Shown: in pieces, positions 1-35,789 of the stretch
Layout: the number at the start of each line of letters is the position of its first letter
Numbering within the stretch: the stretch's first letter is position 1
DNA from: an uncultured Ralstonia sp.
GTDB taxonomy: Bacteria; Pseudomonadota; Gammaproteobacteria; Burkholderiales; Burkholderiaceae
Direction of reading: 5' to 3'
NCBI GenBank assembly: GCA_913056305.1
Contig: CAJXMR010000033.1
Coordinates: 1-35,789, forward strand
DNA length: 35,789 nt
Translations under genes and position numbers: made by a program
The notes under the pieces: model-generated
Told to the model about the DNA's origin: nothing
Seen by the model: only the letters and a program-made list of their open reading frames with translations
The model's database searches: none

Positions 1-539
1 CGCAGGCGCAGGCGGTGATGTTCTGCGTGATGGACGTGTCCGGCTCGATGGACGAGAGCCGCAAAGACCTCGCCAAGCGCTTCTTCATGCTGCTCTACCT
101 GTTCCTGAAGCGGAACTACGAGCGCATCGATGTCATCTTCATCCGTCACCACACCGTGGCCAAGGAGGTGGATGAGGAAGACTTCTTCCATTCGCGCGAA
201 TCCGGCGGCACGGTCGTATCGAGCGCGCTCAAACTGGTCGCGGAAGTGATCCACGATCGCTACCCGCCCAGTCAGTGGAACATCTACTGCGCGCAGGTTT
301 CCGACGGAGACAACTGGGCAGGCGATTCGGAGCTGTGCTCGCGCCTGCTGCGCGAGTCGATCCTGCCTGTGGTGCAGTACTACGCCTATATCGAGGTGGC
401 GTCGGAAGAACCGCAGAATCTGTGGGAGGAGTATCTTGCAGTGAAGGCTGCGTACGACCACTTCGCGATGCAGCGCATCATCAAGGCCGACGAGATCTAT
501 CCGGTGTTGCACGATCTGTTCCAGAAGCGCGTCGCGTGA
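1..539 (+). CDS. DUF444/YeaH family protein, 3' part
   Basis: The gene runs in from the left edge; its first complete codon is at base 3 and the stop is TGA 537-539, so about 179 C-terminal residues are visible. The segment opens with a von Willebrand A-like fold marked by a DVSGSM metal-site (MIDAS-like) motif, followed by a central GGT and a VSDGDN segment, as in the DUF444/YeaH family. These proteins are usually encoded between the PrkA serine kinase and SpoVR and are tied to nutrient and stationary-phase stress; the biochemical role is unknown. The spoVR-type gene follows 82 bp downstream, which supports the assignment and suggests that prkA lies just outside the window. Confidence 0.9.
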
Positions 540-621
540 TCGGCGGCATGTTGCAAGCAGTGCACGGGGTTGCTTCGGAGAACACGCTACGTGGTGTGTG
601 AGGGAGTCAACGGGAGCGCGC

Positions 622-2130
622 ATGGCCTACCTATCCACAGGCTCGGAATGGACCTTCGAGCTGATCAGGCGCTACGACCAGAGCATCGCCCGGATTGCCG
701 CCGAGTTCGGGCTGGACACCTATCCGAACCAGATCGAGATCATCACGGCCGAGCAGATGCTCGACGCCTATGCCTCGTCCGGCCTGCCGCTGGGCTACAA
801 CCACTGGTCGTACGGCAAGCACTTCCTGGCCTCTGAGCGCAGCTACCAGCGCGGCCACATGGGGTTGGCCTATGAGATCGTCATCAACTCCAACCCCTGC
901 ATCGCCTACCTGATGGAGGAGAACACCCTGCCGATGCAGGCGCTGACGATCGCGCATGCCTGCTATGGGCACAACTCGTTCTTCAAGGGCAACTACCTGT
1001 TCCGCACCTGGACCAACGCCGACGCCATCGTCGACTACCTGCTGTTCGCCAAGAACTACGTGGCCGAATGTGAGCAACGCTACGGCGAGCAGGAGGTGGA
1101 GCTGTTGCTCGATTCGTGCCACGCGCTGCAGAACTATGGTGTCGACCGCTACCGGCGGCCCAAGAAGCTGTCGATCACGGAGGAGAAGGCGCTCCAGGCC
1201 GAGCGGGAGAAATACCTGGAGATGCAGGTCAACGACCTGTGGCGCACGTTGCCCAAGCACCGCTCGCATGCGGTGGCGACCGTGGATGCGGCGCCCGAGC
1301 CGGAACCGAAATTCCCGCCCGAACCGGAGGAGAACCTCCTCTACTTCATCGAGAAGAACGCGCCCAAGCTGCGCCCGTGGCAGCGGGAGATCGTGCGCAT
1401 CGTGCGCAAGATCGCGCAGTATTTCTATCCGCAGCGGCAGACCAAGGTGATGAACGAGGGCTGGGCCACGTTCTGGCACTACACCATCCTGCACCAGCTC
1501 TACGACGAGAAGCTCGTCAACGATGCCTTCATGCTGGAGCTGCTGCAGGCGCACACCAACGTGATCTACCAGCCGCCGTATTACCACCCGGGCTACAACG
1601 GCCTCAACCCGTACACGCTCGGCTTCCAGATGTTTCAGGACATCCGTCGAATCTGCGAGGCGCCGACCGACGAAGATGCCCGCTGGGCGCCCGAGATCGC
1701 CGGCAGCGACTGGCGTGAGACGCTCGACTTCGCCATGCGCAACTTCAAGGACGAGAGCTTCCTGCTGCAGTTCCTGTCGCCGCGGGTGATCCGCGAGCTC
1801 AAGCTGTTCTCTGTGCTGGATGACGACCGCGAGTCCAAGCTGCGCGTCACCGCCATCCACGACGACGAGGGCTACCGCATGATCCGCCAACTGCTGGCGA
1901 GCCAGTATGACCTGTCGAACGTCGAGCCCAATATCCAGGTGACCAACGTCGACGTGGGTGGCGACCGCTCGCTGACGCTGCGCCATCTGCAGAGCAATCG
2001 TCGGCCCCTGGCGCCCAACTACCAAGAAATGGTGCGGCACGTGGCCCGGCTGTGGGGCTTCACCAGCCGGCTGGAGGTGGTCTACGAAGACGGCCGGCGC
2101 GAGATGAAGGTCGAGTGCAAGCCGGAGTAG
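622..2130 (+). CDS. SpoVR family protein (YcgB-like)
   Basis: A 502-residue cytoplasmic protein of the SpoVR/YcgB family, close to the usual length of about 510. Recognisable family segments are HNSFFKGNYLF near residue 117 and NEGWATFWHY near residue 278, with a charged linker (PEPEPKFPPEPEEN) between them. In Bacillus SpoVR is needed for spore cortex formation; in Gram-negative bacteria the family belongs to the PrkA-YeaH-YcgB stress group and its activity is unknown. I chose ATG 622 because GGGAG lies at 612-616, 5 bases before it; an in-frame GTG at 598 lacks such a site. The gene sits directly after the yeaH-type gene and is probably cotranscribed with it. Confidence 0.92.
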   Translation: MAYLSTGSEWTFELIRRYDQSIARIAAEFGLDTYPNQIEIITAEQMLDAYASSGLPLGYNHWSYGKHFLASERSYQRGHMGLAYEIVINSNPCIAYLMEENTLPMQALTIAHACYGHNSFFKGNYLFRTWTNADAIVDYLLFAKNYVAECEQRYGEQEVELLLDSCHALQNYGVDRYRRPKKLSITEEKALQAEREKYLEMQVNDLWRTLPKHRSHAVATVDAAPEPEPKFPPEPEENLLYFIEKNAPKLRPWQREIVRIVRKIAQYFYPQRQTKVMNEGWATFWHYTILHQLYDEKLVNDAFMLELLQAHTNVIYQPPYYHPGYNGLNPYTLGFQMFQDIRRICEAPTDEDARWAPEIAGSDWRETLDFAMRNFKDESFLLQFLSPRVIRELKLFSVLDDDRESKLRVTAIHDDEGYRMIRQLLASQYDLSNVEPNIQVTNVDVGGDRSLTLRHLQSNRRPLAPNYQEMVRHVARLWGFTSRLEVVYEDGRREMKVECKPE

Positions 2131-2131
2131 C

Positions 2132-2157
2132 GCGCCGGAGTCAGGTGCGTCCGGCGC
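2132..2157. terminator. Hairpin between convergent spoVR-type and glycosyltransferase genes
   Basis: Arms GCGCCGGA (2132-2139) and TCCGGCGC (2150-2157) are perfectly complementary, with a 10-base loop. It starts 2 bases after the spoVR stop and lies in the 39-bp gap to the convergent glycosyltransferase gene. There is no T-run on either side, so it may act as a transcript-end stabiliser or a weak bidirectional terminator. Confidence 0.45.
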
Positions 2158-2169
2158 AGCGTTTGACGC

Positions 2170-2964
2170 CTAGCGCCGGGCTGGCGCGTGGGGATGGCCA
2201 TCGCGCCTGAAGCGCCGCGCGATCAGCATGGGCAGGCGCAGCAGGAAGCCGAACACCAGCCGCAGGTGCATCGATACCAACAGCACGTTGTCGCGACCGT
2301 AGTGGAAGTGCGAGACGCCGCCCTCGGCCTTGCGGAAATAGCGCACGGGCGCTTCCAGACGGATCGGGCGCACTCCCGCCCAGCACAGGCGCACGGCCGC
2401 TTCCGGATCGAAGTCGAAGCCGCGCATCCAGGGCTGGCGATGCATGATCGCGGCCAGCGGCGCGATCGGATAAATGCGGAATCCAAACAGCGAATCGCCG
2501 ATGCCGGACCACAGGGTTTCGATGTCGGTGAACAGGTTCGACAGGCGCCGGCCCTGCACGCGTACCTGCGGTGCGCTGGCGTCGAACTTCGGCAATCCCA
2601 GCACCATCGTGTCGGTCGCGGCCTGTGAGGCGGCCATGAAGGCGGGGATCAGGTGGGCGGGGTGCTGGCCGTCCGAATCCATCGTCAGCACATGCGTGAA
2701 GCCCTGCGCCGCCGCCGCATTGAGCCCGGCGAGCACCGCGACTCCCTTGCCCCGGTTGCGCGACAGCACGATCACGCGCAGCCCCGGGTCCTGCTCGGCC
2801 ATGGCCTGCAGGCGGTCGGTGCTGCCGTCGGTGCTGCCGTCGACCACCACCCAGACGGGATTCCATTGCGCGCGCGCGCTGCGCACGGTGTCTTCCACCT
2901 TGACGCCCGGGTTGTAGCTGGGAATCAGGACGAGGTGCGTGGAGGAGGCGCGGTTCGATGGCAT
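2170..2964 (-). CDS. Family 2 glycosyltransferase of the aryl-polyene-type cluster
   Basis: A 264-residue GT-A fold glycosyltransferase, like the dolichyl-phosphate mannose synthase branch of GT2. The N-terminus has LIPSYNPG, then VVVDGSTDGST, and the DxD-type motif DSDGQHP near residue 95 for metal and nucleotide-sugar binding. The C-terminal part has an arginine-rich stretch (LLRLPMLIARRFRR) that may rest on the inner membrane. It is the last gene of the leftward operon, 23 bp after the ketoreductase gene. Glycosyltransferases occur in aryl polyene and xanthomonadin clusters, where they are thought to help join the polyene to a lipid or sugar anchor; that role is inferred here from context. 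ATG 2964 is the first start after the upstream stop that preserves the fold. Confidence 0.85.
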   Translation of the reverse strand: MPSNRASSTHLVLIPSYNPGVKVEDTVRSARAQWNPVWVVVDGSTDGSTDRLQAMAEQDPGLRVIVLSRNRGKGVAVLAGLNAAAAQGFTHVLTMDSDGQHPAHLIPAFMAASQAATDTMVLGLPKFDASAPQVRVQGRRLSNLFTDIETLWSGIGDSLFGFRIYPIAPLAAIMHRQPWMRGFDFDPEAAVRLCWAGVRPIRLEAPVRYFRKAEGGVSHFHYGRDNVLLVSMHLRLVFGFLLRLPMLIARRFRRDGHPHAPARR

Positions 2965-2987
2965 TGCTGGGTCGAAAGGATGCGTGG

Positions 2988-3704
2988 TTATGCGAGCCCG
3001 CCGTTGACCGACAGCACTTGCGCCGTGACGTAGGCGGCGGCATCGGATGCCAGGTACGCCACCATGCCCGCCACGTCTTCCGGCTGGCCGGCACGCTGGG
3101 CCGGCACCAGCTGCTTGATGCGCTCGGGCGGGAAGGCCTGCTCGGCCATTGGCGAGGCAATGATGCCGGGTGCCACCGCGTTGACCGTGATGCCACGCGA
3201 CGCAAGTTCCAGCGCCAGCGACTTGGTGGCGCCAATTAACCCTGCCTTGGCGGCCGCATAGTTGACCTGGCCGCGATTGCCCATCACACCCGCTACCGAG
3301 GCGATGTTGATGATGCGCCCCCAGCGCGTGCGGATCATGGGCATCAGCAGCGGCTGAGTGACATTGAAGAAGCCATTGAGCGACACGTCGATCACGCGGC
3401 GCCATTGCTCCCGCGTCATGCCCGCCATCGGTGCATCGTCGTGGACGCCGGCGTTGTTGACGAGGATCTGCACCGGCGCGCCGTCCAGGACGCGGGCCAG
3501 CGCTGCCTCGGTCGCATCGGCATCGGTCACATCAAAGGCAATGGCGTGCGCAGCGCCGCCGGCCGCGACGATCCGTTGGGCGACGGCTTCCGCTTGCGCG
3601 AGGTTGTGATTCGCGTGGACCCAGACCTCGTGGCCAGCCTGGGCCAGCGACACGCTGATGGCCTGCCCGAGTGCGCCACTGCCACCTGTCACGAGCGCGC
3701 GCAT
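2988..3704 (-). CDS. 3-oxoacyl-ACP reductase (FabG/ApeQ-like SDR)
   Basis: A 238-residue short-chain dehydrogenase. It starts with the Rossmann motif TGGSGALG (residues 6-13), has NNAG at 83-86, and carries the catalytic Ser136 and Tyr149-x3-Lys153. The end (VLSVNGGLA) is typical of FabG. It should reduce the 3-keto group on ACP-bound intermediates with NAD(P)H. Set between an ACP and a glycosyltransferase gene, and opposite ketosynthase and dehydratase genes, it is most likely the dedicated polyene ketoreductase and not the housekeeping FabG. The start at 3704 has GGGAG about 10 bases upstream on the minus strand, slightly far. Confidence 0.88.
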   Translation of the reverse strand: MRALVTGGSGALGQAISVSLAQAGHEVWVHANHNLAQAEAVAQRIVAAGGAAHAIAFDVTDADATEAALARVLDGAPVQILVNNAGVHDDAPMAGMTREQWRRVIDVSLNGFFNVTQPLLMPMIRTRWGRIINIASVAGVMGNRGQVNYAAAKAGLIGATKSLALELASRGITVNAVAPGIIASPMAEQAFPPERIKQLVPAQRAGQPEDVAGMVAYLASDAAAYVTAQVLSVNGGLA

Positions 3705-3813
3705 CGCTGGTTCACTCCCATGCGTTGTCGGTTCCCACGATGACTACCGTGCCAGTGCTTGCGCAATTCGAAAATAGGCCGGTCGGATAGTGGGCGGATG
3801 AGACGGTGCCGCA

Positions 3814-4074
3814 TCAGCGGGCGCGGTGCGCGGCGACATAAGCCGCCAACGAACCCAGCGTGGCGAAGATCTTTTCGTTATCCGGATTGCCCGAGCGCAG
3901 TTCGAAGCCGTATTTCTTCGAGATCAGCAGGGCGATTTCCAGAATATCGATGGAGTCGAGCGCAAAACCTTCGCCGTATAACGGAGTGTCGGCGGTCACG
4001 GTTTCGAGTTGAATATCTTCGAGATTCAATTCGCCGATCATCAATGCGGCGAGCTCTTTTTCCAGTTCATTCAT
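3814..4074 (-). CDS. Acyl carrier protein of the aryl-polyene-type cluster
   Basis: An 86-residue acidic carrier protein. The phosphopantetheine site is Ser41 in LDSIDILEIAL; the family consensus is DSL, here DSI. The following helix II and the ISKKYG segment are typical of polyketide/fatty-acid ACPs, including ApeE/ApeF and XanC. It would carry the growing polyene between ligase, ketosynthase, reductase and dehydratase. I chose ATG 4074 because the 25 upstream in-frame residues do not look like an ACP. It is the first gene of the leftward operon, 109 bp before the ketoreductase gene. Experimentally studied aryl polyene clusters have two ACPs; only one is visible here. Confidence 0.88.
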   Translation of the reverse strand: MNELEKELAALMIGELNLEDIQLETVTADTPLYGEGFALDSIDILEIALLISKKYGFELRSGNPDNEKIFATLGSLAAYVAAHRAR

Positions 4075-4593
4075 CGTGCTTGCACGCGAGCGGCTCACAG
4101 CATGGGACGCGGCCAGAAACGACGTCCAATGCGCGCGAAGCCTTGTCAACCTGCCCGCGTCATTTGGGGGTCGTTTAAGCTAGGCGGATTCTAGACGAAG
4201 GGTTACACATCGTATACCGCGCAACCGTGACAAAGCCCCGGGACTGCCGGCCCCCCGTGTGTGACGCCTACGCACGGATGGCTTGCGTGGTGCGGGGAAG
4301 GGAAGGCCGCCTGCGGCGCATAGCGGCGCCAATTCGTACAAACGGTTACAAAACACAGCGGCCCCGGCCCCGGAGATGTCCGCCCAGGGCTCTAGAATGT
4401 GCCCGCCAAAACGCACCGGCCGCAATGACCGGCCACATGAGATGCGTATGATGAATGGCAAGGCCGGCGGGGGCCGGCAGACCCTGGCAGACCCCGGCGG
4501 GTCTGCGTTGACGTACCCAACTATGCAGTGCAAGTCTTGTTTCCATCTTCCGGTCAGCCGACGTGTGGTCTGCCGCCCCATCGGGAGGGCGCG
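4075..4593. other. 519-bp divergent intergenic region of the polyene cluster
   Basis: No coding sequence is convincing here. It must hold the promoters of both the ACP operon (leftward) and the membrane-protein/ligase operon (rightward). Related segments GGGTTACACA (4200-4209) and ACGGTTACAAAA (4343-4354) could be copies of a regulator site. TAGAAT hexamers occur on the minus strand at 4189-4194 and on the plus strand at 4394-4399, but neither has a good -35 partner, so activator-dependent promoters are possible. The right end contains the hairpin listed separately. Confidence 0.6.
4477..4506 (+). promoter_or_regulatory. Leader hairpin with two competing left arms
   Basis: GCAGACCC occurs twice, at 4477-4484 and 4487-4494. 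Both copies are complementary to GGGTCTGC at 4499-4506. The proximal pair gives a perfect 8-bp stem with a 4-base loop; the distal pair gives the same stem with a 14-base loop. The element lies about 90 bp before the first rightward gene of the cluster. It could be an RNA switch, an operator or a small duplication; there is no T-run after it. Confidence 0.4.
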
Positions 4594-5250
4594 TTGGGCA
4601 CGCTGAGTGGCTTCGCACGCGGGGCCGCGGGCATCGCTGCGGTCGTGGCGTACCAGCTTGGCGCGCACTACGCGGCCGCCACGCCGGGTGCGCATGGCTT
4701 CGGGCTCGCCATGGCACTCGTGCCGCCGCTGGCGATTGCGCTGGTGGCCGTATTGCGCTCGGCGCGGCGTGTCTGGCTGCTGCCGCTCTGGGTGGTCGTT
4801 TGCGCGGCGCTCTGGTTGGCGCGCGTGCCACTCGCTGGCCATTTCGAGTGGGGCCTGTACCTGGAGCACGTCGGCTTCAACCTGACGATGGCGGTCGTGT
4901 TCGGCCACACGCTCGCGGCCGGGCGCGAACCGCTGTGCAGCCGGTTCGCGGTGATGGTCCACGGCACGCTCACGCCGGCGGTCGCGCGCTATACGCGGCA
5001 GATCACGCTTGCGTGGACGCTGTTCTTCCTGGCGACGGCCGCGGTGTCCACGCTGCTGTTTGCAATGTCGTCGATTGTCGTCTGGGCCACCTTTGCCAAC
5101 TACCTGGCGCTGCCGTTGGTGGGCGTGATGTTCGTCGCCGAGTATGCGTGCCGGTGCATCGTGCTGCGAGACGAGCCGCGCGCCAGCCTGTTCGATTCCG
5201 TGCGTGCCTACCGTCAATCGACGCAGGCGCGAGCGGACCACGCTCGATGA
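4594..5250 (+). CDS. Integral membrane protein of the aryl-polyene-type cluster (ApeG/COG4648-like)
   Basis: A roughly 218-residue protein with about five hydrophobic segments, for example in GIAAVVAYQLGAHY, FGLAMALVPPLAIALVAVL, LLPLWVVVCAALW and TLFFLATAAVSTLLF. The short conserved-looking loop LYLEHVGFNLTMAVVFG separates the third and fourth. It resembles the predicted membrane protein found in aryl polyene clusters (ApeG), whose role is unknown. An unusual start is proposed: TTG at 4594, which has GGGAGG (4583-4588) 5 bases upstream. A GTG at 4528 in the same frame lacks a ribosome site and would add 22 residues without a signal. The stop overlaps the next start (ATGA at 5247-5250), so translation is probably coupled. 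Confidence 0.75.
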   Translation: MGTLSGFARGAAGIAAVVAYQLGAHYAAATPGAHGFGLAMALVPPLAIALVAVLRSARRVWLLPLWVVVCAALWLARVPLAGHFEWGLYLEHVGFNLTMAVVFGHTLAAGREPLCSRFAVMVHGTLTPAVARYTRQITLAWTLFFLATAAVSTLLFAMSSIVVWATFANYLALPLVGVMFVAEYACRCIVLRDEPRASLFDSVRAYRQSTQARADHAR

Positions 5251-7040
5251 ACCGCCGACCGTGCTGCCTGGCACCGCTGCCACACGGATGGCTTGCCATG
5301 CCTTGTATTGACGCGATGCCGAGTTACCCGCTGGTATCCCATCCTTCGTTGGACCAGACCATCGCCTGGCGAGATGGCGCGCCGGTTTCCGTGCGCGCGT
5401 TCCTGGTCGATGTGACGCAGCTGGCCGCAGTGCTCCCTGCGGGTGGTCACGTCTTCAACGCCTGCGCCGACCGCTACCGTTTTGCCGTCGGCTTGTGTGC
5501 GACGCTGGTCGCGGGCAAGGTCAGCCTGCTGCCGCCCATGCAGACGCCCGAGATGGTGCGCCAGCTGGCGGCCTTCGCACCCGATGTGTTCTGCCTGCAC
5601 GACGCTCCGGACTGCGCCATCGATCTGCCGCGCTTGCGCTATCCGGCGCTGCCTCAGCCGGCCGACGCTCCCGTCGAGGTCCCGCAGATCGACGCCGCGC
5701 AGGTCATGGCCTACCTGTTCACTTCCGGCTCGACAGGGACGCCCGTGCCGCATCGCAAGACATGGGGCGCGCTGGTCCGCGCCATGCAGGCGGCGACCGA
5801 CCGCCTCGGGTTGCGAGATGGGTGCGCCTACACGCTGGTCGGGACGGTGCCCGCGCAGCACATGTACGGCTTTGAGGTGACAGTGCTGCTGGCCCTGCAG
5901 GGCGGCCTGGCCTTCAGCAACGGGCAGCCGTTCTATCCGGCCGATATCCGCGCTGCGCTTGAAGCGGTACCGCAGCCGCGCGTGCTGGTGACCTCGCCCA
6001 TCCACCTGCGCGCGCTGCTCGCGTCGGAGCAGGCGCTGCCGCCGGCCGCGCTGGTGCTGTCGGCCACCGCGCCGCTCGCCCAAGCGCTAGCGCAGGAGGC
6101 CGAGACGCGCCTCGCCGCGCCGCTGGTAGAAATCTACGGCAGCACCGAGACCGGCCAGGTCGCGTCGCGGCGGACGGCTCGGGAGGACACCTGGCACCTG
6201 TACCCGGGGTTGCGGCTGGCGTCGCGTGCCAGTGCGGACGAAGATGACGGGCCGACCGTCTGGGTGTCGGGTGGTCACGTGGAAACACCCGTGCCGATGG
6301 GCGATTCACTTGAGTTGCTCGACGACACGGATTTTCGCCTGCACGGCCGCAAGGCCGATCTCATCAACATCGCCGGCAAGCGCACCTCGCTGGCCTATCT
6401 GAACCATCAGCTCACCGCGATACCGGGCGTGGTGGATGGCGTGTTCTTCATGCCGGACGACAGCACGGCCGCCGCGCACCAGCAGGGTGGGGAGCCGGTG
6501 GCGCGTCTGGCCGCGCTGGTGGTGGCGCCCGGTCTTGCCGCCGCCGACGTGCAGCACGCGCTGCGCGAGCGCATCGATGCGGCGTTCCTGCCGCGCCCGC
6601 TGCTTTTGGTGGAAGCGCTGCCGCGCAATGCCACGGGCAAGTTGCCGCGCGATGTGCTCGCCGGGCTTGTCGCGCAGCATGCGCTGCACACGCGCAGCGG
6701 GGGCGCGGGCAAGCTGCTGCTGCGCTTCACGATTCCGACCGACCACCCGGCCATGCCCGGTCATTTCCCCGGGCACCCGATCGTGCCGGGTGTGGTGCTG
6801 CTCGACCACGCCATCAGCGCGATCGGTGCGGCGCTGGGCCGATCGGTTGACGCGTGCCGGCTGAGCTCGGCCAAGTTCCCGAGCCCGGCCGCGCCGGGCG
6901 TGCCGCTCGACGTAGCTTTCGAGGCCACGGCCAGTGGCGCGATCCGCTTTAGCGTGTGCGACGGCGCCCGCGAGGTGGCCAGCGGTGTGCTGTCCGCGCC
7001 GTCGACCCCGTCAACCACCTTGGAGGCCGTGCCCACATGA
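5247..7040 (+). CDS. AMP-dependent ligase fused to hotdog dehydratase (ApeH-ApeI-like)
   Basis: A 597-residue two-domain protein. Residues about 30-480 form an acyl/aryl adenylating enzyme: P-loop FTSGSTGTP near 156, YGSTETG near 297, FRLHGRKADLINIAGKR near 365, and the C-terminal lysine motif NATGKLPR near 464. Residues about 490-597 form a FabA/FabZ-like hotdog domain with HFPGHPIVPG near 506. The predicted job is to activate an aromatic or fatty starter acid with ATP and load it on the ACP, while the second domain dehydrates or edits acyl-ACP. In the E. coli aryl polyene cluster these are separate proteins, ApeH and ApeI. ATG 5247 overlaps the upstream stop; later in-frame ATGs at 5298 and 5316 are possible alternatives. 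Confidence 0.85.
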   Translation: MNRRPCCLAPLPHGWLAMPCIDAMPSYPLVSHPSLDQTIAWRDGAPVSVRAFLVDVTQLAAVLPAGGHVFNACADRYRFAVGLCATLVAGKVSLLPPMQTPEMVRQLAAFAPDVFCLHDAPDCAIDLPRLRYPALPQPADAPVEVPQIDAAQVMAYLFTSGSTGTPVPHRKTWGALVRAMQAATDRLGLRDGCAYTLVGTVPAQHMYGFEVTVLLALQGGLAFSNGQPFYPADIRAALEAVPQPRVLVTSPIHLRALLASEQALPPAALVLSATAPLAQALAQEAETRLAAPLVEIYGSTETGQVASRRTAREDTWHLYPGLRLASRASADEDDGPTVWVSGGHVETPVPMGDSLELLDDTDFRLHGRKADLINIAGKRTSLAYLNHQLTAIPGVVDGVFFMPDDSTAAAHQQGGEPVARLAALVVAPGLAAADVQHALRERIDAAFLPRPLLLVEALPRNATGKLPRDVLAGLVAQHALHTRSGGAGKLLLRFTIPTDHPAMPGHFPGHPIVPGVVLLDHAISAIGAALGRSVDACRLSSAKFPSPAAPGVPLDVAFEATASGAIRFSVCDGAREVASGVLSAPSTPSTTLEAVPT

Positions 7041-8011
7041 AGCGCACCGAGTGGGCCGAGCGTGAGGAGCGCAGCAACGTACCGCTGCTGCGCGCCATGA
7101 CCTGGATTTCGCTGCGCTGCGGGCGGCCGTTCGGCCGCGTCGTGCTGCGGCTGGTGGCGGCCTATTTCGTGGTGTTCTCGCCGGCGGCGCGCCGGGCCTC
7201 GCGCGACTATCTGCGCCGCGTGCTTGGCCGGCCGGCAAGCTGGCGCGACGTCTACCAGCATGTCTTCACCTTTGCCGCCACGATCCACGACCGTATCTAC
7301 CTGATGCACGGGCGCTTCGACCTGTTCGATATCCACCTGCACGGGGAAGCGCTGATCAGCGCGGCGCTTGCGCAGGGGCGCGGCGTGTTCCTGGTGGGCG
7401 CGCATCTGGGCAGCTTCGAGGTGGTGCGCGCGCTCGGGCGCACGCAGCCAGACATGCGGGTCGTCATCACAATGTACGAGGACAATGCGCGCCGGATCAA
7501 CGAGACGCTCGCCGCTGTGAATCCGGCCGCCAAACCGGAGGTGATCGCCCTTGGGCGCGTGGATGCGATGCTCAAGGTGCGCGAGGCGCTCGACCGCAAC
7601 TGCATGGTCGGCATGCTGGCCGACCGTACGCTGCTGCGCGAAGCCGGCAATTCGACGCAGCGCGTGCCCTTTCTCGGCACGCCGGCCGCGTTTCCGCTCG
7701 GGCCGCTGCACATGGCGGCAATGCTCAAGCGCCCGGTGGTGTTCATGACGGGCCTGTATCGTGGCGACAACCGCTACGAAGTCCGGTTTGAAGCGCTGGC
7801 CGACTTCTCGAACGTGCCACGCGATGAACGCACCGCCGCAGTCCAGGCCGCGCTGTCGCGCTATGTCGCACTGCTTGAGCAGACCTGCCGCGCCGCGCCG
7901 TACAACTGGTTCAACTACTTCGATTTCTGGCAGGGTGCCGACGATGAGGATGCGGCCAATGCGCACCACGCTGCATCGTCCGCCAATCAGCCAGCCACCC
8001 GGGAACCCTGA
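7037..8011 (+). CDS. LpxL/HtrB-like lysophospholipid acyltransferase
   Basis: A 324-residue member of the lauroyl/myristoyl acyltransferase family. The catalytic H-x4-E/D motif appears as AHLGSFE near residue 122, and GMLADRT near 195 matches the family's second conserved block. An N-terminal hydrophobic stretch (VVLRLVAAYFVVF) suggests inner-membrane attachment. In aryl polyene and xanthomonadin clusters such enzymes are proposed to attach the polyene acyl chain to a lipid-type anchor, so the pigment ends in the outer membrane; this is inference from the cluster. Start ATG 7037 overlaps the stop of the ligase gene (ATGA). The C-terminal tail of about 25 residues is low-complexity and Ala/Asn-rich. 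Confidence 0.82.
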   Translation: MKRTEWAEREERSNVPLLRAMTWISLRCGRPFGRVVLRLVAAYFVVFSPAARRASRDYLRRVLGRPASWRDVYQHVFTFAATIHDRIYLMHGRFDLFDIHLHGEALISAALAQGRGVFLVGAHLGSFEVVRALGRTQPDMRVVITMYEDNARRINETLAAVNPAAKPEVIALGRVDAMLKVREALDRNCMVGMLADRTLLREAGNSTQRVPFLGTPAAFPLGPLHMAAMLKRPVVFMTGLYRGDNRYEVRFEALADFSNVPRDERTAAVQAALSRYVALLEQTCRAAPYNWFNYFDFWQGADDEDAANAHHAASSANQPATREP

Positions 8012-8014
8012 CGC

Positions 8015-8647
8015 ATGACGCTCACGCGCCGCTTCCTTCGTGCCCGCCAACGGGCGTTCCTGGCCATCGCCGCCGCCATTGCCATCGTCGCTGTCATGGT
8101 TGCAGGCCCCGTCTGCGCCGAGGGGGCGGGCGCGCCCGGCTGGAACCTGGACCGCCTGATGTCCACCCTGGCGCGCAACAAGTCCGGCCGTGCCACCTTC
8201 GTCGAGACCAAGTACCTCTCGATTGCCGCGCAGCCCGTGGAGTCGTCCGGCGAGCTGGTGTTCGTGGCGCCGGATCATCTGGAAAAGCACACGCTCAGCC
8301 CCAAGCCGGAGCATCTCGTGGTCGACGGCGACAAGCTGACCATCGAGCGCAACCAGCGCAAGATGACGTTGCCACTGGGCCAGTACCCGGAGCTGAGCGC
8401 GTTCATCGACAGCATCCGCGCCACGCTGGCCGGTAACCGCTTCGCGCTGGAGCAGGTGTACAAGGTGGCGATCACGGGGCGGGGCGAAGACTGGACGCTC
8501 ACGCTCACCCCGCTCGACGCGCGCATGCTGAAGGCGGTCAGCACGATCACGCTCGATGGCACGCGCGACCGGTTGCGCAGCGTCGCCATCCAGCAGGCCG
8601 ACGGCGACCATTCGGTCATGCGGCTCAAAGACACCGCGCCCAACTGA
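8015..8647 (+). CDS. LolA-like outer-membrane lipoprotein carrier homologue
   Basis: A 210-residue periplasmic protein. An Arg-rich N-terminus (RRFLRARQR) and a hydrophobic core (AIAAAIAIVAVMVA) form a signal peptide with likely cleavage after VCA near residue 36. The mature part has the LolA/LolB-like half-barrel pattern: LMSTLARNKSGRATFVETKY at the start, then SGELVFVAPDHLEKHT. In aryl polyene clusters a LolA-like protein is thought to carry the lipid-linked pigment through the periplasm, working with the MMPL exporter encoded next. It lies 3 bp after the acyltransferase stop and 3 bp before the exporter start, so all are in one operon. Confidence 0.82.
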   Translation: MTLTRRFLRARQRAFLAIAAAIAIVAVMVAGPVCAEGAGAPGWNLDRLMSTLARNKSGRATFVETKYLSIAAQPVESSGELVFVAPDHLEKHTLSPKPEHLVVDGDKLTIERNQRKMTLPLGQYPELSAFIDSIRATLAGNRFALEQVYKVAITGRGEDWTLTLTPLDARMLKAVSTITLDGTRDRLRSVAIQQADGDHSVMRLKDTAPN

Positions 8648-8650
8648 CCG

Positions 8651-11125
8651 ATGCACGCACGGACACCGAACGGACCCACAGCGCACGGTATCGGCGCGCG
8701 GCTGCGCCAGCGAGCAGTGCTGGTGTGGCTGCTGTGCCTGCTGGCCTGCGCGGTGGTGATCGCCCGCACGACCTTTGTGGCCGATCTGTCCGCCTTCCTG
8801 CCGCGCTCGCCGAGCGCCGGGCAGCGCGTGCTGGTCGACCAATTGCGCGATGGGCTGGTGTCGCGCTTGATCCTGGTCGGCATCGAAGGCGCCGATGCGC
8901 CGACGCGTGCCGAGCTGTCGCGGCAGTTGGCGGCGGCGTTGCGCCATGACGCGCAATTTGCGGCGGTCAGCAACGGCGAGCCCGTCAACGAAGCGCGCGA
9001 CCAGCGCTTCCTCTTCGCGCATCGCTACGTGCTCAGCCCGGCGGTGACGCCGCAGCGCTTCTCCGCCGCCGGCCTGCACCAGGCGCTGGGCGACAGCCTC
9101 GACCTGCTGAGTTCTTCGGCTGGCCTGTTCACCAAGGCTTTGCTGCCGCGCGACCCAACCGGCGAGGTGGCCGCGCTGGTCAGCCAGCTCGACAGCGCGG
9201 CACAACCGCAGTCGAGCCATGGCGTGTGGGCCTCGCGCGATGGCCGGCGCGCCGTGCTGGTGCTGCAGACAACCGGCGCGGGCTCCGATACCGACGCGCA
9301 GGCGCGCGCGATCGATGCCGTGCGCGGCGCCTTCGACGCGGCGGCGCGCGCCGTGCCGGGCGCCGCGTCATGCCGCGTGCTGATGACCGGCCCGGGCGTC
9401 TTCTCGGTCGACGCGCGCGACACCATCAAGCATGACGTGGAGCGCCTCTCCGTTCTGAGCCTCGTGCTGATCGTGGCTTTGCTGCTGACGGTCTATCGGT
9501 CACCACGCACGCTGGCGCTTGGGCTTTTGCCGGTGCTCTCGGGCGTGGCGGTGGGGCTGGCCTCGGTCAGCCTCGCGTTCGGCAGCGTGCATGGTTTGAC
9601 GCTCGGTTTCGGCACCACGCTGATCGGCGAGGCGGTCGACTATTCGATCTACCTGTTCGTGCAATCCGCACAGACGCGCCCGGGCACAGCGCGCGCCTCG
9701 GACGCGATGCGTGATTGGCTTGCCGCGTATTGGCCGACCATCCGGCTTGGTGTGCTGACCTCGGTGTGCGGGTTTGCATCGATGCTGTTCTCCGGCTTTC
9801 CGGGGCTGGTGCAGCTCGGGCTGTACTCGATCACCGGGCTGGCAACGGCGGCGCTGGTCACGCGCTTCGTGCTGCCGCATCTGCGCGGCACGCAGTTCGC
9901 CATCCGCGATGTGTCGCGGCTGGGCGCGGCGCTTGCGCGTGCGGTGCAGGCGGCGCCCCGGTTGCGCTGGCCGCTGGTGCTGTTGCTGGTGGCCGCCTGC
10001 ACGACGCTCGTGCTGCATCGGGACCGCCTGTGGAGCCGCGAACTCGCCGCGCTGAGCCCGGTGCCAGCGCAGAGCCAGGCGCTCGATGCGAGCCTGCGCG
10101 CCGACGTGGGCGCGCCGGACGTGCGCTATCTGGTGGTGGTGCCGGCCGCCAGCGAGCAGGGCGCGCTTGAGGGTGCCGAGCGGGTGGCTGCGCAGTTGCA
10201 GCCGCTGGTGGGGCAGGGCGTGCTGGCCGGCTTCGAGAGCCCCGCGCGCTACCTGCCCAGCGATGCCGCACAGCGTGCGCGCGTCGCCAGCCTGCCGCCA
10301 GCCGATGAACTTGCCATGCGCATGCGTGGCGCAGTGGCGGATCAGCCGATCAGCGTCAAACCGGAGCTGTTCGCGCCCTTCATCGCCGATGTGGAGGCCG
10401 CGCGCAAGCAGCCGCTGCTGCGGCGCGCCGATCTGCAGGGCACCTCGATGGCGCTGGCCGTCGATGCCCTGCTGGCCGAGCGCGGCGGCCGCTGGAGCGC
10501 CATGCTCCCGTTGCGCGCGCCGCAGGCAGCGCAGGGGAGCCTCGATGCAAGCCCGATCCGCGCCGCCGTGGAACGCGCGCAGGTGCCGGACGCGCTCTTC
10601 ATCGACATGAAGGCCGAGGCCGACCGCCTCTATGTGGACTACGTGCACGAGGACATCCGCCTGTCGCTCGCCGGGTTTGCGGCGATTGCCGTGCTGCTGC
10701 TGATCGCGCTGCGCTCGCCGCGGCAGGCGGCGCGCGCGCTGGCACCGCTGGTGGCCGCGGTGCTGGTGGTCACGGCCGGCTTTGCGCTGGCGGGTACGCA
10801 GCTCACCATCCTGCACCTGGTCGGCATGCTGCTGATCGTGGCCGTCGGCTCGAACTACGCGCTGTTCTTCAATCCACCCGCCGGTGTGGTGGGCGCCCAG
10901 GCGGTGACGCCGCAGACACTGGTGTCGCTGCTGGTGGCCAATCTGGCGACGGTGGCCGGCTTTGGCTTGCTGGCGCTGTCACGCGTGCCCATGCTGGAGA
11001 CGTTTGGGCTTACCGTTGGCCCCGGCGCCATCCTTGCGTTGTGGTTTGCCGCGATCCTCGCGCCAACGCCCACCAGCGCGGCGGGGCAGACGCTGCCCGT
11101 GTCCCGTCATGGAGATCCGGTATGA
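8651..11125 (+). CDS. MMPL-family (RND-type) inner-membrane exporter
   Basis: An 824-residue transporter with the duplicated RND layout. A first transmembrane helix (VWLLCLLACAVVIA, about 20-37) is followed by a large periplasmic loop. A helix bundle at about 262-425 includes FGTTLIGEAVDYSIYLF. Then come another helix near 443 (WPLVLLLVAACTTLVL), a second periplasmic loop to about 670, and a final bundle (LAGFAAIAVLLLIALRS through TVGPGAILALWFAAILAP). The family uses the proton gradient to move lipids or pigments. XanF- and ApeM-like homologues sit in xanthomonadin and aryl polyene clusters and presumably pass the product to the LolA-like carrier encoded just upstream. The stop overlaps the next start. 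Confidence 0.87.
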   Translation: MHARTPNGPTAHGIGARLRQRAVLVWLLCLLACAVVIARTTFVADLSAFLPRSPSAGQRVLVDQLRDGLVSRLILVGIEGADAPTRAELSRQLAAALRHDAQFAAVSNGEPVNEARDQRFLFAHRYVLSPAVTPQRFSAAGLHQALGDSLDLLSSSAGLFTKALLPRDPTGEVAALVSQLDSAAQPQSSHGVWASRDGRRAVLVLQTTGAGSDTDAQARAIDAVRGAFDAAARAVPGAASCRVLMTGPGVFSVDARDTIKHDVERLSVLSLVLIVALLLTVYRSPRTLALGLLPVLSGVAVGLASVSLAFGSVHGLTLGFGTTLIGEAVDYSIYLFVQSAQTRPGTARASDAMRDWLAAYWPTIRLGVLTSVCGFASMLFSGFPGLVQLGLYSITGLATAALVTRFVLPHLRGTQFAIRDVSRLGAALARAVQAAPRLRWPLVLLLVAACTTLVLHRDRLWSRELAALSPVPAQSQALDASLRADVGAPDVRYLVVVPAASEQGALEGAERVAAQLQPLVGQGVLAGFESPARYLPSDAAQRARVASLPPADELAMRMRGAVADQPISVKPELFAPFIADVEAARKQPLLRRADLQGTSMALAVDALLAERGGRWSAMLPLRAPQAAQGSLDASPIRAAVERAQVPDALFIDMKAEADRLYVDYVHEDIRLSLAGFAAIAVLLLIALRSPRQAARALAPLVAAVLVVTAGFALAGTQLTILHLVGMLLIVAVGSNYALFFNPPAGVVGAQAVTPQTLVSLLVANLATVAGFGLLALSRVPMLETFGLTVGPGAILALWFAAILAPTPTSAAGQTLPVSRHGDPV

Positions 11126-11985
11126 CGCCGCCGCTACCCACAACGCCCGGCACCGCGCGCCGTTGGCGGCCGACGCCGCTCATCACCGGGAGTGCGGCGC
11201 TCCACGCCGGCGCAGTGGCGGCGGTCGTGGCCCAGCCCGCGTGGTGGCCGTGGGCGGCGGGTGGCGTGGTGGCCTCGCACCTGGCGCTGATGACGGCTGG
11301 GCTGTGGCCGCGCAGCGCGCTGCTCGGCCCCAACTGGACCCGACTGCCCGAAGGCGCCGGCAACCGGATCGCGCTCACCATCGACGATGGCCCGCACCCG
11401 GAAGTCACGCCGCGTGTGCTCGACCTGCTCGACCGCTACGAGGCCCACGCGACGTTCTTCTGCATCGGGGATGTGGCACGGCGGTATCCGCAGTGGGTCG
11501 AGGCCATCGTCGCTCGCGGGCATGCGGTGGAAAACCATAGCCAGCGCCATCGGCACAACTTCTCGCTGCTGGGCCCGGGCGCGCTGCGGCGCGAGATCGA
11601 GGCCGCGCAGGCTACGTTGACCGAGCTCAGCGGTACCCGGCCGCTGTTCTTCCGCGCACCGGCGGGGCTGCGCAATCCTTTCCTGGAGCCGGTGCTGTGC
11701 CAGCTCGGCCTGCAACTGGCGAGTTGGACCCGTCGCGGCTTCGATACCCGCTCGCGCGATGCCGATGCCGTGGCGCGCCGCCTGCTGCACGGCCTGGCCG
11801 CGCGCGACATCCTGCTGGTCCACGACGGCCATGCGGCGCGCGATGCGCGGGGCGAGCCGGTTGTACTCGATGCGTTGGCGGCGGTGCTGCGTGCGGCGCA
11901 AGCGGCGCAATTGCATTGCACGACACTGCGCGCGGCGATCGCGCCTGACACGTTGTACCCAGCCGGATCGGAAGCCCCCGTTTGA
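11122..11985 (+). CDS. Membrane-anchored polysaccharide deacetylase (NodB domain)
   Basis: A 287-residue protein. Two N-terminal hydrophobic stretches (about residues 20-60) precede a carbohydrate esterase family 4 domain. Its motifs are TIDDGPHPE near 86 (catalytic base and metal Asp), NHSQRHRH near 140 (H-S-x3-H metal ligands), FRAPAG near 178 and LVHDGH near 232. All catalytic positions look intact. It should remove N-acetyl groups from a sugar at the periplasmic face. ATG 11122 overlaps the exporter stop, so it belongs to the operon. Its presence suggests that the product or its anchor carries an N-acetylated sugar, perhaps added by the glycosyltransferase of the leftward operon; that link is inference. 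Confidence 0.88.
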   Translation: MTPPLPTTPGTARRWRPTPLITGSAALHAGAVAAVVAQPAWWPWAAGGVVASHLALMTAGLWPRSALLGPNWTRLPEGAGNRIALTIDDGPHPEVTPRVLDLLDRYEAHATFFCIGDVARRYPQWVEAIVARGHAVENHSQRHRHNFSLLGPGALRREIEAAQATLTELSGTRPLFFRAPAGLRNPFLEPVLCQLGLQLASWTRRGFDTRSRDADAVARRLLHGLAARDILLVHDGHAARDARGEPVVLDALAAVLRAAQAAQLHCTTLRAAIAPDTLYPAGSEAPV

Positions 11986-12058
11986 TAAAATTTCATCATC
12001 TGCGGCGCCGGCATCGCCGATGAGGTGCCCCGCAGATCCATCCCTGAATCAGACCGCT

Positions 12059-13267
12059 GTGAAACCCTTACTGCTCTCGCATTTCAGCGCCACAAGCTGT
12101 GCCGGACGTGGCCTCGACGCCACGCTCGGCGCGTTGCGCGGGCAGCGCGGCGGCCTGGTGCCGTGCGATTTCGAGCGTGCGGACCTCGCCACCTGGATCG
12201 GCCCCGTGGAGGGCGTCGACGCACAGCCGGTGCGCGCGGATCTTGCCGACTTCGAGTGCCGCAACAACCGCCTCGCGCAGATCGGCCTCACGCAGGACGG
12301 CTTTGCCGAGGGCGTGGAAGCGGCCAAGGCGCGCTACGGCGCACACCGTGTCGGCGTGTTTGTCGGCACCAGCACGGCCGGCATCCTGCAGACCGAGCTG
12401 GCCTACCGGCGACGCGATCCGCAGACCGGCGCGCTGCCGGCCGACTTCCACTACGCGCAGACACACAACCCGTATTCGCCCGCCGCGTTCGTGCGCGCGT
12501 ATTTCGCGCTGCATGGCCCGGCCATGGCGATTTCGTCCGCCTGCTCGTCCAGCGCCAAGGTGTTCGGTTCGGCGCGGCGCATGCTGGAGGCGGGCCTGAT
12601 CGACGCGGCCGTCGTGGGTGGCGTTGATTCGCTGTGCCTGACCACGCTGTATGGGTTCAATTCGCTGGAGTTGCTGTCGGCGCAGCCGTGCCGGCCGTTT
12701 GATGTGGCGCGCGACGGCATCTCCATCGGCGAGGCGGCGGCGTTCGCCCTGCTTGAGCGCGTGCCTGACGCGCCAGCGATGGACGACGATGCGATCCTGC
12801 TGCTCGGCATTGGCGAATCGAGCGACGCGCATCACATGTCGTCGCCGCATCCGGACGGGCTGGGCGCGCGCCTGGCGATGGAGCAGGCGCTGACCGCGAG
12901 CGGCCTCGACGCGCGCGAGATCGACTACATCAACCTGCACGGCACCGCCACGCCCAGCAACGACACCGCCGAAAGCCGCGCGGTCAACGCGTTGTTCGAG
13001 GGCACGCCGTGCAGTTCCACCAAGGGGGCGACCGGCCACACGCTGGGCGCAGCCGGTGCGCTGGAGGCGGTGATTGCGGCGCTGGCGCTGCGTCATCAGT
13101 TGCTGCCGGCCGGTATCAATACGACACAGGTCGACCCAGCGCTCGCCGTCGATTATGTGCTGACGAGCCGCCCCGCACCGCTGCGTGCCGTGCTGAGCAA
13201 CGCATTCGGTTTTGGCGGCACCAATTGCAGCCTGGTGTTCGGCCGCGCAGATCGCGCGCGTGATTGA
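12059..13267 (+). CDS. Beta-ketoacyl-ACP synthase (FabF/ApeO-like)
   Basis: A 402-residue condensing enzyme with an intact Cys-His-His triad: Cys162 in SSACSSSA, His294 in NLHGTATPSND and His327 in GATGHTLGAAG. The C-terminus has NAFGFGGTNCSL, typical of FabF-type enzymes. It would extend the ACP-bound chain with malonyl-ACP. Start choice is uncertain. GTG 12059 gives the natural N-terminus MKPLLLSHFSA, while ATG 12020 in the same frame would add 13 residues; neither has a clear ribosome site. A 73-bp gap separates it from the deacetylase gene, the longest gap in the rightward operon. The chain-length-factor-like gene follows 9 bp later. Confidence 0.88.
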   Translation: MKPLLLSHFSATSCAGRGLDATLGALRGQRGGLVPCDFERADLATWIGPVEGVDAQPVRADLADFECRNNRLAQIGLTQDGFAEGVEAAKARYGAHRVGVFVGTSTAGILQTELAYRRRDPQTGALPADFHYAQTHNPYSPAAFVRAYFALHGPAMAISSACSSSAKVFGSARRMLEAGLIDAAVVGGVDSLCLTTLYGFNSLELLSAQPCRPFDVARDGISIGEAAAFALLERVPDAPAMDDDAILLLGIGESSDAHHMSSPHPDGLGARLAMEQALTASGLDAREIDYINLHGTATPSNDTAESRAVNALFEGTPCSSTKGATGHTLGAAGALEAVIAALALRHQLLPAGINTTQVDPALAVDYVLTSRPAPLRAVLSNAFGFGGTNCSLVFGRADRARD

Positions 13268-13276
13268 TCCCTGCCC

Positions 13277-14098
13277 ATGACCCGACTGAGCGCATTCATC
13301 GAAAGCATCGGCCTGCTGGGGCCCGGACTGCGGGACTGGCCGGACGCCGCGCAGGTGCTTGCCGGCCACGCTACCTATGTGCCCGAGCGCACGGCTTTGC
13401 CGGCGCCGGCGGGCTTGCCGCCGGCCGAGCGGCGCCGCACAGGCCAGGTCGTCAAGGTCGCGCTGGCCATCGGGCATGAAGCCGTGACGGCAAGCGGACG
13501 CGATGCGGCCACGCTTGCCACCGTGTTTGCCAGCTCGGGCGGCGATGGCCTGAACTGCCACGTGATCTGCGAAACGCTGGCGGGCGAAGATCGCCAGTTG
13601 TCGCCCACACGCTTCCACAACTCCGTGCACAACGCGCCGGCGGGCTACTGGAGCATCGCCACGCATGCCATGGCGCCATCCAACGTCCTGTGCGCGCATG
13701 ACGGCAGCTTTGCCGCCGGCCTGCTGGAGAGCCTGTGCCAGGTTGCCGTGGACGCCGTGCCCAATCTGCTGATCGCGTTCGATGGCGACTACCCGGAACC
13801 GATCCGCGCGTTCCGGCCGGTGCCCGATGCGTTTGGCGTGGCGCTGGTGTTGGCGCCGCAAGCCAGCGCACATGCGCTGGCGCGCATCGATGCGCGCCTG
13901 ACCGATGCGCCGGCCACCGTGCTCACGGCACCCGAACTGGAGCAACTGCGCCGCGACAATCCCGCCGCGCGCGCGTTGCCGTTGCTCGCGGCACTGGCGG
14001 CGCGCCGCTCGGCAAGCGTGGTGCTCGATTACCTGCCGGACACCCGGCTGCAGGTCGACCTCGAGCTGCCGGGTGCCCCCCGTGAGAGCGCGCAATGA
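13277..14098 (+). CDS. Ketosynthase-like chain-length factor (Ketoacyl-synt_2 family)
   Basis: A 273-residue protein covering mainly the N-terminal half of the ketosynthase fold. The segment RFHNSVHNAPAGYWS is a hallmark of this family. At the position of the nucleophile elbow it has SNVLCAHDGSFAAGL in place of the AC-S-S motif, and no counterparts of the two catalytic histidines are seen, so it is probably not a condensing enzyme itself. In type II polyketide systems such a partner pairs with the active ketosynthase and sets chain length, as shown for the ApeC/ApeO pair. It overlaps the next gene by 4 bases (ATGA at 14095-14098). Confidence 0.83.
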   Translation: MTRLSAFIESIGLLGPGLRDWPDAAQVLAGHATYVPERTALPAPAGLPPAERRRTGQVVKVALAIGHEAVTASGRDAATLATVFASSGGDGLNCHVICETLAGEDRQLSPTRFHNSVHNAPAGYWSIATHAMAPSNVLCAHDGSFAAGLLESLCQVAVDAVPNLLIAFDGDYPEPIRAFRPVPDAFGVALVLAPQASAHALARIDARLTDAPATVLTAPELEQLRRDNPAARALPLLAALAARRSASVVLDYLPDTRLQVDLELPGAPRESAQ

Positions 14099-14601
14099 CG
14101 ATGACGGCAAACGCGCTCCCGGCACCGCCGCTGGACCGTGCGTGGATCGCCGCGCGCATCCCGCACAGCGGCGCGATGTGCCTGCTGGATGAAGTCACCG
14201 CATGGGATGACGGCCGGATCTGCTGCACGGCGACAAGCCACCGCAACCCCGACAACCCGTTGCGGTCCAATGGACGGCTGGCGGCCGTGTGCGGCATCGA
14301 ATATGCCGCGCAGGCCATGGCGGTGCATGGCGCGCTCATTGCGCAGACCCAGGAGCGCCCGCGTGCGGGCTTTCTGGCCAGCGTGCGGGGGGTCGAGGCG
14401 CATGTCGAACGGCTGGATGCGTTCGACGGGCCCTTGAGCGTCGAAGCCGAGCGCGTGGGCGGTGACGGCAACAACGTCCTGTACCGCTTCACGCTCCGTT
14501 GCGGCGAGCGCGTGCTCCTGACAGGCCGTGCGGCCGTCATGCTGGATGCGTCTGCCGCAAGCCTGGGTCACCTGAATGTGCCTGGCAAAGCCAGTGCTTA
14601 A
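14095..14601 (+). CDS. ApeP-like 3-hydroxyacyl-ACP dehydratase (hotdog fold)
   Basis: A 168-residue hotdog protein with the start motif IPHSGAMCLLDEV (about residues 22-34), where the His is the expected catalytic residue, and the helix segment GIEYAAQAMAVHGAL near 68. It should dehydrate 3-hydroxyacyl-ACP to the enoyl form that becomes part of the conjugated chain. It is the second dehydratase of the cluster, the first being the C-terminal domain of the ligase fusion. ATG 14095 is coupled to the upstream stop; ATG 14101 is an alternative. It ends the rightward operon, although the next small gene lies only 39 bp away on the same strand. Confidence 0.83.
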   Translation: MTMTANALPAPPLDRAWIAARIPHSGAMCLLDEVTAWDDGRICCTATSHRNPDNPLRSNGRLAAVCGIEYAAQAMAVHGALIAQTQERPRAGFLASVRGVEAHVERLDAFDGPLSVEAERVGGDGNNVLYRFTLRCGERVLLTGRAAVMLDASAASLGHLNVPGKASA

Positions 14602-14640
14602 GTCCGCAATATCGAGAAACGCTTTGAGAGGAACCGTATC

Positions 14641-14904
14641 GTGAAAGGCCGCCAATTCTTCTTGCTCGCCACGCTTCTGCTGGCGCTGTTCAGCACCGGG
14701 GCGCAGGCCGACCTGGCCGAGACAAAGGAAGACATCAAGCAGGGCACGAAGGATGCGGCCAAGAAGACGGGCCACGCGGTGCGCGAGGGTGCCCATGCCA
14801 CGGGCCGGGCCGCCAAATCGTTCGGCCATGCCGTGGCCGACGGCGCACGCGCGACCAAGCACGCCGTCAAGCGGGTCTTCCACAAGGACGACTCGAGCGA
14901 TTAA
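14641..14904 (+). CDS. Small secreted Ala/Lys-rich helical protein
   Basis: An 87-residue protein. GTG 14641 is preceded by GAGAGGA (14626-14632) at 8 bases. A clear signal peptide (KGRQFFLLATLLLALFSTGA, cleavage likely after AQA near residue 22) leads to a mature helix rich in Ala, Lys and His with a repeated pattern: TKEDIKQGTKDAAKKTGHA, then REGAHATGRAAKSFGHA, then DGARATKHAVKRVF. The roughly 17-residue period suggests an amphipathic, possibly DNA- or membrane-binding helix. I do not recognise a named family. It lies just after the polyene operon but has its own ribosome site, so membership is unclear. Confidence 0.7.
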   Translation: MKGRQFFLLATLLLALFSTGAQADLAETKEDIKQGTKDAAKKTGHAVREGAHATGRAAKSFGHAVADGARATKHAVKRVFHKDDSSD

Positions 14905-14948
14905 AAATGGGCGGCGGACGGGGAGAGGGAGTCCGGCGCGCCGCCCAT
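14903..14948 (-). terminator. Rho-independent terminator of the usp gene (minus strand)
   Basis: Arms ATGGGCGGCG (14907-14916) and CGCCGCCCAT (14939-14948) pair perfectly over 10 bp, with inner GGAC/GTCC pairing possible. Read on the minus strand the stem is followed at once by TTTTT (complement of 14903-14907), so it should end transcripts of the leftward universal stress gene. On the plus strand no T-run follows. Confidence 0.7.
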
Positions 14949-15006
14949 GCAAACCAGCAGGAAGCCAGCCCGAGCGCTGGCTTGGGTCTGTTGCGGCGGG
15001 GCCGGC

Positions 15007-15462
15007 TCAGGTCTCGGCTTCGCTGCGCACCATCAGCACCGGTTTGTTGGTCTTGTGCACCACGCCTTCGGCCACGCTGCCCATGACCAGATGTTTGAGC
15101 CCACGGCGCCCGTGCGTGCCGAGCACGATCAGGTCGGCATTCGTTTCGTTGGCGTGCGCGACGATGGTCGAAGAGATCTGCCCGGGCGATACGGGCTTCT
15201 CCAGCAGCGTGGTGGTGTGCCGGATGCCTGCGGCCTGAAGCTTGGCGGCCGCCTGGGCGAGGGTTTCCTGGCCGAATTCGAGAATGCGCTCGGTGATGCC
15301 GAGCGCGTCAAAGCCGACGGTGTCGAAGAAGGCATCGGTGTTGTCGGCCACGAACAGCGCTTCCACTTCCGCGCCGCTCGCCTGTCCAACCAGGATTGCC
15401 TGATGCAGGGCCAGTTCCGATGCGTGGCTGCCGTCGACCGCAAGCAGGATGCGTTGATACAT
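15007..15462 (-). CDS. Universal stress protein, UspA family
   Basis: A 151-residue single-domain UspA protein. It begins with ILLAVDGS and ends with the ATP-binding motif G-x2-G-x9-G-S as GTHGRRGLKHLVMGS near residues 115-129, so it probably binds ATP. Such proteins protect cells under starvation and oxygen limitation. On the minus strand the ATG (15460-15462) is preceded by CGGGAG at about 6 bases. Its promoter region holds a perfect FNR box at 15537-15550, with the hexamer TACGCT 28.5 bp from the box centre, so it is probably induced when oxygen is low. Confidence 0.93.
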   Translation of the reverse strand: MYQRILLAVDGSHASELALHQAILVGQASGAEVEALFVADNTDAFFDTVGFDALGITERILEFGQETLAQAAAKLQAAGIRHTTTLLEKPVSPGQISSTIVAHANETNADLIVLGTHGRRGLKHLVMGSVAEGVVHKTNKPVLMVRSEAET

Positions 15463-15509
15463 GACGTTCTCCCGAGGAGCTGCGCGAAGATTGCCTGTCG
15501 CGCACTTTA

Positions 15510-15550
15510 AGCGTAGGCGCTGGCGCGAAACAGTGGTTGATGCGCATCAA
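15510..15550 (-). promoter_or_regulatory. FNR box and promoter of the usp gene
   Basis: TTGATGCGCATCAA at 15537-15550 is a perfect match to the FNR/Anr consensus TTGAT-N4-ATCAA and is fully palindromic. On the minus strand TACGCT (15515 to 15510) lies 28.5 bp from the box centre, the layout of class II FNR promoters (box near -41). The start codon follows at 15462, giving a leader of about 40 bases. Confidence 0.75.
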
Positions 15551-15565
15551 CGCCGGTGAGCCGGC

Positions 15566-16585
15566 TCAGGCATCCGCTTCATGCACCTGCAGGACGGCCG
15601 CGCCCACCATGCGGCCGGCGCGCAGGTCGGCCAGCGCGGCGTTGGCCTCCGCCAGGGGGTACATGCTCACGTGGACGCGCAGCGGCACCGCTGCCGCCAC
15701 CTGCATCAGCGCCAGGCCGTCGGCGCGGGTCAGGTTGGCCACCGACATCAGCTTGCGCTCCTCCCACAGCAGCCGGTAGGCAAACGCCGGGATGTCGCTC
15801 ATGTGGATGCCGCCGCAGACCACTGTGCCGCCCTTGGTCACGGCCTGCAGCGCTAGCGGCACCAGCGTGCCCACCGGCGCGAAGATGAGCGCTGCATCGA
15901 GCGGCACCGGTGGCGCTTCGTCGCTCGCGCCGGCCCAGCACGCACCGGTGTCGCGGGCGAGCTGCTGGGCGGCGGCATCCCCCGCGCGGGTGAAGGCGTA
16001 GACCTCGCGCTGCTCCGCCACGGCAATCTGCGTGACCAGGTGCGCGGCCGCACCGAAGCCGTAGATGCCGAGGCGGCGGACATCGTTGGCCTCGCCGGCC
16101 ATGCGAAGGGTGCGGTAGCCGATCAGCCCGGCGCATAGCAGCGGCGCGGCATGCGCATCGTCATAGCGATCGGGGATGGGCAGGCAGTAACGCGCGTCGC
16201 AGACGGCGTATTCGGCGTAGCCGCCGTCGCGGGTGTAGCCGGTGAAGCCGGCGTGGTCGCACAGGTTTTCGTGGTCGCGCAGGCAGAACGGGCAGGCGCC
16301 GCAGGTCCACCCGAGCCAGGGTACGCCCACCCGGTCGCCCGGCGCCAGCGCGGTCACGCCGGTGCCGCAGGCATCCACCGTGCCGACAATCTCGTGCCCC
16401 GGAATCAATGTCGGCTTCGGGTTGGGCAGCTCGCCGTCGACGATGTGCAGGTCGGTCCGGCAGACACCGCACACGGATACCACGATCCGGACTTCGCCTG
16501 GGCCGGGCGTTGGCACCGGTACCGACCGCAACGACAGCGGCGCCCCAGCGCGCGTATGGACCATGGCCTGCATGTGCTCTGGCAT
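15566..16585 (-). CDS. Zinc-dependent alcohol dehydrogenase (AdhP/AdhA-like MDR)
   Basis: A 339-residue medium-chain dehydrogenase. The catalytic zinc site is shown by CGVCRTDLH near residue 39 and GHE near 64; the structural zinc by CGACPFCLRDHENLC (four Cys) near 95-109. The NAD(P) site is IYGFGAAAHL near 174. The C-terminal half is shorter than in classical AdhP but complete. Expected reaction: interconversion of primary alcohols and aldehydes, useful as an electron sink during oxygen limitation, which suits the surrounding stress genes. On the minus strand a GGAG lies about 8-10 bases before ATG 16585. It ends 103 bp before the usp gene on the same strand, but the usp gene has its own promoter. 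Confidence 0.88.
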   Translation of the reverse strand: MPEHMQAMVHTRAGAPLSLRSVPVPTPGPGEVRIVVSVCGVCRTDLHIVDGELPNPKPTLIPGHEIVGTVDACGTGVTALAPGDRVGVPWLGWTCGACPFCLRDHENLCDHAGFTGYTRDGGYAEYAVCDARYCLPIPDRYDDAHAAPLLCAGLIGYRTLRMAGEANDVRRLGIYGFGAAAHLVTQIAVAEQREVYAFTRAGDAAAQQLARDTGACWAGASDEAPPVPLDAALIFAPVGTLVPLALQAVTKGGTVVCGGIHMSDIPAFAYRLLWEERKLMSVANLTRADGLALMQVAAAVPLRVHVSMYPLAEANAALADLRAGRMVGAAVLQVHEADA

Positions 16586-16743
16586 GACGGGACTCCGTAG
16601 GGAGGGGCAATTTCAGTATGGCTGAGCGCACGGCGATTGCCGGATTCCATCGCCGCTTCCCTTCCGCTGCGCCAGATCAAGCCTATGCGCAGCCGCAGTC
16701 GCATACTGGAAGTTCGATGTCACGCAGATGAGGCCGCGCCCGC

Positions 16744-17988
16744 ATGTCTTCGCTGCTCGCCTTTTCCGTTGCGCTGGGGGTGGCGCTGGCCATTGGGCTG
16801 GAGCGCGAGCGCAGCCATGCGGCCACGCAGGCCGAGGTGCCGGCGGGCATCCGCACCTTCGCCATTGCCGGCCTGGCGGGGGCGCTGGCGGCCAGCCTGC
16901 CGCCAGCGCTGGCGGTACTGGCTGTGCCAGCCTTGGTGCTGGCGGTGACGTTGGTGGCCGCGGTCGGCTACCACCACACCGCACGGGTCGATCCCGGCGC
17001 CACCACGGAGCTGGCGCTGATCGCCACCACACTGCTCGGCGCCTACGCCGTCAGCGCGCCGGACATGGCGGCCGCCATGGGCACGGTGCTGCTGGCGCTG
17101 CTGCACGGCAAGGCCGCGCTGCACCGTTTTGCGCAGACCACCCTGACGCAGCGCGAGCTGGCCGACCTGCTGATCCTGGCGGTGGCGGCGCTGCTGATCT
17201 GGCCGGCCATTCCCGATCGCGCCATGGGCCCGTTTGCCGCCTGGAATCCGCACACGCTGTGGCTGGTCGTGATCCTGGTCATGCTGACAGGCAACGCCGG
17301 GCACTTTGCCTCGCGTTGGCTGGGGGAGCGCATCGGTTTGCCACTGGCGGGGCTGTTTGGCGGTTTTGCCTCCAGCGTGGCCACGGTGGCCGCGATGGGG
17401 GCGCGGGTGCGCAGCGGGCAATCGCCACGCGACCGGGCATTGGCGGCGGCGCTCCTGTCTTGCGTGGCAACGGTGGTGCAGATGGCCTTGCTGATCGCCG
17501 CCATCGACGTTGCGTTGCTGCGGCCGCTGGGCATACCGCTGGCTGCGGCCCTGATCGTGACGGTGGTCAGTGCGGGCGTGAACCTCGCACGCAAGACGCG
17601 CCCCGAGCCCGGAGCGGAGGGCCATGCAGACACCGCGTCGTCGATCGACTGGCGGGCCGCCATCGGCTTCGGCCTCTGGATGGCGGCATTGCTGCTGGCG
17701 AGTGCGGCTGCGCGTGCCTGGATCGGCATGGCGGCGGTGACGGCGGTGACGCTGGTTGGGGCGTTGGCCGATGTGCATGCAGCGACGGCAGCCATTGCCA
17801 GCCAGGCGGCTGCCAGCGCCATCGGCCCCGCAAGCGCCCGGACGCTGATCCTACTGGCGCTCACCGCCAATACGGCCACCAAAGTGATCGCGGCCACCTC
17901 GGGTGGCCGCGCGTTTGCGGTACGCCTGGCGACCGGGCTGCTGCTGGCGTTGGCGGCAGCGTGGCTCGTCGCCGGCTGGCTGAGTTAG
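16744..17988 (+). CDS. MgtC/SapB-DUF4010 family membrane protein
   Basis: A 414-residue polytopic protein with about twelve hydrophobic segments. The N-terminal part has the MgtC/SapB signature GLERERS near residue 19, followed by GIRTFAIAGLAGAL. The C-terminal half matches DUF4010, with a conserved-looking GLFGGFASSVATV near 202. The physiological role is unknown; MgtC proteins are linked to magnesium stress and membrane potential, but this larger branch is uncharacterised. It diverges from the alcohol dehydrogenase gene. Its stop codon overlaps the stop of the convergent DUF2892 gene: both lie in TTAG at 17985-17988. Confidence 0.83.
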   Translation: MSSLLAFSVALGVALAIGLERERSHAATQAEVPAGIRTFAIAGLAGALAASLPPALAVLAVPALVLAVTLVAAVGYHHTARVDPGATTELALIATTLLGAYAVSAPDMAAAMGTVLLALLHGKAALHRFAQTTLTQRELADLLILAVAALLIWPAIPDRAMGPFAAWNPHTLWLVVILVMLTGNAGHFASRWLGERIGLPLAGLFGGFASSVATVAAMGARVRSGQSPRDRALAAALLSCVATVVQMALLIAAIDVALLRPLGIPLAAALIVTVVSAGVNLARKTRPEPGAEGHADTASSIDWRAAIGFGLWMAALLLASAAARAWIGMAAVTAVTLVGALADVHAATAAIASQAAASAIGPASARTLILLALTANTATKVIAATSGGRAFAVRLATGLLLALAAAWLVAGWLS

Positions 17989-18176
17989 TCCGGCTTGCCG
18001 GTGCGGATACCGAGCATGGAGTAGAGGGGGCACATCCGCACCACACCGGTGAGCAGTGGGATCAGGCCGACCCAACCGAGCCAGACCGGGATCTTGCCCG
18101 TCCAGGCCAGCGCGATCAGCGCCACGCCCAGCACGACCCGCAGCAGGCGATCGATGGTTCCCACATTGGCTTGCAT
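17985..18176 (-). CDS. DUF2892 (YgaP-like) small membrane protein
   Basis: A 63-residue protein with two hydrophobic segments (LLRVVLGVALIALAW and WLGWVGLIPLLTGVV), starting MQANVGTIDRL and ending near MCPLYSMLGI, as in the DUF2892 family. In YgaP this unit anchors a rhodanese in the membrane; here it stands alone. CGGGGAGAA on the minus strand lies just before ATG 18176, so a longer in-frame extension to 18263 is rejected. It follows the CBS gene by 46 bp on the same strand and is probably cotranscribed. Confidence 0.82.
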   Translation of the reverse strand: MQANVGTIDRLLRVVLGVALIALAWTGKIPVWLGWVGLIPLLTGVVRMCPLYSMLGIRTGKPD

Positions 18177-18222
18177 GGTTTTCTCCCCGTTTTGAGTTTG
18201 AAGTTTGAAATGGGATGGCGTT

Positions 18223-18690
18223 TCAGACCAGCAGGCGCGGCTGCGGAGCCGCAGCGTGGTCAAAGACCTGCTCCCGCCCGAGAATGCCGGCCAGCAGCGT
18301 CCATTCGCCGCCGATGGCGCGGATGGCGTCGTCCAGCGTGAGCATGCCGATTAGCACCTGGTGATCGTCGACGACGGCCAGCCGGTGCAGGCCATGCCCG
18401 AGCATGGTGCGCAATGCATCGCTGACGACGGCACTGGCGTCGATGGTGAGCACGCCGTGCGTCATGACTTGCGAGATGGGGGTGGCGCCGCAGTCGGCCT
18501 GGTCGGCCAGCCCGTGCACGACCATGTCGCGGTCGGTCACGATGCCGATCACGCGCATGCCCGTGGCGCCGTGTTCCGTGACAAAGAGGGCGCGCAGATG
18601 CTGGTCCCGCATCAGCCGCGCCACGTGCTGCAGCGTCGCCGTGGTGGACACGTGGACGATGCGGCGCGAACAGATTTCGTCGACCCTCAT
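18223..18690 (-). CDS. Tandem CBS-domain protein
   Basis: A 155-residue protein made of two CBS repeats: VDEICSRRIVHVSTTATL through GIVTDRDMVV (about 1-57), and ISQVMTHGVLTIDASAVV through GMLTLDDAIRAI (about 72-124). The pair forms a Bateman module that binds adenosine nucleotides and reports energy state. No catalytic domain is attached, so it is a stand-alone sensor or a partner for another protein. An FNR-like box at 18745-18758 and a TATAGT hexamer (18723-18718) sit upstream with the same geometry as at two other genes of the island. Confidence 0.9.
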   Translation of the reverse strand: MRVDEICSRRIVHVSTTATLQHVARLMRDQHLRALFVTEHGATGMRVIGIVTDRDMVVHGLADQADCGATPISQVMTHGVLTIDASAVVSDALRTMLGHGLHRLAVVDDHQVLIGMLTLDDAIRAIGGEWTLLAGILGREQVFDHAAAPQPRLLV

Positions 18691-18717
18691 GGTGGGCTCC
18701 GTGTTGCGTATGCCCCC

Positions 18718-18758
18718 ACTATAAGCAGGTGACGATCAGGGCAGTTGATCTTGCACAA
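18718..18758 (-). promoter_or_regulatory. FNR-like box and promoter of the CBS gene
   Basis: On the minus strand TTGTGCAAGATCAA (18758-18745) matches 8 of the 10 conserved FNR positions, with a perfect ATCAA half. TATAGT (18723 to 18718) is a good -10 and lies 28.5 bp from the box centre, identical to the spacing at the usp and phasin promoters. Confidence 0.6.
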
Positions 18759-18797
18759 GGGATAGCGTTCGCGCGCGCATTGACAAGCTGGGCGGCT

Positions 18798-19268
18798 TCA
18801 GGCTGCGGGTGCCGTGGCCTCGCTGCGCTTGGCGCCTGCCCCCGTCTTGGGCGCCGGGGCCGGTTGGGTCTCGCCCAGCGCGTCGAACAGGGTGCGCATC
18901 GGCGCCATCATCGGCTCGCTGCCCCAGTTGGCCGCCAGGGTGCGCCACGCATCGGCCGACGTGTGCGCCTGGTGCAGCAGGGCAGCCTGCTGCTCGCTCG
19001 CGAGCCCCAGCAGGGTCTGGAACATCTTGGCGTTCTGCTCGATGCGGGTCTGCAGGATGGCCGCGGGCAGTGCGACCATCTCGGGCCAGGTCTTGGCCTC
19101 CGATGCCGATGCGCACGCCTGCAGCGAGCGCTGCTCGGCGTCTTCCACGCCCCTGAGGGTGACTTTGAGCATGCGCTCCTGCGACTCCTGCAGCGTCGTC
19201 AGCGTATGCAGCGCGGTCTGCAATTGGGTGCGGAAGATTTCCAACGGGATATCGATGCGTGGTTCCAC
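18798..19268 (-). CDS. Phasin-like protein
   Basis: A 156-residue, almost fully helical protein with heptad-like segments (LEIFRTQLQTALHTLTTLQESQ, shown from two neighbouring parts) and a Pro/Ala/Lys-rich tail (about 136-156). Size, helix pattern and tail resemble phasins that coat polyhydroxybutyrate granules, which are common in this group; sequence alone does not prove it. GTG 19268 is the likely start, because GGAGA on the minus strand lies 6 bases before it; the longer frame to 19409 runs through the promoter. The FNR box at 19415-19428 with TACACT 28.5 bp away should drive it. Confidence 0.65.
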   Translation of the reverse strand: MEPRIDIPLEIFRTQLQTALHTLTTLQESQERMLKVTLRGVEDAEQRSLQACASASEAKTWPEMVALPAAILQTRIEQNAKMFQTLLGLASEQQAALLHQAHTSADAWRTLAANWGSEPMMAPMRTLFDALGETQPAPAPKTGAGAKRSEATAPAA

Positions 19269-19598
19269 GATGCGTCTCCAAAAGGTGGTCGCGAAGCCCT
19301 GCCGATGTGCTCTCGCGGTGTGCCTGGACTCCCCGTCACCATCTCCGGTGGTTGCTCTCGTTTCCAATGCCGACAGCCGGTGCCACCAGTGTAGGTCGCG
19401 CGATGCCACCGCGGTTGATACCCATCAAGGGCAACGGGGTCTGCGATGGGCTCGCACATGGCCCACGCCTACGAAGGTGCCGCGCTGGCGGCGTGCCTTC
19501 ACTGACGTACGTCAAAGTGCGTTTTGCGCCGTGATCCAAGATGGAGTCACGCACGCCGCGCGGCGGCCGTGCGCCGGACGAATCGATGGAGACGGGCC
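19269..19598. promoter_or_regulatory. Divergent regulatory region, phasin-like / usp
   Basis: This 330-bp region has no credible gene. It holds a perfect FNR box TTGATACCCATCAA at 19415-19428; on the minus strand TACACT (19393 to 19388) is 28.5 bp from its centre and points to the phasin-like gene. A second site, CTGACGTACGTCAA at 19502-19515, matches the FixK/Nnr-like form of the motif with one outer mismatch and contains a perfect 12-bp palindrome. It lies 84 bp before the rightward usp gene, with a weak CAAGAT hexamer at 19537-19542. Confidence 0.7.
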
Positions 19599-20099
19599 AT
19601 GTACGACAAGATCCTGGTGGCGGTGGACGGCAGCCAGACCGGCGAGCAGGCGCTGGATGAGGCGATCCGGCTGGCGGCAAGACTCGGGGCGGAGCTGTCC
19701 ATCGTCCACGTGATCGACAGCGGCTACGTGAAGTACGACGTGGGCTATCTCGACACGCGCGGCCTGACCGAGACGCTCGTCGCGCAGGGCAAGGCGATCC
19801 TCTCGCAGGCGCAGGCCAAGGCCGAGCAGGCCGGGGTGCGTGTGCGCACGCTGCTCGAGGACGACCCGCTGGCGGCCTTCGACATCGGCATGGCCATCGA
19901 GGACGCGGCACACGCGGCCGGCGCGCAGTTGCTGGTGCTGGGCACGCATGGCCGCCGAGGCGTGCGGCGGCTGCTCCTGGGCAGCGTGGCCGAAGGCCTT
20001 GTACGGCAGAGCGCGCTGCCGGTGCTGCTGGTGCGCGGCGTTGATGCCGAACCCGCGCAGCCCGCCGCGCGCGAGACGGCCAAGGCGGTTTCCACCTGA
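19599..20099 (+). CDS. Universal stress protein, UspA family
   Basis: A 166-residue UspA protein starting MYDKILVAVDGSQTGEQAL, with the ATP-site motif GTHGRRGVRRLLLGS near residues 118-132 and a C-terminal Ala/Glu-rich tail of about 20 residues. GGAG at 19588-19591 lies 7 bases before ATG 19599, which fixes the start; 25 upstream in-frame codons are not used. It forms an operon with the tandem usp gene 42 bp downstream and is probably driven by the FNR-type site at 19502-19515. Confidence 0.93.
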   Translation: MYDKILVAVDGSQTGEQALDEAIRLAARLGAELSIVHVIDSGYVKYDVGYLDTRGLTETLVAQGKAILSQAQAKAEQAGVRVRTLLEDDPLAAFDIGMAIEDAAHAAGAQLLVLGTHGRRGVRRLLLGSVAEGLVRQSALPVLLVRGVDAEPAQPAARETAKAVST

Positions 20100-20141
20100 G
20101 CCGATGCGCCTCCCCCAATTCACCAGAACAGGAAGAAGGTC

Positions 20142-20981
20142 ATGCCCTACACCAGCATCATGGTGCACCTCGACACCAGCGAGCGTGCCATGCACCGGCT
20201 CGACATTGCCGTGCGCTACGCGCTCGCCAGCCAGGCCCGACTGATCGCCGTGTTTGCCAGCTTCACGCCCGACCCGAGCTGGTTCTACATGATGGAGGGC
20301 GCCTCGCGCTACTTGGAGGACGACCGCACGCGCCGCGTGCATGCGCGCGAAGCGGTGCATGCCCGCTTCCGTGCGGCGGTCAAGGATTTCCCGATCGAAA
20401 CCGAATGGCGCGCGCTGGAAGGCGACCCGGTCGCGCTGGTGGTGCGTGAGGCGCGCGAGGCGGATCTGCTCGTCATCGGCCAGCGTGATGCGGACGATCC
20501 GGACAGCTTTGTCGCGACCGATTTTGTCGAGACGGTGATCCTCGAAGCCGGGCGGCCGGTGCTGGTGGTGCCCTACGTGGGCCGCTTCGACACCCTGCCG
20601 ACGCGCATCGTGCTGGCCTGGAATGGCGGCCGCGAGGCGGCGCGCGCGATGCATGACGCGATTCCGCTGATGTCCGGCGCGCGCGTGCAGGTGCTGCAGG
20701 TGGCCGACATGGCGTCCGGCCATTGGGCCGACAAGACCAGCGCCGGGCAAGCCGCGCGGGCGCTGAACGACCGCGGGATCGACGTGGAAGTGGAAGAGAC
20801 TGCCGGCATCGGCACCGATGTGATGGTGGGGGAGCTGCTGCTCTCGCGCGTGGCCGATTTCAATGCCGATCTGGTAGTGATGGGCGCCTACGGCCGCAGC
20901 CGCCTGCGCGAGCTGGTGCTCGGCGGCGTGACCCGCACGCTGCTCGGCGCGATGACGGTTCCCGTGCTGATGTCGCACTAG
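20142..20981 (+). CDS. Tandem-domain universal stress protein
   Basis: A 279-residue protein with two Usp folds. The first (about 1-145) begins YTSIMVHLDTS and lacks a clear G-x2-G-x9-G motif (it has IGQRDADDPDS), so it may not bind ATP. The second (about 150-279) begins TRIVLAWNGGREA and keeps GAYGRSRLRELVLGG near 245-259. AGGAAG lies about 7 bases before ATG 20142. Tandem Usps of this type are often induced by low oxygen; the operon setting supports that. Confidence 0.92.
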   Translation: MPYTSIMVHLDTSERAMHRLDIAVRYALASQARLIAVFASFTPDPSWFYMMEGASRYLEDDRTRRVHAREAVHARFRAAVKDFPIETEWRALEGDPVALVVREAREADLLVIGQRDADDPDSFVATDFVETVILEAGRPVLVVPYVGRFDTLPTRIVLAWNGGREAARAMHDAIPLMSGARVQVLQVADMASGHWADKTSAGQAARALNDRGIDVEVEETAGIGTDVMVGELLLSRVADFNADLVVMGAYGRSRLRELVLGGVTRTLLGAMTVPVLMSH

Positions 20982-21002
20982 GCGGCCAGGGCTGGCTCAC
21001 CC

Positions 21003-21016
21003 AGGCGCTGGAGCGC
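21003..21016. repeat. Small hairpin after the tandem usp gene
   Basis: GGCGCT and AGCGCC are separated by two bases, in the 146-bp gap between the tandem usp and flavodoxin genes. No T-run follows. The gap shows no FNR box, so the flavodoxin gene may depend on read-through or on a promoter I cannot recognise. Confidence 0.3.
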
Positions 21017-21127
21017 CAGTCTGTCATCGATCACCTGTGGGTCGGCACCTGACGGCGTCGCCGCGCAGCCAGCGATTGGAAAAAGAGCAGGACAGGGCGC
21101 GCATGCGCCGATATCGAGAGGCGAATC

Positions 21128-21658
21128 ATGGAAAAGAACCTGATCGTGTACTACTCCCGCACCGGCACGGCGCGCCAGGTGGCGGACTGGCTGGGTGCGC
21201 AGAGCGGCTGGCAGGTGGCGGAGGTCCGGGATGTGCGCCCGCGAGCCGGTTTCATGGGCGACCTGCGGTGTATGCTGGAGAACGTCTTGCACATCCCCGC
21301 GTCATATCGCTATGAGGGGCCGTCGCTCGAAGACTTCGAGCACGTGATCGTGATTGCGCCGATCTGGATGGGGCGCCTGGCTTCGCCCATGCGCGCCTTT
21401 CTGGCAAAGCAGTTGCCGTTTCCGGCGCGGCTTTCGGTGGTGTGCGTGATGGCCGCGCGTGGCGCGTTCAATGCGGTGGAGGAGGTCGCGCGACTGACGG
21501 CGACGCTTCCGGCGCCGGTGCTCGCACTGACGCAGCGCGACGTCGTGAGCGGCCTCTCCCAGGAGGAGATTTCCGGGTTCATCGATCAGGTCAGGGCTGC
21601 CAGCCATTGGGATGCGTCGCGCCGGCGCACCACTTGGCTGTCGCCATCGGAAGCCTGA
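21128..21658 (+). CDS. Flavodoxin-like protein
   Basis: A 176-residue flavodoxin-fold protein. The FMN phosphate loop is YYSRTGTARQVA near residues 8-19; a second flavin loop candidate is IAPIWMGRLASPM near 75-87, and VCVMAARGAFNAVEE follows near 106. It is shorter than WrbA and lacks the HemG features I would expect, so a redox role with unknown partner is the safest call. GAGAGG lies about 8 bases before ATG 21128. It sits between a usp operon and a DksA-like gene, all on the same strand. Confidence 0.85.
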   Translation: MEKNLIVYYSRTGTARQVADWLGAQSGWQVAEVRDVRPRAGFMGDLRCMLENVLHIPASYRYEGPSLEDFEHVIVIAPIWMGRLASPMRAFLAKQLPFPARLSVVCVMAARGAFNAVEEVARLTATLPAPVLALTQRDVVSGLSQEEISGFIDQVRAASHWDASRRRTTWLSPSEA

Positions 21659-21707
21659 TCGACGTGGCGTGTGCGGCAACACCACCGGCGACGCGAGGAG
21701 ATGCAGC

Positions 21708-22079
21708 ATGACCCGATTGACCGAAGCGCAATGGCATCGGCTGATCACGTTGCTGGATGAGCAGGAGGCGCGCGTGCGTCGGCAGGTCGGTGCCCTGGAA
21801 CCGGAGGGGCCGGACGCCGACGCGATGTCGACTGCGGAACCCTACGAAGAAGTCGACCTGGCCGACCAGGAGGCCACCGAGCGCGCAAGCGACGTGATGC
21901 TGGAGCACTACCGCGCAGAGCTGGTCCAGATTGGTGCCACGCGGGCGCGGATCCAGCAGGGCCTGTACGGGATCTGCGTGGACTGCGGGGCGGAGATTCC
22001 GTTTCTGCGGCTGCAGGCGCAGCCGACAGCGCTGTGCTGTCTCGCTTGCCAGAACAAGCGCGAGCGTCAATGGGCGTGA
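21708..22079 (+). CDS. DksA/TraR C4-type zinc-finger protein
   Basis: A 123-residue protein: a helical N-terminal region (about 1-80) with acidic EPYEEVDLADQEA near its middle, then a four-cysteine zinc finger GICVDCG ... CCLACQ near 89-116. DksA/TraR proteins reach into the RNA polymerase secondary channel and adjust promoter output during stress. This one is shorter than DksA (about 151) and resembles the stand-alone TraR/YbiI-like branch. GAGGAG at 21695-21700 lies 7 bases before ATG 21708. Its place in the island suggests a role in reprogramming transcription under low oxygen. Confidence 0.88.
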   Translation: MTRLTEAQWHRLITLLDEQEARVRRQVGALEPEGPDADAMSTAEPYEEVDLADQEATERASDVMLEHYRAELVQIGATRARIQQGLYGICVDCGAEIPFLRLQAQPTALCCLACQNKRERQWA

Positions 22080-22080
22080 T

Positions 22081-22142
22081 GGGAACTGTACTGCGGGGAA
22101 CTGTACCTGCGGGTGCGCGGCGACGTATGCGGGTCGCCGCGC
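22081..22142. terminator. Tandem repeat and strong hairpin between convergent genes
   Basis: Two near-copies of GGGAACTGTACTGCGG lie at 22081-22096 and 22096-22112 (the second has one extra C). They are followed by GCGCGGCGAC (22115-22124) and its perfect complement GTCGCCGCGC (22133-22142), a 10-bp stem with an 8-base loop. It separates the convergent DksA-like and DUF1488 genes and is probably a bidirectional transcript end, although no T-run is present. Confidence 0.5.
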
Positions 22143-22146
22143 CGGC

Positions 22147-22425
22147 TTACATGCCAAAGCGGAAATGTCCGCTGTGCAGGACGATGGTGTGGGATTCAGT
22201 CAGCTTGAACAGCGCGCGGGCCATGTCTTCAATGGCGCCGCGGTTGGTTTCTAGCGCCTGCATGAGGTCTTCCTGCCGGTACGAGCGCGCGCCGAAATGG
22301 TCTTCCAGCGCTTCGGCGGTCACTGCATAACTGGCCGGGCGGCCGTCGACATTGGCGGTGCAGGTGAGGGTGAGATCCGCGGCGCAGTAATGCGGCAGCC
22401 CTTGGGGGAACTCGATCGATTTCAT
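22147..22425 (-). CDS. DUF1488 family protein
   Basis: A 92-residue protein starting MKSIEFPQGLPHY, with the YAVTAEALEDHFGA segment and a C-terminal SHTIVLHSGHFRF, as in DUF1488. Function is unknown. Start 22425 follows the family N-terminus; ATG 22437 (four residues longer) is possible and neither has a strong ribosome site. Upstream lie two strong FNR-type palindromes, so the gene should be under oxygen control. Confidence 0.82.
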   Translation of the reverse strand: MKSIEFPQGLPHYCAADLTLTCTANVDGRPASYAVTAEALEDHFGARSYRQEDLMQALETNRGAIEDMARALFKLTESHTIVLHSGHFRFGM

Positions 22426-22773
22426 GGCCACACCCATCGATAAAAGAAGCGCGGCACGCCCGTGTCGCTTGCCTACAGTGTATGGCGTCGCAGCATGAAT
22501 GCAATGCGACGCGGGGGCTTGGTTGATGCCTGTCAACCAAGCTCCAGGGCCCGCATCCGTCACGTCGCGGGGGGCGGTTGATCGCCATCAACCGCCTCAC
22601 CATCAAGCAACGAGTGGCGCTGTCCGATGCCAGCCAGCGGATCCGCGCCGCGCTGCGCCGGCATGCCGAGCGGCGTGCGGAAAAAGGGGCCGCGCGGGCG
22701 GTCCCTGGGGTGACGGCGGTGGTCCACCCGCTGCAGCTGAGTCAGTAGCGATTGCCGCAATCGTGGCAAGCCT
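22426..22773. promoter_or_regulatory. Intergenic region with two extended FNR palindromes
   Basis: Site A: TTGATGCCTGTCAA at 22523-22536, inside a 24-bp inverted repeat with perfect 9-bp arms CTTGGTTGA (22518-22526) and TCAACCAAG (22533-22541). Site B: TTGATCGCCATCAA at 22578-22591, inside a 22-bp inverted repeat with perfect arms GCGGTTGAT (22574-22582) and ATCAACCGC (22587-22595). The centres are 55 bp apart. Site A lies about 100 bp before the DUF1488 gene. On the plus strand a short frame from GTG 22614 to TAG 22746-22748 (44 residues, basic, helical) could be a gene but has no ribosome site. Confidence 0.7.
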
Positions 22774-23586
22774 TCAAAGGCGCGCCAGCGCCTCGCGGTC
22801 GTGCAGGTTGATGTGCTTGCCGTCCACGCCGATCCAGCCTTCGCGCTGGAAGCGGGAGAGCGTCCGGCTGACGGTCTCGAGCTGCATGCCGAGGTAGCTG
22901 CCGATCTCTTCGCGCGTCATGCGCAGCGTGAAATCCGTTGCGGAGTAGCCGCGCTCCTGCATGCGCGTGGACAGGTTCAGCAGGAAGGTCGCCACGCGTG
23001 CCTCGGCCGAGAGGCCCGCGAGCAGCAGCATCAGGCCGGACTCGCGCACGATCTCGCCGGCCATCAGCTTGTGCAGGCGATGCTGCAGCGGACGCACGTC
23101 CTGGCACAGGTCTTCCATGCACTGGAACGACATCGCACACACCGTGCTGTCTTCCAGCGCAATTGCATCGCAGGTGTGCTGATCGTTGGCGATGCCGTCC
23201 AAGCCGAGAGTCTCCCCCGTGAACTGGAAACCCGTCACGTGATCCGCCCCGTTGGGGTGCGACACCACCGTCTTGAACGAGCCCGAGCGCACCGCGTACA
23301 GCGCATGGAACGGATCGCCGGCGCGGAACAGCGCTTCACCCTTGCGCACCTTGCGCCAGGTCTGCACCAGCCGGTCGAGCTCGCCGCGCTGCGTGTTCGG
23401 CACTGCGCCGGCAATACAGGCCCAATGCATCAAGCAGTTCGCGCATTGGCTGCTGAGCGCGGGGCTCATGGGGCTCGTGGAGCGCATGCTCATCGCGTCG
23501 TCTTCACGCACCCGCTTGAATTGGTAGAGGCGCGCTTCATGGCCGGTGCCGGAAGGCGATTGCGCTTGGAGGGAAGCTGCATTCAT
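22774..23586 (-). CDS. FNR-type oxygen-responsive transcription regulator
   Basis: A 270-residue CRP/FNR-family protein. Cysteines 48, 51 and 57 (CANCLMHWAC) show the C-x2-C-x5-C spacing of FNR, and Cys150 lies 93 residues after Cys57, exactly as Cys122 follows Cys29 in E. coli FNR; these should bind an oxygen-labile [4Fe-4S] cluster. The cyclic-nucleotide-like fold spans about 70-185. The DNA-binding helix near 235 has LETVSRTLSRF, with the E--SR residues that read TTGAT. It is about 20 residues longer at the N-terminus than E. coli FNR. Start ATG 23586 is preceded by AGGGG at 7 bases on the minus strand. It probably regulates the FNR boxes in the preceding 8 kb. Confidence 0.93.
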   Translation of the reverse strand: MNAASLQAQSPSGTGHEARLYQFKRVREDDAMSMRSTSPMSPALSSQCANCLMHWACIAGAVPNTQRGELDRLVQTWRKVRKGEALFRAGDPFHALYAVRSGSFKTVVSHPNGADHVTGFQFTGETLGLDGIANDQHTCDAIALEDSTVCAMSFQCMEDLCQDVRPLQHRLHKLMAGEIVRESGLMLLLAGLSAEARVATFLLNLSTRMQERGYSATDFTLRMTREEIGSYLGMQLETVSRTLSRFQREGWIGVDGKHINLHDREALARL

Positions 23587-23751
23587 GTGAAAGCCCCTGG
23601 AAGGAGTAGGCGGGTGGCTCGATGTTCTGTCACTGGGACGCCTGCTGCCAACGGGTGGCATGTGCTGCATCCATGGCAGCAGTATCGGAAAATTACGTTT
23701 GCACCGAAATCAGGCGGCGCTGAGAAGCGCGTCGGGGGAAAGTAAAGGTGG

Positions 23752-23784
23752 TGTCAGGATTCCCTGACATTCTGTTGCGATAAT
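23752..23784 (+). promoter_or_regulatory. Candidate promoter and operator of the histidine kinase gene
   Basis: TGTCAGG (23752-23758) and CCTGACA (23763-23769) form a perfect 7-bp inverted repeat with a 4-base spacer. GATAAT at 23779-23784 is a good -10, and the place of its -35 falls inside the palindrome. A bound protein would therefore cover or replace the -35 contact. It lies in the 282-bp divergent gap between the FNR gene and the kinase gene. Confidence 0.4.
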
Positions 23785-23868
23785 GCGTCGCATTGGTCAC
23801 TTTCCTGATACCGCTGTGTGATGGGATCGGTTATTTTTTGTGCATCCCCTCCAACCGGAGCCGCTTCC

Positions 23869-25227
23869 ATGCTGGAGCAAGATGGACATCCCGCCGGGGT
23901 GCCGCGCAGCCGCATGCTGTCACTGCGCTCGACGCCCGCCGAGCTCGCGGCCGGTGGCCTGGCCATCGGGCTGCTGTGCGTGGCGGCCACCTGGTTTGCT
24001 GTTGCGATCGCCCCCGGCATCAGGGTCGCGGGGATGCTGCTGCTGGCCGTTGCCAGCGTCGCCGCGGCGCTGGCGCTGGTCTTCTATTGGCTGCGCCTGC
24101 GCATGCTGCGCGCCACCGTGGTGGACTATCTCGCCTATCTGGAGAAGAGCGAGGCGCGGCTGGCCGGCATCATCCGCTCGTCCATGGAGGCCATCATCTC
24201 GGTGGATGACCAGCAACGCATCGTGCTGTTCAACCCCATGGCCGAAACCCTGTTCGGCTGCCCGGCAAGCTTCGCGATCGGGCGGTCGTTGAACGATTTC
24301 ATTCCGCAGCGCTTTCGCACCGGGCATGAGGCGCATGTGCGCCGCTTTGGCGTGACGGGCGTGTCGGAGCGGCAGATGGGCAAGCAGCGCGCGCTGTTTG
24401 CCCTGCATACCGATGGGCGCGAATTCCCCATCGAGGCATCGATCTCGCAGGTGGATATCGGCGGCAGCAAGCTGTTCACCGTCATGCTGCGCGACACCAC
24501 CGAGCGCGTACGCGCCGAAGCCGCGCTGCGCCGCTCGCAGGAGGAGTTGCAGCATCTGTCGGCCAGCGTGCTGGCGACGCGGGAGGAGGAGCGCTACCGC
24601 ATCGCGCGCGAGCTGCACGACGATCTCGGCCAGCGCCTGAGCGCGCTCAAGATGGACCTGACCCTGTTGGCAACCGACCTGGACGCAACCGGTACGTCAG
24701 CCGAGCTGCTGGAGCGCACCGCCGCCATGCAGCGCGTGATCGACGATACGGTGGCGGCCGTGCGGCAGATCTCCGCCGACCTGCGCCCGCCCTTGTTGGA
24801 TGAGTTGGGCCTGGTACCCGCCATCGAGTGGATCGCCAAAGATTTCCGGCGGCGCTTCGGGTTGATCGTCAGCGTGCACGCGCAGGAGGAGGAAGTGGTG
24901 GGCGAGCATGCGGCCATTTCGGTTTTCCGCATCGTGCAGGAAGCCTTGAACAACGTGGTGCGGCACGCCGATGCCAGCCGTGTCGAGATCGAATTCGCAC
25001 GCACCGACGGGTTCTTCGAGCTGAGCATCCAGGACAACGGCCGTGGCTGGAGTGGTGCGCCACCGGCACCGGGCGAGCGCAAACCGCTGGGCCTGCTGGG
25101 CATTCGCGAACGCGCACGGTTGCTGGGCGGGCAGGCCGCCACGACGCATACGCCGCTGCAGGGGTTCCGCCTCTCGGTGCGCTTTCCTGCCGCAAGCGAT
25201 GCTGGGGCATCGGAGGTGCAGTCATGA
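23869..25227 (+). CDS. PAS-domain sensor histidine kinase (NarX/HisKA_3 type)
   Basis: A 452-residue kinase. Two transmembrane segments (about 22-45 and 50-72) are joined by a very short loop, so there is almost no periplasmic sensor. A PAS domain follows (about 90-205), starting IIRSSMEAIISVDD. The HisKA_3 dimerisation helix has His250 in ARELHDDLGQRLSALK, and the HATPase domain has VQEALNNVVRHA and DNGRGW. The signal is therefore probably cytoplasmic. ATG 23869 has GGAG at 23857-23860, 8 bases upstream; starts at 23818/23821 lack one. The stop overlaps a 7-codon mini-frame that links it to the response regulator gene. Confidence 0.9.
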   Translation: MLEQDGHPAGVPRSRMLSLRSTPAELAAGGLAIGLLCVAATWFAVAIAPGIRVAGMLLLAVASVAAALALVFYWLRLRMLRATVVDYLAYLEKSEARLAGIIRSSMEAIISVDDQQRIVLFNPMAETLFGCPASFAIGRSLNDFIPQRFRTGHEAHVRRFGVTGVSERQMGKQRALFALHTDGREFPIEASISQVDIGGSKLFTVMLRDTTERVRAEAALRRSQEELQHLSASVLATREEERYRIARELHDDLGQRLSALKMDLTLLATDLDATGTSAELLERTAAMQRVIDDTVAAVRQISADLRPPLLDELGLVPAIEWIAKDFRRRFGLIVSVHAQEEEVVGEHAAISVFRIVQEALNNVVRHADASRVEIEFARTDGFFELSIQDNGRGWSGAPPAPGERKPLGLLGIRERARLLGGQAATTHTPLQGFRLSVRFPAASDAGASEVQS

Positions 25228-25250
25228 TCCAGGAGGTGCAGCCATGATCC
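25211..25250 (+). repeat. 20-bp tandem duplication at the kinase/regulator junction
   Basis: Copies at 25211-25230 and 25231-25250 are 18/20 identical; each holds GGAGGTGCAG and CATGATCC, that is, a ribosome site and a start codon. The first copy's ATG (25224) overlaps the kinase stop (25225-25227) and opens a 7-codon frame whose TGA (25245-25247) overlaps the regulator's ATG (25244). Confidence 0.9.
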
Positions 25251-25891
25251 GGGTGATGATCGCCGACGACCATGCGGTCATGCGCGACGGCGTGCGGCAT
25301 ATCCTGGAGCGTGCCGGCAACTTCGAGGTCGTCTGCGAAGCCTCCGACGGCACGCAGGTGATCCAGCTGGTGCGCGAGCACAGCCCGCAGGTGGTGGTGC
25401 TGGATCTGTCGATGCCCGGGCGCAGTGGTCTGGACCTGGTCCGCCAGTTGCACGCCGATCATCCATCCGTGCGGGTGCTGGTGCTGACCATGCATGCGGA
25501 AGAACAATATGTGGCCCGGGCCTTCCGGGCAGGGGCCGCCGCCTACCTCACCAAGGAGAGCGCCGCGACCGAGCTGGTGGCGGCGCTCACGAAGGTCGCG
25601 CAGGGCGGTACCTATGTCAGCCCCGCCATGGCCGAAAAGCTCGCGCACAGCCTGCATGAAGACAGCGCGAATGCCGCCCACACCAAGCTGTCCGACCGCG
25701 AGATGGAGGTCTACCGGCGCCTGGTGCGCGGCGAGCCGCTCACCGAGATCGCCAGCAGCCTGTGCGTGAGCGCCAAGACCGTCAGCACCTACAAGATGCG
25801 GCTGATGACCAAGCTGCAGCTGCCCAGCGAGGCTGCGCTGGTGCGCTACGCGATCCGCAATCAACTGTTCCCGGATGACGACGCGCTGTAG
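25244..25891 (+). CDS. NarL/FixJ-type response regulator
   Basis: A 215-residue two-domain regulator. The receiver has the acidic pair Asp8-Asp9, the phospho-acceptor Asp54 in VVVLDLSMPG, and a conserved Lys in YLTKES near 104. The LuxR-type helix-turn-helix is at about 150-205: LSDREMEVYRRLVRGEPLTE then VSAKTVSTYKMRLM. It should be phosphorylated by the kinase encoded upstream. AGGAGG at 25231-25236 lies 7 bases before ATG 25244. It ends the island and faces the convergent LuxR-type gene at 26007. Confidence 0.93.
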   Translation: MIRVMIADDHAVMRDGVRHILERAGNFEVVCEASDGTQVIQLVREHSPQVVVLDLSMPGRSGLDLVRQLHADHPSVRVLVLTMHAEEQYVARAFRAGAAAYLTKESAATELVAALTKVAQGGTYVSPAMAEKLAHSLHEDSANAAHTKLSDREMEVYRRLVRGEPLTEIASSLCVSAKTVSTYKMRLMTKLQLPSEAALVRYAIRNQLFPDDDAL

Positions 25892-26010
25892 CGGCGTCCG
25901 CGCAGCCAACGGGCGATCTTTCGGCAGGCTGCGGGCCACGACGGACGCGTCGGCCAAACCAGCACGCCGTTGCGCGAGCGTGGCGTAACGTGCCGCCCAT
26001 GTGCCGCTAC
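25888..26010. terminator. Nested inverted repeats between convergent regulator genes
   Basis: Outer arms GTAGCGGC (25888-25895) and GCCGCTAC (26003-26010) each contain one gene's stop codon. Inside are GCGTCCG (25894-25900) / CGGACGC (25942-25948) and GCAGCC (25902-25907) / GGCTGC (25927-25932). The inner pairs form one imperfect stem-loop of about 55 bases, likely a bidirectional transcript end without T-run. Confidence 0.4.
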
Positions 26011-26666
26011 ATCATGCAGACCTGCAGCTTGGCGATGCCAGACTTGCAACGCGACAGCCATAGCGCCGCCTCCGTGCGATTGCTCACGCCAATCTGCCGA
26101 AATAACGCATATAGGTGATTCTTGATCGTGCCCTCGGCCACGTTCAGCACGCGGCAGATCTGCTTGTTCGATTTGCCCTCTGCAAGCAGTTGCAACACCT
26201 CGTGCTGACGTGGTGTGAGTCGGCGCCAGACTTCGACGGGGTGCTCACCCTCGGGCTGCCCCGGCTCATCCGCAGAGAGATTGCAGATCGGGGGCAGGTA
26301 CACCGCACCGGAGGTAATGCGCTGTAATGCCTCGAGCAGGACAGCGGCCGTGGCCTGGCGGTCGACCACCCCCGCCGCGCCAAACCGCAGCGCGTCGCCC
26401 ACCACGTGCCGCCCCACCAGTTGCACCGTCAGCAGCACCGGCACCTCCGGCAAGACGGCCTTCACCTCCGACAGCCGCCGGCGAGCCTCGCCGTCCTGCG
26501 CACTCCATTCCATGACCACCGCGCTGGGCCCTACCTGCCGGCAGGTCAAGCCAATGCCCTCCGGATCATGCGTGTCGAAAAACACGCCGTGTGCATCGAG
26601 GGCGTGCAATACATTGGAAACACCTGCCGCAAAAAGCGGAAGGCTATCGATTACCAGGATATTCAT
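26007..26666 (-). CDS. LuxR-type regulator with degenerate receiver domain
   Basis: A 219-residue protein with the NarL layout. The C-terminal helix-turn-helix is intact (LTPRQHEVLQLLAEGKSNKQ near 150, VAEGTIKNHLYALF near 180). The receiver is altered: at the phospho-acceptor position it has Glu53 (VVMEWS), the usual acidic pair is reduced to Asp7-Ser8, and the conserved Lys after GAAG is missing (GAAGVVDRQ). It probably works without phosphorylation. GAGGGG lies 5 bases before ATG 26666 on the minus strand. It diverges from the DUF2589 operon, with an 18-bp palindrome between them, and is the likely regulator of that operon. Confidence 0.88.
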   Translation of the reverse strand: MNILVIDSLPLFAAGVSNVLHALDAHGVFFDTHDPEGIGLTCRQVGPSAVVMEWSAQDGEARRRLSEVKAVLPEVPVLLTVQLVGRHVVGDALRFGAAGVVDRQATAAVLLEALQRITSGAVYLPPICNLSADEPGQPEGEHPVEVWRRLTPRQHEVLQLLAEGKSNKQICRVLNVAEGTIKNHLYALFRQIGVSNRTEAALWLSRCKSGIAKLQVCMM

Positions 26667-26917
26667 CGACCCCTCATACTTCAGTTAATTATTCTGTTGG
26701 TCAATCCGATTCTTTTTTAGGGCGCGCGCAACCCGAGCGCAGGAAAACGGAAGGCCAGTGTCAAAAGTAATAGGGCGTCGCGAGGGGTGGTATTGGGCCC
26801 ATTACCCATGGCCTCGATTGGCACTTTTGCGGCATCGAAGGCGGCAGTCAAAACCCTTACCTTGAATTCCGGCGCACAACCCGGTGCGTCCTGAAAAATC
26901 AAAGTAAGGAGTTTTAA
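26667..26917. promoter_or_regulatory. Divergent regulatory region of the DUF2589 module
   Basis: This 251-bp spacer has less GC than its surroundings, with AT-rich DNA at 26680-26720. It contains an 18-bp palindrome at 26789-26806 (GGTA-T-TGGGCCCA-T-TACC) with a single mismatched pair, about midway between the two starts and a natural operator for the divergent LuxR-type protein. Further right, CGCAC/GTGCG arms (26872-26888 region) form a small hairpin. The ribosome site TAAGGAG at 26905-26911, 6 bases before ATG 26918, is a perfect match to the anti-Shine-Dalgarno, so high translation is expected. Confidence 0.65.
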
Positions 26918-27586
26918 ATGGACAATGGATTGATCGGATCGGTTATCAACGCATTGCCGATCGACAAGATGATCTCGGCCCCGCTGCAAGCCATGATTCA
27001 GGCGCAGACGTCGGCAGCGAAATCGTATGCGGATTTCCTGCTGCAAGTCTGTATTCAGGATGGCAAGGCGGTGGCGGTGCAGTTCGACTACGACGAAACA
27101 CTGGTCGACGAGCAGGGCGTGTCGCAGGGCACGATCCAGAAGACGATGCGCATTCCGCTGCTGTGTGCCGTCGTGCATCCGGTGATCGCCATCGAAGAAG
27201 GCACGATCGATTTCGAGCTCGAGATCTCGCAGTCGGAGAAGTCGTCGTCCACCACCGAGGCCGAAGGGTCGTTCCAGGCCAAGCTGGGCTGGGGCCCGTT
27301 CAGCGTGTCGGTGTCGGGCCGCGCCTCGCACAAGTCGGAGCAGACGCGCAGCACCGATACGCGCGCCAAGTACTCCTTCCACACCCAGGTCAAGCGCCAG
27401 AACCCGCCGGAAGCGCTGATGCGCGTCATGGAATTCCTGACCAACGCCGCCACCAAGCCGGTGGTCGTCAAGGGCAAGGAGAACGAGGTCAAGCCGCTGC
27501 CGGCCACGCCCACCGACGGCTCGATGATCGGCGAGAAGAAGGCCGGCGGCAACGCCCCGGCCCCGGCCCCGGCGGCGACGACGTAA
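26918..27586 (+). CDS. DUF2589 domain protein, first copy
   Basis: A 222-residue protein without signal peptide. The N-terminal part is helical (IDKMISAPLQAMIQAQTSAA). The middle is beta-rich: RIPLLCAVVHPVIAIEE, then FELEISQSEKSSSTTEAEG and LGWGPFSVSVSGRASHKSE, an alternating Ser/Thr pattern. The conserved NPPEALMRVMEFL lies near residue 165 and a Pro/Ala-rich tail ends the chain. This fits DUF2589, a family of unknown function that often occurs as neighbouring paralogues. The excellent ribosome site suggests an abundant, perhaps structural, protein. It is followed by a hairpin and the second copy. Confidence 0.85.
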   Translation: MDNGLIGSVINALPIDKMISAPLQAMIQAQTSAAKSYADFLLQVCIQDGKAVAVQFDYDETLVDEQGVSQGTIQKTMRIPLLCAVVHPVIAIEEGTIDFELEISQSEKSSSTTEAEGSFQAKLGWGPFSVSVSGRASHKSEQTRSTDTRAKYSFHTQVKRQNPPEALMRVMEFLTNAATKPVVVKGKENEVKPLPATPTDGSMIGEKKAGGNAPAPAPAATT

Positions 27587-27604
27587 GTCGCGCGTGGTTG
27601 AACG

Positions 27605-27637
27605 GGCGCCGGCCTGTCCTCCCCCAAAGCCGGCGCC
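27605..27637 (+). terminator. Hairpin between the two DUF2589 genes
   Basis: GGCGCCGGC (27605-27613) and GCCGGCGCC (27629-27637) form a perfect 9-bp stem with a C-rich 15-base loop, in the 98-bp gap. No T-run follows. It may partly end transcription or protect the upstream message, so the first copy is made in excess of the genes behind it. Confidence 0.45.
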
Positions 27638-27684
27638 TCGCACTGCGTTTTTCCGACGACCTCTGACTCGACCGACGAGACACC

Positions 27685-28473
27685 ATGTCCAAGCTCTTCA
27701 GCCGCTGGCGCCGCCAGGACGACGGCGCGGCGTTGCCGCCAGCACAGACCCCGCGCGATGGCGCATCGGCCTCTGCTTCGTCCAGCCCAACCTCCGCCGC
27801 TGCCGCGCAGTCGCCACCGGCGGCCGGCGCGGCGCCGTCCGCTGAGCCCGCCGCAGATGCGTCGGCAGCAAGCCCGCCTCCGACCACGCCGCCGGGCGGC
27901 AGCGGCGGCAGTGGGGGTGGCGGTGGCGGTGGCAGTGGCGGTGGCAGTGGCGGCCATGACCATCCGGCCATCGCGGGGCTCACGCTCGACGACATCACGC
28001 GCGGCATGCAGCACGCGGCGGCGGCGGCCAACCAGATGCTGGCGCAGCAGTACACCACGCTGCTCGACCAGTTCTTCGATGCCGACGAGGCGGGCACGTT
28101 GGTTGCCCGCGAGGTGGAGCTGGCACTCGATACGCAGCACCGGCTCGCGTTGCCGCTGGTGTCGCTGGCCATGCCGCGCGGCCTCGCGCTGGAGGAGATG
28201 ACCGTGAACATGACCGTGCGCAGCGACCTGGCCGAAGCGCTGCCGGCGGAAGGCACGGGCGCAGGTGGGGTGGGCAGGTTCTACGTCTCGCTGGCGCCGC
28301 ACTCCAGCCGCGAGGCCGGCCGTGACAGCGAGCACATCGACATCCAGATGAAGTTCAGCGCGCTGCAACCGCCCGAAGCGGTGATGCGCCTGATCGACGA
28401 ATACACCAACCGGATGGTGCCGCGCCCACTGCCGCAAGCCAAGCCTGGCGCCGAGGAGACCGCCGATGCTTAA
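27685..28473 (+). CDS. DUF2589-like protein, second copy, with Gly/Ser linker
   Basis: A 262-residue protein. Residues 1-70 are basic, then Ala/Pro/Ser-rich and probably disordered. Residues about 71-92 are a Gly/Ser linker followed by HDHP. The rest aligns by eye with the first copy: HRLALPLVSLAMPRGLALEE against its RIPLLCAVVHPVIAIEE, and LQPPEAVMRLIDEYTNRM against NPPEALMRVMEFLTNAA. It lacks the Ser/Thr-rich SVSVSG stretch. No signal peptide. It overlaps the lysozyme gene by 8 bases, so the two are translationally linked. Function unknown; probably a partner of the first copy. Confidence 0.75.
   Translation: MSKLFSRWRRQDDGAALPPAQTPRDGASASASSSPTSAAAAQSPPAAGAAPSAEPAADASAASPPPTTPPGGSGGSGGGGGGGSGGGSGGHDHPAIAGLTLDDITRGMQHAAAAANQMLAQQYTTLLDQFFDADEAGTLVAREVELALDTQHRLALPLVSLAMPRGLALEEMTVNMTVRSDLAEALPAEGTGAGGVGRFYVSLAPHSSREAGRDSEHIDIQMKFSALQPPEAVMRLIDEYTNRMVPRPLPQAKPGAEETADA
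27895..27954 (+). repeat. GGC/GGT/AGT triplet tract coding for a Gly/Ser linker
   Basis: About 60 bases of GGC, GGT, GGG and AGC/AGT triplets, including two adjacent copies of a 12-base unit (GGCGGTGGCAGT). The tract could change length by slippage without breaking the frame. Confidence 0.8.
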
Positions 28474-28930
28474 CGAACGCGGTAGCGAGAACAACCCGCG
28501 CGCCACCGGCGAGCAGGGCGTCGCGCTGATCAAGGAATCGGAGGGGCTGCGCCTGTCGACCTATCTGGATGCGGTGGGCAAGCCGACCATCGGCTATGGC
28601 CACCTGATCCTGCCCCGCGAAACCTTCAATGGGCCGATCTCGCAGGCCCGGGCCGAGGCGCTGCTGCGCAAGGACTTGCACGACACCGAGCAGGCCATCA
28701 CGCGGGCCGTGCGTGTGCCGATCACGCAGGCGCAATTCGATGCGCTGGCGTCGTTCGTCTTCAACCTGGGGGCGGGGCGGCTGCGCTCATCGACGCTGCT
28801 ACGCAAGCTCAACGCCGGTGACTACGCCGGTGCGGCCCAGCAATTCCTACTATGGGACAAGGCCGGCGGCAAACCGCTCAAGGGCCTGACCAAGCGCCGG
28901 CAGGCCGAGCGCAAGCTGTTCCTTTCCTAA
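28466..28930 (+). CDS. GH24 phage-type lysozyme
   Basis: A 154-residue muramidase of the T4/P22 type. The catalytic triad is visible: Glu in KESEGLRL near residue 26, Asp in YLDAVG near 35, and Thr in TIGYGH near 41. The FVFNLGAGRL segment near 94 and the C-terminal RRQAERKLFL match the family. It cleaves the glycan strands of peptidoglycan. No signal peptide or SAR-type transmembrane segment is present, so it needs another route across the membrane or acts after lysis. ATG 28466 lies inside the end of the second DUF2589 gene. No other phage gene is nearby. Confidence 0.92.
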   Translation: MLNERGSENNPRATGEQGVALIKESEGLRLSTYLDAVGKPTIGYGHLILPRETFNGPISQARAEALLRKDLHDTEQAITRAVRVPITQAQFDALASFVFNLGAGRLRSSTLLRKLNAGDYAGAAQQFLLWDKAGGKPLKGLTKRRQAERKLFLS

Positions 28931-28969
28931 CCGAAGCACACCACGACGTTGTCTAACCGGAGAATCTGT

Positions 28970-29476
28970 ATGCGTACTGAACCGATGTCCGTGATCCCCA
29001 CCGTTGCCCCGCGCCGGCTGCATCGTGCGCTGATCTGGACGGCGGCCGCCGTCATTGTCATTGGCGTGTCATACGCCCGCGCCGATGATGCCCGGCCGAC
29101 CTGCGCGGCCGAAGCCGCGCGCATTGACGCCGAGCTTAACCGGCTGGAGCTACCGCGGTTCAATGACCAGGCTGGGCGCTATCTGGCCGAGACGCTGAAC
29201 CAGCTCTACACCTATGGCACGCTGCCCGATCGCTACGTGCCGGAGCGCGACGCCAACTGGCCCGCGGCGGAAAAGCGCCCGGTCATGATGCACAAGCGCA
29301 GCATCGGCGGCGACGCATGGACGCAGGCTAGCCTGCTGCAGGCGGACATCGATGACGGCCTCACCAAGCGCAGCCCGCTGCGCCTGATCTTTGACCTGGA
29401 CGGCAAGCCACAGTACGTCACCACCGTCGCTGCCAATGCGCCGCAGATCCCGACGCAGCGTTGCGCCGGCAAGTGA
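28970..29476 (+). CDS. Secreted protein of unknown function in the DUF2589 module
   Basis: A 168-residue protein. An N-terminal basic stretch and hydrophobic core (LIWTAAAVIVIGVSYA) give a signal peptide with cleavage likely after ARA near residue 33. The mature part has two Cys (TCAAEA and QRCAGK at the very end), a helical acidic/basic middle (ARIDAELNRLELPRF), a Tyr-rich LNQLYTYGTLPDRYVPE, and a C-terminal LRLIFDLDGKPQYVTTV. I recognise no family. GGAGA at 28959-28963 lies 6 bases before ATG 28970, so the TTG at 28949 is not used. It follows the lysozyme gene by 39 bp and could be a periplasmic protector against it or a secreted partner; both are inference. Confidence 0.75.
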   Translation: MRTEPMSVIPTVAPRRLHRALIWTAAAVIVIGVSYARADDARPTCAAEAARIDAELNRLELPRFNDQAGRYLAETLNQLYTYGTLPDRYVPERDANWPAAEKRPVMMHKRSIGGDAWTQASLLQADIDDGLTKRSPLRLIFDLDGKPQYVTTVAANAPQIPTQRCAGK

Positions 29477-29487
29477 GCGCCGTCGCG

Positions 29488-29943
29488 TCAGGCGCCGCCC
29501 TTGGCTGCCTGGCGCGCCACTTCAACGCCCCGGTTGGCGAGCGAATCGGCGCGCTCGTTGCCGGGGTGGCCCGCATGGCCCTTGACCCAGTGCCAGCCGA
29601 CCTCGTGGCCGACGACCAGCTCATCGAGGATGCGCCACAGGTCGTCGTTCTTCACGGGTTTCTTGTCGGCGGTCTTCCAGCCGCGTGCCTTCCAGCCGGC
29701 CAGCCATTCGCTGATGCCTTTCTGCACGTACTGCGAATCGGTGTAGACCTGCACCCGGCACGGCCGCTTGAGTGCGCGGAAGGCCTCGATCACGGCCATC
29801 AGCTCCATGCGGTTGTTGGTGGTGACGGCCTCGCCGCCGAAGAGTTCTTTTTCGTGGCCGCCCGAGACCAGCACGGTGCCCCAGCCGCCAAGGCCGGGGT
29901 TGCCCTTGCATGCGCCATCGGAATAGACGGTGACTTCCTGCAT
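29488..29943 (-). CDS. rnhA: Ribonuclease HI
   Basis: A 151-residue RNase HI that removes RNA from RNA-DNA hybrids. All catalytic residues are seen: Asp in [11 protein letters not shown], Glu in [12 protein letters not shown], Asp in YTDSQYV, and the His and last Asp in [12 protein letters not shown]. Start ATG 29943 gives the standard N-terminus QEVTVYSDG; upstream in-frame codons belong to the intergenic region. It follows the methyltransferase gene by 47 bp on the same strand. Its end is 11 bp from the convergent secreted-protein gene. Confidence 0.96.
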
Positions 29944-29990
29944 ATAAAAAAATGAAAGCGATCGGTGAGAGGTGAGAGGGGCGGCTGCGC

Positions 29991-30899
29991 TCAGGCGCTC
30001 GACTTGCCGTCGCGTGCGGCGGCCGGCGGCGTCTTGGTCGAGTGCGAGCCCGAAGGCGTGGCCACCGGTGCACCGGCCGGCACCAGCCCCGGCGACTTGC
30101 GCGTCTTCCATGCCGGCCCGATCATCCGCATGCCGCGCACGCGCTTGACCGCCTGCAGCATGTAGACCGCGCCGAAGATCGGCCACCAGCGGTCGCCGGC
30201 CTTCTCCATGAAGGCCATGCGCTGTAGCCATTTGTCGGTGCGGTTGGGCGGGCAGTAGCAGCCGAAACGGCCGCGCACGATATCAAATCCGAGCAGCTTG
30301 AGCCAGTCCTTCAGGCGGGTGAAGGCGATCATCTGGCTCTGCGCGGGCAGGAACGATTCGGTGCCAAGGCGCCGCATGCCCTGGCGCATGCCCCACAGGC
30401 TCAGCGGGTTGAAGCCGGTGATGACCAGTCGCCCCTCCGGCATCAGCACGCGCGCGACCTCGCGCAGCACCTCATGCGGGTCGTCGGTGAATTCCAGCAC
30501 ATGGGGCAGGGCCACCAGGTCGATGCTCTGCGAGGCGAAGGGCAGTTCGTCGTAGCGGCAGATCACGCGGGGCGTGGCCTGGCGCTGCGGGGTGTTGGGC
30601 TCAGCCTCGCCTTCGGCCGGTGGGTCGGCGGGTTCCGCCGGATCGCCGTCCATCGGGTCGAGCGTTTCGGTGGGCGCGGTCGGGTCGATGTCGTCGACCA
30701 CGCGGGCGATCAGCGGAATGCGGTTCTCGCGCAGCGCCCCGAAGCCGGGGTGGCCGAGCTGCAGCCCGTGAAAGCCGAACATGTCGGCGACGGTGCGATC
30801 GAACTGGGCCTGTTCCCAGCGCAGGACGTATTGCCCAGGCGGCGAAGCCAGCCAGTGGTGCCAATCTATAATGCGACGATCGGAAGAGGAGTCGGACAT
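29991..30899 (-). CDS. Class I SAM-dependent methyltransferase (YafS-like position)
   Basis: A 302-residue protein of the Methyltransf_11 type. Family segments are [14 protein letters not shown] near 124, [16 protein letters not shown] near 142 and [13 protein letters not shown] near 163. The expected first Rossmann glycine motif is weak. An acidic Pro/Glu-rich insertion ([14 protein letters not shown]) lies where a loop would be, around residues 82-110. The C-terminal 35 residues are Pro/Ser/Lys-rich. In E. coli the same place between gloB and rnhA is held by yafS; the substrate is not known. The probable start ATG (30897-30899 on the minus strand) overlaps the gloB start and lacks a ribosome site, so the true start is uncertain. 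Confidence 0.82.
30867..30872 (+). promoter_or_regulatory. Candidate -10 of the gloB promoter
   Basis: TATAAT, a perfect -10 hexamer, lies 25 bases before the gloB ATG and inside the start of the divergent methyltransferase gene. No good -35 is found at 16-18 bases. GAGGAG at 30886-30891 is the gloB ribosome site. Confidence 0.5.
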
Positions 30900-31737
30900 G
30901 GGCCAGGGTGGTGTGCCGCCTGAGGTAGCGCTTGAGGTAGAGGCGATCGCTGCGTTTACCGACAATTATATTTGGGCACTTCACGATGGCCGCGTGGCTG
31001 CTGTCGTCGACCCAGGCGACGCGCAACCGGTGCTGCGCTTCCTGCAAGAGCGCGGTCTTGCGCTCGGTGCCATTGTAATCACACATCATCATGGCGATCA
31101 CGTGGGCGGGGTGCAGGCGCTGATCGGGGCATACCCGAAGGCGCCGTCCGGTGCACCGCTGCCCGTGATCGGTCCGGCGGGCGAATCGATTCCTTGCCGA
31201 ACCCAGGCCGTGCGCGAAGGAGACGTGGTCACCCTCGCGCAGCCGGCTGCCACCTTCAGCGTCATCGACGTGCCGGGCCACACCAGCGGCCACGTCGCCT
31301 ATGTCGGCCACCTGCAGGGCGACGACGCGCCCGCCAGCCTGTTCTGCGGCGACACGCTGTTCGCCACCGGCTGCGGCCGCCTGTTCGAGGGCACGCCGGC
31401 GCAGATGCGGCAGTCGCTTGCCAAGCTGGCCGCGCTGCCGCCGGACACGCGTGTCTACTGCGCGCATGAATACACGGCCTCGAATGTGCGCTTTGCGCGC
31501 GCCGTCGAACCGGGCAACGCCGATCTGGCAGCCTGGGAAGATGAGGTCGCGGCGTGGCGTGCCGAGGGCCGCTCGACCGTGCCCACCACCGTCGGCCACG
31601 AGTGCGCGACCAACCCCTTCATGCGCTCGGATGAGGCGGCCGTCACCGCTTCGGTGGTCCGGCATGCTGGCATCGACGGCGATGACCCGGTCGCCGTTTT
31701 CGCCGCGCTGCGCGAGTGGAAGAACGGATTCCGCTGA
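30898..31737 (+). CDS. gloB: Hydroxyacylglutathione hydrolase (glyoxalase II)
   Basis: A 279-residue metallo-beta-lactamase-fold enzyme that hydrolyses S-lactoylglutathione in methylglyoxal detoxification. The metal motif [10 protein letters not shown] lies near residue 62; further ligands are in VPGHTSGHV near 125, FCGDTLF near 149 and YCAHEYT near 187. The C-terminal NPFMRSDE and REWKN match the substrate-binding domain of glyoxalase II. GAGGAG (30886-30891) is 6 bases before ATG 30898. The ATG overlaps the start codon of the divergent methyltransferase gene by two bases. The order mltD/gloB/methyltransferase/rnhA is also found in E. coli. Confidence 0.94.
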
Positions 31738-31811
31738 TCTGGCGGGGCAGTGCGTGCCAGACGCCGCATCCGGCGCCGTCATGGGACGGTCATACGCCGG
31801 GTGAACGCGGG

Positions 31812-31840
31812 TTGACGCGGCGCAATGCCTTCCCTACCAT
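31812..31840 (+). promoter_or_regulatory. Sigma70-type promoter of mltD
   Basis: TTGACG (31812-31817) and TACCAT (31835-31840) are separated by exactly 17 bases. The mltD start codon follows about 36 bases after the -10, giving a short leader. Confidence 0.6.
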
Positions 31841-31876
31841 CGGGGGCAATTTTTCGGTCCAACCCCTCAGAATTTG

Positions 31877-33403
31877 ATGCGATCCGTGCGACTTCTCGCG
31901 GCATCTGTGCTCAGTCTGCTTCTGGCAGCCTGCGCTACGGCTCCCGCCCCGAATGCCGACACCGCCAGCACAAGCGCCGCATCCTCCACCTCCGGCCAAA
32001 ATGCGCCGGTCGTCAATGTCGATCAGCAGTCCGTGGCCGCCCTCAAGGGGCCGGCCAAGGATCTCTGGGCGCGCATCCGCCAAGGCTTCTCCATGCCCGA
32101 CCTGCAAAGCTCGGCCGTGGACGACCGTGCCGGCTGGTATGCGCAGCGCCCGGAAGCGTTCCGCCGCATGGTGGATCGCTCCAACCGCTACCTGTATCAC
32201 ATCGTCGAAGAACTGGAGCGGCGCAACATGCCCACCGAACTGGCCCTGCTGCCGTTCGTGGAAAGCGCGTTCAACCCGCAGGCAGTGTCCAGCGCCAAGG
32301 CCGCCGGGATGTGGCAGTTCATCCCGAGCACCGGCAAGACCTACAACCTCAAGCAAAACGTTTTCCAGGACGAGCGCCGCGACGTGCTGGCCTCGACCGA
32401 CGCCGCACTGGACTACCTCTCCAAGCTGCACGACCAGTTTGGCGACTGGCAGTTGGCGCTCGCCGCGTACAACTGGGGCGAGGGCTCGGTCGCGCGGGCG
32501 ATCGCGCGCAACCAGGCAGCCGGGCTGTCGACGGATTACGTCAACCTGAACATGCCGGCCGAGACGCGCATGTACGTGCCCAAGCTCCAGGCGGTGAAGA
32601 ACATCATCGCCAACCCGGAGCGCTACGGCGTCACGTTGCCGGACATCCCGAACCATCCGTACTTCGTCACCGTCACCACCTCGCGTGATATCGACGTGGC
32701 GCTGGCGGCGCGGCTGGCCAACCTGCCGATGGATGAGTTCAAGGCGCTGAATCCGTCGTTCAACCGGCCGGTGATCCTGGGTGCGTCCAACCCGCAGATC
32801 CTGCTGCCGTACGACAACGCGGAAACGTTCCAGTACAACCTGAATACGTACCGGGGTGGGCTGTCGAGCTGGACGGCGGTGACGGTCGGCAACCGCGAGC
32901 GCGTCGAAGCGCTGGCCGCGCGCCTGAAGCTGGATCCGGAGACGATCCGCGAGATCAACCGCATCCCGAAGGGCATGCGCCTGAAGGCCGGCTCCACGGT
33001 GGTGGTGCCGCGGGCTGACGGTGCCCAGGAAGACGCGCCCGACATCAGCCCCGAGCTGGCGGAAAACGCCACGATGGCGGTCGAGCCCGACATGCCCGAC
33101 CTGCGCCGCGTGGTGGTGCGTGCCGGCAAGCGCGACACGGTCTCGGGCCTGTCGCGCCGCTATGGCGTGTCGGTGGCGCAGATCCGTGCGTGGAATCAGC
33201 TGTCCGGCGACGCCATCCCCAAGGGCCACAGCGTGGTGCTGATGCTGCCCCAGGCGCGCGGCGGCGGCCGGGCGCGTGCGGTGCGGGTGTCGGCCGGAGC
33301 GCATGCCGCGACAGCGCGCGGGCCGGCAGCCAAGGTGGCCGGCAAGCCAGTCGTCAACGCCAAGCCCGTGGCGGGTACGTCGTCCAAGCGCAAGAAGCGC
33401 TAG
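31877..33403 (+). CDS. mltD: Membrane-bound lytic murein transglycosylase D
   Basis: A 508-residue lipoprotein. The signal peptide ends in the lipobox LAAC with Cys19. The transglycosylase domain spans about 100-260, with catalytic Glu129 in LPFVESAFNP, then AAGMWQFIPSTGK and AAYNWGEGSV. Two LysM modules follow, near 334-378 (WTAVTVGNRERVEAL) and 412-458 (RVVVRAGKRDTVSGL), and then a basic Ala-rich tail ending in KRKKR. It cleaves peptidoglycan to 1,6-anhydro products from the outer membrane. ATG 31877 is taken as start; a TTG directly before it is in frame. No clear ribosome site is seen. Confidence 0.92.
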   Translation: MRSVRLLAASVLSLLLAACATAPAPNADTASTSAASSTSGQNAPVVNVDQQSVAALKGPAKDLWARIRQGFSMPDLQSSAVDDRAGWYAQRPEAFRRMVDRSNRYLYHIVEELERRNMPTELALLPFVESAFNPQAVSSAKAAGMWQFIPSTGKTYNLKQNVFQDERRDVLASTDAALDYLSKLHDQFGDWQLALAAYNWGEGSVARAIARNQAAGLSTDYVNLNMPAETRMYVPKLQAVKNIIANPERYGVTLPDIPNHPYFVTVTTSRDIDVALAARLANLPMDEFKALNPSFNRPVILGASNPQILLPYDNAETFQYNLNTYRGGLSSWTAVTVGNRERVEALAARLKLDPETIREINRIPKGMRLKAGSTVVVPRADGAQEDAPDISPELAENATMAVEPDMPDLRRVVVRAGKRDTVSGLSRRYGVSVAQIRAWNQLSGDAIPKGHSVVLMLPQARGGGRARAVRVSAGAHAATARGPAAKVAGKPVVNAKPVAGTSSKRKKR

Positions 33404-33423
33404 GTTCGTTGTGCTATATCAAG

Positions 33424-33448
33424 AAGGCGTCCTGCGGGGCGCCTTTTT
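33424..33448 (+). terminator. Rho-independent terminator after mltD
   Basis: Arms AAGGCGTCC (33424-33432) and GGGCGCCTT (33437-33445) form a 9-bp stem with one G-T pair and a TGCG loop, followed by a T-run to 33448. It lies 20 bp after the mltD stop. Confidence 0.88.
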
Positions 33449-33542
33449 CGTGGGCGCCGGTAAGACCTGCGTAAGTTGGGCGCCGCACAGTTGGCGCCAT
33501 CGAAAATCGCGTCGGCGCACACGCCGGCCAGGAGACAACGTC

Positions 33543-35441
33543 ATGCCCATGTCCGCCGCATACCGCGCGCTGTATCAGCGTTCCATCGACGACCCCGCCG
33601 GCTTCTGGGGCGAACAGGCCCGGCGCATCGACTGGCAGACGCCGTACTCCGCTGTGCTCGACGAGTCGCGCCTGCCGTTTGCGCGCTGGTTCGTCGGCGG
33701 GCGCACCAACCTGTGCCACAACGCCGTCGACCGGCATCTGACCACGCGCGGTGAGCAGGCCGCACTGGTGTATGTCTCCACCGAAACCGGCATCGAGACC
33801 ACGTACACGTACCGCCAGCTCCATCGCGAGGTCAACCGCATGGCGGCCAGCCTGCAGGCGCTGGGCGTCAAGCGTGGGGATCGCGTGCTGATCTACCTGC
33901 CGATGATTCCCGAAGCGGCCTTCGCCATGCTGGCGTGTGCGCGGATCGGGGCGATCCACTCGGTGGTGTTCGGCGGCTTCGCCTCCAACAGCCTCGCCAC
34001 GCGCATTGATGACGCCTCGCCACGCGTCATCATCAGCGCGGATGCTGGCTCGCGTGCGGGCAAGGTGGTCGAATACAAGCCGCTGCTCGATGCCGCCATC
34101 GACCTTGCCGTACACAAGCCCGAGCGCGTACTGCTGGTCAACCGCAAACTCGCGCCGATGCAGCACCACGCGCGCGACGTCGACTACGCCACGCTTGGCC
34201 GCCAGCATGCCGATGCCGACGTGCCGTGCGAATGGATGGAATCGAGCGAGCCGTCGTACATCCTCTATACCTCTGGCACCACGGGCAAGCCGAAGGGCGT
34301 GCAGCGCGACACCGGCGGCTACGCGGTGGCGCTGGCGGCATCGATGCCGCTCATCTTCGACGCGCAGGCCGGCGACACCATGCTCACAGCGTCGGATGTC
34401 GGTTGGGTGGTTGGCCACAGCTATATCGTCTACGCGCCGCTGCTGGCGGGCATGACCACCGTCATGTACGAAGGCACGCCGATCCGCCCCGACGGCGCGA
34501 TCTGGTGGCGCATCGTCGAGCAGTACCGCGTGAACCTGATGTTCACTGCGCCGACGGCCATCCGTGTGCTCAAGAAGCAGGACCCGGTGCTGCTCAAGCG
34601 CCATGACCTCTCCAGCCTGCGCCGCCTGTTCCTGGCCGGCGAGCCGCTGGACGAGCCAACCGCGCGCTGGATCGGGGAGGCGCTGGAGAAGCCCATCGTC
34701 GACAACTACTGGCAGACCGAAACCGGCTGGCCGATGCTGGCGATTCCCCAGGGCGTGGAGCCGTCGACGCAGAAGCTCGGCTCGCCGGGCTTTCCGGTGT
34801 ATGGCTATAAGCTCGACATCCTCGATGAAGCCACCGGCCAGCCCTGCGCGCCAGGTGAGAAGGGCTTGCTGGCCGTGACAGCACCACTGCCGCCGGGCTG
34901 CATGAGCACCGTCTGGCGCGACGATGCGCGTTTCCTGAGGACGTATTGGTCCGCCTTCCCCGGCCGGCACATCTATTCGAGCTTCGACTGGGGCGTGCGC
35001 GACGCGGAGGGCTACATCACCATCCTGGGCCGTACCGACGACGTGATCAACGTGGCTGGCCATCGCCTGGGCACGCGCGAGATCGAAGAGAGCCTGTCGT
35101 CGCATCCGGCGATTGCCGAGGTGGCGGTGGTGGGCGTGGCCGACCAGCTCAAGGGGCAGGTGGCGATGGGGTTTGCCATCGTGCGCGACGCCGCGCGGGT
35201 GGCCCAGCCGGCCGATCGCCTGGCCCTGGAGGGCGAACTGATGCGCACGGTGGAGGCGCAACTCGGTGCAGTGGCGCGGCCGTCACGCGTGTTCTTCGTC
35301 AATGCGCTGCCGAAGACACGCTCCGGCAAGCTGCTGCGCCGGACGATGCAGGCGGTGGCCGAGGGGCGCGATCCGGGGGATCTGACGACCATCGAAGACC
35401 CGACCGCCCTGGCGCAAGTGCGTGAGGCGATGACGGCTTGA
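33543..35441 (+). CDS. prpE: Propionate--CoA ligase
   Basis: A 632-residue acyl-CoA synthetase of the acetyl/propionyl-CoA type (E. coli PrpE has 628). Motifs: TSGTTGKPKGVQ near residue 242 (adenylation loop), DVGWVVGHSY near 284, APTAIRVLKKQD near 338, YWQTETG near 390, and the C-terminal catalytic lysine in RSGKLLRR near 595. APTAIRVLKKQ and HRLGTREIEE favour PrpE over Acs. It activates propionate for the methylcitrate cycle. No other prp gene is next to it, so it may serve as a general short-chain acid activator. GGAGA at 33531-33535 is 7 bases before ATG 33543; ATG 33549 is an alternative. Confidence 0.9.
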   Translation: MPMSAAYRALYQRSIDDPAGFWGEQARRIDWQTPYSAVLDESRLPFARWFVGGRTNLCHNAVDRHLTTRGEQAALVYVSTETGIETTYTYRQLHREVNRMAASLQALGVKRGDRVLIYLPMIPEAAFAMLACARIGAIHSVVFGGFASNSLATRIDDASPRVIISADAGSRAGKVVEYKPLLDAAIDLAVHKPERVLLVNRKLAPMQHHARDVDYATLGRQHADADVPCEWMESSEPSYILYTSGTTGKPKGVQRDTGGYAVALAASMPLIFDAQAGDTMLTASDVGWVVGHSYIVYAPLLAGMTTVMYEGTPIRPDGAIWWRIVEQYRVNLMFTAPTAIRVLKKQDPVLLKRHDLSSLRRLFLAGEPLDEPTARWIGEALEKPIVDNYWQTETGWPMLAIPQGVEPSTQKLGSPGFPVYGYKLDILDEATGQPCAPGEKGLLAVTAPLPPGCMSTVWRDDARFLRTYWSAFPGRHIYSSFDWGVRDAEGYITILGRTDDVINVAGHRLGTREIEESLSSHPAIAEVAVVGVADQLKGQVAMGFAIVRDAARVAQPADRLALEGELMRTVEAQLGAVARPSRVFFVNALPKTRSGKLLRRTMQAVAEGRDPGDLTTIEDPTALAQVREAMTA

Positions 35442-35771
35442 GCGGGACCGAGAAGTGACGTCGGAGCCAGTCGGCAGGCGGGTCGGCGAGGGCGTGCCGG
35501 CGTCACAATCGAGGCGGCGTCTGCCGTTAAGTCCTTCCTTTCATTGAGATTTTTGCTGCGGCGAGGTATAATTTTCAGGTTTGAGTCTAGAAACCCATCA
35601 CCCTAGCGCCTACCGCTTCCTACCTCCCGCCTGCCGCCCCGTCTGCCTCGTTTTTTGGTGTGTTCGTTCCCAGTCTCGACGCGCAAACGGCCCGGATTCC
35701 GCCCAGCCGGAAGTCCGCTCGGCATGCAAGGCGTTCAGGTCGGCACAGGGTGAATCCAGCAGGAGCTACCC
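35442..35771 (+). promoter_or_regulatory. Promoter and leader before the carA-type gene
   Basis: This 330-bp region has no convincing gene. TTGAGA (35544-35549) and TATAAT (35567-35572) are 17 bases apart, a strong sigma70 promoter. The leader of about 190 bases is unusual: from about 35590 to 35660 it is pyrimidine-rich with few G, ending in TTTTTT at 35651-35656, without a stable hairpin before the T-run. AGGAG at 35761-35765 is the ribosome site for the GTG at 35772. Confidence 0.7.
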
Positions 35772-35789
35772 GTGTTGCCGTCTTTCCCG
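35772..35789 (+). CDS. carA: Probable carbamoyl-phosphate synthase small subunit, first six codons
   Basis: Only GTG TTG CCG TCT TTC CCG is visible before the window ends, read as MLPSFP. AGGAG lies 6 bases upstream of the GTG. I recall MLPSFPP as the usual N-terminus of CarA in Burkholderia and related genera, so carA is the best guess, but six residues cannot prove it. The strong promoter and long leader fit a biosynthetic operon start. Confidence 0.5.

What the first reader, a model, noticed from the sequence alone, without database searches (positions are those of the whole stretch)
26007..29476. DUF2589 pair + signal-less lysozyme + secreted protein under a divergent pseudo-response regulator
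Seen: two DUF2589 paralogues, a GH24 lysozyme whose start lies inside the second paralogue, and a small exported protein, all one-directional and tightly spaced. A LuxR-type regulator diverges from them across a palindrome. The lysozyme has an intact catalytic triad but no export signal, and there are no other phage genes. Inference: the DUF2589 proteins may form a structure or release device that takes the lysozyme to the wall, for self-lysis, release of cargo or attack on neighbours, with the exported protein as protector or partner. I know of no described function for this arrangement.
Basis: partly seen in the sequence, partly recalled or inferred. Interest (0 to 1): 0.78.

Follow-up and report, generated by a model that had tools for sequence, protein, structure and literature searches.

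The report
DUF2589 pair partnering wall-cutting enzymes
Two related proteins of unknown function sit, in many bacteria and in phages, beside enzymes that cut the bacterial cell wall, which points to an undescribed partner in controlled cell lysis or release.

Summary
D1 and D2 both pass Pfam's DUF2589 cut-off, a signal-less GH24 lysozyme starts 8 nt inside D2 (overlap kept in 24 of 24 adjacent cases), and a pseudo-receiver regulator diverges. A decayed prophage is unlikely: of 25 other DUF2589-bearing genomes in the family sample, 22 carry D1-D2-lysozyme, 1 is cut by a contig end and 2 lack it. The main new result is that the wall hydrolase is swapped while the DUF2589 pair stays: GH24, GH19, GH108, CHAP, Amidase_3 or Pesticin. 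One of four hydrolase clusters lies within five genes in 60 of 80 named genome loci. In phage contigs 12 of the 25 commonest neighbour families are endolysins, against 0 of 25 for farther genes. The exported protein belongs to the barnase superfamily but lacks two catalytic residues. Best reading: a stand-alone lysis or release module with DUF2589 as the undescribed partner of an endolysin; D1 has a conserved amphipathic hairpin that could perforate the inner membrane. The association is well supported; pore and purpose are inference. DUF2589 occurs in 1 paper of the searched library.

The parts
26007..26666 (-). Divergent LuxR-type regulator with degenerate receiver
   Evidence: GerE 8.2e-18, no Response_reg; D to E, K to R, D to S in 24 of 24 copies
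26789..26806 (.). 18-nt palindrome in the intergenic gap; not found in relatives
26918..27586 (+). D1, DUF2589 paralogue with the long hairpin loop
   Evidence: PF11655 91.2 bits; models
27266..27325 (+). Part of D1 (residues about 117-136) that corresponds to the conserved amphipathic hairpin
   Evidence: column statistics over 81 sequences; mapping to the window by eye
27685..28473 (+). D2, second DUF2589 paralogue with a Gly/Pro/Ala-rich N-terminal tail
   Evidence: PF11655 53.1 bits; related to D1 by profile, 98.5%
28466..28930 (+). GH24 phage-type lysozyme, no export signal, start overlaps D2 by 8 nt
   Evidence: PF00959 2.2e-45, phrog_7 endolysin 7e-59; overlap kept
28970..29476 (+). Exported barnase-superfamily protein, catalytic base and acid replaced
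   Evidence: profile A9 to binase 5.7e-8, L249 homologue 1.1e-9, alignment

Best explanation
A stand-alone lysis or release operon outside any recognised prophage. The lysozyme is a phage-type endolysin made in the cytoplasm without an export signal. The DUF2589 heteropair is its partner: D1 and D2 come first and the lysozyme start overlaps D2. Most likely D1, with D2, assembles at the inner membrane and the amphipathic hairpin of D1 inserts, making a pore that lets the endolysin reach the wall and so replaces or helps a holin. The result would be regulated lysis of some cells, or envelope opening, that releases cytoplasmic content. The exported barnase-fold protein would be a periplasmic binding partner or regulator rather than an RNase. 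Shown: gene order, start overlap, co-occurrence, hydrolase swapping, confident core fold of a D1 homologue, barnase homology. Inferred: pore, lysis, purpose, role of the exported protein. I put the functional tie to wall hydrolases at about 0.9 and the whole mechanism at the confidence given.
For: Swapped hydrolases with a constant pair: Pfam on 191 near proteins of 37 less redundant loci gives GH108 4, Phage_lysozyme 4, GH19 3, SLT 3, Muramidase 1 (top-25 lists), single scans add Amidase_3, Pesticin, CHAP. Hydrolase clusters are 60 of 683 genes within five of a DUF2589 gene and 0 of 407 farther. Phage near set 12 of 25 top families endolysin, far set 0 of 25. Start overlap 24 of 24. Holin family phrog_2359 in one other-class locus tested, 4.8e-13, its cluster and two others that look holin-like in 17 of 80 loci. 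Hairpin columns 81-100% hydrophobic in strict alternation over 81 sequences, Ser/Thr 27% of the loop against 13% elsewhere. No small membrane protein next to the lysozyme in the window.
Against: No pore, lysis or export was observed. Where holin-like genes are present DUF2589 would be redundant as the pore. 20 of 80 named loci show none of the four hydrolase clusters. The pair occurs beside phage head genes without a recognised endolysin, and in an archaeon. Alternating columns also fit an ordinary sheet with one buried face. No fold match. Spanin-like genes were not found at the window.
Confidence: 0.4

Rival explanations
1. DUF2589 is the cargo: the pair (with the 88-residue partner in the other class) forms a particle, matrix or toxin, and the endolysin, with a holin where present, is the release tool, as in type 10 secretion.
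For: The pair is the constant part (both in 79 of 80 named loci) and the hydrolase the variable part; some members carry extra regions (436-residue protein in L053/L054, inserted stretch in L088, by eye); D1 is the best conserved protein of the operon, 95.2% mean identity; an archaeon has DUF2589 genes.
Against: Phages also carry the pair beside endolysins and have virions to release. No secretion evidence. The extra regions were not identified.
Confidence: 0.3
2. DUF2589 controls the endolysin from the cytoplasm (chaperone, timer or adaptor) and makes no pore; a holin or c18 membrane protein does the crossing.
For: Start overlap of D2 and lysozyme; holin-like clusters near 17 of 80 loci and c18 near 10 of 80; a c18 homologue, 73% identical, elsewhere in the window's genome.
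Against: The conserved hairpin of D1 has no role in this reading; many loci have no such membrane gene nearby.
Confidence: 0.13
3. Contact or release weapon: the hydrolases are effectors against neighbours, with DUF2589 as carrier and the exported protein as immunity.
For: Pesticin family next to one pair, Tle1-like phospholipase family in the near set (locus L085), exported small proteins near many pairs (31 of 80).
Against: No delivery apparatus was recognised in the neighbourhoods that I read; phages carry the pair; the exported proteins differ between classes and were not tested as inhibitors.
Confidence: 0.12
4. Relic of a prophage lysis region with no present function.
For: Phage-type lysozyme; DUF2589 in viral contigs.
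Against: Order and overlap kept across several genera; D1 is more conserved than the neighbouring RNase H gene (95.2 against 89.3%); all reading frames open in the window.
Confidence: 0.05

Closest known systems
Type 10 secretion / stand-alone lytic cassettes (YenLC, SmaLC)
   Same: Phage-type endolysin operon outside a phage with its own regulator; release by lysis is the proposed result (PMC10847048, passages)
   Different: No holin or spanin recognised at the window; a DUF2589 pair is present, and the term DUF does not occur in that paper
Phage holin-endolysin lysis modules
   Same: Lysozyme of phage R type; DUF2589 pairs beside endolysins in viral contigs
   Different: D1 and D2 have no predicted membrane helix (D2 scanned from 28006) and are not in a holin family
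Beta-pore-forming proteins (aerolysin-like; recalled)
   Same: Ser/Thr-rich loop with an amphipathic hairpin between two long strands
   Different: No sequence or fold match found; no signal peptide visible
Barnase/binase ribonucleases
   Same: Exported protein is homologous by profile
   Different: General base and acid replaced
R-bodies (RebB)
   Same: Paralogues in one operon, seen in the same family of bacteria
   Different: No profile similarity

Membership tests
DUF2589 (PF11655) | Pfam score over the curated cut-off | tested here: met
   D1 91.2 and D2 53.1 bits, cut-off 23
GH24 phage lysozyme (PF00959) | Pfam score over the cut-off | tested here: met
   154.4 bits, cut-off 22.3
GH24 phage lysozyme (PF00959) | Catalytic Glu-Asp-Thr in the T4 spacing | tested here: met
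   read by eye in the sequence; motif recalled
Type 10 secretion system | Peptidoglycan hydrolase (endolysin) | tested here: met
Type 10 secretion system | Holin in the cassette | tested here: not met
   no small multi-segment membrane protein among the neighbouring genes of the window; elsewhere in the genome only one L249-type query was tried, without match
Type 10 secretion system | Spanin in the cassette | tested here: inconclusive
   none recognised at the window; no dedicated spanin search
Type 10 secretion system | Release of proteins through the cassette | not testable with these tools
   needs an experiment
Holin | Transmembrane helices | tested here: not met
   hydropathy scan of D1, and of D2 from 28006
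Barnase superfamily | Sequence homology | tested here: met
   profile of 10 members to binase 5.7e-8; the window copy alone does not match
Active barnase-type ribonuclease | Catalytic Glu and His | tested here: not met
   window Gln and Ala, L249 Ser and Asn at the aligned places (roles recalled)
Phosphorylatable response regulator | Asp acceptor and Lys in the receiver | tested here: not met
   Glu and Arg in 24 of 24
R-body protein RebB | Profile similarity | tested here: not met
   hhalign probability 0.1 for D1 and D2
Beta-pore-forming toxin fold | Fold match to a solved pore former | tested here: inconclusive

The most novel reading that the evidence does not exclude
DUF2589 pairs are a new class of holin-like machine: soluble helix-plus-sheet proteins without transmembrane helices whose conserved amphipathic hairpin inserts from the cytoplasmic side to form a pore in the inner membrane, working with interchangeable endolysins in phages and in chromosomal release cassettes of many bacterial groups.
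Probability: 0.25. Interest if true: 0.92.

Novelty: new variant of a known kind. Interest (0 to 1): 0.72.

Why it matters
DUF2589 is a widespread family without a function. Its tie to endolysins in phages and in bacterial chromosomes gives it a testable role: an undescribed component of controlled lysis or of wall-hydrolase release. If the pair moves endolysins across the inner membrane it would be a holin substitute without transmembrane helices, and would explain how signal-less lysozymes act in operons that have no holin beside them. It would also mark many unrecognised release cassettes in genomes.

Tried and rejected

Not counted: the M15 peptidase beside L088 is weak (E 0.31). The 188- and 201-residue neighbours in L252-L260 looked like lysis proteins by eye, but PHROGs gave no lysis match to either and Pfam none to the 201-residue one. 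The weak Rz-like match (0.013) is below any threshold.

Limits of the counts: Pfam and PHROGs neighbour tables show only the 25 commonest families, so single matches can be hidden in near and control sets alike. The 37 loci were chosen from 93 below 72% D1 identity; 191 of 192 near proteins passed the length filter; 135 of 181 far proteins were submitted. The far set had GH19 2 of 135, against my reading; one is the L128 gene that lies further along the same gene run and the other is probably the L117 gene, not checked one by one. Phage sets: 16 of 80 loci, 134 of 135 near proteins (one dropped for length), 135 of 197 far proteins sampled. SLT genes in the near set and the Pesticin gene lie on the opposite strand from DUF2589. 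Gene calls and start sites are from my own script, which starts D2 of the window late (28006). The four hydrolase clusters were picked because they were seen near DUF2589, so the near/far contrast is not a blind test.
Full report
WHAT IS THERE. D1 and D2 both exceed the DUF2589 cut-off and are related by profile comparison (98.5%, E 3.3e-15). The lysozyme is a GH24 enzyme of the phage R type, up to 57% identical in the listed rows to phage lysozymes such as that of Gifsy-2, with matches in 3,274 of 50,697 phage records. It has no membrane segment and no visible export signal. Its start codon overlaps the end of D2 by 8 nt; in all 24 loci where a GH24 gene adjoins D2, the window included, the overlap is 8-20 nt with the same frame step, which suggests translational coupling. 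The divergent regulator has a LuxR-type DNA-binding domain and a degenerate receiver. The palindrome in the gap is real but was found in none of the relatives.

NOT AN OBVIOUS PROPHAGE REMNANT. In 200 genomes of the family 26, the window's own included, have DUF2589, each with two matches. I fetched the neighbourhoods of the other 25 and searched them with the window's proteins. G168 ends before the lysozyme position. G141 and G174 have only distant DUF2589 genes and no lysozyme in the 19 kb fetched. The lysozyme is the only PF00959 gene found in the window's assembly, which is 88% complete. In 11 own-genus loci the mean identity of the best aligned segment is 95.2% for D1, 88.9% for the lysozyme, 83.7% for the regulator (10 loci), 81.4% for D2, 72.4% for the exported protein and 89.3% for the neighbouring RNase H gene.

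THE HYDROLASE IS SWAPPED. Wider sampling by PF11655 found, the own genome counted each time, 4 of 300 genomes in the order, 9 of 398 in the phylum and 3 of 369 in the class. A scan of the named genome collection found 204 relatives, of which the best 80 were kept: Collimonas, Paraburkholderia, Massilia, Luteibacter, Xanthomonas, Pseudomonas, Desulfovibrio, Vibrio, Helicobacter, Roseburia and others. I called and clustered genes with my own script. Of the 80 loci, 79 have both D1 and D2, 78 have a further protein of about 88 residues that I did not see at the window, and 60 have a gene of a GH19 (30), GH108 (20), GH24 (6) or CHAP (4) cluster within five genes. Those clusters make up 60 of 683 genes within five of a DUF2589 gene and 0 of 407 beyond; related loci are not independent and the clusters were chosen after seeing them, so the printed Fisher value overstates the case. 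On 37 less redundant loci Pfam found, among 191 near proteins, GH108 4, Phage_lysozyme 4 (the window's included), GH19 3, SLT 3 and Muramidase 1, and single scans added Amidase_3 (L085), Pesticin (L083) and CHAP (L160). The control of 135 far proteins had GH19 2. Against this, 20 of 80 named loci show none of the four clusters.

PHAGES. Viral contigs gave 233, 12 and 377 relatives in three scans, but annotated phages only 1 of 50,697 records. In 16 non-redundant viral loci, 12 of the 25 commonest PHROGs among 134 near proteins are labelled endolysin and one hemolysin; none of the 25 commonest among 135 far proteins is. One protein can match several of these families. In the class-B viral contigs that I could read (L252-L254 and L256-L260; L255 was in the cut part of the output, and several are near-identical) D1-D2 lie close to large genes that look like portal, protease and capsid genes; PHROGs confirms a portal in L253 and a virion structural protein in L260. 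No endolysin was recognised beside these. L249-L251, IMG/VR contigs with chromosomal-looking flanks, hold GH24, D1, D2, GH24, a homologue of the exported protein and two small hydrophobic proteins; L251 also has a regulator that resembles the window's and an integrase-like gene (by eye).

THE EXPORTED PROTEIN. The L249 homologue matches binase at 1.1e-9 and a profile of ten family members at 5.7e-8. The window copy alone does not match; its link is 28% identity to L249 in alignment A9. At the places aligned with the general base and general acid of binase the window has Gln and Ala, L249 Ser and Asn (residue roles recalled). It is therefore an exported barnase-fold protein and probably not a ribonuclease. 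The family profile finds it in 11 of 11 own-genus relatives, in one of them (L035) split over two frames, and in 4 of 5 genomes of genus g25, but not in the g12 and g21 loci; some of these loci were in the profile. In the other class, 31 of 80 loci have other small exported proteins of two clusters.

FOLD OF D1. The window D1 model is modest (pLDDT 62). A compact homologue (L155) gives 74.5, with 90-96 over residues 21-90: a long helix, four strands and a C-terminal helix, and a loop (109-147) without confidence between the two longest strands. In that loop, over 81 sequences, columns 121, 123, 125, 128, 130, 132, 134 and 138 are 81-100% hydrophobic (Ala counted as hydrophobic) while the columns between are at most 28%; Ser/Thr make up 27% of the loop against 13% elsewhere. 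This fits an amphipathic hairpin that could insert into a membrane, but also a sheet with one buried face. I did not test D2 for the same pattern. No solved fold matched, and RebB is unrelated.

OTHER PARTNERS. In the other genera of the family the operon is often larger: a membrane protein with about three segments (c18) upstream, and downstream an esterase with a sub-threshold PHB-depolymerase match (20.4 bits, cut-off 23), a Phasin_2 protein (25.8 bits, cut-off 24.9) and up to three 205-residue paralogues without a family. c18 lies near 10 and the esterase/phasin clusters near 8 of the 80 named loci, so the two classes share partners. The window's genome has a 73% identical c18 elsewhere and gave no match to one phasin, one esterase and one 205-residue query.

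HOW IT MOST LIKELY WORKS. An endolysin without a signal must cross the inner membrane to act. In phages a holin does this; in type 10 secretion a holin-endolysin-spanin set outside phages releases proteins by lysis (PMC10847048, passages seen). At the window no holin is adjacent, the enzyme start overlaps D2, and D1 has a candidate inserting hairpin. I therefore favour a release module in which DUF2589 perforates the membrane or helps a holin (0.4). The main rival is that DUF2589 is the released cargo (0.3), since it is the constant part. A cytoplasmic control role (0.13), a weapon (0.12) and a relic (0.05) are less likely.

IN PRINT. The searched library has 1 paper with DUF2589, which mentions an Archaeoglobus gene region up-regulated on lactate (PMC3949148, one passage seen), and 0 with PF11655. 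The library holds open-licence papers only. The type 10 secretion papers other than PMC10847048 were seen as a search listing only.

Noticed in passing
window 23869-25891: An intact-looking PAS histidine kinase and NarL-type response regulator lie just upstream of the pseudo-regulator; whether they act on the operon is unknown.
   Followed up: no
L031, L045, L050-L052, L055, L056, L058-L060: Up to three 205-residue paralogues (c4) without a Pfam or PDB match follow the lysozyme operon.
   Followed up: partly
L096-L105, L158 and L031, L044-L060: A PHB-depolymerase-like esterase and a phasin-like protein sit with DUF2589 in both classes of operon, in different order.
   Followed up: partly
L362 (G000:C162) 6392-7315: The own genome keeps a 73% identical copy of the c18 membrane protein away from the window, beside another membrane gene.
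   Followed up: partly
L081, L084, L088: A third arrangement has D1 followed by two other conserved proteins of about 220 and 195 residues instead of a recognised D2.
   Followed up: no
L053 and L054 (G141, G174): DUF2589 protein of about 436 residues with an extra C-terminal region that looks Ig-like by eye, plus a second DUF2589 gene and no lysozyme nearby.
   Followed up: no
L079 1870-7041: A very long protein next to a DUF2589-GH19 cluster; its N-terminus resembles DUF4157 by eye (recalled, not tested).
   Followed up: no
L085 9576-13012: Amidase_3 and a Tle1-like phospholipase follow the DUF2589 genes in one locus.
   Followed up: partly
L035 7076-7584: The exported-protein gene is split over two reading frames in one own-genus genome.
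   Followed up: no
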